Assembly: GCF_025787225.1 (NCBI RefSeq)
Contig: NZ_CP090958.1
Span: 124,001 to 188,000, forward strand
DNA length: 64,000 nucleotides
Direction: 5' to 3'
Source of the DNA: Saxibacter everestensis
GTDB taxonomy: Bacteria > Actinomycetota > Actinomycetes > Actinomycetales > Brevibacteriaceae
How positions within the stretch are numbered: position 1 is the first letter of the stretch; each line of letters starts with the position of its first letter. Both the position numbers and the translations under genes were made by a program. This document shows positions 1-64,000 of the stretch, piece by piece. The notes under the pieces are model-generated. The model was not told the origin of the DNA. It ran no database searches and saw only the letters and a program-made list of their open reading frames with translations.

Positions 1-537
1 TATGCGCTCCCTGTCGGCGTATGGGTTGCGCCGTGGATCAAGTTGCACTGTCTCGGTCAAAAGCACCGTGCCTTCACCGTCGACATGGATGCCCCCGCCC
101 TCGTTGACCATCATCGAACTCACGAGCTCGGCACCGGTTACCTCGGCTATGAATCTGGCGTTCTTGCCGGATTTCTCCCACTGTGCCCAGCTGTGTGCTC
201 CCCAGCCGTTGAAAACCCAGTCGACTGCGCCGAGAGTACCGGGGCGATGGTCGTCTACAACGAAGGTCGGGCCATGGTCGCGCATCCAGCACTCGTCTAT
301 CGGGGTTTCAAACAGCTCAATCTCGGAATCGAGCATGCGGCGAGCCCTGTCAATTTCTGTAGGGTCGACGAGCATCGATACAGGCTCGAATTCCGCTGTG
401 GCGTGCGCGACCGCCGCCCACGAGGCATAGGTGAGTTCACGGCTAGCGGCATCGCTGCCGAGCGCTGGGCCCTCGCAGGGGAAAGCCATCCACGTTCGTT
501 CGTGTGGGTCTGTTTCGCTGGGCATGTGCCAATTCAT
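1..537 (-). CDS. aguA: Agmatine deiminase, C-terminal part beyond window edge
   Basis: Agmatine deiminase hydrolyses agmatine to N-carbamoylputrescine and ammonia, a cytosolic step from arginine to putrescine. The first 179 residues are visible. They contain WMRDHGP at residues 84-90 and NEGGGIHVDGEGT at 145-157, both typical of the guanidine-modifying (PAD-type) fold of this family. The catalytic cysteine expected near the C-terminus lies off the window. The ATG at 537 overlaps the TGA of the upstream permease (ATGA), so the two are probably translationally coupled. No second start nearby fits better. The partner permease suggests uptake and breakdown of a nitrogenous compound. A peptidyl-arginine deiminase of another specificity is the main alternative. 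Confidence 0.88.
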   Translation of the reverse strand, partial: MNWHMPSETDPHERTWMAFPCEGPALGSDAASRELTYASWAAVAHATAEFEPVSMLVDPTEIDRARRMLDSEIELFETPIDECWMRDHGPTFVVDDHRPGTLGAVDWVFNGWGAHSWAQWEKSGKNARFIAEVTGAELVSSMMVNEGGGIHVDGEGTVLLTETVQLDPRRNPYADRERI

Positions 538-2054
538 TTGGTTATCTCCGGGGTGTTGTCAGTGGACGCGAGCGTATCCACTGTCTGGATATCAAGCGCT
601 GCACCGGGGCGCAGCTGTCGATTCTTGAATGGGTTCGTTGTGAGCCAAAGCAAGGCGTATAGGCCGCCGCCGATGACGGGCGCAACGATTGCTGAGAGGT
701 CGGCGCCCTCCATGGCAGCCGAGATGGGACCCATGTACAGGGTGGTGTTCGACATCATGAGTGAAACTGCCGTGCCGATGACCTGGGACACGACGCCGGG
801 CCAGAACACGCCGTTCGAATACCAGAATGGGCTCCCGCGCCGTTCGTCGTTCAGTGCGATGCCGTTGTAGTTGCGCCGGAGCCAGATGTCAATCGAATAG
901 ATCGCGATGAGGGGGCCAAGAATGGTGACGGTCAATTCGAGTGCGTACTCCATCGTGTCCAAGAAGCCGGGTGAGAAGAATGCCAGCCACAGGGATGCGA
1001 ATGTTGCGATCACACCTGTAACGATTACCGTTGTCACGCGATGCACACGAATTCCCAGTCCTTGCGCGGAGAGCCCGGCAGAGTATGCAACCACGGCATT
1101 GTTGGTGATGCTTCCAACCACGACGATGCCGAGGAAGACAGGGGTGAACCAACCTGGCACGATCTGACCGATGGTCAGTTGGGGATCCGTCATGTCTATT
1201 GCCGTTGCTGCGAAAATTCCGACAAGGCTGATGAATACGGTAGGGATGAAGCCGCCGAGTGCAGTCCACCAGATCACACCCCGTTTGGAAGTGTCTTCTG
1301 GAAGATAGCGCGAGTAGTCGGCACCCGTGCCCCACGAAAGTGGCCCCGAGGCAACTATGGCGTAGCCCAGGAGTATGGTCGGCCACTGCTCGGCGCTGGA
1401 TAGCTCGGTCGTTGTATATGAGAAATCGGCCGCCTGCATAACAAAAACCGCGAGGGCTATGAATGCCGCAGCTAGCGCGGCCGAGAAGTAGGGCGAGGCT
1501 TTCACGATCGTGGCGTGACCGTAGATGCTCAATACGAAGCTGAGGATTGCGACGATGACCAGCACGGTCCATTCGACCCCGGCCGGCACGTGCAGGCCCA
1601 GCGCATCGAGTAGCGCCAGGGACGCAAATGTTGCAACCACGATGTTGATGACCTCGTAAAACAACCCGATGACGAGTCCCTGGCCTGCGCCGAACACCCG
1701 GTTTCCATGGATGCCGAACAGCGCCCGCATGACTGTGACGCTCGGGGTGCCAGATGCCGGGCCGCTGACTGAAAGCCAGCCGACGGCAACCCACCAGAGG
1801 TTTCCGATGATCGTTACAACGACGGCTTCCCACACTGAAAGGCCAATGATTATGAGCAGGCCACCAAATGCAAAGGAAAGGTAGTTGACGTTTGCGCCCA
1901 TCCAAACCCAGAACAGCTCGAACGGACGGCCATGGCGTTCTGGTCCCGGGATGAAATCAATTCCCCGGGTCTCGATGTGGCCCGCCCTGTTGGTTTCCTC
2001 GACGACTTCACCCGGGGCGGAGGAATTTGCGGGCGTCGTTGATTCACCGTTCAT
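534..2054 (-). CDS. NCS1-family cytosine/purine/allantoin-type permease
   Basis: A 506-residue polytopic membrane protein of the nucleobase-cation-symport-1 family, whose members import cytosine, allantoin, hydantoin, thiamine and related compounds with a cation. About twelve hydrophobic segments can be traced. The N-terminal FELFWVWMGANVNYLSF stretch before TM1 and the GTGADYSRYLP stretch in the middle are family-like. The ATG at 2054 is preferred over longer alternatives because AAGAGG lies just upstream and the family begins this close to TM1. A palindrome (2083-2103) sits about 29 bp before the start and matches the one in front of the TetR gene. The stop overlaps the agmatine deiminase start. 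The substrate cannot be read from sequence; linkage makes agmatine or another guanidino/ureido compound a guess only. Confidence 0.88.
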   Translation of the reverse strand: MNGESTTPANSSAPGEVVEETNRAGHIETRGIDFIPGPERHGRPFELFWVWMGANVNYLSFAFGGLLIIIGLSVWEAVVVTIIGNLWWVAVGWLSVSGPASGTPSVTVMRALFGIHGNRVFGAGQGLVIGLFYEVINIVVATFASLALLDALGLHVPAGVEWTVLVIVAILSFVLSIYGHATIVKASPYFSAALAAAFIALAVFVMQAADFSYTTTELSSAEQWPTILLGYAIVASGPLSWGTGADYSRYLPEDTSKRGVIWWTALGGFIPTVFISLVGIFAATAIDMTDPQLTIGQIVPGWFTPVFLGIVVVGSITNNAVVAYSAGLSAQGLGIRVHRVTTVIVTGVIATFASLWLAFFSPGFLDTMEYALELTVTILGPLIAIYSIDIWLRRNYNGIALNDERRGSPFWYSNGVFWPGVVSQVIGTAVSLMMSNTTLYMGPISAAMEGADLSAIVAPVIGGGLYALLWLTTNPFKNRQLRPGAALDIQTVDTLASTDNTPEITK

Positions 2055-2082
2055 GTTGTACCTCTTCGCTGAGAGACCCGGC

Positions 2083-2103
2083 TTATTGATTGCACGATCA
2101 ATA
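2083..2103. promoter_or_regulatory. Probable TetR operator before the permease gene
   Basis: Perfect 7-bp inverted repeat TATTGAT / ATCAATA (2084-2090 and 2097-2103) separated by 6 bp. The 21-bp site agrees with the palindrome at 3112-3132 at 17 of 21 positions, including both half-sites. It lies 29 bp upstream of the permease ATG, where a bound repressor would block transcription. That the TetR protein encoded at 2460-3089 binds it is inference. Confidence 0.62.
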
Positions 2104-2459
2104 CCGGTGCAACGATATGTACGACGAGCAATGATGTCAACATCAAGTCGTCGCCGGGTACTGCTTAAGTCGCTGGTCACACCTGGTGAAAGCACATCGC
2201 CGCTCCATGCGGGCGGCCGAATCTGCGCTGACACTGCTGGCACTTGGGCTGGAGTCCGGTGCTTGGTCGCGCAATATGACTCTCCCGGGTCGCCGTGCGG
2301 GGCCAAATGGGTGTGCGGGAGGCATGCTTTCAAGATCGGTGCCGGGTGTGGGGCGCCGATCCGAGGCAGTGGCGTCGCTGCCCCTGCCGTTGTTGGCGGC
2401 CGGAGCATGGATGCCTCCGGCGCCGTATGTGCCTAAGCCAGCTGCCGCCGCGGACTAAC
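2104..2459. other. Intergenic stretch between TetR and permease genes
   Basis: About 356 bp between the TetR stop and the permease operator. Reading frames here lack ribosome binding sites and family-like sequence. I see no convincing hairpin terminator or RNA gene. It probably holds the permease promoter at its permease-proximal end. Confidence 0.4.
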
Positions 2460-3089
2460 TCATGTAGTGGATAGCGAACCTGTTGGCAGGAGAAGCTCAA
2501 TCTCCACTAGCTGGCGCAAGAAGTTTCCGAGCCCCGGCGAATCTTCGTATTCAACAAGGGAATGAGCATTGAGTCCGTCGATCAGGCAGAGAATATGTGC
2601 GGCAACAACGTCGGGATTTTTGCATTCGAATTCCCCGGACTCAATTCCCCGCCGGATTGAGCCGCTTACCGCCATCTGCCAGTTGTCCAATTGCGATCGG
2701 ACCTCAGCGGCGAGGTCATTGTTGCGGCGACCCAGAATAAGTGCATCAAGCCATACGGCTGTGACTTCGATTCGCGCGTCGCCAAGGAGCCAACCGACGA
2801 GTGTCTTCATCCGTTCGAGTTCAGATTGCTCGTTACTTTGGAGTTGCTGGAGCGTCGAGAGCTCTTCTTCGACGAGGGACTTGAATGTTTCAATTACCAG
2901 GTCGTTCATGGTTGGGAAGTAGTGTGCCACGAGCGATGAAGCCACGTCGGCCTGTGCTCCGACCGACTTGAGGGTCAGGGCCACAAGTCCGCTGTCGACC
3001 GCAACTTCACGGGCGGCGTCCATGATCGTCCGTCGCCTGTCTTCGGGTGTCATTCGAGTGCGGGAGTTGGTTGGTCTCGACGGGGTCAT
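2460..3089 (-). CDS. TetR-family transcriptional regulator
   Basis: A 209-residue regulator with an N-terminal TetR helix-turn-helix (about residues 20-65, including LTLKSVGAQADVASSLVAHYF) and an all-helical C-terminal ligand domain. The start at 3089 is chosen because the protein then begins about ten residues before the DNA-binding domain; the reading frame continues upstream through the operator without conserved features. The gene precedes the permease and agmatine deiminase on the same strand. A 9-bp-arm palindrome lies 20 bp upstream of its own ATG, and a close copy lies before the permease. This points to self-repression and repression of the permease operon until an inducer is present. 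The inducer is unknown. Confidence 0.88.
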   Translation of the reverse strand: MTPSRPTNSRTRMTPEDRRRTIMDAAREVAVDSGLVALTLKSVGAQADVASSLVAHYFPTMNDLVIETFKSLVEEELSTLQQLQSNEQSELERMKTLVGWLLGDARIEVTAVWLDALILGRRNNDLAAEVRSQLDNWQMAVSGSIRRGIESGEFECKNPDVVAAHILCLIDGLNAHSLVEYEDSPGLGNFLRQLVEIELLLPTGSLSTT

Positions 3090-3108
3090 GACTGCAACTA
3101 TAATTTTA

Positions 3109-3136
3109 GCTTTATTGGTTACATAATCAATAAAGC
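3109..3136. promoter_or_regulatory. Autoregulatory operator of the TetR gene
   Basis: Perfect 9-bp inverted repeat GCTTTATTG / CAATAAAGC (3109-3117 and 3128-3136) with a 10-bp spacer, 20 bp upstream of the TetR ATG in an AT-rich island. The core 3112-3132 matches the permease site at 2083-2103. Size and placement suit a TetR dimer site. Direct binding is inferred. Confidence 0.68.
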
Positions 3137-3342
3137 AAGATCTCAGTACCCGAAATCGCCCGATGCCCGAAAAGTGTAACGCTAGTGAACCCGAAGTCCC
3201 ATGCACTACGTTTCCGGCACAAGCGTTCGTACGGCGTTGATCGGTCGCCACAGCCCATCTACTGCCGAAGCCATCGCCAAGATCACTTCCGCAAGCAGGA
3301 GCCGTCGGCAGATAAGTATGGGTTCTCCCGCCCGCCAACAAC

Positions 3343-3380
3343 TAGTGCCCCGCTCTTCCAGTAGGAAGAACGGGGCACTA
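3343..3380. terminator. Stem-loop downstream of the csbD-like gene
   Basis: A long hairpin: TAGTGCCCCG (3343-3352) pairs with CGGGGCACTA (3371-3380), continued inward by TCTTCC / GGAAGA around an AGTA loop, with one internal mismatch. It ends 20 bp beyond the stop of the csbD-like gene. No clear T-run follows on either strand, so it may be a weak or bidirectional terminator, or an mRNA-end stabiliser. Confidence 0.6.
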
Positions 3381-3400
3381 ACGGTTGGTGGCGAACCTGA

Positions 3401-3577
3401 TCAGTCGCGCTTAAAAGCGTCCTTGACCTTCTCGCCAGCCTGCTTCATATTGGCCTTCGTTTGATCGGCCTCGCCTTCGGCCTTGAGTCGATCGTTATCG
3501 GTCGCGTCTCCTGCCGCAGCTTTGGTCTTGCCGCCGGCATTCTCTGAAGCGTTCTTGATCTTGTCGTCCAAGCCCAT
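3401..3577 (-). CDS. CsbD-family stress protein
   Basis: A small hydrophilic 58-residue protein of the CsbD family, rich in Lys, Ala, Asp and Gly (MGLDDKIKNASENAGGKTKA, then a charged repeat-like region with KANMKQAGEKVKDAF). The molecular role of the family is not established; in Bacillus the namesake is under SigB control. The ATG at 3577 follows AAGGAG at good spacing; the longer frame from upstream has no such site. It is divergent from the SDR gene at 3795, itself related to general-stress oxidoreductases, and a hairpin closes its 3' end. General stress regulation is likely but only the SDR side shows a recognisable SigB-type promoter. Confidence 0.85.
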   Translation of the reverse strand: MGLDDKIKNASENAGGKTKAAAGDATDNDRLKAEGEADQTKANMKQAGEKVKDAFKRD

Positions 3578-3711
3578 AATCCAACTCCTTACGATCACTG
3601 CAGCTCATCGTCCTGAGCTGACGTTTCCGCCTTCGCGCTGCGAGGCGATGTGGCCAGCCTACTCCCGATCAACGCCGAATTCAGCCGGTCCTCTGTTCCT
3701 TCGGCGATCCT

Positions 3712-3736
3712 GTTTAAACCCCCAAGGCTGCGGGTA
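3712..3736 (+). promoter_or_regulatory. SigB-type stress promoter for the SDR gene
   Basis: GTTT at 3712-3715 and GGGTA at 3732-3736 are separated by 16 bp, matching the GTTT-N(14-17)-GGGTA pattern used by SigB/SigF-class general-stress sigma factors in Gram-positive bacteria. A start near 3745 would leave a leader of about 50 nt before the SDR ATG. Assigned by pattern only. Confidence 0.5.
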
Positions 3737-3794
3737 CTCCCGACCCTGAGCGATGGAATCGCATCGAGATAATTTCCGGTTCGAAAGGAGTCTG

Positions 3795-4688
3795 ATGACA
3801 GACCAGCACACCCCCCAGGATCCGACGGATCAGTATCCGCAGCCGCCATATGGCGAACAGCAGCAGCCACATCCCGGGTATACCGAATCGATGTCGCCGC
3901 GGCCCGACCACGGCGAAAAGACCTATGTGGGTTCGGAGAAGCTCAAGGGCCGCAAGGCAGTGATCACCGGCGCCGACTCCGGCATCGGCCGGGCAGTCGC
4001 CATTGCCTTCGCTCGTGAAGGCGCGGACGTCGTACTCTCCTACCTTCGCGAGGAAGAAGAGGACGCGGAGGAAGCGGCGCGGTTGGTCCGCGAGGCAGGG
4101 CGCACCGCCGTCAAGATTCCCGGAAACCTTGCCGAGGAGTCGGAATGCCTGCGCCTCATCGATGAAGCAGTCGCGGAGCTCGGCGGTCTCGATCTGCTGG
4201 TGAATGTTGCCGGTTTCCAGATGGCCCGCCCCGGCGGCATCGCCGAGATATCCACCGAGGAGTTCGATCACACTTTCAAGACGAACGTCTACTCGATGTT
4301 CTGGCTGTGCAAGGCGGCGCTGCCGCACCTCAAGCCAGGGTCGTCCATCATCAACACCCACTCGATTCAGGCGTACCAGCCGACGCCGTCGCTGCTCGCC
4401 TACGCGTCGACGAAGGGCGCAATCCTCAACTTCACAAAGGGCCTGGCCCAGGATGTGGCCGAGGAGGGGATTCGGGTCAACGCGGTCGCTCCCGGGCCGA
4501 TCTGGACGCCGCTGCAGCCCGCCACCCAGCCGGAAGATAAAGTCGACAACTTTGGTGCGGATACCCCACTGGGGCGTGCCGGGCAGCCTGCCGAGGTTGC
4601 GCCGAGCTACGTGTTCCTTGCCAGCCAGGAATCCTCGTTCATCACCGGCGAGACGATTGGCGTAACGGGAGGCCGACCGCTGGCATAG
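3795..4688 (+). CDS. Short-chain dehydrogenase, general-stress type
   Basis: A 297-residue NAD(P)-dependent SDR oxidoreductase. Residues 1-45 are a polar tail rich in Gln and Pro, usual in the YdaD/YhdF (general stress protein 39) branch. The Rossmann motif TGADSGIG is at 58-65, a serine lies in NTHSIQAY, and the catalytic YASTK is near 203-207. Family members act on small alcohols or sugars; the substrate here is unknown. The ATG at 3795 follows AAAGGAG. A SigB-type promoter lies 60-80 bp upstream and a CsbD-family gene is divergent. Both features agree with a role in general stress. The C-terminus ends in GGRPLA as is common in this branch. Confidence 0.88.
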   Translation: MTDQHTPQDPTDQYPQPPYGEQQQPHPGYTESMSPRPDHGEKTYVGSEKLKGRKAVITGADSGIGRAVAIAFAREGADVVLSYLREEEEDAEEAARLVREAGRTAVKIPGNLAEESECLRLIDEAVAELGGLDLLVNVAGFQMARPGGIAEISTEEFDHTFKTNVYSMFWLCKAALPHLKPGSSIINTHSIQAYQPTPSLLAYASTKGAILNFTKGLAQDVAEEGIRVNAVAPGPIWTPLQPATQPEDKVDNFGADTPLGRAGQPAEVAPSYVFLASQESSFITGETIGVTGGRPLA

Positions 4689-4701
4689 CGATCTATGCGG
4701 T

Positions 4702-4808
4702 GCCCGCCCGGCACAACTGGCTTGGAGGGCCCCGCCCGGCATAACCGGCAGGTCGGCAGCCCCGCTGGCATCCCGCCCGAGTAACTAGGGCCCCGCCCGG
4801 CACAGCCG
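4702..4808. repeat. Degenerate GC-rich repeats after the SDR gene
   Basis: Three imperfect copies of a sequence like GCCCCGCCCGGCAYARCCGG (near 4702-4720, 4728-4748 and 4788-4808), beginning 14 bp after the SDR stop. No gene covers them. They lie on the way to the Stealth gene promoter and could form structured RNA. Confidence 0.55.
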
Positions 4809-4978
4809 ACCTGGTGGGGGCGGCCGTCCGCGACTTTCGAAACCCGGGGGCTTCCGGCGAGCCTGACCGGGCTGTTTCGCGCGCCCAAACTAGACTGATA
4901 TCTTACATTTACACGCTATGTTGTGAGTAAGGGCGCGAGGATGCGCTGGCCGCACGACGGATTACGTCTGGCCGGAGC

Positions 4979-6718
4979 ATGCCGCGCAAAGTCGAGAGGG
5001 AAACTTTGTCGGGAGCTGGGGCGGTTGCAGGACGGGCACGGAGGTACCTGAAAGACTCCGCGCAGATTCTGAAGGACCGCTCGCCGAACACCTTGAAACG
5101 AATCCGCCGCGAAGTCATTACCGGCCGGAAAAAAGCAACGTTGGCGGTCAACACGTACTGGGATGCGCAACGCGTGTCTCCGGATGCCTACGGAGCCCTG
5201 CCGATCGGGAGAATCCGTTCCGGGCGACTGGTCTGCCTCGCCGAGCGCGTCGATCATTTGGTTCTCCCTGAGCACCGTACCGAACAGCTTCGGCAGGTGA
5301 CAGCACTGCTGAGGGCTCATGACGTGCCCTACTTCGTCATCCCTACCTCGCCGCGGCAACCCAGCCGAATCGGCATAGATCAGAGGTTCAAGCGCGCAGC
5401 CTGTTCTGCCCTGGCCGATTATGTGCAGGGCAGGCCGGTGTACCGGATCGGATATGGCGGCGTCGAATTCCGTGATGTGATCAGTACCCGGCTGTGCGAA
5501 ACCGAGCTTCCTGCGGATGTCCCCGATGTAGTCACTCTCGTCGCGTTCGCGCAATTCAGGAACACCAACTTTGCCAGCCGTCACGAAGACGGTGTTGATC
5601 TGGAATTCTGGCAGAACGACGGAACCGCGCTCGTCGCGCCCAGATGGAACCCCTACGCCGGCGCGGTCCCATCGCAGCTGCAGGAATTGGTTGACGGCGG
5701 CGAACTCGTGGATGGGCATCAAACGTTCCGGGTTTTCCTGACACCTCGGGTGGATACAGTCACATTTCCGGTTGACGCGGTGTACACCTGGGTCAATGGT
5801 TCAGACGTGGAATGGCAGCAGCGGAAGGCAGACGCCCTCGGCATAACGGATCAGAGGGCCTTTGCCGAGGAAGCGGCCGGTGCGTCACGTTTCGCCGACC
5901 ACGACGAACTGCGCTACAGCCTGCGGTCGATCGAGCAGTACGCGCCGTGGATTCGCAGAATCTGGATCGTTACCGACCGGCAGATTCCTGACTGGCTCGG
6001 TGATGACGAGCGGGTGCGCATCGTGGATCATCAGGCAATTGCGCCGCCGGGTGCCGCGCTGCCCACCTTCAATTCCCAGGCGATCGAGGCGAATCTGCAC
6101 CGGATCGAAGGCCTGGCCGAACACTTCCTGTACCTCAACGACGACATGATGTTCGGCCGTCCGGTGCGGCCGGATGAGTTCTTCCACGGCAATGGAATAT
6201 CGAAGTTCTTCTACTCGCGCGCGCAGGTCGACTTCGGCGAACCGCAGCCCGGCGAGATTGCGTCCACGATCGCCGGAAAGAACAACCGGAAAGTCATAGA
6301 GCGGCAGTTCGGCCGCACGATGACGCAGAAGTTCTTCCACACTCCCTACCCGCTGAAGAAGTCCGTCATCGAGGAGATGGAAAACAAGTTCCCCGAAGAG
6401 TTCGCACTGACCAGGGCGCATCAGTTCAGGGGCTTGCACGACGTCACCGTCGCCGGATCGCTCTATTACAACTATGCGTACGGCACTGCGCGGGCGGTTC
6501 CCGCCAGGATCCGATACCTGTATGTCGATCCCCGCGATTCGAAGGCAGACCGAAACCTCTCCCATTACCTGCGGAACCGAGACTTCGACTGCGTCTGCGT
6601 CAACGATGCGCTGGTGGGCGATTCGACCATGACCGACGAAGAAGTCGATGCCGCGATCCGAGCCTTCCTGGCTCGATTCATTCCGGTTCCCGCGCCGTGG
6701 GAGGCCGATGCAACATGA
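4979..6718 (+). CDS. Stealth-family hexosyl/glycerol phosphotransferase 1
   Basis: A 579-residue Stealth protein. This family, which includes capsule phosphotransferases and GlcNAc-1-phosphotransferase, links sugar phosphates through phosphodiesters during surface-polymer synthesis. All four conserved regions are visible: CR1 with DAVYTWVNGSD near residue 265, CR2 with DELRYSLRSIEQYAPWIRR near 308, CR3 with FLYLNDDMMFGRP near 382, and CR4 after HTPYPLKKSVIEEM near 454. The first 260 residues are a less conserved extension. The ATG at 4979 has GGAG just upstream; nearer start codons are out of frame. A TAGACT box at 4891-4896 might be its -10 element. A second Stealth gene follows after 27 bp and the two probably form an operon. 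Acceptor and donor are unknown. Confidence 0.88.
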   Translation: MPRKVERETLSGAGAVAGRARRYLKDSAQILKDRSPNTLKRIRREVITGRKKATLAVNTYWDAQRVSPDAYGALPIGRIRSGRLVCLAERVDHLVLPEHRTEQLRQVTALLRAHDVPYFVIPTSPRQPSRIGIDQRFKRAACSALADYVQGRPVYRIGYGGVEFRDVISTRLCETELPADVPDVVTLVAFAQFRNTNFASRHEDGVDLEFWQNDGTALVAPRWNPYAGAVPSQLQELVDGGELVDGHQTFRVFLTPRVDTVTFPVDAVYTWVNGSDVEWQQRKADALGITDQRAFAEEAAGASRFADHDELRYSLRSIEQYAPWIRRIWIVTDRQIPDWLGDDERVRIVDHQAIAPPGAALPTFNSQAIEANLHRIEGLAEHFLYLNDDMMFGRPVRPDEFFHGNGISKFFYSRAQVDFGEPQPGEIASTIAGKNNRKVIERQFGRTMTQKFFHTPYPLKKSVIEEMENKFPEEFALTRAHQFRGLHDVTVAGSLYYNYAYGTARAVPARIRYLYVDPRDSKADRNLSHYLRNRDFDCVCVNDALVGDSTMTDEEVDAAIRAFLARFIPVPAPWEADAT

Positions 6719-6745
6719 ACCATCTGCCGAACCCCGGCGGCCATT

Positions 6746-8311
6746 GTGGCTAAGCGGGTAATCAAGTCAGCCATTCGCACCTCCTACAAGACCGGCGAGC
6801 AACTGGTCGCGTTTGCCGCTGCGGCCCGTCGGCCGGAGCTGCTGCGGCACAGCCGTCAGTACCATCAGCACCGGATTCCGCATGAACGCGTTTTCGAACC
6901 GACGTTCCGGGGTCAGCGACAGAAGGTCTTCGATTTCCTGGTGGGCTGCCTGGAAAGGTCAGAGCTCAGCTGGTGCATAGTGCCGGATCGGGTGAACCTT
7001 CCGCCTCGGATTGCGGTCGTCGGATCGCCGGCGCGATTATGGCGGTTGCTGCAGGCGGAATCGGCTGTCCCGCCGCAGCTGGTCGCTCAGTCATTGGTTT
7101 CGCCTAACACGTTTAGTCGGCTGAGTCTCAGAGTCTTTGGCTCCCGAGCTCAGATGGCGACCGGTGAGGTGCTCGGTCCGCCAAGCCTGATCGCGCATGA
7201 CCCGCCGGAAGGCGAACGTCTGCGGTTCGCAATTTATGCGAGTGACGCATCGGACCAGGCACACGTAGGTCCTGAAGCTGGCGTCGATATCGAGTTCCGG
7301 ACGACGCACGATGCCGAGTTCGACCGAGGCGACAAGCTCGGGCGTCTTGTGCCGGTGCTGAGCCATTCCGCTCGCACTGAGGAACTGGTGGATTTCGACG
7401 TCGACATCGTTTACACCTGGGTGGATGACGCCGACCCCGACTGGCGAATGTCCCTGGAGAACGCCACGATCGATACCGAGGCACTAACCGAGGCGGCCAC
7501 ATCCGAGGCGCGATTCAGAAACCTCGACGAACTTCGCTACAGTCTGCGATCGGTCGCCGAGTACGCGGATTGGGTTCGGCATATCTGGGTTGTGACCGCC
7601 GGGCAGCGTCCGGAATGGCTGCGCAACTCGGAACGTTTGACGGTGGTTGACCATAAGGAGATCTTTCCCGATCCCGGTGTCCTGCCGACGTTCAATTCTC
7701 AGGCGATAGAGGCGTGCCTGCATCGCATCCCGGGCCTGGCCGACCACTTTCTCTACCTGAATGATGACTGCTTCCTGGGTCGTCCGGTTTCTCCTGAGCA
7801 GTTCTTCACCCCCAGCGGCGCTTCGCGGGTGTTCTTGTCGAACCGCGGGCTGGGCGAGGGTGAGAGCAGCCCGGACGAGCTGGCACCCGACAGTGCCGGC
7901 AAGAACGGCCGGGACCTGGTGCGGAAGTTGACCGGCCAGACCATTTCGCATAAGTACCTGCACGCTCCGTATGCGCTACAGAAACCGGTGATGCAGGAGC
8001 TTGAGGACGCGGCGCCCGATGTGATCGCGGCTACTCGGGCGAGCACATTTCGACGCAGCACGGATGTTACGCTGTCCGGCGCCCTGCACCACGCCTACGC
8101 GCTCGCGACCGGTCGGGCGGAACGGAGCCGGGTCACCTACAAGTACGTCGACCTGGACCGCGGATCATGGCGGCGGGAGCTGGCCCATCTGATCGAGACA
8201 CGGGCATTCGACACAATCTGCCTGAATTCGGTGCACTCGGCCGCGCCGGCCGCGCCGGTGCTGACTTTTCTACAGAGCTACTTTCCTAAGACGCGGGAGT
8301 TCGAGCGGTAG
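6746..8311 (+). CDS. Stealth-family phosphotransferase 2
   Basis: A second Stealth protein, 521 residues, related to the preceding one. CR1 is DIVYTWVDDADPDW near residue 222, CR2 contains LDELRYSLRSVAEYADW near 258, CR3 contains HFLYLNDDCFLGRPV near 332, and CR4 lies around HAPYALQKPVMQELE near 408. The start is GTG at 6746, since the ATG overlapping the first gene's stop (6715) runs into a stop within 13 codons. The ribosome site is weak, which suggests coupling to the first gene. Two non-identical Stealth enzymes in tandem suggest two different phosphodiester linkages or a heteromeric enzyme. Its 3' end overlaps the convergent TagF-like gene by 26 bp. Confidence 0.88.
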   Translation: MAKRVIKSAIRTSYKTGEQLVAFAAAARRPELLRHSRQYHQHRIPHERVFEPTFRGQRQKVFDFLVGCLERSELSWCIVPDRVNLPPRIAVVGSPARLWRLLQAESAVPPQLVAQSLVSPNTFSRLSLRVFGSRAQMATGEVLGPPSLIAHDPPEGERLRFAIYASDASDQAHVGPEAGVDIEFRTTHDAEFDRGDKLGRLVPVLSHSARTEELVDFDVDIVYTWVDDADPDWRMSLENATIDTEALTEAATSEARFRNLDELRYSLRSVAEYADWVRHIWVVTAGQRPEWLRNSERLTVVDHKEIFPDPGVLPTFNSQAIEACLHRIPGLADHFLYLNDDCFLGRPVSPEQFFTPSGASRVFLSNRGLGEGESSPDELAPDSAGKNGRDLVRKLTGQTISHKYLHAPYALQKPVMQELEDAAPDVIAATRASTFRRSTDVTLSGALHHAYALATGRAERSRVTYKYVDLDRGSWRRELAHLIETRAFDTICLNSVHSAAPAAPVLTFLQSYFPKTREFER

Positions 8312-11081
8312 CTGGTTCTGATCGAGCGTCGACATTCCGGTTTTCGTCAACCGGGAGCTCATGCTTGAATGTGCGCCGCGTCTTGGTGGCGTTCCGGTAG
8401 CTCACCGGACGATTCAGTTCAAGCATCGAACTGATGACGCGTTGCGAGTTCTGGCCATCACGGACTGGGAATGTGCGTTCCATTCGCTCCAGGTAGGGCG
8501 TGTCGGTGCTCCAGTCTGGCGACGCCAGCGACTCGATCCCGGACAATGCCTGATCCACTGTTTCGGCAACCGGGCCGAATCCGTCTCGCTGAAAATCAAA
8601 GTAACCGCGACGGTAGGACTGAGTCCCGCCATAGAAGTCATCGGCGTCGAACTGAAAGTAGACGACCGGACGGTACAGATAGGCAATTTCGAACGCGATT
8701 GACGAGAAGTCCGTCACCATGAGCCGTGATTTCGCGATCTCGTCCTGCACGTTGCTGTCTGAATAGCTCTTGACCCGCACATGGCTCGGAAGCTCGAATT
8801 GATTCAAATACGGTTCCATATCCGGGTGCGGCATGAAGACCACATCCAGACCTGCCGACTTCGCGATCTCGGCAAGGCGAGGGCTATTCAGTAGGGACGA
8901 CCATTGGGATGCGAACTCTGAATCCCTGAACTCAGGATTGATCAGGCGCCGATTGGTCCCGGGTATCAGCTCTCCGGCCACCGACTTCCGCCAGGTGGGC
9001 ATGACGAGCAGAGATGACTTTTCTTTCAAGGGGATTGCGCGGTCACGGAGCAGTAGCCGATCGTGCCGCGGAAATCCCGTGAGCCGCACCTCTTTGCGAG
9101 TGAACTTGTAGCGCGTGTGGTCGCCAGCAATCGAGTCGCGTTCCGGGTCAGTTGCCGTGATGAACAGGTCGACGTCTTTTGCGTTGAACCAGGTGGCGAG
9201 GTCATTATTCGTGACGCCGTGCTGGAGGAAGGTGTACTTACTGAGTCTGGGTCCGTAGCGTTCCCGGGGCAGAGGGTTGACGACGTAGTCATCGATGTGT
9301 GAGGAGGCGAGGTGCTTTGCCCGCAGCATTAGAATTCGCCAAGCAGTCGTGTTGTAAGCGACGAGCCGGAATCCCTCAGCCTCTAGCCGGTTCCAATCCG
9401 GCGAGTCGCGCTGAAGTACGAACCAGGAATTTATCTCTGGGCGTTCGGCTGCAACATAGCGATACAGATGTTCGGCATTATCATTCGCCCGCGCGCTCCG
9501 GTCCATGAAAGCCCATGCGCCTTCGAACTTTCGGCCGACTGGGAGAACGTGCAGAGCGAGTGCCAGTGCGCGATCTTCAAGAGAAGCTTTGCCAAACGCG
9601 GCCGTGACGTTCGTGACCGATCGTCGAAGCGACTCTTTCAGCCTGGTCGTGATTCGCATGTGCTGAACCCGAAACTTCTTCGGTACCATTCGCTGCTTGC
9701 GGACCAGAATATTGTCGTAGTCCTTGCGATGTAGGGAGAAGTTCGGGCGTGATGCCCAGTCTCCCCGGAACTCCACCGGTTGACCGTTGAGATTGATGCG
9801 AACCGTTCCGCTAGCCGATATCCAGAGGAACCGCCTGTGCAACAGGGGTTTCTGATAGTAGACGATGTCAGTGATTTTGGCATGTAGTGGCTCTACGGCA
9901 CGCCCCCGAATGAAAATCTCCTCGGCGGGCAGATTTCCCTTGTACGTGTAACTGATCAGGGCCAGCTGGGCCTCGGCATCGTACTTTTCGATCCGGGCGT
10001 TGCTGGGTATGTGCGACTCCTGATCTAAAAGTAGAAGTGATTTTCGGATATCCGCCGGTACGGGCATGACGTCGAAGGTCTTGATTGCCTCGTCCGTCAG
10101 GAAACTTCTGATCTCCAGCAGAAGCCGGTGGAAAACGTCGCAGGTCTCCCGATCGAGTGTGGACGTCTTTGTGTAGAGTCCGGCATCGACCTTCAGGTAC
10201 CAGAAGATGTCGTAAAGCACTGTGTTCTGTAGCCAGTACGGCACATGCCCGTACGTTTCCAGGCCACCGCGAAGTAGATCCAGGTGGCCGTATTTCGGTA
10301 CGTCGGTGTACTTTCGGGGATCGGCATGACTGGTTTGCATGGTCGAAGAGTTATCTGCCCTGCGCCTGTACAGGTACCTAGCCTCTGCGACGAGGCCGAT
10401 CTGCGGCTTTTTGCACTGCAGCATGTACTTCCCCACGAAGTGCCCATCTTCGAACGTGGGGCGAATTCGCGCATCGAATGTCAGCCCGGAACGTTGGATG
10501 ACCTCGCGGCGGAAGAACGCCGACGACGCGTGCAGGTGGATGACGTTTGGAAAGCCATCCAGGTCAGCAATCCGGTTTCCGCTATTGAATCGCTTGCGAA
10601 GTGGATGGCCGTCCCGTTCGTGGCCAAGCGCCTCCTCCCAGTAAACAAGGTGCGCTGCGAACAACTCGGTGTCCGAAGCGGCGGAGTCAGCCATGTAGCT
10701 GGAGATCGAGGAGAAGTAGGCCGGGTCCAACATGTCATCGGGGTCGGCGAATGTGAGCCAGTCATTCCGTGCGTGGTGGATACCCAGGTTGCGTGCCGAG
10801 GCCTGGCCGCCATTCTCCTTGGTGAGCACCCGGATAGCCTGCGGATGCTGCGTCTGCCACTTTTGCAGCCGCTCAAACGAGTCATCGGTTGACCCGTCGT
10901 CGACGAGTACGATGTCCAGGTCGTCGATCGGGTAGCTTTGCGCCTCAAACGAGTCGATGAAGTCATCGAGGTAACGAGCAACGTTGTAAACAGCGACGAC
11001 AACTGAGAACTGTCCTGGCTTCGGCGAGGCAGCGGCATCATCCGGCAGTGAAGCAGGCGGAGGTGTCGTGTCACTAGCCAT
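8286..11081 (-). CDS. Bifunctional GT2 / TagF-like glycerophosphotransferase
   Basis: A 931-residue two-domain enzyme of teichoic-acid type. Residues about 25-330 are a GT-A family 2 glycosyltransferase (VVVAVYNVARYLDDF, LVDDGSTDDSF near 57-68, DPDDM near 113). The C-terminal part, about 500-880, resembles CDP-glycerol:glycerophosphotransferases (FLQHGVTNND near 616, TDFSSIAFEIAYLYRPVVYF near 786). A middle segment of about 150 residues looks like a beta-rich linker. Enzymes of this kind polymerise polyol phosphate and glycosylate or prime it at the cytoplasmic membrane. It is encoded opposite to the Stealth genes and overlaps the second by 26 bp at the 3' ends. The transferred group could be glycerol phosphate or another CDP-linked polyol. 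Confidence 0.87.
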   Translation of the reverse strand: MASDTTPPPASLPDDAAASPKPGQFSVVVAVYNVARYLDDFIDSFEAQSYPIDDLDIVLVDDGSTDDSFERLQKWQTQHPQAIRVLTKENGGQASARNLGIHHARNDWLTFADPDDMLDPAYFSSISSYMADSAASDTELFAAHLVYWEEALGHERDGHPLRKRFNSGNRIADLDGFPNVIHLHASSAFFRREVIQRSGLTFDARIRPTFEDGHFVGKYMLQCKKPQIGLVAEARYLYRRRADNSSTMQTSHADPRKYTDVPKYGHLDLLRGGLETYGHVPYWLQNTVLYDIFWYLKVDAGLYTKTSTLDRETCDVFHRLLLEIRSFLTDEAIKTFDVMPVPADIRKSLLLLDQESHIPSNARIEKYDAEAQLALISYTYKGNLPAEEIFIRGRAVEPLHAKITDIVYYQKPLLHRRFLWISASGTVRINLNGQPVEFRGDWASRPNFSLHRKDYDNILVRKQRMVPKKFRVQHMRITTRLKESLRRSVTNVTAAFGKASLEDRALALALHVLPVGRKFEGAWAFMDRSARANDNAEHLYRYVAAERPEINSWFVLQRDSPDWNRLEAEGFRLVAYNTTAWRILMLRAKHLASSHIDDYVVNPLPRERYGPRLSKYTFLQHGVTNNDLATWFNAKDVDLFITATDPERDSIAGDHTRYKFTRKEVRLTGFPRHDRLLLRDRAIPLKEKSSLLVMPTWRKSVAGELIPGTNRRLINPEFRDSEFASQWSSLLNSPRLAEIAKSAGLDVVFMPHPDMEPYLNQFELPSHVRVKSYSDSNVQDEIAKSRLMVTDFSSIAFEIAYLYRPVVYFQFDADDFYGGTQSYRRGYFDFQRDGFGPVAETVDQALSGIESLASPDWSTDTPYLERMERTFPVRDGQNSQRVISSMLELNRPVSYRNATKTRRTFKHELPVDENRNVDARSEPATARTPAS

Positions 11082-11306
11082 CAGCGGGGAATCTCGTTTC
11101 GCACTTTATTGCGATCCGCCATCGGTCAGAGGCAGTTGGTGACGTCAGGCGAGCGCGGGGGGATGGGGCAGGGCATAGTTTACTTGAGCGGCGAACCGGG
11201 TCAAATGTCGTTCGTGGCCGGCCGGTGGCACGAAGGCCCTCGCACACAGCGCGAACTCAGATCCCCGTGAGAGAGTTCCAGTGACCAATCGACGTAAGGA
11301 ACTCAT

Positions 11307-12521
11307 TTGTCGCTTTTCTCTCAGGCCAGGTCTATCGCAGGCCACATTGGCTCACTGGCGGCAGAGCGCTGGGCAGCACGCCGAGTCTTCGCTGATCTTG
11401 GCGTGGGCACGAAGTCCACGGACGACCGGTTCGAGGTCGGCGTCTACTTCGCCGATTCGCCGGTCAATATTTACCAGATCCGGCAATGGCTCGGCCCCTT
11501 TGAGGTGCTGGCGAAATCCCATTCGCTGGGCATCCTGTGCCGAAACGCGCTGACCGCCAGGGAACTGCAAGCAGAGACGACCCTGCCGGTCCGCTATTCG
11601 CGGCTGTCCAGCGGTCTCGATAAGTTCTTCGCCGAGAATCCCCTTCGGGTGGTGTTCTACGTCAACCAGAACACGCAGAACTTTCAGGGGCTCAAGTTCC
11701 CCGAACCTGCGCATGTGCACCTTAGCCACGGCGAGAGTGAAAAAATCTCGATGTCGTCCAACCAGCTCAAGGCCTATGACTTCGCCTTCACCGCCGGCCA
11801 GGCCGCCCGGGATCGAATTCTCAGCCGCCTGATCGATTTCGAGCCGGCCCGGCTGATCGATGTGGGCCGACCCCAGATCGACATACCGGCTCACGGTCCC
11901 GACCTGCCGGAGGATGACCGCACAGTCGTGCTGTACGCACCCACTTGGGAAGGTGACGCGCCGGCCATGTCGTACAGCTCGGTTGCGTCGCACGGTCGAG
12001 CCGTCGTCGGCCGGCTGCTTTCCACCGGACGCCATCGCGTCATCTACCGACCGCACCCCCGCACCGGTGTGATTTCCGCGGCGGCAAGGTCCGCCAACGC
12101 GGAAATCCAGGACCTCATCGTCAAGGCAAATGGCCGCGACCCGGGCGCCAATCACCTGATCGATACCGGCAAGGACTTCGGCTGGGGGCTCGCCGCTGCC
12201 GATGTCTGCGTGTGCGATATCTCTGCGGTCACCTTCGACTGGATGACGACAGCCAAGCCGCTTCTCCTCACGGAACCCGTTGCCCCGGGTGCGGCCGTCG
12301 ACGGTTCCGGCGTGGTGGGAAAACTCCCGCTGATTGCGCAAGTCGATGCCGATCGGATTGTGGAACTGATCGATGACCTGCTAATCACCGGCAAGGCCGC
12401 GGAGTACACGGAATTGTGCGCCTACCACTTCGGCGACACCGCTCCCGGTGAGAGTCTTAACCGGTTCGTGGCCGCAACCGAGCACGTGATTCGTGACCGT
12501 TCGCAGAAGCTCGGCAGCTGA
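11307..12521 (+). CDS. CDP-glycerol glycerophosphotransferase-like protein A
   Basis: A 404-residue protein resembling the catalytic domain of TagB/TagF-type CDP-glycerol glycerophosphotransferases but without an attached GT2 domain. Visible motifs are HVHLSHGESEK near residue 135, YAPTWEGDAPAMSYSS near 212, RPHPRTG near 250, and DISAVTFDWMTTAKPLL near 303. It starts at a TTG (11307) preceded by TAAGGA at suitable spacing. It is closely related to the gene at 17059: long blocks such as YVNQN, SHGES, KISM.SNQLKAYD and the EGD.PAMSYSS segment are shared. It precedes the CDP-alcohol phosphatidyltransferase gene. Likely role: adding or extending a polyol-phosphate unit on a membrane-bound acceptor; priming versus elongation cannot be decided. 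Confidence 0.82.
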   Translation: MSLFSQARSIAGHIGSLAAERWAARRVFADLGVGTKSTDDRFEVGVYFADSPVNIYQIRQWLGPFEVLAKSHSLGILCRNALTARELQAETTLPVRYSRLSSGLDKFFAENPLRVVFYVNQNTQNFQGLKFPEPAHVHLSHGESEKISMSSNQLKAYDFAFTAGQAARDRILSRLIDFEPARLIDVGRPQIDIPAHGPDLPEDDRTVVLYAPTWEGDAPAMSYSSVASHGRAVVGRLLSTGRHRVIYRPHPRTGVISAAARSANAEIQDLIVKANGRDPGANHLIDTGKDFGWGLAAADVCVCDISAVTFDWMTTAKPLLLTEPVAPGAAVDGSGVVGKLPLIAQVDADRIVELIDDLLITGKAAEYTELCAYHFGDTAPGESLNRFVAATEHVIRDRSQKLGS

Positions 12522-12643
12522 CTCGCTGCCAGATCGAGGACCTTCAAGAGTCGGGGAAATTGTTAACCAGCCGTTAAGCTTGGTGGCACTGCCCGAACGC
12601 CTGCGCGTGGGCTTCGACTTATCTCTAGCACTGGAACCTGTTG

Positions 12644-13477
12644 ATGACTGACACTTCGCCGCGGCCGCAGCGGCCGACCCTCGCTGAGCTGCGCGCGGTC
12701 GCCCAGCCACCGGAAGTGCGCAATCGCAAGAACGCGGAGCACTGGAGTGCCCAGCTATACCTGCGGCACATTTCGATCTACATCACGGTGCTTCTGGTCC
12801 GGACCCGAATCAGCGCCAATGGCGTGACCGGCCTGATGATCCTGTCGGGCTGGGCGATTGCGGCCTCGCTGCTGATCCCGGGAATCTGGGGCCCGGTCCT
12901 GGCTGTGGTGTTCAGCCAGTTGCAGATGCTGATCGATTGCTGCGACGGCGAGGTTGCCCGGTGGCGCAACACCATGGGGGCCAAGGGGATCTTCCTGGAC
13001 AAGGTCGGCCATTACACAACGGAATCGTTCGTTGCGATAGCAATTGGCCTGCGTGCCATCGGCGACCTGAACCGCTTCGGCACAGAGCCCGGTATCGCCT
13101 TCAAGTACGCTTTCGCCGGCGCGCTTCTGGCGGTCTTCGTCCTGTTGAACAAGGCCTTGAACGACATGGTGCACGTTTCCCGGGCGTTTACCAAGCTCGA
13201 CAAGCTGCCAGACAGCAAAGAAGCCATGGCGGTGAACTCGGGAATGGTCGGCACGCTCCGAAATGCGGCGAAGTTCGTGCCTTTCCACCGGATTTACCAC
13301 TCCGTTGAACTCGCCTTGCTGAGCCTCGCCGCCGCCCTGTTCACCTTGTTCTTCGGCGGGATGTTCGACACAGAACTCGTCGGCGAACGAGGATTGGTCA
13401 TGATTCTCGTTCCGCTGTCCATTCTGGCAACGGCCGGCCATTTCGTGGCGATCATGGCATCGAAGAGGTTGAGGTAA
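12644..13477 (+). CDS. CDP-alcohol phosphatidyltransferase-family membrane enzyme
   Basis: A 277-residue integral membrane protein of the CDP-alcohol phosphatidyltransferase family, which joins a CDP-linked alcohol to a second hydroxyl compound with loss of CMP. The family signature D-x2-D-G-x2-A-R-x8-G-x3-D-x3-D begins at Asp98 (DCCDGEVAR) and continues to GIFLDKVGH, where the last aspartate, normally the catalytic base, is a histidine. About six hydrophobic segments follow the expected plan. The ATG at 12644 is used; a TTG directly precedes it. Its stop overlaps the next GT2 gene start (TAATG). Together with the cytidylyltransferase at 23895 it could make a phospho-linked lipid or sugar intermediate for the surface polymer. 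The His substitution leaves activity uncertain. Confidence 0.83.
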   Translation: MTDTSPRPQRPTLAELRAVAQPPEVRNRKNAEHWSAQLYLRHISIYITVLLVRTRISANGVTGLMILSGWAIAASLLIPGIWGPVLAVVFSQLQMLIDCCDGEVARWRNTMGAKGIFLDKVGHYTTESFVAIAIGLRAIGDLNRFGTEPGIAFKYAFAGALLAVFVLLNKALNDMVHVSRAFTKLDKLPDSKEAMAVNSGMVGTLRNAAKFVPFHRIYHSVELALLSLAAALFTLFFGGMFDTELVGERGLVMILVPLSILATAGHFVAIMASKRLR

Positions 13478-14385
13478 TGGAACAATCTTCAGCTGCAACG
13501 GGACGGGATGTTCCGGGATACGGTGTGGTCGTGCTCACCCAGGGCAAGCGACCGGACGACCTCAATCGAGGGCTTGAATCACTGCTCAACCAGCAGGACG
13601 TCGAACTCGACATCGTCTGCGTCGGGAACGGCTGGGAACCTACCGGCCTGCCAGCGGGCGTCAAGACGCTGGGACTGCCGGAGAATCTCGGCATTCCGGC
13701 GGGACGTAACGCCGGCGTCAGCCACGTACGAGGGGAGTTCCTTTTCTTCCTTGATGACGACGCCTGGCTACCGGAGAACAACTTCCTGTCCGACATCGCC
13801 GAGCTGTTACGAAAGAATCCACAGATCGGCCTGGTGCAGCCCAGGGTTGATGACCCGAGCGGGAAGATCAGCCCACGGCGCTGGATTCCACGCCTGCTCA
13901 AGCGCACCGCACAGCACTCGTCGAATGTCTTCTCGGTCTGGGAAGGAGCGGTCGCACTTCGGCGCAGCGTTTTCGACTCGACGGGCGGCTGGCCAGCGCC
14001 GTATTGGTATGCGCACGAGGGGATAGAACTGGCGTGGCGGGTCTGGGATCAGGGTTACCGGGTCTGGTACGCGGGCGACCTGCGCGCGGCACACCCGGTT
14101 ATCGACCAGCGCCGGCACAGCGAATACTTCTTCATGAATGCCCGGAACAGGGTCTGGCTGGCCAGGCGAAATCTGCGCTGGCCGGTCAGCTGGATGTACG
14201 TCGGAAGCTGGACGGTTCTGCAGGTACTTGCCTGGTTCCGGCACCCGGATCGTCTGAAGGCGTGGTTCACCGGCTGGCGGGCCGGATGGGCTGAAGATCC
14301 GTGGGGACCGGACGAAGACAAAAAGAAACTCTCCGGTCGGGGCGTGCTCCGGATGAGCCGCCACGGTAGACCGCCGATAGTGTAG
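13477..14385 (+). CDS. GT2-family glycosyltransferase
   Basis: A 302-residue single-domain family 2 glycosyltransferase, GT-A fold, acting at the cytoplasmic face of the membrane. The opening VVVLTQGKRPDDLNRGLESL, the GIPAGRNAGVSHVRGE segment and the DDDAWLPE metal/nucleotide motif near residue 93 are characteristic. EGIELAWRVWDQGYRVWY near residue 177 matches the ED-type acceptor-site region of rhamnosyl- and galactosyl-type GT2 enzymes. The ATG overlaps the stop of the CDP-alcohol phosphatidyltransferase gene by one base, so the two are co-translated. galE follows 37 bp after it, and UDP-galactose is therefore a possible donor. Donor and linkage are otherwise unknown. Confidence 0.88.
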   Translation: MEQSSAATGRDVPGYGVVVLTQGKRPDDLNRGLESLLNQQDVELDIVCVGNGWEPTGLPAGVKTLGLPENLGIPAGRNAGVSHVRGEFLFFLDDDAWLPENNFLSDIAELLRKNPQIGLVQPRVDDPSGKISPRRWIPRLLKRTAQHSSNVFSVWEGAVALRRSVFDSTGGWPAPYWYAHEGIELAWRVWDQGYRVWYAGDLRAAHPVIDQRRHSEYFFMNARNRVWLARRNLRWPVSWMYVGSWTVLQVLAWFRHPDRLKAWFTGWRAGWAEDPWGPDEDKKKLSGRGVLRMSRHGRPPIV

Positions 14386-14422
14386 GCGAGTCGAAGGCGT
14401 CTCGTGAAAGGACCCCAGAGCT

Positions 14423-15385
14423 TTGACAGTCATGGTTACCGGCGGTGCCGGCTATATCGGTTCGCACGTGGTGCGTCTTCTCGAGCGGTGCGGCGACGAT
14501 GTCGTGATCCTCGACGATCTGTCCAATGGTTTTTCCTCGCGGGCAGGGAGGCTGCCACTGGTTGATATTGACCTCTGCTCTGCTGAGGCGCAGAACCAGA
14601 TCGCCGACGTGATTCAGCGGTACGGCGTTGACTCTGTGATCCATTTCGCCGCGAAGAAGCAGGTCGGCGAATCGGTGGAGAGGCCGCTCTGGTACTACAG
14701 GCAGAATGTCACCGGACTTGGCAATCTTCTGCAGGCCGTCGGACAGTGCGGCGTCGCCAAGGTGGTGTTCTCCTCGTCCGCCGCGGCGTACGGGATGCCG
14801 GACATTCCGGTGGTGGGGGAGGACGTGCCGTGCCGGCCGATCAATCCGTATGGTGAAACCAAGCTGATCGGCGAATGGATGTTGCGCAACGCCGCCCGCG
14901 CGACCGGCCTGCGAACTGTCAGTCTTCGCTACTTCAACGTCGCCGGCGCCGGCTGGCCGGACCTGGCCGACAAAGCAGCCCTCAACCTCATTCCGATCGT
15001 GATCAATAGGCTGACCGAAGGAAAGAACCCCGTCGTTTTCGGCGACACATATGACACACCTGATGGCACGTGCGTCCGCGACTACGTGCACGTAGTCGAC
15101 CTGGCCGAGGCGCACATCAAGGCGCTCGACTTCCTGGATTCGGATGCGTGTGCGCCTTCGGTGTTCAATGTCGGCACCGGAACGGGCGCATCGGTTCTGG
15201 AAGTGATTGACTCGATCGGGCAGGTGTCGGGGCTGAACGTGATTCCGGACATTTCGGCAGCGCGTCCCGGTGACCCGGCGCAACTTGTTGCGGATGTGTC
15301 GCGGATCGAGGCGGAGCTGGGCTGGAAGGCGCAGTACGGACTGCCGGAAATCGTGGAGTCCGCGTGGGCCGCTCAGGCCCTGTAG
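14423..15385 (+). CDS. galE: UDP-glucose 4-epimerase
   Basis: A 320-residue extended SDR enzyme converting UDP-glucose to UDP-galactose with bound NAD. The glycine motif TGGAGYIGSH is at the N-terminus, SSSAAAYG precedes the active site, and the catalytic Tyr-x3-Lys is YGETK near residue 142. SLRYFNVAGA and the RDYVHVVDLAEAH stretch are classic GalE features. A TTG start at 14423 fits the ribosome site GAAAGGA at 14405-14411 better than the internal ATG at 14432, and gives the usual N-terminus MTVMVTGG. It is the last gene of the 11307-15385 run. It ends directly against the convergent GT2 gene, with no base between the two stop codons. It supplies activated galactose for the polymer cluster or for general metabolism. 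Confidence 0.93.
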   Translation: MTVMVTGGAGYIGSHVVRLLERCGDDVVILDDLSNGFSSRAGRLPLVDIDLCSAEAQNQIADVIQRYGVDSVIHFAAKKQVGESVERPLWYYRQNVTGLGNLLQAVGQCGVAKVVFSSSAAAYGMPDIPVVGEDVPCRPINPYGETKLIGEWMLRNAARATGLRTVSLRYFNVAGAGWPDLADKAALNLIPIVINRLTEGKNPVVFGDTYDTPDGTCVRDYVHVVDLAEAHIKALDFLDSDACAPSVFNVGTGTGASVLEVIDSIGQVSGLNVIPDISAARPGDPAQLVADVSRIEAELGWKAQYGLPEIVESAWAAQAL

Positions 15386-16897
15386 CTACCGACGCGCCGC
15401 CTTCAGGCTGCGTGAGAGCCGGCGCAAACCGCGGCCTACCGGCTTTCGTAGCTGAGTGGGGACGTAGCTGGCGGCTTTCGCCACGATCCTGCGACTCGCT
15501 GGCTTCCCCAACAGCACACTGAGGTTCCCCAGGTCTGTGGCGAAGAGTCGGATTCGCCCGTCCGCTATCGCCGTCAGCTTGCCGTTCAGAGCCGCAGCCA
15601 CGGATATCCGGGTTCGCAACTGCGCATCTGGCGACGAGACGACGAGATGTAAGTCCAGCTTTCCATTCCCGAGCGAATAGAGCGCAGCTTTCGATATCCG
15701 GGCGGTGAAGCGCCTGGCGCCCGGAAGGTATAGCGGTTGTTCGTCCGGCGGCAATGCCTCAAGTGCAGCCACTACTGAGATCGACCTTTCTGTGCCCCGC
15801 CGGGTAACAGTTACTTCACCGGTGGCAAGCCCCACGGTGCTGTCGATTGTCTGCACTACCCCGCCAAGGGTGAGCGTTTCGTCGGTCAGGCGGACATCGT
15901 CGCACGCCACCAGGGCTGACTTGCTGTTCGTCACCGAGATCAGCTTGATCAGATCGGCTAGTCGCGCGTTCTGGATTGCGACGATGCGCGCTTTCTCCAC
16001 CGGGTCGAAGTACTCAAGGATGTCCGGGGTCAGAAAGCGATCGAGGATCCGACGGTGGCCGTGCATCCAGGCACGGCGCAGCGCCAGCGGCCGGCCCTTC
16101 ATCCGTGGGTTCTTCCAATGCCCCAGTGCGAGGCGACGAATCACGTCGGCACTGACGTCATCCCGAGTCGGTGAGGCCGGTAACCCGGAGGTGACAATCT
16201 CGACCAGCCGGTAGACGGTATGCGAGTGCTCGATCGGGTCGATCCCCGTGCTGCTGATGTTTCCGCCGTTTTCCTGCTGGTGGAGTTCGTAGCAGACGTC
16301 GTCGGCATAGATGGAGACCCGAGAAGCAAGCGTGTAGGCGCGGAACGTGAACAGCGCATCCTCAAGCCTGATTCGCTCCTCCGGGAAACGCAGGTGATGC
16401 CGTTCAACCAGCTCCCGCCGGAACAGCTTCTGAGGCGTGTTTGCCCGAAAGACCTTGACCCAGTCCGCATCGACCTCGGTCTTCTCGAAAATGGATCTGC
16501 GCACTCCTCGTCCGCCCGCGCCAACCATCTTGGGAATCACCACGTCGCTGTGATGCTCGTCGGCGAAGCTGACGAGCTGGCGCAGGGCCTGGGGAGGCAT
16601 GAAGTCGTCGGCGTCGCAGAAGAACAGGTAGCGGCCTCGCGCTTTTTCGATCCCGCGGTTACGAGGCGCGCCGGCCCAGCCGGAGTTCTTCTGGGTCGCG
16701 ACCTGCAGCTCAGGGTTGTGGTCGGCAATCTCTCGAACTATGGCGAGGCTGTCGTCGGTTGAGCCGTCGTCGATGACGATGATCTCAATGGTCAGTGAGC
16801 CGAGTTCCTGCTTCAGAATCGATCCGATGGTCGACTTCAGGTAGTCCGCGGCGTTGTAGACCGGGACAATCACAGAAACGTCAGGGGAAGTGCTCAA
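15386..16897 (-). CDS. GT2-family glycosyltransferase with C-terminal module
   Basis: A 503-residue glycosyltransferase. Residues about 5-230 form the GT2 domain (VSVIVPVYNAADYLKS, DDGSTDDS near 43-50, CDADDFMPP near 93-101). The remaining 270 residues contain a helical stretch and then a beta-rich module ending around FATDLGNLSVLL near residue 455. This ending resembles those of three other glycosyltransferases in the cluster (18381, 20279 and 22298). A basic helical tail, ending RSLKAARR, follows and may touch the membrane. The start is the ATG at 16897. It is convergent with galE (stops adjacent) and divergent from the gene at 17059. Likely role: adding sugars to the phosphopolymer; donor unknown. 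Confidence 0.86.
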   Translation of the reverse strand: MSTSPDVSVIVPVYNAADYLKSTIGSILKQELGSLTIEIIVIDDGSTDDSLAIVREIADHNPELQVATQKNSGWAGAPRNRGIEKARGRYLFFCDADDFMPPQALRQLVSFADEHHSDVVIPKMVGAGGRGVRRSIFEKTEVDADWVKVFRANTPQKLFRRELVERHHLRFPEERIRLEDALFTFRAYTLASRVSIYADDVCYELHQQENGGNISSTGIDPIEHSHTVYRLVEIVTSGLPASPTRDDVSADVIRRLALGHWKNPRMKGRPLALRRAWMHGHRRILDRFLTPDILEYFDPVEKARIVAIQNARLADLIKLISVTNSKSALVACDDVRLTDETLTLGGVVQTIDSTVGLATGEVTVTRRGTERSISVVAALEALPPDEQPLYLPGARRFTARISKAALYSLGNGKLDLHLVVSSPDAQLRTRISVAAALNGKLTAIADGRIRLFATDLGNLSVLLGKPASRRIVAKAASYVPTQLRKPVGRGLRRLSRSLKAARR

Positions 16898-17008
16898 GGA
16901 GATGTTCCTTCTTGTGGCAGGGGATGTGCTGGCTCAAGGATATAGGGTGACGGCGCCCGGGACTCAGTATCCGCAGTCAGCTATTCGTTTCAGGTCCGCC
17001 GCTCAGCA

Positions 17009-17014
17009 TAGACT
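17009..17014 (+). promoter_or_regulatory. Possible -10 box before TagF-like gene B
   Basis: TAGACT, a common actinobacterial -10 form, lies 45 bp upstream of the TTG start at 17059, in the divergent region between two glycan genes. The same hexamer precedes the genes at 4979, 26391 and 27014. No clear -35 box was found, so this is tentative. Confidence 0.3.
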
Positions 17015-17058
17015 TTCTCTTCGGGTCGGTAACACAAGCAGCTCTAGGAGGGTACCCG

Positions 17059-18375
17059 TTGTCAGTACTAGCGGACGCCAAGGCAGTTCAGCGGACGATC
17101 AAGAGAAACCTGCGCCGGCGTGCGGTAGGACGCAGCGTCCAGGCGAAACTATCCGCGTTGCCTCCGCTGGCTGATGACCGGTTCGAAGTCGCGATCTACT
17201 TCGCCGACAACCCGGTCAATCTGTATCAGATTCGCCAGTGGTACGGCCCGCTGGCGGAACTGAACAAAACACATCCAGTGGTCGTGATCTCCCGCACCGT
17301 CCGGATGACGGATGCGCTGCTGGATGAGTGCCCATTGCCGGTGATGTACGCACGCACGATGGCTCAGGTCGAGGAGTTCATCACCCCACAGCCGCTTCGG
17401 CTGGTGTTCTACGTGAATCAGAACGCCCGGAACTTCCAGATGCTCCGTTTCCCCCGGCCCGCCCATGTGCACATCAGCCATGGCGAGAGCGACAAGATCT
17501 CGATGGCCTCGAATCAGCTCAAGGCCTATGATCATGTTTTCACCGCCGGTCAGGCAGCCTATGATCGCATCTCTTCCAATTTGCTGAGTCCCAAACTCGA
17601 AGGGCAGCTTATTCCGGTCGGCCGGCCGCAGATGGATGTCCTTCCCGCCGGTCGGACACTGCCCAAAGACGATCGGAGGGTATTGTTCTACGCGCCGACC
17701 TGGGAGGGTGACCGCCCGGCAATGTCTTACAGCTCGGGTCGCTCGCACGGCGTGGAAGTCGTTGAGCGATTGCTGGCGACGAACGCCTACCGGATCATCT
17801 ACCGGCCGCACCCCCGAACCGGTGCCGTCTTACGCGAGGCCAAGCAGGCGGACGAACGGATCAAGGAAACGCTCGAAGCCGCCAATGCCGCCGATCCAGC
17901 GGCTGGCCATGTTGTCGATCTTGATTATGAGTTCGGCTGGCAGCTGAAAGAAGCCGACGTCTGCATCTGCGACGTTTCGGCGATCGCATTCGACTGGCTG
18001 ACGACCGGAAAGCCGTTCCTGATCACGCAACCAGTGGCCGAGGGCGCAACCTTGGATGAAAACGGGCTTGTCACCAAAGTGGACCTGCTCACCAGCGAGG
18101 ATGTTCCCAATATCGTTGAGATCCTCGACGGGCTGCTCACCGGCACCGGGATCGATTACGGTGCCCTCACCGATTACTACTTCGGCGACATGTCGCCGGG
18201 CGCTAGCCTCCGCAGGTTCCTCGACGCCTCTGAAACCGTGATCCGGCAGCGCGAGAAGCTACACCTCGAACTGGATGCCTCCGGTCACGCCGAGCACCCG
18301 GACGGTGAGGGCGAGTTCGTCAATGAGCGGGGATCGGATGAGGACGAACTACGAATGGAAGACGACCTGCCGTAG
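17059..18375 (+). CDS. CDP-glycerol glycerophosphotransferase-like protein B
   Basis: A 438-residue paralogue of the protein at 11307. Shared motifs include HVHISHGESDK near residue 134, YAPTWEGDRPAMSYSS near 212, RPHPRTG near 252, and DVSAIAFDWLTTGKPFL near 303. It starts with TTG at 17059 behind a strong AGGAGGG site. A C-terminal acidic tail of about 40 residues (ending DEDELRMEDDLP) is absent from the paralogue. Both proteins resemble the catalytic half of TagF-type polymerases. Two such enzymes plus the bifunctional one at 8286 suggest separate priming and elongation steps, or two different polymers. The stop is 5 bp from the convergent GT4 gene, leaving no room for a terminator. Confidence 0.82.
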   Translation: MSVLADAKAVQRTIKRNLRRRAVGRSVQAKLSALPPLADDRFEVAIYFADNPVNLYQIRQWYGPLAELNKTHPVVVISRTVRMTDALLDECPLPVMYARTMAQVEEFITPQPLRLVFYVNQNARNFQMLRFPRPAHVHISHGESDKISMASNQLKAYDHVFTAGQAAYDRISSNLLSPKLEGQLIPVGRPQMDVLPAGRTLPKDDRRVLFYAPTWEGDRPAMSYSSGRSHGVEVVERLLATNAYRIIYRPHPRTGAVLREAKQADERIKETLEAANAADPAAGHVVDLDYEFGWQLKEADVCICDVSAIAFDWLTTGKPFLITQPVAEGATLDENGLVTKVDLLTSEDVPNIVEILDGLLTGTGIDYGALTDYYFGDMSPGASLRRFLDASETVIRQREKLHLELDASGHAEHPDGEGEFVNERGSDEDELRMEDDLP

Positions 18376-18380
18376 ATCGC

Positions 18381-20252
18381 TCAGTGCATCCGCAGGCTGA
18401 TGTTTCCCAGGTTGGTGATGTAGGCGAGCGCACCCCCATGGCTCTCGCCATAGTGGTCGCTTGCGCCGACGTCATGCGGCGCGTGCAGCCGGAGCCGAGC
18501 GGCTCCGGCTGAGTCCCTGACGTCCACGGACAGGTCCAGCACGTCCCGCGCAACCCATTGATACTTGGCCGGCGGAACGTCCGCTCGGACGTCGAATGAG
18601 TTTGGCGCTCCCGCGACCCGGACGGATCGAGCGGTATGCCGGATGAATGCGCCCGTTTCCCGCCCACGCAGCACCAGATGGAAGATGGGCGTGCCGACAG
18701 TGGGACGGTCGAACGTGACCCGGACCCTTACCCTGACTGTGTCGTCCGCGGCGAACTCGAGGATGGCCGGCGACGCGGTCAGCTCCAGCGGTTCTGGCGG
18801 GCGCTTTTGTTCGATCGCGGTAAACATCACCTCTGACCAGCGGGCGGCTATCCGCTGATCGGAGAAATCGAGCACCCGCTTTCTGGCGGCTTCGCGCATT
18901 TCCGCTTTTCGGGTCTCGGTTAGCGAAAGGAACTCCCGGATGGTTGCTGCCAACTCGTCGATGTTTCCCGGTTCGACCAAGTAGCCATCCACCCCGTGCG
19001 TAATGATGTCGGCAGGCCCATAGCGGATGTCATAGGCGATGGGTATGCAGCCGGCAGCCATGCTTTCCACCAGGACGAGACCGAAGCCTTCGAATCGGCT
19101 GGTCAGCAGGGAGTAATCGGCAGTCGCGAAGGCGTCTTTCGCGTTCGGCTGGTAGCCCCGGAGCTGGATGCCGCTGTCCGGCCCCAGCCCGTCGATGAGT
19201 GATGCGATCTCGGCTTCGATCTCCCCGTGACCGAAAATGTCGAGGGTCGTCGCCCGCGGATGCCGGCTCCTTAGGGCCGCGACTGCCTTGATTCCGTGCT
19301 CTACTCGCTTGTTAGGGGTGAGCCGCGCGAGCATTACGCCCGAGTTAGCCACCCGATCTGTGGAAGCCAGCCGTGGGCCTTCCGTCGCATTACCGACCAC
19401 ATGCAGATTTCCGCCGTCGCCGAGCAGATACCCGAGGTCGCCCTTTTGGCTCGCCGTCAGCGCGATCACACCGTCGTAGTGATCCATGGCTCTGAGCGCC
19501 GGTCCCCGAAGCGCGCTGATCACATCCACGGACGAGCTTCCGCCCTTCTTGAAGTGCGTATTGTGCAGAAGATACAGCGTCACGACGTTATGGCGCTTGT
19601 ACTCGTGCAGGAAATTTCCAACTGTTTTCGAGTCGACGATCATCACCGATGGATCTTTTCGGACGACCGAGTCCAGCCAGAAGAAATAGAGTGGCCGCGG
19701 CGAATCCCAGGTATGAACCGGGCGTCCCTGCCGGTCGCAGAGCGTCACCACACGCTGGGACGGCCAGCTCTTGTCCGAAACATCGCGCCGGTCCGAAACG
19801 AGCAGTGTTCCGTCATCGCGGAAATGATCCGCCTGCACGATCGCGCCAGCATCATTACTGCGAGTCCGCTTCAGCTTTCCGGCGACAACACCCTCGCCTG
19901 GCGCCAGTGGAGAGAAGAATGGCGCTTCGACGCGCTCGAACAGCTTCCGGCCGAGCTGGTGGTTCGAGAACTGTCGGAGCTCTTCCCACATGTTCCGAAT
20001 CCGGACGCCCTGAATCACGTCGCCGCGATCGGCAACAACTTTCCTGGTCACTGCGTAGTCGGTGTCGGAATCGAAGGTCAGAACGTCCGTGGCCGCGCCG
20101 TACTCCTGCACGAAGCTCCTGCTGCGCCGCAGTAGGGCAGAGGTCATCCCGGCATAAGACTCCGGGATGCTCCAGGTCAGGGCGAAGTGCTGGCAGTCGG
20201 GGAACGACGTTTCGGACGGTTGGTGTTCGGACAATCTCAACTCCGGGTTCAT
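18381..20252 (-). CDS. GT4-family glycosyltransferase with C-terminal module A
   Basis: A 623-residue glycosyltransferase. The central part is a GT-B family 4 domain, with the E-x7-E motif in FEGFGLVLVESMA near residues 384-396, GVMLARLTPNKRVEHGIKAV near 290, and GVDGYLVEPGN. The N-terminal 270 residues include the segment FALTWSIPESYAGMTSALLR shared with its neighbour. The last 150 residues form a beta-rich module ending ITNLGNISLRMH. The ATG at 20252 is chosen: it lies 26 bp after the stop of the paralogous gene upstream, and residues before it show no family features. The ribosome site is weak. The two GT4 genes are probably a duplicated pair acting in sequence on the same polymer. Donor unknown. 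Confidence 0.84.
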   Translation of the reverse strand: MNPELRLSEHQPSETSFPDCQHFALTWSIPESYAGMTSALLRRSRSFVQEYGAATDVLTFDSDTDYAVTRKVVADRGDVIQGVRIRNMWEELRQFSNHQLGRKLFERVEAPFFSPLAPGEGVVAGKLKRTRSNDAGAIVQADHFRDDGTLLVSDRRDVSDKSWPSQRVVTLCDRQGRPVHTWDSPRPLYFFWLDSVVRKDPSVMIVDSKTVGNFLHEYKRHNVVTLYLLHNTHFKKGGSSSVDVISALRGPALRAMDHYDGVIALTASQKGDLGYLLGDGGNLHVVGNATEGPRLASTDRVANSGVMLARLTPNKRVEHGIKAVAALRSRHPRATTLDIFGHGEIEAEIASLIDGLGPDSGIQLRGYQPNAKDAFATADYSLLTSRFEGFGLVLVESMAAGCIPIAYDIRYGPADIITHGVDGYLVEPGNIDELAATIREFLSLTETRKAEMREAARKRVLDFSDQRIAARWSEVMFTAIEQKRPPEPLELTASPAILEFAADDTVRVRVRVTFDRPTVGTPIFHLVLRGRETGAFIRHTARSVRVAGAPNSFDVRADVPPAKYQWVARDVLDLSVDVRDSAGAARLRLHAPHDVGASDHYGESHGGALAYITNLGNISLRMH

Positions 20253-20278
20253 TGGTTTTCGCGCAGATGACGGATGCG

Positions 20279-22156
20279 TCAGTCCGCATCTGCACGGAAG
20301 CGAAGGCTCAGATTGCCATACTTCGTCGCATAGCTGCTGACGTTCTCGGCAAGCTGCTTTCCAGTGTTTGACTTGGAGGCTGTGATTCTGGTCCGAGCGA
20401 ACCCGGAAGAATCCCGGATATCGAGGAACAAATCCAGTATCCCGGTTTCCGGCCACTGATACTTTTCGGCAGCGATCACGGCTTTGTACGTCGCGGCGGT
20501 TCGACCCGATGAAACCGGCTCAGCCTCGGTTAGTTCGCGGATCGCCACATCGCTTGCGCGGCCGAGGAAACAGATGTGGGCGATCGGTGCCTCAAGCGAC
20601 CGGCTCGACGCTGCCTCGACTTCGACCACGAGCTCGCCGTTGGCGGTGCTCCGAATGTCTGCCGACTTGATCCGGACATCGAAGCCGCGCACCGGTTGTT
20701 TTTGACCTTCGAGCTGGGTAAACATCCCGCCCCAGCGCCGGACGACCTCATCGTCCGCGAACAGCCGTGCTCGCCTACGGGCGGCCTCTCGCATCGCCGC
20801 CACCTCATGTTCCGGTTTAGCCAGGAACGACTTGAGCGCCTCAGTCATTGCCGCAGCGTCACCGAAGTCGATGACGAATCCACTCACGCCGTCTTCGATG
20901 ATGTCGCTTGGCCCGTATTTGACATCGTATGCAAACGGGATACATCCGACGGCCATCGCCTCGACCAGTGTCAAGCCGAAACCTTCGAACTTGCTGGTCA
21001 GCATCGTGAATGACGCGGATTGAAATGCTTCCGCCGCGCCGTCGCGGTGGCCCCAGAGCTTCACGGAATCCTGCACGCCGAGCTTGTTGATCAGGGATTG
21101 CAGGGAAGCGTGCCGGCTGCCGGAACCGTAGATATCCAGCCGGAGATCCTGCTCCAGGTTGGCGATCACCTGAATCGCGTGGTTGAGTCGCTTGGTCGAA
21201 GAAAGTCTCGCTACCACAACGCCCTTGGTACGCTCCCGGCCTCCGTCGCTTTCCTCCACGTCGGGGAGTGATCGGGAATTCGGGATCACATGAAGGTTGC
21301 CGCCGTCGCCAAGCAACCCCGTGAGATCGCGATGCTGCGCCGAGGTGAGTGTGGCGACAGCATCGAATTCGTCGAGGTGCTGAAGTCCGGCAAGCCGCGA
21401 GGCGGTTAGTCGTCCATACGGAGCGGGTTCGCCTGCCGTCAGGTGGCTGTTGTGCAGCAAGTAGATGGTCGCTGCATTGTCGCGTCGATACTGATACATG
21501 AAGTTGGCGACAGTTTTCGAATCGATCGTCAGGTAGGCGACGTCGTCACCAATGACTTTATCGAGCCAAAAGTAGTAGAGGTCGCTCACCCGGGTCCAGC
21601 TATGCAGGGGCTTGCCCGCATGGTCGCACAGCGTCACATTGCGTTTGTGTTTTCCGGGCACATCCCGCCGGTCTGACACCAGCAAAGAGCCGTCTGCCCG
21701 AAAGTAATCGACCTGGCGCACGGTCTCACCGTCATCGGCGAGCCTGGTGCGCTTCAGGGAATTGTCTCCGGTGCCTTTGCCGAGTGGAGCGAAATGCTTG
21801 TTGCGATGCCGCACCTGGAAGAGCTTCTTGCCCAGCGCGCTATCGCTGGCCGCGCGGAGTTCTTCCCACATGTTGCGGATCTGGATACCTGGGTCGAGGT
21901 CCCCGCGAGCTTCCAGCGTCCGCCGGACCACGCCATAGTCGGTGTCGCCGTCGAAGGTGAGGATGTCGACATTCGACCCGGCAAGGCGCTTGAATGCCCG
22001 GCTTCTGTGCAAGAGGACGTTCGTCATTCCGCCAAAAGTGGTCTGCACAGACCAGGTCAGTGCGAACTGTTTTCCGGGAGGAAAGGTAGTTGAATGCTGT
22101 GCAGACGTCGGCAACTGACCGCCACTTCTTTTTCGAGGATTCCAAATCGAGCACAT
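20279..22156 (-). CDS. GT4-family glycosyltransferase with C-terminal module B
   Basis: A 625-residue paralogue of the next gene in the operon. The GT4 E-x7-E motif is in FEGFGLTLVEAMAVGC near residues 386-400; GVVVARLSSTKRLNHAIQVI is near 292. Near the N-terminus are FALTWSVQTTFGGMTNVLL and IRNMWEELR, both repeated in the paralogue. The C-terminal module carries LDLFLDIRDSSGFARTRI and ends YGNLSLRFRADAD. The ATG at 22156 is the only start near the conserved N-terminus. It is divergent from the GT2 gene at 22298. The presence of two similar but not identical enzymes suggests two successive sugar additions. Confidence 0.84.
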   Translation of the reverse strand: MCSIWNPRKRSGGQLPTSAQHSTTFPPGKQFALTWSVQTTFGGMTNVLLHRSRAFKRLAGSNVDILTFDGDTDYGVVRRTLEARGDLDPGIQIRNMWEELRAASDSALGKKLFQVRHRNKHFAPLGKGTGDNSLKRTRLADDGETVRQVDYFRADGSLLVSDRRDVPGKHKRNVTLCDHAGKPLHSWTRVSDLYYFWLDKVIGDDVAYLTIDSKTVANFMYQYRRDNAATIYLLHNSHLTAGEPAPYGRLTASRLAGLQHLDEFDAVATLTSAQHRDLTGLLGDGGNLHVIPNSRSLPDVEESDGGRERTKGVVVARLSSTKRLNHAIQVIANLEQDLRLDIYGSGSRHASLQSLINKLGVQDSVKLWGHRDGAAEAFQSASFTMLTSKFEGFGLTLVEAMAVGCIPFAYDVKYGPSDIIEDGVSGFVIDFGDAAAMTEALKSFLAKPEHEVAAMREAARRRARLFADDEVVRRWGGMFTQLEGQKQPVRGFDVRIKSADIRSTANGELVVEVEAASSRSLEAPIAHICFLGRASDVAIRELTEAEPVSSGRTAATYKAVIAAEKYQWPETGILDLFLDIRDSSGFARTRITASKSNTGKQLAENVSSYATKYGNLSLRFRADAD

Positions 22157-22297
22157 TGGGTAGTGCCTAATCCTACCGAAGCCGCCTCGGTTACGCGGGG
22201 AGCCTGGTGGCTCGCTGTGTCAGGCACTCCCAGGCCGCGTCAACGCTGCTAGCGTGGGCTGAAATGTGAGCCCGATTCGAGGAGTTGGCAGGCACCT

Positions 22298-23767
22298 ATG
22301 CAGATCAAGAAGGTGCTCTATCCGGCGGTGCGACGTGCGATTGCGCTGTCGTCGAATCTTTCGGTAAAGCCGGATCCACACCTGGATCCGCTGCCTCCGG
22401 CTGACGGAGTCGAGGTTTCCCTCATCGTTCCGGTGTACAACGGCATGCCGTACTTCGAAGCACTTCTGGCAAGCCTGGAGGCTCAGGATCTGGACTCGTC
22501 CCGGTTCGAGGTGATAGTCGTCGACGACGGATCAACCGATGGCACCGTTGCCGTCGCCGATAGCTTCGCGGACCGAAACACCAACTTCAGCGTTATTCAT
22601 CAGGCGAACAGCGGCTGGCCTGGCACACCGCGTAATCGCGGCATGGAGCGGGCGACCGGCCGCTACCTCTTTTTTGCCGATGCGGACGACATCCTCGGCA
22701 AAAAATCCTTGAGACGCCTTGTCGATTTCGCCAACATCCATCACTCAGACGTTGTACTGCCGGAGATGATCGGGCTTGCCGGGCGCGGCATACCGTCTCG
22801 GATCTACCTGCGGACCCGGGTGGATGCGCCGCTGTCATTGGCATTCAAGACCTTCACACCACATAAGCTCATCCGCCGTGACCTGGTGGAATCCAACGCG
22901 CTGCGGTTTCCGGAGGGCAAGGTGCGGCTTGAGGACGGGATCTTCCTGTCACAGGTGTATCTGAAGGCGCACCGGGTCTCCATCCTTGCCGGATACAACT
23001 ACTACTACCTGCGGCGACGCACCGAGGGGAGCAACATCAGTTCCGGCGGGCTTGGCGGCGCGGTCTACGTGAGTTCGGTGAATCGAATCGCTCAGATCAT
23101 CGCCGATGGCGTCGCGGACAAACGGGAGCGGGAGGAGCTGATCCTGACCCTCTTCGCAATGAAGTGCCTGAAGATCTACCGGCCGGAGCGGTTCCGCGGC
23201 TACAGCTTGCAGCTTAAGCGCGAGTGGCTCGAGGCACACCGGGAATTCGCCGAGCGATGGATTCCGCCCGAGCTGGAAGCCCGGATGCATCCGCCATCCG
23301 CCGCGCTCACCGCGCTGATTCGGCAAGGCGACCTGGAGGGAATCCTGCGCCGTGACGGCGGACCAGTGACGCCACAGACCTCCGCGCGGATCCGCACGAT
23401 CAGCCGTGATCACGAGGAGTTTGCCTTGGTCATCGAGCTGGATGTCCTCCCGCAGCAGGCCGCGCTGGGCGACGGCGTCCTGCTGGTCACGCACCGCGAA
23501 TCCGGACGTACGCTGCCGCCATCGCCGCCCACCGCGGAGACGCCGGCCACCGCGGGGCCGCGGCGGAGCTTCCGGGCCGGCATCCCGGTCTCGGAGCTGA
23601 ACGAGAACGGAACTTACGACCTGCATTTCTCGATCCCGGTGGAAGGCCACGACATCCGCTCCCGGGTCGGCATTCCGGCGGAGGTGCATTGTCCGGGCCC
23701 GGCTGCGGGGCGGGAGGCCTATCGCACGGTGAACGGCAATCTCAGTCTGCGGGTCCGGGCAGTTTGA
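22298..23767 (+). CDS. GT2-family glycosyltransferase with C-terminal module
   Basis: A 489-residue glycosyltransferase with an N-terminal GT2 domain (VSLIVPVYNGMPYFEALL, VDDGSTDGT near residue 76, FADADDI near 126). After a helical middle region it has a beta-rich C-terminal module, including GTYDLHFSIPVEGHDIRSR, that ends VNGNLSLRVRAV, like the endings of the two GT4 proteins. Overall architecture matches the GT2 protein at 15386. The ATG at 22298 has GAGGAG about 12 bp upstream. It is followed directly by four imperfect tandem repeats and then by the cytidylyltransferase gene on the same strand. Likely adds a sugar to the surface polymer; donor unknown. Confidence 0.86.
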   Translation: MQIKKVLYPAVRRAIALSSNLSVKPDPHLDPLPPADGVEVSLIVPVYNGMPYFEALLASLEAQDLDSSRFEVIVVDDGSTDGTVAVADSFADRNTNFSVIHQANSGWPGTPRNRGMERATGRYLFFADADDILGKKSLRRLVDFANIHHSDVVLPEMIGLAGRGIPSRIYLRTRVDAPLSLAFKTFTPHKLIRRDLVESNALRFPEGKVRLEDGIFLSQVYLKAHRVSILAGYNYYYLRRRTEGSNISSGGLGGAVYVSSVNRIAQIIADGVADKREREELILTLFAMKCLKIYRPERFRGYSLQLKREWLEAHREFAERWIPPELEARMHPPSAALTALIRQGDLEGILRRDGGPVTPQTSARIRTISRDHEEFALVIELDVLPQQAALGDGVLLVTHRESGRTLPPSPPTAETPATAGPRRSFRAGIPVSELNENGTYDLHFSIPVEGHDIRSRVGIPAEVHCPGPAAGREAYRTVNGNLSLRVRAV

Positions 23768-23839
23768 CCTGAGGCGGCTCGGTGTACCTGGCGGCTCGGT
23801 GTACCTGAGGCGGCTTCGTGCACCTGGCGGTCTTGGTGA
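23768..23839. repeat. Four imperfect 17-19 bp tandem repeats
   Basis: Starting at the base after the GT2 stop codon, four imperfect copies of CCTG(AG)GCGGCTCGGTGTA run in tandem, separated from the next gene by about 55 bp. No reading frame uses them. They belong to a set of short repeats found after several stop codons in this window. Confidence 0.7.
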
Positions 23840-23894
23840 CGGCTTTGCGGCGGGAAACCTGATAATCCCGACACTCTGCGTTAACCTTGGAGCC

Positions 23895-24587
23895 ATGCCA
23901 CTTCAAGCTGTAATCCTCGCCGCAGGTATGGGCACCCGCCTGGCCCGTCCAAACCCCAAGCCGCTCACGGAGCTCAACGATGGCCGCAGCATCATGCAGC
24001 AGCAGATCGAGAACCTGGATTCAGGATTCGGCGAAGACTACCGACTGACGATCGTCGTGGGCTTCAAGCTCGAGATGATCATCGAACGGTTCCCGCAGGC
24101 ATCGTTCGTTTACAACGAGAACTACGATCAGACCAACACGTCCAAGAGCCTGCTGAAGGCGCTGAAGAACTCCGGTGATGGCGGCGTGCTCTGGATGAAT
24201 GGCGATGTCGTTTACGACCCGCAGATCCTCGGGGCGCTTAAGCCATACATCGACAAGGACGAGTCATTCATCTCGGTGAACACCGAGAAGGTCTCCGAAG
24301 AAGAGGTCAAGTACACGGTCGACGACGAGGGCTACATCAAAGAGCTCTCGAAGAAGGTCGTCGGCGGCTTGGGCGAAGCTGTCGGCATCAACTACGTGTC
24401 TGCCAAGGACAAGAAGCCACTGATCAAGCGGCTGGAAGAAGTCGACGAGCAGGAGTACTTCGAGGGTGGTATCGAGCTGATCATTCAGCACGACGGCGCC
24501 AAATTCGCGCCTGTCGACATCAGCAAGTACTACGCCGTCGAGGTCGATTTCGCAGAAGACCTGGATCGCGCCAACACGCACTTTTAG
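23895..24587 (+). CDS. Sugar/alcohol-phosphate nucleotidyltransferase, phosphocholine cytidylyltransferase-like
   Basis: A 230-residue nucleotidyltransferase. The pyrophosphorylase signature LAAGMGTRL followed by PKPLTEL is at residues 7-26, and LWMNGDVVYDPQIL near 98-111 carries the metal-binding aspartate. EGGIELI near 192 is also typical. Overall it resembles LicC-type phosphocholine cytidylyltransferases and related inositol- or glycerol-phosphate cytidylyltransferases, which make CDP-linked alcohols. That would provide substrate for the CDP-alcohol phosphatidyltransferase (12644) or the TagF-like enzymes. The ATG at 23895 follows GGAG. A strong hairpin closes the gene 25 bp after the stop, and this appears to end the polymer cluster. 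CTP versus another nucleotide cannot be decided by eye. Confidence 0.8.
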   Translation: MPLQAVILAAGMGTRLARPNPKPLTELNDGRSIMQQQIENLDSGFGEDYRLTIVVGFKLEMIIERFPQASFVYNENYDQTNTSKSLLKALKNSGDGGVLWMNGDVVYDPQILGALKPYIDKDESFISVNTEKVSEEEVKYTVDDEGYIKELSKKVVGGLGEAVGINYVSAKDKKPLIKRLEEVDEQEYFEGGIELIIQHDGAKFAPVDISKYYAVEVDFAEDLDRANTHF

Positions 24588-24611
24588 GCGGTCAGCCGAA
24601 CACGCTGCAGG

Positions 24612-24643
24612 ACGCCGTCGCCATCGCAAGATGGCGGCGGCGT
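24612..24643 (+). terminator. Hairpin ending the surface-polymer cluster
   Basis: A 14-bp stem (24612-24625 with 24630-24643, one G-T wobble) closed by a GCAA tetraloop, 25 bp after the cytidylyltransferase stop. It is followed by TTCTCAAGTT rather than a full T-run. The stability and placement suit a terminator. Confidence 0.65.
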
Positions 24644-24708
24644 TCTCAAGTTGTCATCGGACTTTGAACTTCCGGTTCAGTCAGACGAGGCCTGACCGAG
24701 CAAAGCGT

Positions 24709-24746
24709 GAGCGCGATCGTACGTCGTTTGCATCGCAATCGCGCTC
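24709..24746 (-). terminator. Hairpin downstream of the sigma/Asp23 operon
   Basis: A perfect 9-bp inverted repeat GAGCGCGAT / ATCGCGCTC (24709-24717 and 24738-24746), 10 bp past the stop of the last Asp23 gene. With the hairpin at 24612 it separates two convergent operons. No T-run follows on the minus strand, so termination may be weak. Confidence 0.45.
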
Positions 24747-24756
24747 TGACCCACGC

Positions 24757-25158
24757 TCAGTGCAGGGCGTTCGCTGCCTTTTCTATCGCCAGGATCGACA
24801 CCTTGACCTGCGTTCTGCCGACGCCGCTTTCACTTAGCACGTGAGCGATCCGGCCCTGCACCTGTTCTGCGATCTCCAGGGCGGTGTAGCGAGCATCGGT
24901 CGCGATGTCGATGACGACATCGGCGCCATCCTGATGAAGACTGAGCAGAATGCCGTCCTGCCCGCCCCGATCCACCGACGGCACACTGTTCAGCCGGGCG
25001 GCGGCTTCCCTCGCGGCGCGCGCGTTGAGCCGGGAAATCGCGTTCTTCAGCGTAGGTTCCAGGCGGATCACGCCGGCCGTGTCCAGGACGGTCTGGGCTA
25101 TTACGGCGGCGAGCCGTTCGCGGCTGTCGGTTTCGCCGCTGACCGGAGTGTCAGACAT
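24757..25158 (-). CDS. Asp23/Gls24-family envelope stress protein
   Basis: A 133-residue protein of the Asp23/Gls24 family, cytoplasmic proteins linked in other Gram-positives to envelope stress and membrane-anchored assemblies. The core runs from about residue 15 (LAAVIAQTVLDTAGVIRLEP) to VKVSILAIE near 125, with two alternating beta-alpha units. Compared with typical members it lacks the glycine-rich opening. The ATG at 25158 lies inside the end of the preceding gene (8-bp overlap), so it is probably translationally coupled. It is third in an operon with an ECF sigma factor and a zinc-finger-Asp23 fusion. Its partner may be the Asp23 part of that fusion, as Asp23 proteins self-associate; this is inference. 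Confidence 0.8.
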   Translation of the reverse strand: MSDTPVSGETDSRERLAAVIAQTVLDTAGVIRLEPTLKNAISRLNARAAREAAARLNSVPSVDRGGQDGILLSLHQDGADVVIDIATDARYTALEIAEQVQGRIAHVLSESGVGRTQVKVSILAIEKAANALH

Positions 25159-25729
25159 CGTAAATATCCTCAACTACTACATCGATGGTGCGGGCGGTGA
25201 TTCCGATTTGCGCGCTGACCACGGTCACTATTCGATCCCGCAGCGTGGAAACGATCGTCGGGATTGACTGTCCCGACGACACCGACACTCGAAGCGATAT
25301 GTCGATCTTCCCCTGCGGCAGGTGATCCTGATCTGCTTCGGTGCCCGGCGACTCGATCGAGCATCTGCGGGCGTGAACGCCGGGAACTGTGTCGGCCGCG
25401 AACCGGATCACCGACGCGATGGTCTGCTCGCTGATCTGGATCTCCCCGGAGGGCGTGCGGCGCAGCGGGATCCTCCGTCCCCGGCGAACCTCCGCCCGGG
25501 CGACACTCATTATGGCGTCCTTGACGCTCCGGTGCGGGACGAGTGAATCGGACGCGGCGTCCCCGGTCCGGAACTCGTGGGTGGCGTCTGCGAGCCGCTG
25601 CAGACTGGCCCGTGCAGCCTGGCACTGCTGGCAGTCCAGCCCGTGGGCTGTGGGTGGGGCATCGATATTTCTCCACAGCTCGTCGATCGCGGTGCCGCAC
25701 CCCAAGCGGGGTACATCATCTAGCGCCAT
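25151..25729 (-). CDS. Putative anti-sigma factor: zinc finger joined to Asp23/Gls24 domain
   Basis: A 192-residue protein with two parts. The first 50 residues carry His29-x3-Cys33-x2-Cys36 (HGLDCQQC) with Cys11 as a possible fourth ligand. This is the pattern of zinc-binding anti-sigma domains (ZAS/zf-HC2). Residues about 80-192 resemble the Asp23/Gls24 fold (IQISEQTIASVIRFAADTVPGV, then ISLRVSVSSGQSIP and DVVVEDIYDV). There is no transmembrane helix, unlike many anti-sigma factors. The ATG at 25729 overlaps the ECF sigma gene by 10 bp, the usual order for a sigma and its inhibitor. The Asp23 part would then be the sensor or anchor. That it binds the adjacent sigma is inference from motif and gene order. 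Confidence 0.78.
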   Translation of the reverse strand: MALDDVPRLGCGTAIDELWRNIDAPPTAHGLDCQQCQAARASLQRLADATHEFRTGDAASDSLVPHRSVKDAIMSVARAEVRRGRRIPLRRTPSGEIQISEQTIASVIRFAADTVPGVHARRCSIESPGTEADQDHLPQGKIDISLRVSVSSGQSIPTIVSTLRDRIVTVVSAQIGITARTIDVVVEDIYDV

Positions 25730-26325
25730 GGGGTCATCCCTTCAGCTAGTTGGATTCGTGCGCGCGCGATCCGGCCGCGTACGGTCGACTGCTCGATCGA
25801 CAAAATATGAGCTATCTCAGCGTAGGACCTGCCATGGACCTCGCGCAGTAGCCAGCACGCCCTTTGTTCCGGAGGGATCTTCTTCAAGAGCCTGGCCAGA
25901 TCAGTCATTTGTGCCGTGATCTCCGCCTCGTGCGCCGGGTCCGAAGAACCCGCGGACCGAGTCGGGAGGTCTGAATTGGCAGCCTCCACCAGGTCGCTTG
26001 GATCGGTGGCGTCGGACGGGCGGGTGGATCGCTGCCGCAGCAGGTCAAAGCATCGGTTGGTGGCGACCTGGTAGACCCAGCCGCTGAATGCTCCCGGGCT
26101 AGCCAGGGTTGGGAGTTTCCGCCAGGCCGCGATGAGCGTGTCCTGCACGACATCCTCCGCTTCCTCGCGGTTCGCCAGCATCCGGTAGCCAAGCCGGAAA
26201 ATTCGGCCCTGGTAGGCGTCGACGAGCCGCTCGAAGGCGTCAAGATCGCCGTCCTGGGCACGCGCGACAAGCGCGTCCTCTTCGAGCCCGAGCGGTGTGG
26301 CAGTCTCGTCGGCTGTCCCGGTCAC
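25720..26325 (-). CDS. ECF-family RNA polymerase sigma factor
   Basis: A 201-residue extracytoplasmic-function sigma factor. Region 2 lies at about residues 30-95 (FRLGYRMLANREEAEDVVQDTL, with RQRSTR after it). Region 4 lies at about 148-193, with a helix-turn-helix around SYAEIAHILSIEQSTVRGRI. Between them is a polar linker. The start is GTG at 26325 behind a near-perfect AAGGAGG (26333-26339). It overlaps the putative zinc-finger anti-sigma gene. The target promoters are unknown. Its own upstream region does not show the GGAAC-type -35 element of the best-known ECF sigmas, so autoregulation cannot be claimed. Proximity to the surface-polymer cluster makes envelope genes plausible targets. 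Confidence 0.92.
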   Translation of the reverse strand: MTGTADETATPLGLEEDALVARAQDGDLDAFERLVDAYQGRIFRLGYRMLANREEAEDVVQDTLIAAWRKLPTLASPGAFSGWVYQVATNRCFDLLRQRSTRPSDATDPSDLVEAANSDLPTRSAGSSDPAHEAEITAQMTDLARLLKKIPPEQRACWLLREVHGRSYAEIAHILSIEQSTVRGRIARARIQLAEGMTPWR

Positions 26326-26378
26326 GCCGCCTCCTTACCGGATACACAAACTGCAGGGTCCTGTATAAGCGTCGCATA

Positions 26379-26384
26379 TAGACT
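26379..26384 (+). promoter_or_regulatory. -10 box for a leaderless DUF3151 transcript
   Basis: TAGACT ends 6 bp before the ATG of the DUF3151 gene, and there is no ribosome binding site between. This arrangement (TANNNT, about 6-7 bp, then the start codon at the transcript's first base) is the leaderless type common in actinobacteria. Confidence 0.5.
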
Positions 26385-26390
26385 GGCCGC

Positions 26391-26849
26391 ATGAGTCAAC
26401 AGCCAGTAAATAATCCGAGCATGCTCGGTAACCTCGATGCTTCGTCGCTTGGCCCGCAGCCTACCTACCTTCCGGACGATCACCCGGATGTCGAGGTTGC
26501 CGTACGGCTGAACGCCGGCGAAGAGGCGCTCGATATTGCGGCGTCGCTACCGGCATCCTGCCTGGCCTGGGCGGTTCTCGCGGACGAAGCCTACGCTGAG
26601 GGCCGGCTCGTCGATTCCTACGCCTACGCCCGGGTTGGTTACCATCGCGGCCTGGACGCGTTGCGCAAGGCGGGATGGCGCGGCATCGGCCCCGTCCCAT
26701 GGAGCCACGAAATCAATCGTGGGTTCCTGCGAGCATTGTTCGCTCTCGGCCGGGCCGCAGCCGGAATAGGCGAGCAGGATGAAGCCGTGCGAGTGGAGAA
26801 GTTCCTGCGTGATTCCGATCCGGAGGCAATCACGGCACTCAGCGGCTGA
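26391..26849 (+). CDS. DUF3151 protein
   Basis: A 152-residue protein of the DUF3151 family, which is confined to actinobacteria and has no established function. Its composition is mainly helical, with tetratricopeptide-like pattern: LPASCLAWAVLADEAYAEGR, SYAYARVGYHRGLDALRKAGWRG, and a second helix pair around GFLRALFALGRAA. The conserved GPVPWSHE..RGFLR stretch marks the family. The ATG at 26391 appears leaderless, with TAGACT 6 bp upstream. The gene precedes purA on the same strand, 164 bp away, a neighbourhood also known from mycobacteria. The sigma operon is divergent, with start codons 65 bp apart, so both promoters share this small space. Confidence 0.88.
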   Translation: MSQQPVNNPSMLGNLDASSLGPQPTYLPDDHPDVEVAVRLNAGEEALDIAASLPASCLAWAVLADEAYAEGRLVDSYAYARVGYHRGLDALRKAGWRGIGPVPWSHEINRGFLRALFALGRAAAGIGEQDEAVRVEKFLRDSDPEAITALSG

Positions 26850-26881
26850 GCCGGGTTCGGGGCTTAGCCAGCAGAGTTCGG

Positions 26882-26887
26882 TAGACT
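26882..26887 (+). promoter_or_regulatory. Possible -10 box of purA
   Basis: TAGACT 33 bp after the DUF3151 stop and about 127 bp before the purA ATG. It would place the transcript start just ahead of the stem-loop at 26899-26940, making that structure part of a purA leader. No good -35 is seen. Confidence 0.3.
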
Positions 26888-26898
26888 AGCTAGGCAAG

Positions 26899-26940
26899 AG
26901 CCCCTGCTGACCAGTAACTTGAACTGACCGGCCAGGGGCT
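26899..26940 (+). terminator. Stem-loop between DUF3151 gene and purA
   Basis: AGCCCCTG (26899-26906) pairs with CAGGGGCT (26933-26940), with a further CAGT/ACTG pairing possible in the loop, followed by GTGTTGTG. It may end the DUF3151 transcript or form a structured leader of purA. It does not match a known purine riboswitch by eye. Confidence 0.45.
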
Positions 26941-27013
26941 GTGTTGTGAAGTCCGAACGGAAGCCAGGCGGATATCCCTGCGCGCGGACTCAACAAAGAT
27001 GAGGTGAACTTCG

Positions 27014-28300
27014 ATGCCAGCGATCGTGCTCGTCGGTGCTCAGTGGGGCGACGAAGGCAAGGGCAAAGCCACGGACCTTCTTGGCAGCCAGGTCGATTAC
27101 GTGGTCAAGCCCAACGGCGGAAACAACGCCGGGCACACAGTGGTCGTCGGCGGTGACAAGTACGAACTCAAACTGCTCCCGGCCGGCATCCTCAGCCCCA
27201 ATAGTGTTCCAATCATCGGTAACGGCGTGGTCGTCAACCTCGAGGCCTTGTTCGAGGAAATTGATGGACTGCAGGCTCGCGGTGCTGACACGTCCCGGCT
27301 GTTGGTTTCGGCCAATGCTCATCTGGTTGCTCCGTACCATCAGGTGCTGGACAAGGTTACCGAACGCTTTCTTGGCAAACGCGCCATCGGCACGACCGGC
27401 CGCGGCATCGGGCCGTCCTACGCCGACAAGGTTGCCAGGCTCGGCATTCGGGTGCAGGACATCTTCGACGAATCGATCCTTCGGCAGAAGGTCGAGGGTG
27501 CCCTGCGGCAGAAGAACGAGCTGCTGCTCAAGGTCTACAACCGGCGCGGTATCGAGGTCGACGAGATCGTCGACTACTTCTTGGCGTTCGCCGAGCGGCT
27601 TCGTCCGATGGTCGTTGACAGCGCCCTCGTGCTGAACAACGCCCTGGACGAGGGCAAGCTCGTGCTGATGGAGGGCGGGCAGGCCACCATGCTCGACGTC
27701 GACCACGGGACCTACCCGTTCGTGACGTCATCGAACCCATCGGCCGGTGGCTCATGCGTAGGATCCGGTGTCGGCCCGACCCGGATCGACCGGGTGCTCG
27801 GAATAGTCAAGGCGTACACCACCCGGGTTGGCGCCGGCCCGTTCCCCACCGAGCTGTTCGACGAATGGGGCGTCTACCTGCAGACCACGGGAGGCGAAGT
27901 TGGCGTCAACACCGGCCGGGTACGCCGCTGTGGTTGGTACGACGCTGTCCTGGCGCGTTATGCCTCCCGGGTCAACGGCTTTACTGACTACTTTCTGACC
28001 AAGCTCGACGTCCTGACCAGCATTGAAAAAATCCCGGTGTGTGTTGCCTACGACGTCGACGGCGTCCGGCACGACGAAATGCCGATGTCGCAGTCGGACT
28101 TCCACCATGCCACCCCGATCTACGAAGAGTTCGACGGCTGGACGGAAGACATTACCGCCGCCCGGACGTTCGAGGACCTGCCGATCAACGCGCAAAACTA
28201 CGTGCTGGCCCTGGAAAAGATGTCCGGAACGCGGATCTCCGCCATCGGTGTCGGCCCCGATCGGGAACAAACAATCGTCCGTAACGACCTGATCAACTAG
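27014..28300 (+). CDS. purA: Adenylosuccinate synthetase
   Basis: A 428-residue GTP-dependent enzyme joining IMP and aspartate to adenylosuccinate, the first committed step to AMP. The N-terminal [16 protein letters not shown] is the phosphate-binding loop; [20 protein letters not shown] near residue 128 with the catalytic region, and the C-terminal [13 protein letters not shown] are diagnostic. Length matches the family. The ATG at 27014 follows GATGAGGTGAA. It stands alone, with a 164-bp leader holding a stem-loop upstream and five 14-bp tandem repeats starting two bases after its stop. No anomaly in the active site was noticed. Confidence 0.97.
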
Positions 28301-28302
28301 TC

Positions 28303-28372
28303 TGACTCCGGCGCGCTGACTCCGGCGCGCTGACTCCGGCGCGCTGACTCCGGCGCGCTGACTCCGGCGCGC
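28303..28372. repeat. Five perfect 14-bp tandem repeats after purA
   Basis: TGACTCCGGCGCGC is repeated five times without change from 28303 to 28372, beginning two bases after the purA stop. Each unit contains a TGA, and GGCGCGC is partly self-complementary. Perfect identity suggests recent expansion by slippage. No gene uses the region. Confidence 0.9.
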
Positions 28373-28481
28373 TGCCCGGTCTCGTGCCACGCTCGGGGGC
28401 ATGGTCTCCGTTGACCACGGTGACCAGTCGTACTCGGCTAATCCGGTGTGACTGCCTGCTCTTCTGTGCCACGCTTGCAAT

Positions 28482-28904
28482 ATGCCACTGCAGATCTCCC
28501 GTTCGCTGTCGATCCCGGACTCGGAGCTCGGCTGGAGATTTTCTCGATCCTCGGGACCGGGAGGCCAGCATGTCAATACCTCGGACAGCCGGGTCGAACT
28601 GTTCTGGAACATCCCAGCGTCGGCTGCGCTTAGCGATGCCCAGCGAACTCGGCTGATGGACCGACTGGCCGCTCGGCTGGTCGACGGCGCCATTACGGTC
28701 AGCGCTGCAGAACGACGCTCCCAGCTTCGAAACCGAGAAATTGCCAGCGAGAAGCTCGCCGACATCGTGCGAGCGGCGCTGGCTCCCGAGCCAGCGAAAC
28801 GCCGTCCAAGCAAGCCCACCCGTGGATCCCGGGAACGTCGACTGGCCGCCAAGAAACAGCGCTCCGCGGTTAAGCAGCAGCGCCAGCGACCACCCGGCGA
28901 TTAG
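28482..28904 (+). CDS. arfB: Peptidyl-tRNA hydrolase for ribosome rescue
   Basis: A 140-residue ArfB (YaeJ) protein that enters stalled ribosomes and hydrolyses the peptidyl-tRNA. The catalytic GGQ lies in SSGPGGQHVNTSDSRVEL near residues 23-40, the release-factor signature. The C-terminal tail from about residue 105 is rich in Lys, Arg and Gln (KRRPSKPTRGSRERRLAAKK), as needed to thread into the empty mRNA channel. The ATG at 28482 gives the usual length. The gene is single, between the purA repeats and a MerR-type regulator. No frameshift or missing residue is seen. Confidence 0.93.
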   Translation: MPLQISRSLSIPDSELGWRFSRSSGPGGQHVNTSDSRVELFWNIPASAALSDAQRTRLMDRLAARLVDGAITVSAAERRSQLRNREIASEKLADIVRAALAPEPAKRRPSKPTRGSRERRLAAKKQRSAVKQQRQRPPGD

Positions 28905-29074
28905 TGCAGCTGAGCTCTTGGTCGCCGGACCCGACTGCTCGAGTCGAGCCGCTGATCGCCAGAAAAGGGAACATTCCGGGCGTGATGCCGCAGACCGAAT
29001 CTGGCACTGATGTTGTCGCTGTTTCCAGCCCTCAACCCGCTGCGGTATCCGGAATTTCAGGTGCGCGCCGGGTA

Positions 29075-29105
29075 TTGACTTTGACGTAGCGTCAAGCGGA
29101 ATAGT
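29075..29105 (+). promoter_or_regulatory. MerR-type promoter with dyad in a 19-bp spacer
   Basis: TTGACT (29075-29080) and AATAGT (29100-29105) are 19 bp apart, longer than the normal 17. The spacer contains the perfect inverted repeat TTGACG-TAG-CGTCAA (29081-29095). This is the classic layout of promoters activated by MerR-family proteins through DNA distortion, and it lies 29-59 bp before the start of a TipA-like gene, implying autoregulation. Confidence 0.72.
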
Positions 29106-29133
29106 CGAAGAGTACCGACGGAAGGAAGAGCTC

Positions 29134-29883
29134 ATGGAGTGGGCGATGCACGACATCGTGCGAACGGCCGGCACCACGAGCCGGACCCTGCGGCACTACG
29201 ACAGCATCGGGCTGTTGAAGCCGTCCCGGGTCGGGCTCAATGGCTACCGCTTCTACGATCAGGCCGCACTCATCCGGTTGCAGCGCATCCTGCTGCTCCG
29301 TGAGCTCGGCTTGGGACTGCCCACCATCGCCGAGGTTATCGCCGGAGAACGTGACCCGGCGGCCGCACTGCATAAGCACCTGAGCCTGCTGAATCAGGAA
29401 CGGGAGCGGATCGATCGGCAGATTGCGTCGGTGACAACAACTATCAACAAGACGGAAAGGGGTGAGGACCTGATGGCCAGCGAGGCTTTCGACGGTTTTG
29501 ATCACACGCAGTACAAGGAGGAAGTTGAACAGCGTTGGGGCAAGGCCGCCTGCGCGGACGCCGATGGCTGGTGGCGCTCACTGAGTGACGATGAGCGGAG
29601 ACAGCATCAGCGGACGGCGGACGACTTGATTGCCGGCTTCGCCGACGCTTCTGCCCGGGGACTCGACGTAACGGGCGATGAGGTGCAGACCCTCGCGCAG
29701 CGCCAGTACGACTGGATCAAGGCCGGCTGGGGTGGGAAGCCGCCTTCGGCCGAGGCTTTCAAGAATCTCGGTCAGATGTACGTCGACGATCCACGCTTCG
29801 GCAAGACATACAGCAGGGATGGCCGAGAGTTCGCCGCCTTCGTGCGCGACGCGATGCAGGCGTACGCGGAGGCCAGGCTCTGA
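29134..29883 (+). CDS. MerR-family regulator with TipAS domain
   Basis: A 249-residue TipA-like regulator. Residues 1-70 are a MerR winged helix (TTSRTLRHYDSIGLLKPSR), followed by a long dimerisation helix to about 110. From about 125 the TipAS domain binds cyclic thiopeptides and other drugs in characterised members; here it contains QYKEEVEQRWG and WWRSLSDDER. Characterised TipA proteins capture drugs by a conserved cysteine; one cysteine (in KAACADAD) is present near the start of this domain. The ATG at 29134 follows GGAAGGAAG. Its promoter has the 19-bp spacer and dyad of MerR targets. An internal start before MASEAFDGF could give TipAS alone, as in Streptomyces; an AAAGGGGTGAGG sequence lies close before it. 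Confidence 0.9.
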   Translation: MEWAMHDIVRTAGTTSRTLRHYDSIGLLKPSRVGLNGYRFYDQAALIRLQRILLLRELGLGLPTIAEVIAGERDPAAALHKHLSLLNQERERIDRQIASVTTTINKTERGEDLMASEAFDGFDHTQYKEEVEQRWGKAACADADGWWRSLSDDERRQHQRTADDLIAGFADASARGLDVTGDEVQTLAQRQYDWIKAGWGGKPPSAEAFKNLGQMYVDDPRFGKTYSRDGREFAAFVRDAMQAYAEARL

Positions 29884-30009
29884 TCCCGGCGGACTTTTGC
29901 AGGTGCTAGCTCCCGGTGGCGGCCCAGATCTGCTCAGATAGTGAGATCCCGGTCATTACTGGCGAGTTGGCTCCTGCAAATGCCGCGGCAAGCCCGAGGG
30001 AGGCGGCTC

Positions 30010-30036
30010 GCCGACGGCGGTTTAACCGCCGTCGGC
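30010..30036. terminator. Perfect hairpin with a stop codon in its loop
   Basis: GCCGACGGCGG (30010-30020) and CCGCCGTCGGC (30026-30036) form a perfect 11-bp stem with loop TTTAA. The TAA stop of the kinase gene (minus strand, 30022-30024) lies in the loop, and the 30026-30036 arm encodes the final residues. It also lies 126 bp after the convergent TipA-like gene. It probably terminates both. Confidence 0.6.
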
Positions 30037-31170
30037 CACCGCTGCGGCGATGGACTCGGTCAGCCGGGCGTGCAGCCGTTCGTCGACGGTGACGCCGTCC
30101 TCGCGTAGTGCCAGGACTGCCGCCCCGACCACGCCGTCATGGGCTGTGCGCAACTGGGCCGGGGGAATTCCGATCTCGATGATTCCGGTCCGCACGGCCT
30201 GGCCGATATAACGATCCGGGTGCAGGATGCTGCCGGACAGCACCACCGGGCCATCGAGTCCTGCCGCAGCGTTCTCCGGGACGGCGTCGTCAATCTCCGC
30301 GGTACCTAGCGAATCCCGAACGGGCGTAACCGGCGGACTTGGCGAAGCCGGGACGGGCGCAACCGGCGTAACCGGCGCAGCTGCGTGGGCCGGGGCCGAC
30401 GTTGCGGGCTCCCAGGTCGCCTGCAGGGTTGTCAGTAGTTCGTGCACGGCACTGTCGATGATGCCGCGCGCCACCCGGTCGCCATCGGCCGCGGCTTGCA
30501 GCGCATGCGGGGCAAGCCTGGCAACCTCCACCGGACGCATTCGATAAACCGTGTCGATCAGCTCGTCGAGAACCGGAGCGCGGCCTGGTCGGCTGATCAA
30601 TGGCTTGCCGGTGACTTCCAGATCCTGCAGTACCAGGCTGGTCAGGCTGGTGGGGTCGGATCGGCCCTCGAGCGCCGCGACCGCCGCGCGCAAGGCCATT
30701 GCCCCGATCCAGAATCCGGACCCGGCGTCGCCGAGCAGCCAGCCCATTCCATCCACACACCTGGCGAGTTCACCTGACTTGACCCGGGCGGCGACCGAAC
30801 CGGTGCCAACGCTGAGCACGTATCCGTCAGCCTCCCACGCTCCCGAGGCGAAAGCTGCCACGCTGTCGGGTCTGATTCGCAGCGCACAATTGACCCCCAG
30901 TGACTTCAACGACGCGCTCAGGGCCGGCAGATCGAGCAGCGCAGGGGAGCCAGCCATTGCCAGAACCGCTGTGCTGATCTCCGTGCGATTAGCGGTTTCT
31001 GACATGGCCTGCCCGACTGCGGCGACGATGTTTCTCGCGGCCACATCGCCTCCGCGCGAGGTCGGGTTGGCACCTGGCGCGCTGCCGCGGCCGAGACAGC
31101 CACCGAGCCAGTCGACCACGACGACTCTGGTCGACGTTCCACCGACATCGATCGCAAGAACCGTGGTCAA
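30022..31170 (-). CDS. BadF/BadG-type N-acetylglucosamine kinase-like protein
   Basis: A 382-residue sugar-kinase-like ATPase of the BadF/BadG/BcrA/BcrD family, which includes N-acetylglucosamine kinases. The phosphate 1 motif LAIDVGGTSTRVVVVD is at residues 4-19; VLSVGTGSVAARV near 122 and GWLLGDAGSGFWIGAMAL near 145 are adenosine- and sugar-site motifs. Start: TTG at 31170, which has GGAGG at ideal spacing; an ATG at 31212 would add 14 basic residues. Around residues 255-295 an Ala/Pro/Val-rich low-complexity insert (APVTPVAPVPASPSPPV) interrupts the domain and is coded by short imperfect repeats. The neighbouring ngcEFG-type cluster suggests it phosphorylates imported GlcNAc. Confidence 0.82.
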   Translation of the reverse strand: MTTVLAIDVGGTSTRVVVVDWLGGCLGRGSAPGANPTSRGGDVAARNIVAAVGQAMSETANRTEISTAVLAMAGSPALLDLPALSASLKSLGVNCALRIRPDSVAAFASGAWEADGYVLSVGTGSVAARVKSGELARCVDGMGWLLGDAGSGFWIGAMALRAAVAALEGRSDPTSLTSLVLQDLEVTGKPLISRPGRAPVLDELIDTVYRMRPVEVARLAPHALQAAADGDRVARGIIDSAVHELLTTLQATWEPATSAPAHAAAPVTPVAPVPASPSPPVTPVRDSLGTAEIDDAVPENAAAGLDGPVVLSGSILHPDRYIGQAVRTGIIEIGIPPAQLRTAHDGVVGAAVLALREDGVTVDERLHARLTESIAAAVADGG

Positions 31171-31333
31171 CCTGGGCCTCCGTAGTGCTCGCCGGAATCT
31201 CGACGCTCTCATCCTAGGTCCGCGCCAATGAAGCCCGCGTTGCCCGATAGCCGGGAGGCCCTACCAAATGTCGGAAACCACAGCCGGACTGGCGCTACTT
31301 CCGAAGAGCTCAACATGTCACACAAAGAATCCG

Positions 31334-31368
31334 GTCGTTCGAGGACCAAAATGCATTTTTCGAACGAC
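31334..31368. promoter_or_regulatory. Inverted repeat upstream of methyltransferase gene
   Basis: GTCGTTCGA (31334-31342) and TCGAACGAC (31360-31368), perfect 9-bp arms about an AT-rich 17-bp centre, 63 bp before the methyltransferase start. It could be a regulator's binding site. No regulator gene is adjacent. Confidence 0.45.
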
Positions 31369-31430
31369 ATTGCTACCGCCGGCACGGTAACTTGAGATCT
31401 ACCTTGTTAACCCGAGAAAGGCACCCTCCA

Positions 31431-32030
31431 GTGAATACGTGGGCCCCCCGGGTTTTGCATTTCGCGCTTCCGATTCAATCCGGCGAACGTGTTGCGGTGT
31501 TCGGGAAAGTGTCGCCAGTTCTCCTCACCTCGTTGAAGGACGGGGAGGTCGACATCGTGACCGCGGAGTTTGACGACGACCCCGATGCCGCGGGACGGGT
31601 GGACCACGCCATAGTGCCCGGCATGCCTGAAGAATCGCCAGCCGAGCTCTGCCGGCGCCTTGCCCGTTGGGTCCGCCCAGGCGGTACAGTCCTGCTGGCG
31701 GCACACAACGCACGGCACTTCTCGAGGCGGGGCCGCGGAGGGTTGACGCGGACGCAGGGCGAGCAGGTACTCGCGGAACAAGGGTTTTCCGGCATCGAGG
31801 TCTATGGCATCCGAAACAAACTCAGGGTGCCGCGACATCTGGTTCCGCTGGATCACCCAGGGGCGCTCGGCTGGTACTTCACCTCTGCCTATCTGCCGAA
31901 CTCGATCCAGAGCGTCGTCATGATCCGGCTTCTTGCCCGACTCCGGCCATCATGGCTTGGCCCCATACTTTTCCCGGCACTAGCATTCGTAGCCCGACGC
32001 GGACCCGGGACCGAGGGAGAGTCATGCTGA
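31431..32030 (+). CDS. Methyltransferase-like protein
   Basis: A 199-residue protein resembling class I SAM-dependent methyltransferases, though shortened at the front. RLARWVRPGGTVLLAAHNARH near residues 77-97 corresponds to the usual post-motif II and III region. The N-terminal glycine motif is poorly preserved (GERVAVFGKVSPVLL near 14-28), so binding of SAM is not certain. A hydrophobic C-terminal part (LGPILFPALAFVARRG) may associate with membrane. The GTG at 31431 has AAAGG upstream; earlier codons lack support. The stop overlaps the next gene start by 7 bp, so the pair is coupled to the phosphotransferase. This gene pair has the look of a small-molecule modifying unit; the substrate is unknown. 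Confidence 0.6.
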   Translation: MNTWAPRVLHFALPIQSGERVAVFGKVSPVLLTSLKDGEVDIVTAEFDDDPDAAGRVDHAIVPGMPEESPAELCRRLARWVRPGGTVLLAAHNARHFSRRGRGGLTRTQGEQVLAEQGFSGIEVYGIRNKLRVPRHLVPLDHPGALGWYFTSAYLPNSIQSVVMIRLLARLRPSWLGPILFPALAFVARRGPGTEGESC

Positions 32031-33037
32031 GCCACCTGCTTCGTGAAGTAGCGACCAATGTGCCAGACCCGGGAGAGCAGGTGGCTCGGGTCCTCGAAGG
32101 AGCCGGGTCGGTCGTCCACCTCGGCACCATTTGGCCGGGCCGGGCGATCTACCTGCTCTTTGCCCCCGGGCAACGGGTTCCGACCGTTGTGCTTAAGGTC
32201 GACGACCTTGAACGACACAAGGTACGACTGCGGGCAGAATTTGCGAACCTGACAACTGTGAGCAGTAAAGAGTCCCTGCACGGTACGGTTCCGGCCCCGC
32301 TTGCGCTCGCCCAGGTTGGCGACAAACTAGTACTGGCGCAGACCGGCATCGGGGGCATCCCGCTGAACGCCGTCCTTCGTCGTCGACTGCTACAGAGCGC
32401 GCGAGGCACCGAGCGCGACCATAGCCTCATAGTGAACTGGCTGCGACGGTTTCACGCCGTATCGACCCCGACGGCACCCAACCTCCTGAACCCAGATGTG
32501 ATTCATGAACGGCTTGTCCGGACGTTGCCCGACGGACCAGAGCAGTGGACCGGGCTCTTGTCCCGCGTCGAGGGCGCGGGCCACGATTTTGCCGGAACTC
32601 CTATTCCCCAGGTGTGGTGCCACGGCGACCTCGGCCCCAGCAATTGTCTGAGCAGAGGCCAGAATATTGGTGTTATCGACTGGGAAGGTGGGCCGGCGCT
32701 CGGCAACCCGCTGGGTGACCTGACCCTCTTCCTCAACTATTACGCACGCGCAATGCCGGTGGCCGGCCGAAAACTGCTACTCCACGAAGAGGCATTTGAA
32801 CGGGCTTTCCTCGGTGAAGGTTGGCTCGCTCGAGTAACCCGGTCCACGTTCAGGAAAGAGATGGCCGTCCATGGCCTTCCCGTCGAGGCACTGCCCTACC
32901 TCCTCCTGGCGACCCTGGCCGATATGGCAGGCGGTACCGCTGGCACCGCCCATTCGAACCGGCCCAACTTTCGACTTGCCTACCAGGACCGGCTGGGAAG
33001 GTACGCCCGGTATCTGATGGATAACCGGCTGCTCTGA
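32024..33037 (+). CDS. Aminoglycoside phosphotransferase-family kinase
   Basis: A 337-residue protein with the choline/aminoglycoside kinase fold. The catalytic loop WCHGDLGPSN lies near residue 202 and the metal motif GVIDWEGG near 221. An N-lobe lysine lies in VVLKVDD near 57. Members phosphorylate choline, sugars or antibiotics; specificity here is unknown. The ATG at 32024 is chosen because it is the first start giving a normal kinase N-lobe and it overlaps the preceding gene by 7 bp; the frame extends far upstream but only antiparallel to the methyltransferase frame. A long repeat-rich intergenic region follows. No resistance function can be inferred from sequence alone. Confidence 0.8.
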   Translation: MLSHLLREVATNVPDPGEQVARVLEGAGSVVHLGTIWPGRAIYLLFAPGQRVPTVVLKVDDLERHKVRLRAEFANLTTVSSKESLHGTVPAPLALAQVGDKLVLAQTGIGGIPLNAVLRRRLLQSARGTERDHSLIVNWLRRFHAVSTPTAPNLLNPDVIHERLVRTLPDGPEQWTGLLSRVEGAGHDFAGTPIPQVWCHGDLGPSNCLSRGQNIGVIDWEGGPALGNPLGDLTLFLNYYARAMPVAGRKLLLHEEAFERAFLGEGWLARVTRSTFRKEMAVHGLPVEALPYLLLATLADMAGGTAGTAHSNRPNFRLAYQDRLGRYARYLMDNRLL

Positions 33038-33459
33038 GCTGCCGCGGGCTTCGCGCCAGGGCACCGCGATTCGGCGTGGTCCCTGCCCTGCGGCCGCTCC
33101 ACGGCGACGGCAATCGGTGACAGGCCTGTCTATCGGCGAGCGGATCGCCGCCTAGCCGCGTCACGACCTGACTAGCCGCGTCACGGCCTGCCTAGCCGCG
33201 TCACGACCTGCCTAGCCGCGTCACGACCTGACGCACGGCCGCGCGAGGCTTCGCTATCGGCCGCGCCCGCAGCCCAGGCGCCTGCCGCGCCCGCAGCCCA
33301 GCACGGCTCTTACCCGTCGCCCAGCACGGCTCGAGTCGAGGATTCGCCGAGGTCGAGACCGAAACAAATTTTCACAACATGATCTCCGTCACTATTGACA
33401 GCGGCAGTCTATAAGAATACGTTTCATCTCAACAAAGGCGTTCGAAAGGGAATTTCAAA
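33038..33459. other. Repeat-bearing intergenic region before the amino-sugar operon
   Basis: A 422-bp stretch without a credible gene. Its first half is GC-rich and contains four 20-bp tandem repeats (33152-33231) and further copies of GCCGCGCCCGCAGCCCAG near 33260-33300. The last 100 bp is AT-rich and holds TTGACA (33394-33399), which may belong to the promoter of the RpiR gene, although no good -10 box lies at standard spacing. Confidence 0.5.
33152..33231. repeat. Four 20-bp tandem repeats
   Basis: CTAGCCGCGTCACGACCTGM is present four times in exact register (33152, 33172, 33192, 33212) with only single-base differences. No reading frame or known protein site corresponds. It lies 115 bp after the APH-like kinase stop. 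Confidence 0.88.
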
Positions 33460-34386
33460 ATGGCGATTCAGTCCGAGACTGCCCCCTTGGCGGGGTCCCC
33501 TATGGGTATCGTCAACAAAATCCAGGCCCAGCTGCCCGATATGACCAAGGCTATGGCCCGGATCGGTGAGTTTCTGCTTACCCAACCCGAGGCTGTGCTG
33601 CGGATGACGATCATGGAGCTGGCCGTGGCCTCCGGCTCGTCACCGGCCACCGTCACCCGATTCTGCCGTCAGGTCGGCTACGAGGGTTACTCGGATTTCC
33701 GGGTCGCCATCGCGGCTGACGCCGGACGAAGTGCTGCTCGGGAATCGTGGGCGCAGGACATCGGCGCAGACTTCGGCCCGGACGACGCCGCACCGGAAGT
33801 GCTGCGCAACCTGCTGAACTCGCATCTGAAAACGCTCCAGGACACTGCCGCCCAGCTCGACCTGGCGGCGATGACCGAAGTCGCAAAGGCAGCGGCATCC
33901 GCTAGGCATATCGACATCTACGGCATCGGCGGCAGCTCCCTCGTCGGCTCGGAACTGCAGGCCCGGCTCTACCGGATCGGCATCAATGCCTTCCATTGGG
34001 ACGAGGTGCACGGCGGCCTGACCAGCGCGGCCATGCTCGACGAGGGCTGCCTCGCCTTCGCGATCTCCAACACCGGCCGGACAAAACAAACGATCGAGAT
34101 GCTGCAGGAGGCCAAGTCGGCCGGCGCGACCACCGTGGTGCTTACGAACCATCCGTCGTCCCCGCTGGCGATCGAGGCCGACTACGCCATCACCACGGCG
34201 GTCAGCGAGCGGTACCTTCCACCGGATGATTTGTCCTGCAAACACGCGCAGATGTTCCTGATCGACCTGCTCTATCTCTTTATCGCCCAGATCGACTTCC
34301 CGCGCACCAGCACCTTACTGGCCACCACCGCTCGGGCCGTCTCCCGCCATCGGCAACCACGCCGCTACGAATCAGGTGGTTCCTGA
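33460..34386 (+). CDS. RpiR/MurR-family transcriptional regulator
   Basis: A 308-residue regulator with an N-terminal RpiR helix-turn-helix (residues about 10-85, including TIMELAVASGSSPATVTRFCR) and a C-terminal SIS sugar-phosphate-binding domain (about 130-270, with IYGIGGSSLVGSELQARLYR and FAISNTGRTKQTIEMLQEAK). Such proteins sense phosphosugars and repress or activate sugar-use operons. The ATG at 33460 follows AAAGGGAA. The next gene begins at the base after its stop. As first gene of the amino-sugar cluster it probably senses a phosphorylated amino sugar such as GlcNAc-6-phosphate; that ligand is inferred. Confidence 0.9.
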   Translation: MAIQSETAPLAGSPMGIVNKIQAQLPDMTKAMARIGEFLLTQPEAVLRMTIMELAVASGSSPATVTRFCRQVGYEGYSDFRVAIAADAGRSAARESWAQDIGADFGPDDAAPEVLRNLLNSHLKTLQDTAAQLDLAAMTEVAKAAASARHIDIYGIGGSSLVGSELQARLYRIGINAFHWDEVHGGLTSAAMLDEGCLAFAISNTGRTKQTIEMLQEAKSAGATTVVLTNHPSSPLAIEADYAITTAVSERYLPPDDLSCKHAQMFLIDLLYLFIAQIDFPRTSTLLATTARAVSRHRQPRRYESGGS

Positions 34387-35148
34387 ATGACCGTCAGCGT
34401 AAGCACCGACGCCTACCTCAACGAGCTGCATCGCCGGATGGATTCAGTCGCACAGGATGAAGGAACCACCAGCATCCCCGCGGCCGCGAAGCTGATCGTC
34501 GAAACCCTGAGGAACGGCGGAGTGATCAGCGCCTTCGGCACCGGCCATTCGGAGGCGATGGCGATGGAAATCGCCGGTCGTGCCGGCGGGCTGATTCCGA
34601 CCAATCGGATCTCGCTGCGGGACCTGGTAATTTACGGTGACTACACCCCGGAGAGCCTAGGCGGCTCGGACCTGGAACGGCAGTCAAACATTGCTCGTGA
34701 CCTTTACGAGCTCACCCCCGTGCATCCGGCCGATCTTTTCTTGATCGCGTCGAACTCCGGCGTGAACGGCTCGGTCGTCGGCATGGCGGAGCTGGTGAAG
34801 GACAAGGGGCACAAGCTGATCGTCGTCACGTCGATGGACCACACCCGCAAGGTTGAGCCGAAACATCCCAGCGGCAAGCGGCTCTACGAGTTCGCCGACG
34901 TCACGATCGACAACAAAGCGCCGTATGGCGATGTCACGCTCGACCTGCCGGACGGCGGCGGCATTGGTGCCGTGTCGTCGATCACCGCCGCTCTGGTGGC
35001 GCAGTTCCTGACCATCGAGGTGACGAAGCTTCTGATCGATTCAGGGGTGATGCCCCCAACCTATATCTCCGCGAATATCCCGGGAGGAGACGAACACAAT
35101 ACGCACCTTGAACGGCAGTACCTCGGCCGCATTCGGCGGGATGCCTGA
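34387..35148 (+). CDS. SIS-domain protein, UPF0309 type
   Basis: A 253-residue protein with one SIS (sugar isomerase) domain. ISAFGTGHSEAMAMEIAGRAGG near residues 49-70 and FLIASNSGVNGSVVGMAELVKDKG near 118-141 are the phosphosugar-binding loops. The family (UPF0309) lacks a settled enzymatic role; isomerase or deaminase action on an amino-sugar phosphate is plausible from context. It is not MurQ: the etherase-specific residues around its active-site glutamate are not recognisable. The ATG at 34387 directly follows the regulator's TGA, indicating co-translation. The solute-binding gene of the same operon follows 90 bp later. Confidence 0.8.
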   Translation: MTVSVSTDAYLNELHRRMDSVAQDEGTTSIPAAAKLIVETLRNGGVISAFGTGHSEAMAMEIAGRAGGLIPTNRISLRDLVIYGDYTPESLGGSDLERQSNIARDLYELTPVHPADLFLIASNSGVNGSVVGMAELVKDKGHKLIVVTSMDHTRKVEPKHPSGKRLYEFADVTIDNKAPYGDVTLDLPDGGGIGAVSSITAALVAQFLTIEVTKLLIDSGVMPPTYISANIPGGDEHNTHLERQYLGRIRRDA

Positions 35149-35238
35149 CGTCCCACTCTCGCGCCACCCGTAGGGCTCGCACAGCGAGTCGGCATCCATA
35201 TCCGGCAACGACGCCGGAAAAGATTGAAAGGTAACACA

Positions 35239-36666
35239 ATGACTGACAGTCGTTCGCCCCATCTTGTGCAGCGTCGCGGATTCCTCCGAGGCGCCCTTGC
35301 CGCAGCCGTTTTCGTTCCGCTTAGCAGCTCGCTCGCCTCCTGCGCGATGGGTGGTGGCGGCGATGAAAACTCCGCTGGCGAAGGCGGCGGGGAAAAGTCG
35401 GACAAGAACCCGTTCGGTGTCGGCGCGGATACCCCGCTCGAGGTGGTCATCTTCGACGGCGGCTTCGGCGATGAGTACGCCAAGGCGCACGCGAAGCTGT
35501 ACAACACGTCGTTCCCTGACGCCGAGGTCAAGCTGACATCCACCCAGAAAATTCAGCAGACCCTGCAGCCCAGGTTCGTCGGCGGAAATCCCCCAGACGT
35601 CGTGGACAACTCCGGTGCCGACCAGATGGACATCAATGCGCTGATCACAGACGGCGTGATTGCCGACCTGAGCGATCTGCTGGATGCGCCGTCGATGGAC
35701 GACCCGGCGGTGAAGGTCCGGGACGCCTTGGTTCCCGGCGTCGAGGTTGCCGGAACGTACAACGGCAAGCTGATGGCGCTCAATTACGTCTATACCGTCT
35801 ACGGCATGTGGTACAACCAGAAGCTGTTCGACGACAAGGGCTGGACGGTGCCTAAGACCTGGGACGACTTCATGTCGGTCGGCGACAAGATCAAGTCCAG
35901 CGGGATGGCGCCGTGGACCTACGCCGGAAAATACCCGTACTACATGGCCTGGCCGCTTGTCGGCCTGATCTTCAACGCCGGAGGCGCCGAAACGGTCGAG
36001 AAACTGCAGACGCTCGCCGAAGACGCCTGGACGGCTGACCCCGTGGTCAAGTCGGCCAAGGCCTTCCAGCAGGTCGTCGACAACGGTTGGGTGCTCTCCG
36101 GAACGGCCGGGCTCGACCACGTCCAGTCGCAACAGCAGTGGCTGGACGGCAAGGCAGCCTTCATTCCGTGCGGGTCCTGGATCGAGAACGAAATGAAGGA
36201 CTCCATCCCTGAGGGCTTCGAGATGGCGGTCGCGCCCATGCCGAGCGTCGGCGCCGACGACAAGTCGCCCTACGGTTCGCTCTACGCAAACGCGGGCGAG
36301 CCGTTCATCGTGGCGGCCAAGGGCAAGAACCCGGCCGGTGGCAAGGAGTACCTGCGCGCCATGCTGTCGAAGGAAGGTGCGCAGAAGTTCGCCGAGGCGA
36401 CCAACTCGCTGACCGCGTTGAAGGATGCGCCGCTGCCAAGCAGTGCCGGAGCCGGGCTGAAGTCTGTGCAGTCGGTTGTGAAGGCGGCGGGCGACAACAC
36501 AACCAGCCTGTTCTATGACGTGCGATACCCAAAGCTGTGGGATGACCTGGGCAACGCATTGGGCCAGTTCATGACGGGGAAGATCAAGGCCGACGAGTTC
36601 TGCGAGCAGATGCAGAAGAAGACCGACGACACCCGCAACGATCCCAACATCACCAAGTACGACTAG
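35239..36666 (+). CDS. ngcE: GlcNAc/chitobiose ABC transporter, binding lipoprotein
   Basis: A 475-residue solute-binding protein of the carbohydrate uptake-1 class, resembling NgcE, which binds N-acetylglucosamine and N,N'-diacetylchitobiose in Streptomyces. The signal has a twin-arginine motif RRGFLRG at residues 12-18 and a lipobox LASC with Cys35, so it is exported folded and anchored as a lipoprotein. A Gly/Ser/Glu-rich linker follows. Sugar-binding features include LNYVYTVYGMWYNQKLFDD near 176 and GGKEYLRAMLSKEGAQKFAE. The ATG at 35239 has GAAAGG upstream. Two permease genes follow. No ATPase gene is present, so a shared MsiK-type ATPase elsewhere is expected. Confidence 0.86.
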   Translation: MTDSRSPHLVQRRGFLRGALAAAVFVPLSSSLASCAMGGGGDENSAGEGGGEKSDKNPFGVGADTPLEVVIFDGGFGDEYAKAHAKLYNTSFPDAEVKLTSTQKIQQTLQPRFVGGNPPDVVDNSGADQMDINALITDGVIADLSDLLDAPSMDDPAVKVRDALVPGVEVAGTYNGKLMALNYVYTVYGMWYNQKLFDDKGWTVPKTWDDFMSVGDKIKSSGMAPWTYAGKYPYYMAWPLVGLIFNAGGAETVEKLQTLAEDAWTADPVVKSAKAFQQVVDNGWVLSGTAGLDHVQSQQQWLDGKAAFIPCGSWIENEMKDSIPEGFEMAVAPMPSVGADDKSPYGSLYANAGEPFIVAAKGKNPAGGKEYLRAMLSKEGAQKFAEATNSLTALKDAPLPSSAGAGLKSVQSVVKAAGDNTTSLFYDVRYPKLWDDLGNALGQFMTGKIKADEFCEQMQKKTDDTRNDPNITKYD

Positions 36667-36682
36667 GTAAGGCGGCAAGCAA

Positions 36683-37588
36683 GTGAACCACGGGAAATAT
36701 CGGGTGATCATCAGCTTCCTTGTGCTGCCGGTTCTGATTTATGGCGTTTTCGTCGTCTCTCCCTATTTGCAGACGTTCTACATTTCGCTGACAAATTGGC
36801 GCGGATACTCGACGAACCCGCCCTTCATCGGATTCGGCAACTACACGGCGCTGTTCAAGGACGACGTGTTCTGGCAGGCCCTGCTACACAACGGAATCCT
36901 GCTGGTCGTGCTTCCGGTGGCCGTGATCGTGATGAGCCTCTTCTTCGCGTTCATGCTTAATGCGGCCGGCCGGAAGAAGGGTGCGATCGCGGGAGTGCCA
37001 GGTTCCGGGATATATCGCGTGGTTTACTTCTTCCCCTACGTGCTCTCGGTCGCCATCGTCGGCATCCTGTGGGTGAATATCTACAACCCGATCAACGGGC
37101 TGCTCAACGGCTTCCTGAAGATCATCGGCCTCGGTCACGTCCAGCCGACGTGGCTTGGCGACCCGAATCTGGCGATATGGGCAGTGATGGCCGCCATGGT
37201 GTGGAACTTCGTCGGGTTCTACGTTGTGCTGTTCACCGCAGGCATGCAGTCGATCCCGAACGAGATCTACGAGGCGGCGCTGCTCGATGGCGCCGGGCGT
37301 GCGCAGACCTTCTTTTCGGTGACGCTCCCGTTGCTGTGGGGAAATGTGCAGACCTCGCTGGTCTACATGGGAATCCTGGCCCTCGATGGTTTCGCGATCA
37401 TCCAGATCATGACCAACGGTGGCCCGAACAATTCGACCCAGGTGATTGCCACCTACCTCTACCAAACCGCCTTCAACTACGGCCAGTTCGGCTACGCCTC
37501 GGCCATGGGTGTCGTGCTGTTCCTCTTCACCCTGATCCTTGCCGCCATTACCCTGCGGGTAACTCGGCGCGACACCGTGGAGTTCTAG
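36683..37588 (+). CDS. ngcF: Amino-sugar ABC transporter permease 1
   Basis: A 301-residue inner-membrane permease of the MalF type (binding-protein-dependent transport). Six or more hydrophobic segments can be traced, starting at VIISFLVLPVLIYGVFVV. The coupling loop EAALLDGAGRAQTFFSVTLP near residue 200 is the EAA motif that contacts the ATPase. The start is GTG at 36683, 17 bp after the binding-protein gene, behind AAGGCGG. Together with the next gene it forms the channel for the sugar delivered by the lipoprotein at 35239. It resembles NgcF of Streptomyces in size and order. Confidence 0.88.
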   Translation: MNHGKYRVIISFLVLPVLIYGVFVVSPYLQTFYISLTNWRGYSTNPPFIGFGNYTALFKDDVFWQALLHNGILLVVLPVAVIVMSLFFAFMLNAAGRKKGAIAGVPGSGIYRVVYFFPYVLSVAIVGILWVNIYNPINGLLNGFLKIIGLGHVQPTWLGDPNLAIWAVMAAMVWNFVGFYVVLFTAGMQSIPNEIYEAALLDGAGRAQTFFSVTLPLLWGNVQTSLVYMGILALDGFAIIQIMTNGGPNNSTQVIATYLYQTAFNYGQFGYASAMGVVLFLFTLILAAITLRVTRRDTVEF

Positions 37589-37595
37589 GAGAGTC

Positions 37596-38555
37596 ATGAC
37601 CACGACAAAATCTGAACGAAAGCAGAACTCCGCCGGAGCCGCGGCCACAACCGGTGCGGGGCAGGGGTCGCGGCCAAGCGGCACCGGAGGATCGGGACGA
37701 GCACAGAAGTCGCGTGGCGCGGCATCCGGCGGACCCGACGGAATGCTTTGGGTTGCCCAGTTCGCGTTGATCATCTGGGCGCTGATCTCGACGATCCCGT
37801 TGCTCTGGGCGATGGTCAGCTCGTTCAAGTCCAATAAGGAAATCGTCGCCAGCCCGTGGAGTCTTCCATCCCGGCTGAACTGGGACAATTTCGTTCGGGC
37901 CTGGAATGAGGCGCACATCGGGCAGTACTTCCTGAACACCGTCGTGGTGGTTGGCGGGGGAGTCGTGCTGACCATGGTCTTTTCGGCGATGGCGGCTTAC
38001 GTCTTTGCCAGATATGAGTTCCCTGGTAAGCGCCTGCTGTATTACGGGTTCATCGCTGGTATGACGTTTCCGGTGTTCATGGCTGTCGTTCCGCTATTCT
38101 TCGTGGTGAAGAATCTGGGGATGATTTCGACGTACCACGGCCTGATCCTGGTGTATGTCGCCTACTCACTGCCGTTTTCGGTGTTCTTCCTAACGTCGTT
38201 CTTCAAAACGTTGCCGGTGGCGGTGGCCGAGGCCGCGATCATGGACGGAGCCTCGCACTACAGGGTGTTCTTCTCGGTGATGTTGCCGATGGCCAAGCCC
38301 GGCCTGATCAGCATCGGCATCTTCAATTTCATCGGTCAATGGAACCAGTACCTGCTTCCGCTGGTATTGGTACCGGACGAGTCGAAGTATGTGCTGGCCC
38401 AAGGCCTCGCGAACCTGGCGGTCAACCAGGGGTACAAGAGCGATATCAGTGGACTGTTCGCGGGCCTGACCATCGCCATCCTGCCGATCCTGGTGGTGTA
38501 CGTGATCTTCCAGCGCAGGGTCCAGGCGGGGATGACCGCCGGCGCGATGAAGTAG
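37596..38555 (+). CDS. ngcG: Amino-sugar ABC transporter permease 2
   Basis: A 319-residue MalG-type permease. The first 45 residues are a polar extension rich in Ser, Gly and Ala (GAGQGSRPSGTGG), longer than usual. TM1 starts near residue 49 (MLWVAQFALIIWALISTIPL). The EAA loop AEAAIMDGASHYRVFFSVM is near 208-226. The ATG at 37596 follows AGGAGAG and lies 7 bp past the stop of its partner. It is the last gene of the operon begun by the RpiR regulator. Two GC-rich direct repeats lie immediately after its stop in place of a clear terminator. Confidence 0.88.
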   Translation: MTTTKSERKQNSAGAAATTGAGQGSRPSGTGGSGRAQKSRGAASGGPDGMLWVAQFALIIWALISTIPLLWAMVSSFKSNKEIVASPWSLPSRLNWDNFVRAWNEAHIGQYFLNTVVVVGGGVVLTMVFSAMAAYVFARYEFPGKRLLYYGFIAGMTFPVFMAVVPLFFVVKNLGMISTYHGLILVYVAYSLPFSVFFLTSFFKTLPVAVAEAAIMDGASHYRVFFSVMLPMAKPGLISIGIFNFIGQWNQYLLPLVLVPDESKYVLAQGLANLAVNQGYKSDISGLFAGLTIAILPILVVYVIFQRRVQAGMTAGAMK

Positions 38556-38885
38556 CCGGAGGGCTCAGGGCGGGGCCTCGTCCGGACCCGTGCGGATGGC
38601 GGCGCTGGGCTCGGGGCGGGGTCTCGCCGCGATCAGCGGATAGCGGCACCGTGCGGACCGGAGACCACCTCACGCAGCCAGGAAAAAACGTTGCCGGGCG
38701 GGTTCAAATCGTGCAACCTACAAGGTATGTGCAAAAGTCTTTGCCTAATGTCGTGCCCCGGCAGCCGGGTGATGCCTCGGTGCCGATATAGGTCCTGGGC
38801 TGACATCGATATAGGTCCCGGGCTGACCTAAAGGACTCGTAGTGTTTCTTCATCAGCACCTTCGCCCGAGTTGAGGAATACACAG
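38556..38885. other. Intergenic region with two repeat pairs
   Basis: A 330-bp gap. It opens with two copies of GGGCTCRGGGCGGGGYCTCG (38561-38580 and 38607-38626). Nearer the VOC gene are two copies of a 21-bp element (38784-38827). I see no gene and no strong terminator hairpin with a T-run. Confidence 0.5.
38784..38830. promoter_or_regulatory. Duplicated 21-bp element before the VOC gene
   Basis: CGATATAGGTCCYGGGCTGAC occurs at 38784-38804 and 38807-38827, a 23-bp period. The second copy extends into the inverted repeat TAGGTC / GACCTA (38812-38817 and 38825-38830). Being 55-100 bp upstream of the VOC gene start, it could be a tandem operator. The binding protein is unknown. Confidence 0.42.
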
Positions 38886-39461
38886 ATGACTGCATCAGCG
38901 AACAAAAGTAGCCCGGTACCCGAGGGCTACAGCACGGTGGCTCCCTGGATTATCTCCAGAGACACGGCGGGACTGCTCGACTTCATCACGGCGGCGTTCG
39001 ACGCGAAGGAGACGGGACGCGTTCCGAATGCCGATGGGACCATCGGGCACGCGGAGGCGATCATCGGTGACTCCGTTGTGATGGCGTTCGATGCGCGACC
39101 CGACTGGCCGGATACACCTGCTTTCCTGCGGCTATATGTCGAGGATGGCGACGCAACGTTCGCCAGGGCAGTGGCGGCGGGTGCAACGGCGGTCACCGAA
39201 ATGACGGAAATGTTCTGGGGCGACCGAGTCGGTCGGGTGCGGGACCCCTTCGGCAACCTGTGGTGGATCCAGTGCAGGGTCGCGGAGCTGACGGAAGAAG
39301 AGGCATGGGAACGAGCCGGGCAACCAGAATTCGTCCAGGCCATGGAGTACGTTCAGGGCGCAGAACTGGTGCAGCCGCTTATCCCAACCCGGGCCGACCG
39401 GGAGTCGAGGGAAAAAGCTCCGGGACCCGGGAACAAACTTGCCTCGCCGACAGCTGTTTAA
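38886..39461 (+). CDS. VOC-superfamily (glyoxalase/PhnB-like) protein
   Basis: A 191-residue vicinal-oxygen-chelate protein resembling PhnB and related small-molecule binding proteins. The first beta-alpha unit is VAPWIISRDTAGLLDFITAAF; the second contains LYVEDGDATFARAVAAGATAV and the closing RVGRVRDPFGNLWWIQ, which holds the typical DPFGN motif. A C-terminal extension of about 60 residues after the VOC fold is unusual. The ATG at 38886 follows GAGGAA. The substrate is unknown. The duplicated element upstream suggests regulation. The ABC exporter genes follow after 30 bp and may be co-transcribed, which would fit a detoxification unit, although this is inference. Confidence 0.83.
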   Translation: MTASANKSSPVPEGYSTVAPWIISRDTAGLLDFITAAFDAKETGRVPNADGTIGHAEAIIGDSVVMAFDARPDWPDTPAFLRLYVEDGDATFARAVAAGATAVTEMTEMFWGDRVGRVRDPFGNLWWIQCRVAELTEEEAWERAGQPEFVQAMEYVQGAELVQPLIPTRADRESREKAPGPGNKLASPTAV

Positions 39462-39491
39462 GAGCAACTACGAACTAAAGGACTATCGAAA

Positions 39492-40484
39492 ATGTCAATC
39501 ATAGAGGCATGGGGTCTCACAAAGACCTATAAATCCAAGAGCGGTCCGGTACATGCCCTGGACGGCTTGAACCTTTCGGTGCCGGAGGGAACGGTCAAGG
39601 CGCTGCTTGGTCCGAACGGTGCCGGGAAAACCACCGCGGTCAAGGTACTGACCACTCTGATCAAGCCGGATCAGGGCAGGGCGACAATCGACGGGATCGA
39701 TGTGGTCGCCAACCCCAAGGCGGTCCGCCGGATTTTCGGAGTGTCCGGGCAGTACGCAGCTGTCGACGAGAACCTGACCGGTTTCGAGAATCTCGAAATG
39801 GTTGGCCGGCTGTACCACCTCGGGGCACGTGAATCGCGGCGTCGAGCGCAGGAACTGATTGAGCAGTTCGAGCTGACTGCCGCGGGTAATCGCCCGGTCA
39901 AGGGATTCTCCGGAGGCATGCGACGCCGGATCGACCTCGCCGGTGCCCTGGTGATCAATCCGAAGATCCTCTTCCTTGACGAACCGACAACCGGTCTCGA
40001 TCCACGAAGCCGGCTGGCCTTGTGGGACATCATCAAAAATCTGGTCAGCGGCGGCACCACCCTGCTGCTGACGACGCAGTACCTGGAAGAGGCCGATCAG
40101 CTGGCCAACGATATTGCCGTGATCGATGACGGCAAGGTAATCGCCGAAGGTACATCTGATCAGCTCAAGGCAGAGGTGGGCGGTCATCGGATCGTCGTAG
40201 CGTTGGTGGATTCCGCAGACGCCGCCACCGCTCGTGAGGTGCTTGGCCGGCACGGCGATGGCGAAGCCACGGTGGGTGGGGACGGACGCACGGTCGAGGT
40301 TTCCGTCATCGACGGGCCACGAGCCCTGCAGTACGTGCTTGGCGACCTCGGTCAGGCTGGGATCCAGCTGCATGACGCAGGAATGCGCCGGCCGACCCTT
40401 GATGATGTTTTCCTGCGGCTCACCGGCCACAGGGCCGAAGAGGAACTGGCCGAGGACGAGGCCGAATTGGAGAAAGCAAAATGA
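39492..40484 (+). CDS. DrrA-type ABC exporter ATPase
   Basis: A 330-residue ABC ATPase of the daunorubicin-resistance (DrrA) subfamily. Walker A GPNGAGKTT is at residues 39-47, the signature FSGGMRRRIDLAGAL near 137, Walker B ILFLDEPTTGLD near 157, and the H-loop region LLLTTQYLEEAD near 190. About 100 residues after the ATPase core form the DrrA-specific C-terminal domain. The ATG at 39492 follows AAAGGA. The stop overlaps the permease gene (ATGA), giving coupled synthesis of the two-component exporter. Substrates in this family are drugs, lipids or polyketides; none can be assigned here. Confidence 0.9.
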   Translation: MSIIEAWGLTKTYKSKSGPVHALDGLNLSVPEGTVKALLGPNGAGKTTAVKVLTTLIKPDQGRATIDGIDVVANPKAVRRIFGVSGQYAAVDENLTGFENLEMVGRLYHLGARESRRRAQELIEQFELTAAGNRPVKGFSGGMRRRIDLAGALVINPKILFLDEPTTGLDPRSRLALWDIIKNLVSGGTTLLLTTQYLEEADQLANDIAVIDDGKVIAEGTSDQLKAEVGGHRIVVALVDSADAATAREVLGRHGDGEATVGGDGRTVEVSVIDGPRALQYVLGDLGQAGIQLHDAGMRRPTLDDVFLRLTGHRAEEELAEDEAELEKAK

Positions 40485-41311
40485 GCGCCGCAACCTTAGT
40501 AGGGCCGGATTCAACCGCGATTGGCCGCTGGTTCTCGGATGGCTGGACCGTCACAAAACGAAATCTGACCAAGATCAAGCGCTCGCCGGACATGATCATC
40601 TTCGCGGTGCTGCAGCCAATTATGTTCGTGCTGTTGTTCAGCCAGGTATACGCGGGTTCGATTGCGGTCGAGGGCACCGATTACACCCAGTACCTGATGG
40701 CGGGCATCTTCGGACAGACCGTCGTGTTCGGATCGACGTTCTCCGGAGCGGCGATGGCGCAGGACCTCAAGGACGGCATCATCGATCGATTCCGTACCCT
40801 GCCAATGAGCCCGTCGGCGGTACTCGTCGGGCGCACGAACAGCGACTTGGCGCTGAACGGCATCTCGATGCTGATCATGATGGGCACCGGCCTGCTGGTC
40901 GGTTGGCGGGTAAACAACTCGCCGGCGGAATTCATCGGCGGCGTCGCACTGCTGCTGCTGTTCTCCTACGCCTTCAGCTGGGTGATGGCATTGCTGGGCA
41001 TGAGCGTGAAATCGCCCGAGACGATCAACAACGCGTCTTTCATGATCCTGTTCCCGCTCACGTTCATCTCGAACGCCTTCGTGCAGCCGCAGAACATGCC
41101 TGCCGCGCTTGAGGCATTCGCAAACTGGAATCCGGTCTCGGCCTTGGTGCAGGCGGCGCGCGAGCTGTTCGGCAACCTTGGCACGGCGCCCGTCCCGGAC
41201 ACCTGGCCAATGCAGAACGCGGTGCTGACTGTGCTGATCGGCGTGGTCGTGATGCTGGTGATCTTCGTGCCGCTGTGCGTGCGGAAGTTCGAGTCAATCA
41301 GCTCCCGGTAA
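40481..41311 (+). CDS. DrrB-type ABC-2 exporter permease
   Basis: A 276-residue ABC-2 membrane protein that pairs with the preceding ATPase. Six hydrophobic segments are visible (for example MIIFAVLQPIMFVLLFSQVY and VLTVLIGVVVMLVIFVPL). The conserved region DGIIDRFRTLPMSPSAVLVG near residue 105 and FISNAFVQPQNMPAALEAFA near 195 are DrrB/ABC-2 features. It starts at the ATG overlapping the ATPase stop by 4 bp. The pair should form a (AB)2 exporter. After its stop, repeats and an inverted repeat occupy about 200 bp before the convergent methyltransferase gene. Confidence 0.9.
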   Translation: MSAATLVGPDSTAIGRWFSDGWTVTKRNLTKIKRSPDMIIFAVLQPIMFVLLFSQVYAGSIAVEGTDYTQYLMAGIFGQTVVFGSTFSGAAMAQDLKDGIIDRFRTLPMSPSAVLVGRTNSDLALNGISMLIMMGTGLLVGWRVNNSPAEFIGGVALLLLFSYAFSWVMALLGMSVKSPETINNASFMILFPLTFISNAFVQPQNMPAALEAFANWNPVSALVQAARELFGNLGTAPVPDTWPMQNAVLTVLIGVVVMLVIFVPLCVRKFESISSR

Positions 41312-41334
41312 CGCGAGCCGGGGTGCTGGGCGCA

Positions 41335-41444
41335 GGGTCCCATACGAAACGGTCCGCGCACTGGGCCAGTTCGGGCACTGGGCCAGTCCGGGCACTGGGC
41401 CGGCGTGCACTAGACCGGCGTGGGTCCCATACAAAACGGTCCGC
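41335..41444. repeat. Two 23-bp direct repeats with CACTGGGCC units between
   Basis: GGGTCCCATACRAAACGGTC plus CGC occurs at 41335-41357 and again at 41422-41444 with one mismatch. Between them are three copies of GGGCACTGGGCC or close variants. The region begins 24 bp after the ABC permease stop. Confidence 0.72.
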
Positions 41445-41500
41445 TTTTTCGATGAAGTACGCACTTTGTGTGACCACCTCGTCGAGAGAGCGGACCGTTT
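41434..41500. terminator. Long-range inverted repeat between convergent genes
   Basis: AAACGGTCCGCT (41434-41445) pairs with AGCGGACCGTTT (41489-41500), perfect 12-bp arms with a 43-nt loop. A T-run (TTTTT) sits just inside the loop. It lies between the exporter operon and the convergent methyltransferase gene. It could terminate either transcript. The left arm is part of the 23-bp direct repeat, so it may also be a relic of a small mobile element. Confidence 0.45.
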
Positions 41501-41520
41501 GGCGGTTAGGTCTAACTCGC

Positions 41521-42792
41521 TCAGGGCTTGGCGCGTAGGCGCCACAAGGTTACGACTTCCGCGGCTCGGATCGACGCCAGTGGGTCTTGGCCGTCGAGCG
41601 CTCGCGGATGTCGAGGACTGGTGTGGAGGCGACCGGCCACACTCAGACCGGCCTGATCCAACATGTCGATGAATTGCTCGCGGCTGCGCAGGCCGAGCCG
41701 TTCGGCCAGGTCGGAGAGCACGAGCCAGCATTCTCCATGCTCGGTGAGATGGTTGGGCAAATCGCTGATCAGCCGGGACAGCATCTGGCTGCGCCGATCG
41801 AAGACTCCCTTTTCCAGCGTCGATGTCGGAGTTGCCGGCACCCATGGCGGGTTGCAAACCACCAGATCGGCCCGGCCTGGCGGGTAGAGGTCGGCCTGCA
41901 GGACTTCTACCTGGTTGGCCATTTCAAGCCGCCGCATGTTGTCCCTTGCACACTCAACGGCGCGTGGTTCGATGTCGGTAGCGACGACGTGTCGCACGCC
42001 GCGCCGGACCAGCAGTGCCGCGAGCACGCCGGTGCCGGTGCCGATGTCGAAAGCTGTGTCGACTGTGGTCGGCTCGAAAGCTGTGTCGACTGTGGTCGGC
42101 TCGAAAGCCGTGTCGACTGTGGTCGCCGCGGACACTGATACAGGGGCTCGGTCAACCTCGGCCGCTGTTGCTGGGGCTCGGTCGACCTCAGCCTGTGGCC
42201 ACTCGGCGTTCGCGACCAGGTCGACGTACTCGTTTCGGGTAGGAGCGAAAACACCGTAGTGCGGGTGAATGCGGGCATCGAGCGCCGGAATCACTACGCC
42301 TCGCCGTCGCCACTCGCTGGCCCCGATCATGCCAAGCAGTTCCTGAAGTGAGACGAGCACTGGGCCCGACGAATCGCCGAAGACCTCCTGACAGGCAGCC
42401 TGCACGTCTGGCGCGCGAGTCAGGTCGATCTGGTAGGCGGGGCCGACTTCGATCAGCAGCATGCTGAGGATTCGGGTTCTATGCGCCTTTGCCTGGCGAA
42501 GGCGATGAAACGTAACTGCCGGAGTCTCGGCCGGCTTCACATCGATGCGGTCGAGCCGCCGCTTGAGTGCGTCAAGGAGTTGACGGGCGTTGACGAAGTC
42601 GCCTCGCCACAGCATCCCGGTGCCTTCGGAGGCCAGCCTCAGAGCGACGTCGGCCCGCAGCCGATCATTAACGATCTCGATCCGGGTCGGCGGCTTCGTG
42701 GTTCCACTCGTCAGCAAAGGCGACGATCGCTGCTGGCCGTTTTCGGCCCAGTCGATCAACACCAGATTTTCCTGGCCACTCGGACTCCCCAA
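41521..42792 (-). CDS. SAM-dependent methyltransferase with in-frame triplication
   Basis: A 423-residue class I methyltransferase of the type that modifies amino groups in proteins or nucleic acids (HemK/RsmC-like core). Motif I is FDIGTGTGVLAALL near residue 240; the NPPW catalytic motif (VVCNPPWVPA) lies near 302. The N-terminal 200 residues form a separate helical domain. Directly before motif I the nine-residue unit TTVDTAFEP is repeated (two copies plus a third ending FDI), coded by three 27-bp tandem repeats at 42047-42127. A smaller duplication (AEVDRAP twice) precedes it. Without these insertions the domain would have ordinary length. The start at 42792 is the longest plausible; an internal start near residue 60 is possible. 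Target unknown. Confidence 0.78.
   Translation of the reverse strand: MGSPSGQENLVLIDWAENGQQRSSPLLTSGTTKPPTRIEIVNDRLRADVALRLASEGTGMLWRGDFVNARQLLDALKRRLDRIDVKPAETPAVTFHRLRQAKAHRTRILSMLLIEVGPAYQIDLTRAPDVQAACQEVFGDSSGPVLVSLQELLGMIGASEWRRRGVVIPALDARIHPHYGVFAPTRNEYVDLVANAEWPQAEVDRAPATAAEVDRAPVSVSAATTVDTAFEPTTVDTAFEPTTVDTAFDIGTGTGVLAALLVRRGVRHVVATDIEPRAVECARDNMRRLEMANQVEVLQADLYPPGRADLVVCNPPWVPATPTSTLEKGVFDRRSQMLSRLISDLPNHLTEHGECWLVLSDLAERLGLRSREQFIDMLDQAGLSVAGRLHTSPRHPRALDGQDPLASIRAAEVVTLWRLRAKP
42047..42127. repeat. Three 27-bp in-frame tandem repeats in the methyltransferase
   Basis: Three copies starting at 42047, 42074 and 42101, the first two identical and the third with few changes. The period is a multiple of three, so the reading frame is kept and nine residues are added per copy, just before the SAM-binding motif. 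Confidence 0.92.
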
Positions 42793-42884
42793 GGCAAGAC
42801 TCCAAGCGACGGTTATGGCTCCGGCAGAGTGCGGATGCCTGCCAGCCCAGTCTAATCGCTACCCTTCCGTCCGCCGCTGCCGGA

Positions 42885-43314
<430 letters not shown>

Positions 43315-43893
43315 GTGACCGCTACCTACACTTTCGACGTCTTTTCCAGCCTCGACGGCTTCGGTGCCGCCAGCGGCAATTGGACCGGATACTGGGGCAA
43401 GCAAGGCCCCGAGCTACTCGACCATCGCCTCGCCTTGTACGGCGACGAGCAGCGGATGGTCTTCGGGGCAAACACGTACCGGGCATTCGCACAGATGCTG
43501 GCCTCGAGCACCGAGGAGTCGGAGGTGCGTGACCCGTGGGTGACCCGGATGAGGAACCTGCCGGCAACGGTGGTGTCGACCACCCTGGAAGGACCCCTCG
43601 ACTGGCCGGACGCGACCGTGGTGAAGGGTGACGCCGTCGATGCCGTGGCCCGGCTAAAGGAGGAATCCGAGGTGCCGTTGCGTTCGCACGGCAGCCTGTC
43701 GATGAACCGGGCGCTGATGGCCGCCGGTCTGGTCGACCGCGTCCAAGTGACGCTCTTCCCTGTGATCACCGGTCAGACCGGACTGGACCCGCTATTCCAG
43801 GGCGCGCCCGACTTCGACCTCGAGCTGCTCGAGAGCCGGACGCTCGACGGCAACATCCAAGAGCTCGTCTACCGACCAACCCTGCACGTCTGA
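43315..43893 (+). CDS. Dihydrofolate reductase/RibD-like reductase
   Basis: A 192-residue protein of the DHFR-like superfamily, RibD C-terminal type, NADPH-dependent reductases of which many act on unknown small substrates. It opens TYTFDVFSSLDGFGAAS, typical of the family's first strand and turn. RMVFGANTYRAFAQML near residue 42 and PLRSHGSLSMNRALMAAGLV near 122, with QVTLFPVITGQTGLDPLF after it, complete the fold. The GTG at 43315 follows GAGGAG at good spacing. It stands alone after the decayed monooxygenase gene. It is unlikely to be the housekeeping DHFR or RibD, as the neighbours are unrelated to folate or riboflavin. Confidence 0.83.
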   Translation: MTATYTFDVFSSLDGFGAASGNWTGYWGKQGPELLDHRLALYGDEQRMVFGANTYRAFAQMLASSTEESEVRDPWVTRMRNLPATVVSTTLEGPLDWPDATVVKGDAVDAVARLKEESEVPLRSHGSLSMNRALMAAGLVDRVQVTLFPVITGQTGLDPLFQGAPDFDLELLESRTLDGNIQELVYRPTLHV

Positions 43894-44092
43894 GCGATAC
43901 GTGGCCGCCCTACCCATCATGCAGTCGATGGCGAATACCCTCGCGCCAACGACCAAGTCGTCGTCGTGTCGCACAACCAGAACCCGGGGGATGGCACCCG
44001 GAGGCGCCGTACCACTTCGCCACCCTGGTGGAAGAGGGAATCGCGCGAGCACAGGGAGTCCACGAATCTGTTTCCGGCTCCCAAAATGCGGC
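43894..44092. other. Short gap, possibly with decayed coding sequence
   Basis: Between the reductase stop and the toxin-antitoxin operator there is no intact gene. Broken frames give protein-like pieces such as HFATLVEEGIARAQG at about 44017-44062, so this may be an eroded gene. No homologue could be named. Confidence 0.3.
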
Positions 44093-44124
44093 TGATGACA
44101 GCAATGCTACTATTGCTGTCATCA
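44093..44124. promoter_or_regulatory. Operator of the toxin-antitoxin pair
   Basis: TGATGACAGCAAT (44093-44105) and ATTGCTGTCATCA (44112-44124): perfect 13-bp arms about a 6-bp centre, 20 bp before the antitoxin ATG. TACTAT (44108-44113) in the centre could serve as -10 box. Ribbon-helix-helix antitoxins with PIN toxins typically bind such sites to repress their own operon. Confidence 0.78.
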
Positions 44125-44144
44125 GCGATAGGCAGGAGAGGGTA

Positions 44145-44390
44145 ATGGCGACACTGACTATTCGAGACTTGGACGAAAATGTTAAGGGCCGCCTGCGCGT
44201 ACAGGCCGCAGAGCACGGGCGCTCGATGGAAGCCGAGGCCAGGGTGCTCTTGGCGGCTGCGTTGAGCGGACGGCGACCGTCCCGGGGTCTCGGCTCTTAC
44301 ATCCATGATCAGTTCGCCGAGATAGACGGAGTGGAGCTGGAGACCGCCCGGCGGGATGAACCGGCGCGGGCAGCGGACCTTGGAGCGTGA
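44145..44390 (+). CDS. FitA/VapB-like antitoxin
   Basis: An 81-residue antitoxin with an N-terminal ribbon-helix-helix DNA-binding fold (MATLTIRDLDENVKGRLRVQ, residues 1-20, then AAEHGRSMEAEARVLLAAAL). The C-terminal part, including LGSYIHDQFAEIDGVEL, would wrap the toxin and block its active site. The sequence resembles FitA of the FitAB pair. The ATG at 44145 follows AGGAG. The stop overlaps the toxin start (GTGA), the standard order. A perfect palindrome upstream supports autorepression by the complex. Confidence 0.9.
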   Translation: MATLTIRDLDENVKGRLRVQAAEHGRSMEAEARVLLAAALSGRRPSRGLGSYIHDQFAEIDGVELETARRDEPARAADLGA

Positions 44391-44809
44391 TCGTACTTGA
44401 CACGAATGTCGTGTCAGAACTAGCCAGAGCAACTCCGAGCCGGGAGGTACTTGACTGGGTTGATGCACGCGACTCCGCTGATCTGGTCATTACCGCCCTC
44501 ACTGCGGCCGAGATCCGAGCTGGCGTAGCCCTGCTGCCAGATGGCCGCAGGAAGCGGGCGATCGAGTTAAAGATGGAGGCGCTACTCACCGAGACATTCT
44601 ACGGATCTGTGCTTGCCTTCGACATCGAATCATCTTCCTATTACGCGAAGATCCTGGCCGACCGCAAACGGACGGGTCGGTCGATCAGCGCGTTTGATGC
44701 GCAAATTGCTGCGGTCTGTGGGCAGCACGGCGCCGCGTTGGCAACCAGAAACACAAAAGACTTCATCGACACAGGTATCCGGCTGTTCAACCCGTGGGGT
44801 ACTGGCTGA
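44387..44809 (+). CDS. FitB/VapC-like PIN-domain toxin
   Basis: A 140-residue PIN-domain ribonuclease toxin. Acidic metal-binding residues fall at the expected places: D5 in VLDTNVVSEL, E42 in TAAEIRAGV, D104 in ISAFDAQIAAV, and a further Asp (TKDF) near 125. PIN toxins cut RNA, commonly tRNA or rRNA, when the antitoxin is lost. The start is GTG at 44387, overlapping the antitoxin stop by 4 bp. Pairing, length and the ending IRLFNPW match FitB-type proteins. All catalytic residues appear intact, so the toxin should be active. Confidence 0.92.
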   Translation: MIVLDTNVVSELARATPSREVLDWVDARDSADLVITALTAAEIRAGVALLPDGRRKRAIELKMEALLTETFYGSVLAFDIESSSYYAKILADRKRTGRSISAFDAQIAAVCGQHGAALATRNTKDFIDTGIRLFNPWGTG

Positions 44810-44826
44810 CCTCTGGCGAACCCGGG

Positions 44827-46050
44827 CTACAGGTCGATGTCGGCGAGGACAGCCAGTAAGTCCTTGACTCGGCTGTCCTTGTTTTCGGCGAGCATCTCGT
44901 TCGTCAGGAAGGAGAAGCCGAAACCGCGTTCCGGCCATGCGCCATGCAGGCCTCCACCCGCGCCCGAGTGGCCAAACGCCGGTCGCACCGGTCCGTAGGT
45001 GCCGATCGGGTCGTCGAGCTCGTAACCCAGGCCGAACCGCAACGGACGGTCGTTGATTGTGTCCAGACCCTCCGACCAGGTCTGGGTGGCGTCGCGCAGC
45101 GTCGAAGCTGAAACGAGTCCAGATCCGGGATCGACGATTCGCGAGTACAGCGACGCCATCGCATCGGCCGAACCGATCGCTCCGCCGCCGGCCATCTCGG
45201 CTCGGCGCATCTCGACCGAGTTGAAGACGTCCTTCTCGGTCAGCAGCATGGCCCGGTACATCCGGTCCACGATCTTCCGGCGTTCCGGGTCTTTGAGAAA
45301 GGTGCTGATCGCGTAGTCGTCGGCCTTGAACGTGGCTGCCACTCGATCGTCTTGCTCTTCGGGCAGGCCTAGCCAGACATCCAGCCCCAGGGGCGTCGCG
45401 AGCAGTTCAGAGATCAGCATTCCGGCGGATTTGCCGGTCACCCGTAGGAACACCTCGTTCATCAGGTTTCCGTAAGTCGATGCGTGATAGGCAACCTTCT
45501 CGCCCGGGATCCACAGGGGAACCTGCGCCGCCAGCGCCGTTGCATTCGCGGCGTTGTCGAGGAAACCCCACTCGCCTTCGGGCTCGGGATCCACGTACGG
45601 CAGACCAACGGAATGCGACAGCAGGTGAAAGACCCGAACATTTTCCTTGCCGCCAGCGCTGAACTCCGGCCAATACTCGGTGACCGGCGCGCGCACATCG
45701 AGCCGGCCCTGATCGACCAGGATTGCGGCGACGGTTGCCACCAGTCCCTTCGTTCCGGAGAACAACACCGCCAGGGTTTCCGGCGTCCACGCAGCGGACG
45801 GCTGCTGCCCAGCCTGACACCGGGACGTGGTGCCGCCATAAAGCCGAACGACCGGTTCGCCGCCGCGATAGACGGCGAACGCCATGCCACCACTGGCGGT
45901 TGAAAGGTGGCGGGCGAACACATCGCTCAACCGGGCGAAATCCGCCTCGGCCAGCCCGGCGTCGTTCATCGCGGTCACCTGCGCGGATGACGACGCGGCG
46001 GACGGACTCGACACGCTAGTCGAGGACGCCGCTGGTTCCTGCTTGCTCAT
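44827..46050 (-). CDS. Serine hydrolase, class C beta-lactamase fold
   Basis: A 407-residue protein of the beta-lactamase/EstB-type serine hydrolase family (esterases and peptidases more often than true lactamases). The S-x-x-K motif is SGTKG near residue 93-97, the Y-x-N motif lies in STYGNL near 190, and the third motif is HSGAGG near 370. The first 25 residues are Ser/Ala-rich without a clear signal peptide, so a cytoplasmic location is likely. The ATG at 46050 follows AAGGAG; MNDAGLAEADF is a possible internal start. It lies convergent to the toxin gene and is unrelated to the following transporter operon, from which 207 bp separate it. Substrate unknown. Confidence 0.86.
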   Translation of the reverse strand: MSKQEPAASSTSVSSPSAASSSAQVTAMNDAGLAEADFARLSDVFARHLSTASGGMAFAVYRGGEPVVRLYGGTTSRCQAGQQPSAAWTPETLAVLFSGTKGLVATVAAILVDQGRLDVRAPVTEYWPEFSAGGKENVRVFHLLSHSVGLPYVDPEPEGEWGFLDNAANATALAAQVPLWIPGEKVAYHASTYGNLMNEVFLRVTGKSAGMLISELLATPLGLDVWLGLPEEQDDRVAATFKADDYAISTFLKDPERRKIVDRMYRAMLLTEKDVFNSVEMRRAEMAGGGAIGSADAMASLYSRIVDPGSGLVSASTLRDATQTWSEGLDTINDRPLRFGLGYELDDPIGTYGPVRPAFGHSGAGGGLHGAWPERGFGFSFLTNEMLAENKDSRVKDLLAVLADIDL

Positions 46051-46257
46051 GGCACTCCTTCTTTGCACTGTGCTGTTTCGTTGCACTGCCGGAGATATGA
46101 GCAACATGTGCAGCCGCTAACTGGTTCTACCGGGGTAGAACCGCTCAGATGCTGAGAACCAACCCGGTTTCGGTACCTCAGCTGCTGCAAATCTCGGGCT
46201 GGCGGCCCCGGTGCCGGAACGAAAGCACCGCTCCGGCGACACGGGCGTCCCATCGAG

Positions 46258-48090
46258 TTACAGCGAGGGGACGTTCGCGATGAGCTGCTGGGTGTATTCG
46301 TGCTGCGGATTGTCCAGCACATCGCCGGTGGCTCCGACGTCGACGATCTTGCCCTTCTGCAACACCGCGAGGCTTTGCGAGATGTGCCGTGCCAGCGCGA
46401 TGTTGTGCGTGACGAAGAGCATGGCCATCCCGGTTTCCAGCTGCAAGGTGCGCAGCAGGTCGATGATGGACGCCTGCACGGACACGTCGAGGGCCGATGT
46501 CACCTCATCGCACACCAGCACGGATGGCGCATTGACCAGCGCGCGGGCAATGGCTGCACGCTGCCGCTCCCCGCCGCTCAGCTCGCCGGGCCGGCGGTCG
46601 GCGAACGACGCTCCCAGCTTCACCTGATCGAGTGCCTCGAGCACCCAGAGACGCCGCTGTTTCCTGGTCGATCCGTAGTTCATCCGCAGCGGGACCTCGA
46701 CCGACTCCGCAATAGTTCGTCGCGGGTTCAGCGAGGAGAACGGGCTCTGAAAAACGTACTGGATGCGGCGTCGGTGGTCGGTGGTCCGTTGCCGGGTTCC
46801 GCGAGCCAGGGTAGTACCGTCAAGCGCGACCTCGCCGGAGTAGTTGTCGTTCAGCCCGGCAACGCACCTCGATAGCGTGGTCTTCCCGGAACCTGATTCC
46901 CCGAGCAGCATCATCGACTCGCCTGGATTCAGCTGGAAACTGATGCCGTCCAGGACTTTCAACTCACCGTAGGAGAGCTGTAGGTCCCGCACCCGGATGA
47001 CGGAACTATCGGTGCCCGGCGTGACTATCGGGGCAGTCTCGGCTGGAGCAGCAGCTTCGCGGGGTACAGCAGCCCGGCCCGAGGCATCAGCCCCAGCCGC
47101 CGACCCCAAACCGGCGCCCGGGCCCGCCTGATGCCTGCCGACGGCGGGCGTTGACTCTGCCGAAATGACGCCATCGCTGATCATCTCCTCGGAGACGATC
47201 GCCTGTTCGCCGGTGATCGCGTCGACCTCGCCGATGCTCCGTTTGCCGGCCAGGTCGGGCACGGCCCGCAACAGCCGGCGGGTGTATCGATGCTGCGGTG
47301 AGTACAGCACCTGTTGGCAGTCGCCGAGCTCGACGACGTTTCCGGAGAGCATCACCGCCACCTGATCCGCCACCTCGGCAACGACGGCCAGGTCGTGGGT
47401 TATGTACAGGCCGGCAACGCTGTGTCTGCGGGTCATCTCGTCAATCGTCCGCAACACCAGGGCCTGAGTGGTGACGTCCAGACCGGTGGTCGGCTCGTCG
47501 AGGACCATAACAGACGGCCGGCAGGCGAACGCCATCGCGATCCCGATCCGCTGCTGCTGGCCACCGGAGAGCTGATGCGGATAGCGGCGCTGGTAGGCCG
47601 AGTCGCTCGGCAGGCCGACCTCGTCGAGCACCTCACTGATCCGTTGACGACGCGCGGTGTCGGACTCGCCGAAGCCGTGCACCTGCAGCACCTCGAGGAT
47701 CTGGTCGCCCACCCGAATTGCCGGGTTCAGCGACAGTGCGGGGTCCTGCGGCACGTAAGAAATCGACCCACCCCGCAGGGCCCGCCGCCGGGATTCCGGC
47801 AGCGCGAGCACGTCGAAGTCCTCGCCGTCCCGATTCAGTCGCACGCTGCCGCCGGTATGGCTCAGGCCCTGCCGGAAGTGCCCGAGGCAGGCGAGCCCGG
47901 CCGTCGTCTTTCCGGAGCCGGACTCGCCGACGAGCGCCAGAATGCGGCCGGGAACCAGATCGAATGAGACGCCGTGCAGCACCTCTTTGCCGCTTGTGCT
48001 GGTGGCAACCCTCAGCCCGTCGGCACGCAGTGCCACGGAGGTCGGTGCGGCATCGACGGCCGTTGTGCCCGGGGTGGTCTCGTTGCTCAT
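46258..48090 (-). CDS. Opp/Dpp-type ABC importer, double ATPase
   Basis: A 610-residue protein with two ABC ATPase domains fused, equivalent to DppD plus DppF. First domain: Walker A GESGSGKTT near residue 53, signature LSGGQQQRIGIAMA near 163, Walker B VMVLDEPTTGLD near 183. Second domain: GESGSGKTT near 395, LSGGERQRAAIARA near 498, VLVCDEVTSALD near 518. An Ala/Gly-rich linker of about 55 residues separates them. The ATG at 48090 overlaps the stop of the upstream permease (ATGA). It powers the importer formed with the two permeases and lipoprotein next to it. Last gene of the eight-gene carnitine operon; a fused pair guarantees equal subunit amounts. Confidence 0.9.
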   Translation of the reverse strand: MSNETTPGTTAVDAAPTSVALRADGLRVATSTSGKEVLHGVSFDLVPGRILALVGESGSGKTTAGLACLGHFRQGLSHTGGSVRLNRDGEDFDVLALPESRRRALRGGSISYVPQDPALSLNPAIRVGDQILEVLQVHGFGESDTARRQRISEVLDEVGLPSDSAYQRRYPHQLSGGQQQRIGIAMAFACRPSVMVLDEPTTGLDVTTQALVLRTIDEMTRRHSVAGLYITHDLAVVAEVADQVAVMLSGNVVELGDCQQVLYSPQHRYTRRLLRAVPDLAGKRSIGEVDAITGEQAIVSEEMISDGVISAESTPAVGRHQAGPGAGLGSAAGADASGRAAVPREAAAPAETAPIVTPGTDSSVIRVRDLQLSYGELKVLDGISFQLNPGESMMLLGESGSGKTTLSRCVAGLNDNYSGEVALDGTTLARGTRQRTTDHRRRIQYVFQSPFSSLNPRRTIAESVEVPLRMNYGSTRKQRRLWVLEALDQVKLGASFADRRPGELSGGERQRAAIARALVNAPSVLVCDEVTSALDVSVQASIIDLLRTLQLETGMAMLFVTHNIALARHISQSLAVLQKGKIVDVGATGDVLDNPQHEYTQQLIANVPSL

Positions 48091-48974
48091 TTCGCGTCCT
48101 CCACATTCAGATGGGCGGATGCCCGAGCCAGTGAATCGGTGATCAGGTTCGCACCGACCGTGAGAATGGCAATCGCCAACACGGGCAGGATGACGCCCCA
48201 CGGTTGGAGCACCAGGGCAATGCGGTTCTCATTGATCATCAGCCCCCAATCGGCGGTGGGCGGCTGCATGCCAAGGCCTAGGAATGACAGCGAGGCGACC
48301 GCGCCGATCGAGTACGTCATCCGCAAGCCCAGCTCGACCATGAGCGGGCCGGTGATGTTCGGCAACACCTCGAGAGTGAGGATTTTCCACCGTGGCACGG
48401 CGTACATTTGCGCCGCCTTGATGTAGTCCTCGGTGATCACCGAGACGGTTGCTGCCCGGGCGACGCGCGCGATCCGCGGCGCATGGGTCACCCCGATCAC
48501 TGTCACCAGAACCCAACCCTGCGGGCCGAGAACGGTTATGGCCAGCAGTGCGAACACCAGCTGCGGCAGCGACAGCAGAACGTCATTGCCGCGCATGATG
48601 ACGCTATCCAGCCAGCCGCCCTGATAGGCGGCGAGCATGCCCGCGATGACGCCCAGCACCATGCCGAGCAGGGTCGCCAGGGCCGCATAGACCAGGAGGC
48701 GCAGGCCGCCGTCCAGGAACCGGCTGAGGATGTCGCGGCCGAGATTGTCGGTGCCGAAGGCGCCATCGGCTTGGAACGGCCGGCCGGCGAATTCGGTGCT
48801 TGAGTAGCCGGTCAGCCACGGGAGCAGTAGAGGCCCGAGCAGGGCGACCAGGACGACGACACCGGTGAGCGCTATCCCGATCTTGGCCTGTCGCTGTCGA
48901 ACCAGGCGTCCGAGCAGGCCGGGCGCGGCGCCGACTTCCTGGGAGGCGTTCTGTGGCGAGTCGAGGGCGCTCAT
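48087..48974 (-). CDS. Opp/Dpp-type ABC importer permease (DppC-like)
   Basis: A 295-residue permease of the oligopeptide/dipeptide/nickel class. The N-terminus has a first TM (IGIALTGVVVLVALLGPLLL) after a polar segment; GTDNLGRDILSRFLDGG near residue 76 is a hallmark of DppC/OppC proteins. The cytoplasmic coupling loop EDYIKAAQMYAVPRWKILTLEVLP is near 188. The ATG at 48974 overlaps the other permease's stop (ATGA). Transport class implies a peptide-sized or charged organic solute. The operon setting suggests carnitine, an acylcarnitine or another quaternary amine; this is inference. Confidence 0.9.
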   Translation of the reverse strand: MSALDSPQNASQEVGAAPGLLGRLVRQRQAKIGIALTGVVVLVALLGPLLLPWLTGYSSTEFAGRPFQADGAFGTDNLGRDILSRFLDGGLRLLVYAALATLLGMVLGVIAGMLAAYQGGWLDSVIMRGNDVLLSLPQLVFALLAITVLGPQGWVLVTVIGVTHAPRIARVARAATVSVITEDYIKAAQMYAVPRWKILTLEVLPNITGPLMVELGLRMTYSIGAVASLSFLGLGMQPPTADWGLMINENRIALVLQPWGVILPVLAIAILTVGANLITDSLARASAHLNVEDAK

Positions 48975-49930
48975 CGGGACACCTCCGTGCGTAGTTTCGG
49001 ATTGGTCAGGATGCCGACGATGTCAGCCAGCAGATTCACTACGACGTAGACCGCGGCAACCAGCATGGATAGCGTCTGCACTACCTGAATGTCACGGTTG
49101 GCGACGGCATCCACCAGCGCCTGGCCGACGCCGGGGTAGCGGAACAGGAACTCGACAACGACGATCCCGCCGGCCAGCCAGGCAAGCTGGATGGCGACCA
49201 CCTGCGCGACCGGAGCCAGGGCGTGCGGCACGGCATGGCGCAGGATCACCTGACGTTCGGGCACACCCTTCAGCCGCGCCATCTCGACATAGCCGCTGTC
49301 GAGCACCTCGATCATGGTCGCTCGCATCATCCGGACGATGTACGGCGAGACGACGAGCACGAGCGTGACGGTCGGCAGGATCAGCTGGCTGGGGTAGGCC
49401 CACACAGCCTCGCCAGGCGGCGCCATCGTGACCGAGGGCAGGACGGTGAACACAGTGGTGGAAAACAGTGTGATCAGGGCGATGCCGACGACGAACTCGG
49501 GCAGTGCTGCCAGAACGAGGCTGAGGCCGGTGACAACATGGTCGCCGGTCCTGCCGCGGCGCAACGCGCTGTAGGAACCTACGAGGACGCCGACCGGGAT
49601 GGCGATGACGGCGGCGAGCACCATCAACACCAGCGAGGCTCCGATCCGGCTGGACAGCAACGCGGCAACCGAGGATCCGTTCGCAGTCGAGGTGCCAAAG
49701 TCGCCGACGAACAGGCCGCCAAGCCAACTCAGGTAACGCTGCCAGACCGGGTCGTTGAGGTTCATCTGCTCGCGCAGTGCCGCCAGTCGCTCTGGGGTGG
49801 CCTGCTGACCCAGAATGGCCTGGGCCGGATCGCCCGGCAGCAGCAGAGTGGCGACGAACACCAGAATCGAGACAAGTAAGAGGATGACGATGCTGATCAG
49901 CAGGCGTCGGGTGATGAGTCGAAGCAGCAT
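48971..49930 (-). CDS. Opp/Dpp-type ABC importer permease (DppB-like)
   Basis: A 319-residue permease with six expected membrane spans, beginning LITRRLLISIVILLLVSILV. LLLPGDPAQAILGQQATPERLAALR near residues 31-55 is the typical DppB stretch (P-G-D-P), and the loop YVEMARLKGVPERQVILRHAVP near 200 is the coupling helix region. The ATG at 49930 overlaps the TAA of the binding-protein gene by one base (TAATG), so it is favoured over the longer frame with MAGRRKV. Forms the translocation path with the DppC-like subunit encoded next. Confidence 0.9.
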   Translation of the reverse strand: MLLRLITRRLLISIVILLLVSILVFVATLLLPGDPAQAILGQQATPERLAALREQMNLNDPVWQRYLSWLGGLFVGDFGTSTANGSSVAALLSSRIGASLVLMVLAAVIAIPVGVLVGSYSALRRGRTGDHVVTGLSLVLAALPEFVVGIALITLFSTTVFTVLPSVTMAPPGEAVWAYPSQLILPTVTLVLVVSPYIVRMMRATMIEVLDSGYVEMARLKGVPERQVILRHAVPHALAPVAQVVAIQLAWLAGGIVVVEFLFRYPGVGQALVDAVANRDIQVVQTLSMLVAAVYVVVNLLADIVGILTNPKLRTEVSR

Positions 49931-51609
49931 TACTTTTCGCCTCCCAGCCATACCCGGCGAAACTCGAATCCGGAAAGTGCGAGGCCGGTCCGGTTCGGCA
50001 CCAGGCCGGCGACATAGCGCTGGTAGGCGTCAGCCTGATTGGAGAAGCCCCACACGATGTAACCACCTTCCTCGTATTCGATCGTCTGGGCTTGAGCTAT
50101 CAAATCGTTGCGCTCGTCGTCGTCAATGGTCGCGACGGCCTTCTCGATCAGCTTGTTGAACTCCGGGTGATCCCAATGGGTCTCGTTGAATGGTGAGTCC
50201 TTCAGCGTGCTGGAGGAAACCTGGGGCAGGAAGTTCCGGGTGTAGTAGAAATCCTGGGCGAAGTCCCATTGCAGGTAGTTCTCGCCGAAGAACTCGGTGG
50301 CGTCGACCCGGCGGATCCTGACCCGGATGCCGGCATCGGCCGCCTGCTGAGCGAACACCTGGGCAGCCTCCACCGCGCCTGACTGAATCGGAGCGGTGAC
50401 CAGCTCGACGTCGATGCCGTCCGGGTAGCCGGCGTCGGCGAGCAGTTGTTTTGCCTTGGGTATGTCCTGCACCCGCTGCGGCAGGTCGGCAGCGTAGCCG
50501 GGATCGTAGCGGGCGTAGAGGTCGTTGGCGACGGTGCCCTGACCGCTGAACACCTGCTGGATCATTTGCTCGCGGTCGACGGCAAGCCGAAATGCCTGCC
50601 GGACCCGGTTGTCGTCGAAGGGCGCCTTGTCGACCCGCATCGTGAATGGGATCCAGCTCCCGGTCTCCGCGTTCAGGATACTGATCCGGGGATCGGCATC
50701 GATCACCTCGATCAACGCCAGCGGGATCTGGCCGATCGCATCGACCTGGGTGGACAGCAGGGCATTGATCAGCGCGTCGTTGTCATCGAAGTTCAGAATG
50801 GTCAGTTCGTCGAGGTAGGGCTCGTTCTCACGCCAGTAGTGCTCGTTTCGCGCGAAAACGCTCTGCTGGCCGCCGGTGAACGACTTGAACCTGAATGGGC
50901 CGGTTCCGACCGGATTCGCGGGGTCGTAGTCGGCGGGGACGACGCCGAGGCTGTATTGGCCGAGGGTGTCGTCGAAGGCCGCCGACGGAGACTTCAGCCG
51001 GAATTCGACCGAGTGCTCGTCCACGACGACGACCTCGTCGAGGATGCCGAGGCTGGCGGCGCCGCTCTTCGGATCGTCAGGATCGGTGATCCGCTTGAAG
51101 GTGGCGGCGACGTCGTCGCCGGTCAGCGGCCGGCCGTCATGGAACTTGACACCTTCGCGCAGCGTCGCCGTCCAGACCTTTGCGTCTGTGGACGGCTCGA
51201 TCTTTGTGGCCAGCAACGGCTGCAGCTCGAAGTTTTCGTCCCGGTACAGCAGTGGCTCGTACAGATTCACCACGCGGGCGATATCCGTCGTGTTCACCGG
51301 GACGTGCGCATCCAGGGAGTCAGAAGCTCCGCCGCCGGTGAGGCCAACCCGCAGGTTGCCGCCGCGTTGCGCCGGTCCGGTCGGGTCGGCCGAAACACCG
51401 GCCTGACTGCCGCCGCAGGCTGCGAGCAGGGAACCGACACCCAGGGCAAAGCCGGTGCCCAGCACCCGGCGGCGGCTCAGGGCGCCGGTCAGCTGGGCGA
51501 GCCGGACACGGTCGGCCCGGGCATGATCCAGGCGGGTCTGCGATGACGCGGAGGTGCCGCCGGAACCGGGCGGAGCGGCAGGATCGGGGTGGTTCGACAC
51601 TGTATTCAC
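49930..51609 (-). CDS. ABC importer solute-binding lipoprotein, family 5
   Basis: A 559-residue extracytoplasmic binding protein of family 5 (DppA/OppA-like). The N-terminal 45 residues are polar, then a twin-arginine motif SRRRVLG (Arg46-48), a hydrophobic stretch and a lipobox LLAAC with Cys65: a Tat-exported lipoprotein with an unusually long pre-signal region. WTATLREGVKFHDGRPLTGDDVAATFKRI-type sequence near residue 155 is the family signature (only its core is quoted: KFHDGRPLTGDDV). The start GTG at 51609 overlaps the thioesterase stop (GTGA). Position within a carnitine-degradation operon suggests it captures carnitine-like solutes, whereas known carnitine importers are mostly of the OpuC or BCCT type. 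Ligand therefore unproven. Confidence 0.88.
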   Translation of the reverse strand: MNTVSNHPDPAAPPGSGGTSASSQTRLDHARADRVRLAQLTGALSRRRVLGTGFALGVGSLLAACGGSQAGVSADPTGPAQRGGNLRVGLTGGGASDSLDAHVPVNTTDIARVVNLYEPLLYRDENFELQPLLATKIEPSTDAKVWTATLREGVKFHDGRPLTGDDVAATFKRITDPDDPKSGAASLGILDEVVVVDEHSVEFRLKSPSAAFDDTLGQYSLGVVPADYDPANPVGTGPFRFKSFTGGQQSVFARNEHYWRENEPYLDELTILNFDDNDALINALLSTQVDAIGQIPLALIEVIDADPRISILNAETGSWIPFTMRVDKAPFDDNRVRQAFRLAVDREQMIQQVFSGQGTVANDLYARYDPGYAADLPQRVQDIPKAKQLLADAGYPDGIDVELVTAPIQSGAVEAAQVFAQQAADAGIRVRIRRVDATEFFGENYLQWDFAQDFYYTRNFLPQVSSSTLKDSPFNETHWDHPEFNKLIEKAVATIDDDERNDLIAQAQTIEYEEGGYIVWGFSNQADAYQRYVAGLVPNRTGLALSGFEFRRVWLGGEK

Positions 51610-52154
51610 AACCTCACGTTCTTCGAAATCGTCGGCGGCTGCTCTGGCAGTTCTGCCGGCTGGGCGGGCTTTGCCTCAAGCAGCTGGTTGAACCGTGCTG
51701 CTGGATTGACCTGACGGCCAATCCAGTCCGGAGGGTCGGACCGCCGATCGAGGCTGTGCTCGTCGATCCGGGCGCTGATCGCTTCCGGGAACGGCACCGC
51801 CCCGGCCGGCGCCTGGCCGACGTGCAGGGCGAGGAGTTCCTCGGTGGCGATCAGCTCGCCACCGAGGAGCATTTCGTGCGCCAGATGGAGCTTTTTCGGC
51901 CCGGCATCCACAATCGTCGTGGTGATGGTCAGCGCGGCTCCGAGCGACGCCTCTTTCAAGTACCGGATGTGTGCCTCGACCGTGTAAAGCGAACAGCCGG
52001 TCGATGCGCGGTATTCGGCATCCAGGCCGAGCTGTTCCATCACCTGATCGGTGGCGAAGCCGAAGGCCAGGACGTAGTACGCCTCGGACATATGGCCGTT
52101 GTAGTCGATCCAGTCCTCGATAACCGTGGTCCGGTAGCTGGGCAGCGTACTCAT
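51606..52154 (-). CDS. cdhB: Betainyl-CoA thioesterase
   Basis: A 182-residue hot-dog-fold thioesterase. It resembles the carnitine-pathway enzyme CdhB, which releases glycine betaine from betainyl-CoA. WIDYNGHMSEAYYVLAF near residues 15-31 carries the catalytic Asp/Asn-Gly-His pattern of 4HBT-type enzymes, and SLYTVEAHIRYLKEASLG near 55 matches the CdhB pattern. The ATG at 52154 overlaps the stop of the dehydrogenase gene (ATGA). A proline-rich tail ends the protein. With the two genes upstream it completes carnitine to betaine conversion. Another acyl-CoA could be the substrate if the operon has diverged. Confidence 0.83.
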   Translation of the reverse strand: MSTLPSYRTTVIEDWIDYNGHMSEAYYVLAFGFATDQVMEQLGLDAEYRASTGCSLYTVEAHIRYLKEASLGAALTITTTIVDAGPKKLHLAHEMLLGGELIATEELLALHVGQAPAGAVPFPEAISARIDEHSLDRRSDPPDWIGRQVNPAARFNQLLEAKPAQPAELPEQPPTISKNVRL

Positions 52155-53122
52155 CGCGGACCCGCCTTCAGCTCACCGATCACTTTCCTGATCGCGATTA
52201 TCGCCGCATCGCGCTCGGCAATCAGTTCACCAACCGTCCGTCCGTTCGCCTCGTCGTCGCAGCCTTCGACCACGGCGGCGCGCAGCTCGTCAGTCAGTTC
52301 GGGGGCGTCGAGGCGGGTCCACGGCGACTTCAGCGACGGCCCGAAATGGTCGAGCATGTGCGCCATGCCGCCTTCGCCGCCGGCAAGATGGAAGGTCAGC
52401 ATCGGGCCCTGGATCGGCCAGCGCAGGCCGGGGCCGTCGGTGATGGCCCGGTCGAGCTGTTCGACGGTTGCCTCGCCCTGGTCGATCATGTGCAAGGCCT
52501 CGCGCCAAAGCGCTTCCTGCAATCGGTTGGCGATAAACCCCGGCACCTCGCGGTCCATCGTGATGACCGACTTGCCGATGTGCTCGTACCAGGCCGATGT
52601 CCATTTGACGGCAGCAGTCGACGTGGACTCTCCGCCAACGACCTCGACAAGCGGAATCAGGTATGGCGGGTTGAAAGGATGCCCCACGACCAGACGCTCA
52701 GGCGTGGCGGCCTGGGTGGCCATCTCGGTCATCGAGTAGCCGGACGTGGAGGAGGCGATCACGACATCCGGCGCGGTGACCGCGTCGATCTCTGCCAGCA
52801 GTGAGCGCTTCAGGTCGAGGACCTCCGGAGCGCTTTCCTGCACGAAACCCACACCATCGACTGCCTCGGCGAGGTCGGTGTGCACGGTGATGTTCTGTTG
52901 CGAGGCGCCGGGAGCAAGGCCAAGGCTGCTCAGGGCCGGCCAGGCCGCGGCGATCAGCCGGCGCAGGCGCGGCTCCGCCTCCGGTGAAGGGTCCCATGCC
53001 CGGACCCGGTAACCCTTGGCCAGGAAATAGGCAGCCCAGCCGGCACCGATCGTGCCGATGCCGATGCAGGCGACGGTCGTGACCTTGGCAGGCTCGGGAA
53101 AATCAGTGTGCTCGATTGTCAT
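52151..53122 (-). CDS. cdhA: L-carnitine dehydrogenase
   Basis: A 323-residue NAD-dependent dehydrogenase of the 3-hydroxyacyl-CoA dehydrogenase family, oxidising L-carnitine to 3-dehydrocarnitine. The Rossmann motif is [16 protein letters not shown] near residue 20, with AWDPSP after it. Features typical of L-carnitine dehydrogenases are [15 protein letters not shown] near 66, [11 protein letters not shown] near 120, [19 protein letters not shown] near 143 and [21 protein letters not shown] near 195. The ATG at 53122 overlaps the cleavage-enzyme stop (ATGA). Length suits a one-domain form; some homologues are fused to the thioesterase, which here is the next gene. No catalytic residue appears lost. 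Confidence 0.88.
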
Positions 53123-54015
53123 TCTGCGCTGACCTTCCGCTCGATGGCGAGGATGTCGCGCGCCTCGTCCGGGGTGGCGACGCTGGAGCCGAGGTCCTCG
53201 ATGATGCCGACCGCGCGCTCGGTGAGTTGGGCGTTCGTTGCCTTCACGCCCTTGCTGAGGTAGAGATTGTCCTCGAGACCGACCCGGACGTGGCCACCGA
53301 GCAGCACCGATTGAGCGACCCACGGCATCTGGTTGCGGCCGATTGCGAACGAGGTCCACTGCGCGCCATCCGGCAGCATGTTCACCATCGCCTGCAGTAG
53401 CCCGGCATCGGCTGGTGCGCCATAGGGGATGCCCATGCACAGCTGGTACAGCGGCGGCGGATCGATCAGGCCCTCGGCCACCATGATGTTTGCGAACCAC
53501 AGATGGCCGGTGTCGAAGATCTCCATCTCAGGCTTGACGCCGAGCTGTTGGATCCGTGCGGCGCCCTCGCGGAGCATGTCCGGGGTGCTGACGTAGACCT
53601 GGCTGCCCTCACCGAAGTTGAGCGAGCCGCAATCGATGGTGCAGATTTCCGGTCGCAACTCCTCGACATGCGGCAGCCGGTCGATGCCGCTGACCAGGTC
53701 GGTCCCCGGCAGCTGAGTTGTCGGCTCGTTCGGATCGAGCACCAAGTCACCGCCCATTCCGGCGGTCAGGTTGATCACCGGGTCGACGTCGCTCTCCGCG
53801 ACGAGCCGGACCACCTCGCGGTACAGGCCGACGTCGCGCGATCCCTGGCCTGTCGTGATGTTACGGACGTGAATGTGCACGACGGACGCGCCGGCCCGCG
53901 CGGCGGCGATCGCGTCGGACGCAATCTGTTCCGGGGTGACCGGAACGAAGTCACTTTTGCCGGTGGTGTCCCCGGCGCCGGTCAGCGCACAGGTGAGAAT
54001 GACCTTACGGTTCAT
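53119..54015 (-). CDS. cdhC: 3-dehydrocarnitine cleavage enzyme, BKACE family
   Basis: A 298-residue beta-keto acid cleavage enzyme. In carnitine breakdown it combines dehydrocarnitine with acetyl-CoA to give betainyl-CoA and acetoacetate. [14 protein letters not shown] at the N-terminus, VVHIHVRN near residue 44 (zinc-binding histidines), [10 protein letters not shown] near 164 and [16 protein letters not shown] near 248 are BKACE motifs with Zn ligands and the catalytic acid intact. The ATG at 54015 follows GAGGAGG; the reading frame upstream runs antiparallel within the regulator and lacks support. It overlaps the regulator's stop by 11 bp. Assignment to carnitine rests on the adjacent dehydrogenase and thioesterase, as the family has many substrates. 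Confidence 0.88.
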
Positions 54016-54922
54016 GGGGTGCCTCCTCGGGTATTGCTGCTTGCGATTCGCTTGACTGTGAATCAACGGCGATTGATCGGTCGATGAACCGCTCGATGTG
54101 GTGTCGCATGGTTGCAGTGCTGGCCATGCCGGTAAGAACTTTGATGCCGAAACCATCGACAAGGCTGGTTAGCTCGGTGGCCAGATAGTCGGCAGGGACA
54201 TCGACGAAGACGCCCTCTTGCTGACCGACGACGATCAGATCGAAAACTGTCTGATACCACCGCCGGTAGCCCTGAGTGTGGTTTTCTTTCGATGCGCCAC
54301 CGGTCGCAACCTCGCTCCAGGTCTGCAACCAGATGGACCATTCCGCACGGCCGGTGTTTCCGGTGGGGAACTGCAGGGCCACGAGGTGCTTGAGTCGTGC
54401 GAGGGGATGGGCAATGGTGTGCAGTGAGGCAACCTGGCGGTCGAAGGCCAGCTTCACCGAGTACCGTAAGGTCTCCTCGAAGATCTCACGCTTGGTCGCG
54501 AAGTAGTAGTGAATGCTGGCGCTGCTGGTGCCACATGCCGCAGCGATATCGGCGATTCGAACCGAGTTGTATCCCTTCTCGGCGATCAGCCACCAGGAGG
54601 CCTCGATGATCTCGCGGCGCTTCTTGGCCTGTTCTTGGCCTTCACGATGCCGGGTCGGCAGTGACTTCGCGGTCGGAGTCGCCGCCGGTCCGCTGGTGTC
54701 GTCGGCCCCGGACAGCAGCCAATTGACCGTGACCCCGGCGACCTGGGCGACCCGGATCAGCTCCTCGGGGCTGAACCGGCGAGTGCCTTTGAGCGCCTTC
54801 GACAGTTTTGTTTCGTCCAGTCCGATCCGCTTGGCGAATTCCCGCTGCGGAAGTCCGGAACCCTCTATGCAGGCGCGGACCCTGGAGCGCGGGGAGTCTG
54901 TTTCGGGTCCTGGGGTGGTCAT
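54005..54922 (-). CDS. XRE-TetR fusion regulator of the carnitine operon
   Basis: A 305-residue regulator with two DNA-binding domains. Residues about 12-72 resemble an XRE/Cro helix-turn-helix ([21 protein letters not shown], then [21 protein letters not shown]). Residues about 103-150 form a TetR helix-turn-helix ([22 protein letters not shown]), followed by a TetR-like ligand domain. The ATG at 54922 has AAGG upstream; a start at 54958 would put coding sequence over a repeat that looks like a binding site. It is the first of eight overlapping genes and surely co-regulated with them. Two TTGCGATTCA repeats 42 bp apart, and a palindrome between them, lie at its promoter. Ligand is probably a carnitine-pathway intermediate; inferred. 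Confidence 0.87.
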
Positions 54923-54943
54923 GGTTGTGACCTTAGCCAAAAC

Positions 54944-54995
54944 TTGCGATTCAGGCAAGAAAATATGACTGACTGTCAGTTTAAATTGCGATTCA
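54944..54995. promoter_or_regulatory. Operator region of the carnitine operon
   Basis: TTGCGATTCA is present at 54944-54953 and 54986-54995, exactly 42 bp (four helical turns) apart in the same orientation. Between them is the palindrome ACTGAC-T-GTCAGT (54968-54980) in AT-rich DNA. Two kinds of site for a regulator with two DNA-binding domains is an attractive match, but unproven. Confidence 0.58.
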
Positions 54996-55200
54996 TGCCG
55001 GGGGTTGGGCAGCCGGCATGTCGCTTACTTCCGGGCGGGACGCGAGTGTCTACGAGCGCGTTCCGTCACCGGTTTCGGGTAGCGCACAAGCTTGAGATCG
55101 GCTCGCTGCCAGTGATGCGGCGGACGGGGGAGCGGCAGCTATCGCTGTCGCTATTGTGCAGGCATAACTTACGTGCAAGAGTGAGTTGGACTACAGACCG

Positions 55201-55227
55201 GACGGCGTTCGGCCTTCGGACGCCGTC
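55201..55227 (+). promoter_or_regulatory. Hairpin in the leader of the baeRF-type gene
   Basis: GACGGCGT (55201-55208) and ACGCCGTC (55220-55227) form a perfect 8-bp stem with an 11-nt loop, ending 21 bp before the ATG and shortly before the ribosome site. It could modulate translation or mark the end of upstream transcription. Confidence 0.4.
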
Positions 55228-55248
55228 ACGAAGAAGTGAGGTGTGCCG

Positions 55249-56364
55249 ATGAAATTTCCTTGGCTTAAAGATGTTCTTACCACCAATGGTCCGTTCCTTT
55301 CGATCTACTTAGACACCACTCGCACCGACCCCGCGCTTGCCGCCGAGATTGATGCGCGCTGGGCACATCTGAAGGCCGAGGCGACCCGCGCCGGCGCGCC
55401 GAAGGGGATGCTGGACGACATTGAGGATCTGGTCAGGCAGCCGTCCGGGATGGGCGGCCGGCACGGGCAGGCATTCATAGCTACCAAGGACCGGTTGCAG
55501 ATCGAACGGGTAATCCCGCTGCCGCCGCGCCAGGATGTGGCAGCGTGGTCGGATCACCCGCAGCTGCTGCCAATCATGCGGATCGCGGCCAAGGCAGTGT
55601 CGTACATCATTGTTGAAGTCGATCGTTATGGCGCCGATTTCAAGCTCCGCGCACCTGAGGACCCGCATCTGATCGGCAGCAAGGACGGACTGGGTGACGA
55701 CTCGGTCGTTGAGGGCGGCCACGACGAGGTGCACAAACCGCGTAGCGGCTGGAGGGGCCACAAGTTCGAGGCGCGGGTGGAGGATTCCTGGGAGCGGAAC
55801 GCGGACGCCGTCGCCGCGCGCCTGGACAAGCTCGTCTCCCGATACCGCCCCGATATGGTGCTACTGAGCGGAGACATCCGGGCGGAGAACCTGCTGAAAG
55901 AGGCGGTCAACCAGGATACGAAGACGCGGATCGTCTGTGTTCCCGGCGGAAGTCGGGGTGACAACGGGGACAAGCCGTCGTTTGCGGCCGCGGTCGCGAC
56001 GGCGGTCGACCAGTTCGTCGAGCGCAAGGGGCAGGAACTGGTCGGGAAACTCAAAGAGGAACAGGCCCGGGACGGCGACGTGGTGAGCGGAGCGCAGGAG
56101 ACGCAGGAGGCGCTGAAGCGCGGACAAGTCGAAACCCTCGTATTGGTCGAGGGCGAGGAGCCGGACTCAATCGAGGAGCTGCTGCGCACCGCCATACTCA
56201 CCGACGCCGACATCCGGACCATTCAGCCCGGGCAGGTCCGGCTGCCGGAAGGTATTGGTGGCTTGCTGCGCTGGAAGGATGGCGCCACGCCATCCAACTC
56301 GATTGCCAGCCTGAACGGCGACCCGGCCAGAGAGTCGGCAAGCAGAGAGTCGGCAAACCGCTGA
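55249..56364 (+). CDS. baeRF family protein, Rv2629-like
   Basis: A 371-residue protein of the bacterial archaeo-eukaryotic release factor-like family (baeRF family 2, which includes Rv2629 of M. tuberculosis), related to eRF1/Vms1. The N-terminus WLKDVLTTNGPFLSIYLDT and the central region RGHKFEARVEDSWERNADAVA near residue 170, with VLLSGDIRAENLLKEAV near 205 and DQFVERKGQELVGKL near 250, match the family layout. A GGQ-like loop is not present; GGRHGQAF near 72 is the nearest. Role: possibly peptidyl-tRNA or ribosome quality control, or stress; not established. ATG at 55249 follows GTGAGGTG. The last residues include RESAS-RESAN, coded by two 15-bp tandem repeats. A strong terminator follows. 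Confidence 0.82.
   Translation: MKFPWLKDVLTTNGPFLSIYLDTTRTDPALAAEIDARWAHLKAEATRAGAPKGMLDDIEDLVRQPSGMGGRHGQAFIATKDRLQIERVIPLPPRQDVAAWSDHPQLLPIMRIAAKAVSYIIVEVDRYGADFKLRAPEDPHLIGSKDGLGDDSVVEGGHDEVHKPRSGWRGHKFEARVEDSWERNADAVAARLDKLVSRYRPDMVLLSGDIRAENLLKEAVNQDTKTRIVCVPGGSRGDNGDKPSFAAAVATAVDQFVERKGQELVGKLKEEQARDGDVVSGAQETQEALKRGQVETLVLVEGEEPDSIEELLRTAILTDADIRTIQPGQVRLPEGIGGLLRWKDGATPSNSIASLNGDPARESASRESANR
56328..56357. repeat. Two 15-bp repeats at the 3' end of the baeRF-type gene
   Basis: CAGAGAGTCGGCAAG (56328-56342) is followed by the same sequence with one change (56343-56357). The period keeps the frame and duplicates five residues right before the stop codon. Confidence 0.8.
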
Positions 56365-56419
56365 GCCTGCAGACAGCGGTAGGCGCTCGGTCTGCGACTC
56401 ACTGAAAGCCCCGCCCAGA

Positions 56420-56459
56420 AGGCCCGGTGGCCGACGACAATCCGTCGATCACCGGGCCT
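56420..56459. terminator. Bidirectional terminator between convergent genes
   Basis: AGGCCCGGTG (56420-56429) pairs with CACCGGGCCT (56450-56459), with inner pairing CGACG/CGTCG. CTTGCGTGTCT follows on the plus strand. It lies 56 bp after the baeRF-type stop and 99 bp after the barbiturase-like stop. Confidence 0.72.
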
Positions 56460-56557
56460 CTTGCGTGTCTTGGACTGGGTATCTCAGCTGTGATGCGGCC
56501 GGCCGCTCAGTCGTGATGCGCCGGTAGGTCAAGCGTGAGTACCCGGCCCGGAAGGTC

Positions 56558-57694
56558 TCAGCCCTGGTAGTTGTACCCCGTCGGTTCCTCGCCGAGGTCG
56601 ACGATTGCCGCGACCGGGCCGCCACCCTCCGGGCCCTGATGCGCGGCGGAGACCGAAACGAATACAGCCGGGTCGCCCGTGACAGCGGCGGCAACTCCTC
56701 CGACCGCCGCCTTGATCTGCCGATGCCAGTGCACATCGGAGTCGTCGAGCATTGCGTTGCGCCGTCCGCGCACCGCGCCATCCTGACTGGTTTCACACTT
56801 GAGGAATACATTGACCAGCCGCCCGTCGAGGTCGCCGGTCGCTGGACGGTCGGGTAGATCCAGGCCCGCGTCCTTGATCGCATTCCAGATCCCGTCCGCG
56901 TCCAGGGCATCTTTCATCACGGAATGCCCGATCCGGTATCGGCCGCCGATACCGCGGGCATTTCCGACCACGACTATCTGGGCCTGATCGAGTTCGACGC
57001 CCGAGGAGCACGAGGCGACCGCCGAGAACAGCTCACGGCTGTCCATGATGTCCTCGTCTTCGGGTTTGTCGATCTCCCCAAGTGCGTAGGCGATGCCGAG
57101 AGCCGTCGTGCCATTGGAAAGATCCATCGACTCCAGGGTGTGCTCGGTCCATACCTTGTGTCCGCGGGATTTGGCATCGCGGATGGTGTGGATAGTCAGT
57201 AGCGGAGTCTTGGTCTGCACGTAGTGCACGTCCGCAGGGTCGGTGATTCCGGCCTCCGCCATCGCTGCCTTCACCGCGGCGGCAACCTTCTCGACCATCG
57301 GCACGTAGCCGATCTCCTCCGGCAGAAGCTGCTCGGACATTGCGAAGCCGACAGTCAGCCGCGGCTCGTCGGTTTGCGGTGCCTTAGCCCGATCCACGGT
57401 CGCAAAGATCGTCGCATGCGGACTGATCACGCCGTCGGTTCCGCCGGACCAGACGATGGGGATCTGCCCGACCTGTTCCGCGCTGCGGCTGCCCTTGGCC
57501 TGCAGCACCTCGCGGAACGCGCGGTCGGCGATGATCCGGGTGTAGTCGTTGACTCCGCCATTGCCTTCGGTCTTGCCGATCACGGCGACGACCCGGTCGG
57601 CCTCCAGCACCCCGTCATCGATCAGCTCGCTCAGTCCGGACGCGTCGGCCACGCCGCCGAGGGCAACCTTCCGTACTTCGATTGGTTCCACCAT
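56558..57694 (-). CDS. Cyanuric acid amidohydrolase/barbiturase family
   Basis: A 378-residue ring-opening amidohydrolase of the AtzD/barbiturase family, which opens cyanuric acid or barbituric acid rings. The fold has three similar domains each giving a Ser-Lys pair; here [16 protein letters not shown] near residue 38, [18 protein letters not shown] near 80, and further serines in [11 protein letters not shown] near 230 and [17 protein letters not shown] near 345 fit that plan. Length matches the family (about 350-380). The ATG at 57694 follows GGAGG. It lies 33 bp after the carbamate kinase gene and is probably co-transcribed. Whether the substrate is barbiturate or cyanurate cannot be decided. 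Confidence 0.88.
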
Positions 57695-57727
57695 GATGAT
57701 CCTCCGTATCGCTTTTCGTGGTTCAGG

Positions 57728-58675
57728 TCAGTTCCGGTTGGGGTCTGGCCGGACCGCCGTGCCGATATCGCCGTCAACGGCGCGATCGATCAGATGCAGT
57801 TCTGTTATCACGGCAAGCCTTCCGCCGTCCTTGACGAACTGGGAGACGGCCGCAACTTTCGGACCCATCGAGCCGTCAGCAAAATGTCCTTCCGCCGCCA
57901 ATGTGTCGAGTTCTGACGGCGTGGTTGGCCCTACGCTTCGAGCATGTTCGGTGCCCCAGCCGATGGCTGCGTTCTCCACATCGGTCGCGATGATCAGCGC
58001 ATCGGCGTCAACGCCGTGCGCGAGAACAACGGCAGCCGTGTCCTTGTCGATAACAGCCTGCACGCCGTGCAGCCTGCCGTCGGTGCCGCGGGCGACCGGG
58101 ATGCCGCCGCCTCCGGCCGCGATCACCAACTGACCGGCATCCAAAAGCGTTGAGATCGACTCAGCCTCAAGGATCCCCACCGGTTGCGGGCTCGGCACGA
58201 CACGTCGCCAGCCGCGCTCGCCGCGATCTTCCCAGTTCTGGCCGTGCTCGATAAGCGACTCGGCTTCGGCTTGCGGCAGGTAACGCCCGATCGGTTTTGA
58301 CGGTTTGAGCATTGCCGGGTCGTTTTCGTCGACGAGCGTACGGGTCACCAAGGTGACCGGGCGGGTGGCCAGCCCCTCGCGATGAAGAACGGTGTCGAGC
58401 GCGTTCGAGAGGATGAGGCCGATCGTGGCCTGGGTCGAGCCGACGCACCAGTCGAGCGGAACCGGCGGAACGACATCCGCGCACATCTCGTTCTTCACCA
58501 GCAGATTGCCCACCTGGGGGCCATTGCCGTGGGTTATCACTACCTGATGTCCGGCCTGGATCAGCCTGACGATTGCTTCCGCAGCCTCGGCGACGGCCGC
58601 GATCTGGTCGTCCGGACGCGCCTGCCCGTCGGGTGATGTCATGGCGTTGCCGCCCAGGGCCACTAAGACTCGCAC
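57728..58675 (-). CDS. arcC: Carbamate kinase
   Basis: A 315-residue carbamate kinase of the amino-acid kinase fold, making ATP from carbamoyl phosphate and ADP, or the reverse. VLVALGGNAM at the N-terminus, VVITHGNGPQVGNLLV near residue 46, LVIAAGGGGIPVAR near 180 and VIDKDTAAVVLA near 205, followed by LIIATDVENAAI, are the nucleotide and phosphate motifs. The start is GTG at 58675. There is no arginine deiminase operon next to it; the partner is the ring-opening amidohydrolase, so it may recover energy from carbamoyl groups freed in pyrimidine, urate or triazine ring breakdown. That link is inferred from the operon. Confidence 0.93.
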   Translation of the reverse strand: MRVLVALGGNAMTSPDGQARPDDQIAAVAEAAEAIVRLIQAGHQVVITHGNGPQVGNLLVKNEMCADVVPPVPLDWCVGSTQATIGLILSNALDTVLHREGLATRPVTLVTRTLVDENDPAMLKPSKPIGRYLPQAEAESLIEHGQNWEDRGERGWRRVVPSPQPVGILEAESISTLLDAGQLVIAAGGGGIPVARGTDGRLHGVQAVIDKDTAAVVLAHGVDADALIIATDVENAAIGWGTEHARSVGPTTPSELDTLAAEGHFADGSMGPKVAAVSQFVKDGGRLAVITELHLIDRAVDGDIGTAVRPDPNRN

Positions 58676-58771
58676 AAGTCCAAGCTACGAGCCGGAACGC
58701 AGGCGCTGTCACAGTGAACAGTGCCCAACAATGACCGATGAACTGGCAATATCTGCCGGAGCCAACCGTGG

Positions 58772-58816
58772 CCAGTCGCCGACACCGCCGCGGTTCCAGT
58801 CGCCTACACCGCCGCG
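58772..58816. repeat. Two 24-bp-period repeats before carbamate kinase
   Basis: CCAGTCGCCKACACCGCCGCG occurs at 58772-58792 and 58796-58816. They lie between the desaturase stop (minus strand, 58819) and the carbamate kinase start, so they follow a stop codon like most repeats here. Confidence 0.72.
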
Positions 58817-58818
58817 AC

Positions 58819-59919
58819 TTAGAAGGACCGGCGCTGTGCGATGAGCGGACAGTCGAACGGATCGCGGGCGCGCAGGCCTACCTGATTGAGATAGCGGACC
58901 ACGATCCCGTAGGAGTGCCAGAGCGTTGTCTCGGTATACCGCACCTCGTGTTTGGCACAGTAGGCCGCTATGATCGGTTGCGCCCTGCGCAGGTTGGGTC
59001 GTGGCATCGACGGGAACAGATGGTGCTCGATCTGGTAGTTGAGCCCGCCCATCGCGGTATCGATGAATCGGTTGCCGCGGATATTTCGGCTCATCAGCAC
59101 CTGCCTTTGGATGAAGTCAAGCTTCAGATTCTTCGGCACGATCGGCATCCCCTTGTGATTCGGGGCGAAGGACGCTCCCATGTACAGTCCGAACAGTCCG
59201 AGCTGGATCGCCAGGAACACCGCGGCCTTGCCCGGTGAAAGCACCAGGAGTACCAACGCGAGATAGCCGCCGAGCCGGATGGCGAGAAACACGATCTCGA
59301 CCCATCGGCGGTTCAGTTTTCCCCGGCCGAACACCCTGCGGATACCGATGGTGTGCAGCGAGATGCCCTCCAGCAGAAGAAGCGGGAAGAAGAACCAGCC
59401 CTGGCGCGCGACCAACCACCGGGTCAGCGGTGTGCGACGGGATTGCTCCTGCTCAGGAGTGAAGGCCAGTACCTTGAAGCCGATGTCGGGATCAGTCCCG
59501 GCCTTGTTCGGATTGCCGTGGTGCTTGCCGTGCTTGTGCTCCCACCAGGCATAGCTAAGTCCGACGAAGAGGTTACCCAGAATCAGGCTGATCCAGTCGT
59601 TCCACTTGCTCGACTTGAAGATCTGCCGGTGGGCGGCGTCGTGAGCTAGGAACGCCGTCTGCGTCAGCACCACGGCAAAAATCACGGCGGTGAACATCTG
59701 CCACCAGGTGTCGCCAATCCAGACGAAAAGCAGTCCGCAAGCCGCAAAGGTCAGCACTATAACGGACAGCTTGGTCCAGTAGTAACCGTAACGGCGTCTC
59801 AGGAGTCCCGCGGATTCCAACTGATGGGTAAGTTCTGCGAAGTCGCTGACTTGCTGGTTCTGGCCCTGAGCGGAAGGTCGCCGCGCTCCGGCCAATTCAG
59901 TTTGGGATGTGCTGACCAT
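58819..59919 (-). CDS. Membrane fatty-acid desaturase
   Basis: A 366-residue integral membrane di-iron desaturase acting on acyl-lipid or acyl-CoA chains. The three histidine boxes are present: HDAAH near residue 93, HKHGKHH near 128, and QIEHH near 299. Two hydrophobic hairpins flank them. The QxxHH third box is that of front-end or DesA3-like enzymes, so the regiochemistry is uncertain. The ATG at 59919 follows a GGGGGA sequence. No ferredoxin or reductase gene is adjacent. It stands alone, 131 bp from the start-proximal neighbour region of the GAF-ANTAR gene (whose 3' end is at 60051). Confidence 0.9.
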   Translation of the reverse strand: MVSTSQTELAGARRPSAQGQNQQVSDFAELTHQLESAGLLRRRYGYYWTKLSVIVLTFAACGLLFVWIGDTWWQMFTAVIFAVVLTQTAFLAHDAAHRQIFKSSKWNDWISLILGNLFVGLSYAWWEHKHGKHHGNPNKAGTDPDIGFKVLAFTPEQEQSRRTPLTRWLVARQGWFFFPLLLLEGISLHTIGIRRVFGRGKLNRRWVEIVFLAIRLGGYLALVLLVLSPGKAAVFLAIQLGLFGLYMGASFAPNHKGMPIVPKNLKLDFIQRQVLMSRNIRGNRFIDTAMGGLNYQIEHHLFPSMPRPNLRRAQPIIAAYCAKHEVRYTETTLWHSYGIVVRYLNQVGLRARDPFDCPLIAQRRSF

Positions 59920-60050
59920 GATGTCCCCCTGGAAGCGGATTGATTCGCTACCGGGGGCTGGGGCAACTAGCTCGAGTATATCCGTGGAACCGGAATGATT
60001 CGCTGCCGAGGCTGGGACTTCGCTGGGTGTTTGGCCGGAGAGCGTGGCTG

Positions 60051-60764
60051 TCAGACCGTGATCGAGCGCTGCACTACTCCTTCGGCCACATCCCGGAGCC
60101 GGAGGTTGTTCCTGCGGGCATGTGTGCGCAGCCGGGCGAACGCTTCGTCCATATCGACGCCGTCCGTCTGCGAGACGACGCCCTTTGCCTGTTCAATCAG
60201 GATCCGGCTGGTCAGGGCTCGCTGCAATTGTTCGTTGACGATCGAGGTTTCGCTGATTGCCCTCTCCTGCAGGATGCCGATCGTGGCCACGTCCGCTAAC
60301 GCCTGTGCAACCTCGGAGTCCCGGGCGTCCAGGCTTCCTTCGGTGACGCGAAAGAGATTCAGCGCACCGATGACGGTGTTGCGCAATCGCAGCGGGACGG
60401 CGTGCACTGAGCGGTAGCCCTGTTCAAGGGCTACGGCTCGGAACTGGGGCCAGCGGGAGTCAGGATCGCCCACATTCGTCACGGTGACGACTTTCCCCGA
60501 AACGAAGCACTCCACGCAGGGGCCTTCGCCGGCGTCGAGCTGCAGAACTTCCACCAACCTGCTGCGTTCGCTGGTGGAGGCGACTACCTCAAGATCGCCA
60601 CTGCTGTTGGCCAGCACCAGCCCGGCGGCGGTGGCGTCGAGCAGCTCGGTGGACTGTTCGACGAGGGTGTGCAGCAACTCCACGACGTCATAATCGGCCA
60701 CCAGTGTGTCTGCAAGCTTGACGAATGTCTCGTTGAGTCGGCTCTCACGGGTGGTCGCGGTCAT
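60051..60764 (-). CDS. GAF-ANTAR antitermination regulator 1
   Basis: A 237-residue protein with an N-terminal GAF sensor (about residues 15-165; SSGDLEVVASTSE, GEGPCVECF near 80) and a C-terminal ANTAR RNA-binding domain (about 175-232; LQRALTSRILIEQAKGVVSQ, then MDEAFARLRTHARRNNLRLRDVA). ANTAR proteins bind tandem RNA hairpins and prevent termination when signalled. The GAF part has a Cys-x-x-Cys in PCVEC, which could sense redox state. The ATG at 60764 is the only start near the domain. A second GAF-ANTAR gene is upstream on the same strand, separated by tandem repeats. Confidence 0.9.
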   Translation of the reverse strand: MTATTRESRLNETFVKLADTLVADYDVVELLHTLVEQSTELLDATAAGLVLANSSGDLEVVASTSERSRLVEVLQLDAGEGPCVECFVSGKVVTVTNVGDPDSRWPQFRAVALEQGYRSVHAVPLRLRNTVIGALNLFRVTEGSLDARDSEVAQALADVATIGILQERAISETSIVNEQLQRALTSRILIEQAKGVVSQTDGVDMDEAFARLRTHARRNNLRLRDVAEGVVQRSITV

Positions 60765-60813
60765 GCCATCACTTTAACGTGGCGTCGTCGGGCGCACACC
60801 CAGCCAAGGCGCT

Positions 60814-60864
60814 CAGTTAGCCAAGGCGGTCAGTTAGCCAAGGCGGTCAGTTAGCCAAGGCGGT
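60814..60864. repeat. Three 17-bp tandem repeats between the GAF-ANTAR genes
   Basis: CAGTTAGCCAAGGCGGT is repeated three times exactly (60814, 60831, 60848) with partial copies on both sides. They lie just after the stop (minus strand, 60898) of the upstream GAF-ANTAR gene. Confidence 0.88.
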
Positions 60865-60897
60865 CAGTCTCGCGGGGGGCTCAGTCCGGTAGGGCGC

Positions 60898-61590
60898 TCA
60901 GTCCGGCAGGGCGGCGAAATCGATCCGGCGGAGAACGACGTCGCGAGCAACCGCGTCGACGGTTCGGCCGTTGGAAAACGCGTGCGCCTGCAGCAGCAGG
61001 AAAGCGTTGACCACTGTGGTGTCCAGTTGAACCAGGATCATGCCGGTAGCCTGATGTACTTCGCGCCGAGAGTGCGTGACGTCGTCGAACTCCGACGATT
61101 CGCCGCTTTCAGCGAGGAGTAGCCCCGGCAGAACTTGCCAGGCGACCGCGGTGGCCAGGCTGCCGGCATCCGCTATCTGACTTGCCGCAAGTGTCCCGGG
61201 TGTCGAGCGGTAGAGGCTTACCACACCAATTCTGATGCCGCCGAGAGCGAGTGGAAAGGCGAAGACAGCTGCTGCAGGCGTTTCCTGGACGGCGGTCCCG
61301 AACATCGGCCAGTCGATCGACCCCACCGAAGTATCTGGGATAAGTACCGGGTGTCCCGATGCCATTGCGACCCGGCTCGGGCCCTCGCCGAGGTCGAACT
61401 GCAGTTCATCGAGGCGCGCGGCCAATGAATCGCTGGCGCACAAGGTGGACTGCTGTGCTGCGCTCCCGGAGGCAGAAACTGCGGCACCCGTGATAGGCAG
61501 CGCTGTCACAAATGGCGCGCAGAGCCGTTGCAGCCCGCCCTCGGGAGCCGTAATGCGCTTATGCGCCAGGTTGTACGCCTGCCGGTTCAT
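60898..61590 (-). CDS. GAF-ANTAR antitermination regulator 2
   Basis: A 230-residue relative of the next gene. The GAF domain covers about residues 20-160 (LDELQFDLGEGPSRVAMASG near 63, VFAFPLALGGIRIGVVSLYR near 112). The ANTAR part covers about 170-225 (VHQATGMILVQLDTTVVNAFLLLQAHAF), but its pattern is weaker than in regulator 1. The GAF lacks the Cys pair of regulator 1 at GEGP, having Ser-Arg there. The ATG at 61590 is chosen since residues further upstream look like antisense noise. Possible partner of regulator 1 on a common RNA target. No ANTAR-type dual hairpin was identified here. Confidence 0.82.
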   Translation of the reverse strand: MNRQAYNLAHKRITAPEGGLQRLCAPFVTALPITGAAVSASGSAAQQSTLCASDSLAARLDELQFDLGEGPSRVAMASGHPVLIPDTSVGSIDWPMFGTAVQETPAAAVFAFPLALGGIRIGVVSLYRSTPGTLAASQIADAGSLATAVAWQVLPGLLLAESGESSEFDDVTHSRREVHQATGMILVQLDTTVVNAFLLLQAHAFSNGRTVDAVARDVVLRRIDFAALPD

Positions 61591-61883
61591 GGTGACGTCC
61601 GGCGCGGAATGTACGGGTCGGAGGGCGCGGCCGAGACCCTTGGCAGCGGATGTGGATCCGCGTGGCTGTTTGGCATATCGGAGCCTCAGGGTCGTTCGGA
61701 TGGAACCGGGACGAACGACGAGGTCCAGATCGCACGCTGCCGAGCAGGGGCGGCACGCCAGTACTCCTGAGTATACTCCGCACGGCATGCGCGACGCTCT
61801 GGTCGAGCCATATGCGCCCCGCCATCCGGCACGACGCCACCGCATCCCGCGCCGCCACCTGGCTCAGCGCACCGCCATCCGGC
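61591..61883. other. Intergenic region upstream of GAF-ANTAR gene 2
   Basis: About 293 bp with degenerate GC-rich repetition near 61815-61880 (CACCGCCATCCGGCTCAGCG-like pieces), directly after the acyl-CoA dehydrogenase stop. AT-richer sequence around 61765-61790 might hold the promoter. No gene seen. Confidence 0.35.
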
Positions 61884-63068
61884 TCAGCGAAAGGCCGGGA
61901 TGCCCGTGATTGCCTGGCCCATGATGAGTTCGTGCACCTCGCTGGTGCCTTCGTAGGTCATCACACTTTCCAGATTGCTGGCATGCCGCAGCGGGGAGTA
62001 GTCAAGGGTTACCCCGTTCCCGCCGAAAATGCTCCGTGCTTCGCGGGCGATCTTGATCGCCTCACGAACGTTGTTCAGCTTGCCGAAGGAGATCTGTGCC
62101 GGCTGCAGATTGCCGGCATCCTTCATCCGCCCGGTGTGCAGCGCCACCAGGATGCTTTTCTGGATTTCGAGCGCCATCGTGACCAGCTTCTGCTGGGTCA
62201 GCTGGAATGAGGCGATGGGCTTGCCGAATTGGTGACGGTCAAGTGCGTAGCTCAGCGCGGATTCATAGCTGTCCCGAGCGGCGCCGATGGCACCCCAGAT
62301 GATGCCGTACCTGGCCTCGTTCAGACAGGAGAACGGTCCGCTGAGCCCGGCGGCATCCGGAAGCATTGCCTCGGCAGGAAGCCGGACGTCCTGCAGCGTG
62401 ACGTCGCACTGAATTGAGGCCCGCATGGAGATCTTTGCTTCGATATTTGTTGCCGCGAATCCAGGAGTGTCGGTCGGCACCACGAAACCGCGAACCCCGT
62501 CGTCCGTGCGTGCCCAGATGATCGCGACATCGGCGATCGACGCAAGTCCGATCCAACGCTTGGCGCCGTCGATAACCCAGCCTTCGCCGTCCCGCCGGGC
62601 CCTTGTCTGCATCGATCCTGGATCGCTGCCGGCTTCCGGTTCGGTGAGCCCGAAGCAACCGATCGCCTCACCGCGTGCCATCGGCGGCAGCCAGCGCTGT
62701 TTTTGTTCCTCGGAGCCGAACTTGTGCAGCGCACTCATCGCAAGTGACCCCTGCACGCTGACGAAGGTGCGGATGCCGGAGTCTCCGGCCTCGAGTTCAA
62801 GGCAGGCCAGCCCGTATTCGACGGCGCTTCTTCCGGCGCAACCGTAACCGGAAAGGTGCATGCCCAGGACGCCGAGATCGCCAAGCTCACGCACTATGTC
62901 GCGTGGGAACACCGCTCGTTCGTACCAGTCTTTGATGTTCGGCTTGATCCGGGCGTCGACGAAGGCGCGCACCTTGTCGCGTAGCTCCAGCTCGGTAGCG
63001 GAGAGTTGGGCGTCGATATTCAGGTAGTCGATGGCACGTTCCGGAAGTGAGCTGCTCGTATCGGTCAT
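61884..63068 (-). CDS. Acyl-CoA dehydrogenase, glutaryl-CoA-dehydrogenase-like
   Basis: A 394-residue FAD-dependent acyl-CoA dehydrogenase. IGCFGLTEPEAGSDPGSMQTRA near residue 135 is the FAD/substrate signature; the catalytic glutamate lies in TYEGTSEVHELIMGQAITGIPAFR-type sequence at the C-terminus (Glu in YEGTSE near 370). The extended ending GQAITGIPAFR and the arginine in TRARRDGEGWVIDGAKRWIG fit the glutaryl-CoA dehydrogenase branch, which oxidises and decarboxylates glutaryl-CoA in lysine and tryptophan breakdown. The ATG at 63068 is right before the normal N-terminus. No other lysine-pathway gene is adjacent, so specificity stays open. Confidence 0.86.
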   Translation of the reverse strand: MTDTSSSLPERAIDYLNIDAQLSATELELRDKVRAFVDARIKPNIKDWYERAVFPRDIVRELGDLGVLGMHLSGYGCAGRSAVEYGLACLELEAGDSGIRTFVSVQGSLAMSALHKFGSEEQKQRWLPPMARGEAIGCFGLTEPEAGSDPGSMQTRARRDGEGWVIDGAKRWIGLASIADVAIIWARTDDGVRGFVVPTDTPGFAATNIEAKISMRASIQCDVTLQDVRLPAEAMLPDAAGLSGPFSCLNEARYGIIWGAIGAARDSYESALSYALDRHQFGKPIASFQLTQQKLVTMALEIQKSILVALHTGRMKDAGNLQPAQISFGKLNNVREAIKIAREARSIFGGNGVTLDYSPLRHASNLESVMTYEGTSEVHELIMGQAITGIPAFR

Positions 63069-63142
63069 GCGTTCACTGTAAGCCGGGTGCCCATGCCGGG
63101 CGTCGGTGACCGAGGTCGACGGCCACCGGGAGAAGGCCCGGG

Positions 63143-63514
63143 TCAGGCCCTGGCAGTGAGCGGGAAGCGATTACCTTCGGTGTCCTCGAACAGCGACCAA
63201 CGGCCGAATGGCATGTCGATCGGCTCCTGCACGAAGCGGACGCCACGTTGCGTCAACTGCCGCCAGGTCGCATCGAGATCATCGCAGTAGAAAAACACGG
63301 GTGTATTGGGCTGCCCGTCTGGAGCCTGCAGGATAGCGCCGTCCCGTTGTTCGAGTATCAGCACGGCGCCGTCCGGCAGTCGGACCTCGAGCCAGCGTTC
63401 CTCGCCGTATGACGCGTCCTGGGCCAGCTCGCAGCGCATTGTGTCGAGCCAAAACTGCTTGGCGCGCTCCTGATCTGCGACCCCGACCCGGACCTTACTG
63501 ATTCCCTGCAGCAT
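63143..63514 (-). CDS. VOC-superfamily protein
   Basis: A 123-residue one-unit glyoxalase/bleomycin-resistance-like protein. It has KVRVGVADQERAKQFWLDTM, the middle LPDGAVLILEQRDG, and the C-terminal VQEPIDMPFGRWSLFEDTEGN with the usual metal-side acid near 114. Function in this family ranges from detoxification to sequestration; none can be assigned. The ATG at 63514 has GGGAA close upstream. It follows the DinB-like gene on the same strand, 27 bp after its stop, and the two may be co-transcribed. Confidence 0.85.
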   Translation of the reverse strand: MLQGISKVRVGVADQERAKQFWLDTMRCELAQDASYGEERWLEVRLPDGAVLILEQRDGAILQAPDGQPNTPVFFYCDDLDATWRQLTQRGVRFVQEPIDMPFGRWSLFEDTEGNRFPLTARA

Positions 63515-63541
63515 TTCCCGGTCCTCTCGTGACAGCTTCGT

Positions 63542-64000
63542 TCAGGGCGCCCAACTGGGGTTGCGCCCGGCCAGGCCGATCACTCGGTCAAGCAGGGGCG
63601 CCGACTCATCGACCGTGATGACCGGGCCGTAGATCGGCTCGCGATCTGCTGGATCTGTCGATTGCGAGAGTAGATCGAATGAGGCCTGAACCTGGTCCTC
63701 ACCGGGGTTGAAGTGCTGGCCGGTGGCACGGGCAAGATCCCAGCCGTGCACAACCAGCTCGTTGAGCGCGACCGCGCCCATGATGTCGGCGGGCAATGTG
63801 ACGCCGCCGGCCTCCGCCATCCCGTCCCAGGCGTCAGGAACCTGCCAGGCGGCGGCAACTGCTGAAAGTTGGGCCGACAGCTGCGGTTGCCATTCCTCGG
63901 CATCCGAGACCGGAACGGGTTCATCGGGCGCGACTCCGCCATCAGGCATCTGCTCCTTCCGAGCAGCCAGCCGGAAGGCAGTGGTCAGCCCGATCAGATG
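63542..64000 (-). CDS. TIGR03086/DinB-like metal-binding protein, N-terminus beyond window edge
   Basis: The last 152 residues of a protein resembling the TIGR03086 family (mycothiol-dependent/DinB fold, typically about 180-210 residues), common in actinobacteria. Conserved features are MGAVALNELVVHGWDLARATGQ near the middle, which carries the metal-binding histidine, and the PIYGPVITVDESAPLLDRVIGLAGRNP ending (core PLLDRVIGLAGR). The frame stays open to the window edge, and the 17 codons before the ATG at 63949 (giving LIGLTTAFRLAARK) match the family, so the start lies outside; the AAGGAG next to that ATG is too close to be its ribosome site. Role: possibly thiol-dependent detoxification or isomerisation. 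Confidence 0.8.
   Translation of the reverse strand, partial: HLIGLTTAFRLAARKEQMPDGGVAPDEPVPVSDAEEWQPQLSAQLSAVAAAWQVPDAWDGMAEAGGVTLPADIMGAVALNELVVHGWDLARATGQHFNPGEDQVQASFDLLSQSTDPADREPIYGPVITVDESAPLLDRVIGLAGRNPSWAP

Follow-up and report, generated by a model that had tools for sequence, protein, structure and literature searches.

How an extracytoplasmic function (ECF) sigma factor is controlled when its gene overlaps one whose product joins a zinc anti-sigma domain to an Asp23 domain, and which genes such a switch would turn on, are the questions raised by a locus of Saxibacter everestensis. The locus lies in a 64,000-nucleotide stretch of DNA that we analyzed whole and refer to as the window. 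We consider it probable that the locus encodes an ECF sigma factor, a putative soluble anti-sigma factor fused to Asp23, and an Asp23-like partner, and that they switch an Asp23/AmaP operon through the promoter-like sequence CGTGACG-N14-G(T/C)GTC.

A preliminary description of this DNA had reported three genes in an overlapping array, with overlaps of 10 and 8 bp. The sequence and the open reading frame list agree with it to the nucleotide and place all three on the minus strand (Table 1). By its Pfam matches to Sigma70_r2 (2e-18) and Sigma70 r4_2 (2.6e-12), both above cut-off, the first gene product is an ordinary ECF sigma factor. In a tree of 53 sigma factors, many of whose deep branches are weak, it forms a group with four loci that have the same module, three from Arthrobacter and one from the same order (support of 93/87, not starred). 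The gene for the 133-amino-acid (aa) protein also appears in the open reading frame list in a longer, 138-aa form with a TTG start. Rfam gave no match anywhere in the window at gathering thresholds.

Table 1. Features of the sigma/anti-sigma/Asp23-like locus, in window coordinates
Feature	Position	Strand	Details and basis
ECF sigma factor, 201 aa	25720-26325	minus	GTG start; AAGGAGG just upstream (by eye); Pfam and sequence
Putative soluble anti-sigma factor, 192 aa, zinc-type anti-sigma domain and Asp23 domain	25151-25729	minus	PF03780, hhalign, model
Predicted N-terminal anti-sigma domain, residues 1-84	25478-25729	minus	AlphaFold2 model, hhalign
Zinc-ligand pattern C11, H29-x3-C33-x2-C36	25622-25699	minus	Sequence, conservation counts
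Asp23 domain, residues 95-189 of the 192-aa protein	25163-25447	minus	Pfam, MamM fold match
Second Asp23-like protein, 133 aa	24757-25158	minus	ATG start; hhalign of family, model
10-bp overlap of sigma and anti-sigma genes	25720-25729	minus	Sequence; sigma factor ends in -PWR
8-bp overlap of anti-sigma and second Asp23-like genes	25151-25158	minus	Sequence
Gap between the sigma gene and a divergent DUF3151 gene	26326-26390		Lacks a good CGTGACG-N14-GYGTC site

The 192-aa protein had been described as carrying an anti-sigma zinc domain at its N terminus, with ligands Cys11 and His29-x3-Cys33-x2-Cys36. All four residues are present, and with them the ZAS signature (Hx3Cx2C plus an upstream fourth ligand). 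A 77-row profile of the N terminus, compared by hhalign with 24 sigma-adjacent zf-HC2 proteins of related genomes, matched at 96.5% (score, 50.7), and 100 column-shuffled template controls reached at most 9.2% (score, 19.0). The homology goes beyond the cysteine motif, because the comparison still gave 57% (score, 26.6) after the four ligand columns were masked. Pfam zf-HC2 (PF13490) did not match the window protein and matched only 1 of 33 rows, weakly (E = 0.025); since the curated cut-off is not reached, we do not file the protein under PF13490. There is also a weak sequence match (E = 0.15) to 3hug_B, an entry titled “probable conserved membrane protein” that we take to be RslA.

The AlphaFold2 model of the 192-aa protein (mean pLDDT, 85.8) places helices in the N-terminal domain at residues 15-20, 28-32, 34-59, and 67-84, the first three at high pLDDT; block means are 95 to 97 over residues 11-50 and 75 to 78 over residues 61-80. 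The whole-model pTM is 0.50, so the mutual placing of the two domains is not fixed by the model. A fold search with the model aligned residues 98-192 only, with no anti-sigma structure among the matches listed, and the four-helix domain therefore has no independent structural match. Together, the profile comparisons support the assignment of the N terminus as a zinc anti-sigma-type domain.

An Asp23 domain was said to stand in this protein where a membrane segment is usual, and indeed no clear transmembrane segment is apparent: the 19-residue hydropathy maximum is 1.46, versus 3.12 for AmaP. Eight of 76 relatives reach at least 1.6 in the same scan (highest value, 1.88), so solubility is not certain for all of them. 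The accompanying premise, that such domains are normally either attached to the membrane or stand alone, was too narrow. In a published survey, about 35% of class I anti-sigma factors are likely soluble, and zinc motifs are over-represented among the soluble ones, at about 72% (PMC7406223). That survey also places helix 1 of class I domains on sigma4 and helix 4 on sigma2, and finds zinc and non-zinc domains intermixed, at times inside one group (PMC7406223).

The Asp23 fold expected after residue 80 is present. PF03780 (Asp23) matches residues 95-189 with 35.1 bits (cut-off, 28), and the modeled domain aligns, over residues 98-192, with the C-terminal domain of MamM (Z = 10.8; root mean square deviation [rmsd], 1.8; 77 residues aligned). 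For the 133-aa protein, no Pfam family, PF03780 included, matches above cut-off, and we therefore call it only Asp23-like. Its description as a second Asp23 protein is nevertheless borne out by profile and fold alone. When its 31-row family was compared with canonical Asp23 by hhalign, the match was 97.2%, and 26 of 31 members match PF03780 at E values up to 0.1 (best, 1.6e-13). Its model (pLDDT, 83.0) aligns with the MamM C-terminal domain (Z = 11.4; rmsd, 2.0; 81 residues aligned). The top fold matches shared by this protein and the Asp23 domain of the 192-aa protein are the same MamM domains. These are C-terminal domains of cation-diffusion transporters; we rejected a role in metal transport and read the resemblance as a common fold.

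Fusions of zinc anti-sigma and Asp23 domains beside ECF genes do recur in actinobacteria. A scan of named genomes yielded 46 loci, each taken with about 4 kb on either side and some shortened by contig ends, from Nocardia, Amycolatopsis, Arthrobacter, Sciscionella, Pseudonocardia, Serinibacter, Microlunatus, Streptomyces, and other genera. Among 394 genomes of the class, a profile search found matches in 166, many to the Asp23 part only. From this search we took 30 further loci, of which 8, the window among them, are themselves rows of the search profile. The combined set of 76 loci includes the window (L094) and some duplicates. In 73 of the 76, an in-frame start gives a sigma/anti-sigma overlap of exactly 10 bp, and in the other 3 the overlap is 4 bp; the script chose the in-frame start nearest the 10-bp position. 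A small Asp23-like gene follows the anti-sigma gene in 34 of the 46 named loci by phmmer, and several more such genes were picked by eye when the alignment was built. The module is real and widely conserved. As a separate observation, two genomes (G060 and G164) encode an Asp23-like protein with the same linker, and no sigma gene was found in the 3.3-kb locus.

We next consider what the recurrent module is linked to. The preliminary description had suggested that it acts on the surface-polymer cluster beside it, and three sugar-related proteins are indeed encoded at 20279-24587, a nucleotidyltransferase by Pfam and two glycosyltransferase-like proteins by eye. We find control of this cluster scarcely credible. 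The last of the three genes ends at 24587 on the opposite strand, and the nucleotidyltransferase gene is convergent. None of the three proteins has a relative in the 46 named loci (phmmer, E values up to 1e-5), and on this ground we rejected the cluster as a target; nor did phmmer find relatives of the neighboring DUF3151 and purA-like proteins there. Of the 46 named loci, 38 share a different neighbor, a canonical Asp23 gene; each of the 8 loci that lack one nearby comes from Amycolatopsis. When six loci were examined gene by gene, canonical Asp23 was found in five and was missing from that of Amycolatopsis bullii.

Co-occurrence within the family to which the window belongs follows the same pattern. 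Among 24 relatives, 12 match the module and have a canonical Asp23 gene within about 3 kb of it, and neither was found in the other 12; with the window's own genome included, 13 of 25 genomes have matches to both and 12 to neither. In the window's genome the two are 3.4 Mb apart. In the distant operon, the Asp23 gene is accompanied by genes for a second Asp23 protein, a DUF6286 membrane protein, AmaP (64.2 bits; cut-off, 55), and CsbD.

The module and these genes share a promoter-like motif. The bipartite word CGTGA/GTGT is the commonest upstream of 57 sigma genes (23/57, versus at most 10 in five shuffles), and this motif also precedes canonical Asp23 genes in most of the module-bearing genomes tested. 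We then scored the regions upstream of canonical Asp23 for CGTGACG-N13..15-GYGTC, allowing one mismatch. Sites with spacers of 13 to 15 were found in 31 of 38 named loci with linked Asp23, 8 of 16 additional loci of the profile search, 10 of 12 genomes of the same family, 6 of 8 Amycolatopsis genomes with unlinked Asp23, and the window's own genome (1/1), compared with 56/3000 in the shuffled background. At spacer 14 alone the counts were 25/38, 3/16, 9/12, 6/8, and 1/1, respectively, compared with 13/3000. Unshuffled 450-bp segments of the same loci gave 102/3000 at spacer 14, true sites included, so real DNA is a stricter background than shuffled DNA. The counts are also inflated and not independent, because the sequences are related. 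A seventh unlinked Amycolatopsis genome has a site with at most one mismatch at its second Asp23 copy. A. bullii, which has the module, has no such site at its best Asp23 gene. A zinc-poor same-order clade (L099, L103, L106, L109, and L111) has best Asp23 sites with two to three mismatches.

Thirty control genomes, chosen for lack of the full module, contain no spacer-14 site upstream of Asp23 (0/30). With spacers of 13 to 15, 5 of 30 have one; four of these five carry the sigma factor and a reduced Asp23 anti-sigma protein, with the 10-bp overlap kept, and removal of those four leaves 1 of 26. The controls were taken to lack the module on the evidence of 3-kb loci and of the seven best profile-search candidates, so a distant module could be missed.

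The window's own genome (4.05 Mb) has a single exact match with spacer 14, at genome positions 3556977-3557002 and 48 bp ahead of the Asp23 start codon, which further disfavors the polymer cluster as target. By eye, this site lies after a terminator-like sequence and before the ribosome site. The second half of the motif was found de novo as GTGT(C) and was widened to GYGTC after the Arthrobacter and own-genome sites had been seen, so the zero-mismatch score of the own-genome site is partly post hoc (one mismatch to the first form). With spacers of 13 to 15 this genome has 14 matches, versus 8 for a backward control, and only the one at Asp23 has spacer 14. Nine of the other 13 lie inside open frames of at least 200 codons, and four lie outside (L148, L151, L152, and L161). 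One match inside an open frame (L155) is nonetheless 125 bp before a start of a citrate-synthase-like protein.

The motif also occurs upstream of the sigma gene itself in 32 of the 46 named loci, versus only 2 of 22 later profile-search loci. The best site upstream of the window sigma gene has three mismatches; there is therefore no sign of autoregulation in this genome, and we dropped that idea for it.

The zinc ligands allow the N-terminal domain to be examined in its variants. The C-H-C-C pattern is found in 46 of 46 named loci, a count biased by scan patterns that themselves contained the motif. Among the 30 profile-search loci, all four ligands are kept in 20, the window included; H29 alone is lost in 4; and the first three ligands are lost in 6, which keep C36 (four DSSC, one HSSC, and one SENC). 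The loci with ligand loss still keep the sigma gene and the gene overlap. The zinc segment is missing altogether from the modules of all 12 same-family relatives that have one, and likewise from four genomes of another family (f104) that have the promoter-like site at Asp23. Zinc-poor groups fall on separate branches of the 53-sigma tree, with the weakness of its deep branches noted above. The expectation that the His/Cys pattern would be conserved in homologs thus held for two-thirds of the profile-search loci and failed in several lineages, the window's own family among them. We had matched the reduced N termini by eye to helices 1 and 4, which hhalign did not bear out: six same-family rows align by hhalign with helices 3-4 of the domain (81%), and the f104 N termini hardly align with it (7.3%).

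These variants bear on two other explanations of the 192-aa protein. In one, sensing falls to the zinc site, as in RsrA and RshA: thiol oxidation would expel zinc and free the sigma factor, and the Asp23 domain would only position the protein. The four ligands in the window protein and in most profile-search loci, and the abundance of zinc motifs among soluble class I anti-sigma factors, are what this explanation would predict. It is at odds with the loss of ligands from loci that keep the sigma gene and the overlap, with the promoter site found at Asp23 in 10 of the 12 same-family genomes whose modules have no zinc segment, and with the f104 genomes that have the site but not the segment. We consider it unlikely. 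With the zinc site missing from several module-bearing lineages, the core mechanism is unlikely to be zinc sensing, and we treat zinc as presumably structural or optional in the anti-sigma domain.

In the other, the 192-aa protein descends from an anti-sigma factor and now serves as an Asp23-scaffold adaptor or co-activator, with no inhibitory function. The persistence of reduced versions beside the sigma gene, some of which hardly resemble the domain, would fit such a history. However, profile homology spans most of the domain and coupling to the sigma gene is tight, as anti-sigma factors show, and helix 4 binds sigma2 in class I domains (PMC7406223). An adaptor therefore seems to us decidedly improbable.

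The reading that we favor is that the anti-sigma domain of the 192-aa protein would hold the sigma factor until the Asp23 domain changes its partner or state. The freed sigma factor would then transcribe the canonical Asp23/AmaP envelope operon from the CGTGACG-N14-G(T/C)GTC promoter and, in Nocardia, Amycolatopsis, and at least one Streptomyces, probably its own operon as well. Domains, homology, conserved gene overlap, linkage, co-occurrence, and the motif were computed here; from them we infer sigma binding, inhibition by the 192-aa protein, use of the motif, the thing sensed, and the direction of feedback. The DNA evidence thus suggests that the Asp23 envelope-protein genes of the cell itself are what this ECF switch activates.

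Since the presumed sensor domain and the product are related, the inhibitor may sense what its own sigma factor controls, in a homeostatic loop in which the Asp23 domain would detect free or membrane-assembled Asp23. The earlier proposal that Asp23 assembly would govern release of the sigma factor agrees with this likely target. In S. aureus, AmaP tethers Asp23 to the membrane and Asp23 forms filaments (PMC6954212), and the Asp23 domain on the inhibitor could for this reason join such a scaffold. More tentatively, and with well below an even chance in our estimate, the anti-sigma factor would use the fold of the product to join and leave the Asp23/AmaP scaffold and so gauge its assembly, with the zinc finger an old and dispensable part. 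Joining the scaffold may either free or strengthen the inhibitor; the sequence favors neither. If this product-sensing reading is true, the cell measures its assembled envelope scaffold and makes more when it is short. In some lineages, on the same reading, nothing is left but the Asp23 domain with the last anti-sigma helices.

What Asp23 does at the molecular level was called unclear in 2020 (PMC6954212), and in Streptomyces an Asp23 gene is lowered after ethanol shock, in a report that, as far as consulted passages go, gives no sigma link (PMC9769785). The module offers a directly testable handle, as whatever activates this sigma factor would show what Asp23 responds to. The natural series of full zinc site, lost ligands, and deleted segment could also separate sensory from structural roles of zinc in anti-sigma factors.

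The pairing of a sigma factor with an Asp23 anti-sigma factor is not new. ECF286 and ECF292 adjoin soluble Asp23-family proteins that are predicted anti-sigma factors (review PMC8999054, citing Casas-Pastor et al. 2021), a likeness to our locus in neighborhood and protein family. The same review lists zinc-domain groups separately from Asp23 groups, and its passage on ECF286 and ECF292 names neither a zinc domain fused to Asp23 nor a target (PMC8999054). Among the matches listed in a PubMed Central subset (titles and abstract starts), we found no experiment on an Asp23 anti-sigma factor or on what it targets; the 2021 classification may say more. The new element is the likely target, the Asp23/AmaP operon. 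The S. aureus system shares the Asp23 domain family with this predicted target operon, in which an Asp23 gene stands with an AmaP match above cut-off. Asp23 is in S. aureus a membrane-tethered filament product (PMC6954212), whereas the module described here presumably uses an Asp23 domain as its sensor as well.

Among soluble class I anti-sigma factors, this module is a variant whose presumed sensor is an Asp23 domain. It shares with those of the RsrA/RshA type a homologous C-H-C-C N-terminal domain beside an ECF gene and differs from them in its C-terminal Asp23 domain and in the loss of zinc from several of its lineages, which makes thiol sensing unlikely as the core of the module. In the FliA/FlgM system, the state of an assembled product sets sigma factor activity, and FlgM is exported. 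If the proposed model holds, the state of an assembled product would likewise set sigma factor activity here, but through a relative of the product that is fused to the inhibitor rather than through export.

At four 3.3-kb loci in two genomes of family f18, G164 and G060 (L027, L034, L192, and L210), the module's linker occurs in an Asp23-type protein, and no sigma gene was found within these loci; in L192 and L210, the gene for this protein is divergent to canonical Asp23. These loci possibly represent the module after loss of its sigma factor. In Nocardia loci (e.g., L046, L051, and L053), the interval separating canonical Asp23 from the small Asp23-like gene holds an extra small gene that carries a recurrent stretch resembling ALPLPPLL...LRLVVTELDAAA; this gene possibly also belongs to the Asp23 operon.

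A search of eight Amycolatopsis genomes yielded seven loci, in seven of these genomes (L172 to L176, L178, and L179), in which a second canonical Asp23 gene occurs together with a different ECF-like sigma gene. The regions upstream of these second genes lack a CGTGACG-N14 site (3 to 4 mismatches), and the loci perhaps constitute another Asp23-linked sigma system. In the S. everestensis genome, a spacer-15 motif match (L155) lies 125 bp before the start of a protein which we take to be citrate-synthase-like; it is a candidate second target or a chance match.

Within the window, a perfect tandem repeat (unit CTGACTCCGGCGCG, 5.2 copies) begins immediately 3′ of the stop codon of a presumably purA-like gene; this repeat may be hypervariable or part of the terminator region. 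Three other short tandem arrays were recorded.

Coordinates of the motif match, the purA-like gene, and the tandem arrays
Feature	Sequence	Position	Strand	Match
Motif match L155	S. everestensis genome	2680886-2680912	minus	
purA-like gene (presumed)	window	27014-28300		
14-bp tandem repeat	window	28302-28374		100%
20-bp-unit tandem array	window	33152-33232		93%
27-bp-unit tandem array	window	42047-42125		98%
17-bp-unit tandem array	window	60802-60868		98%
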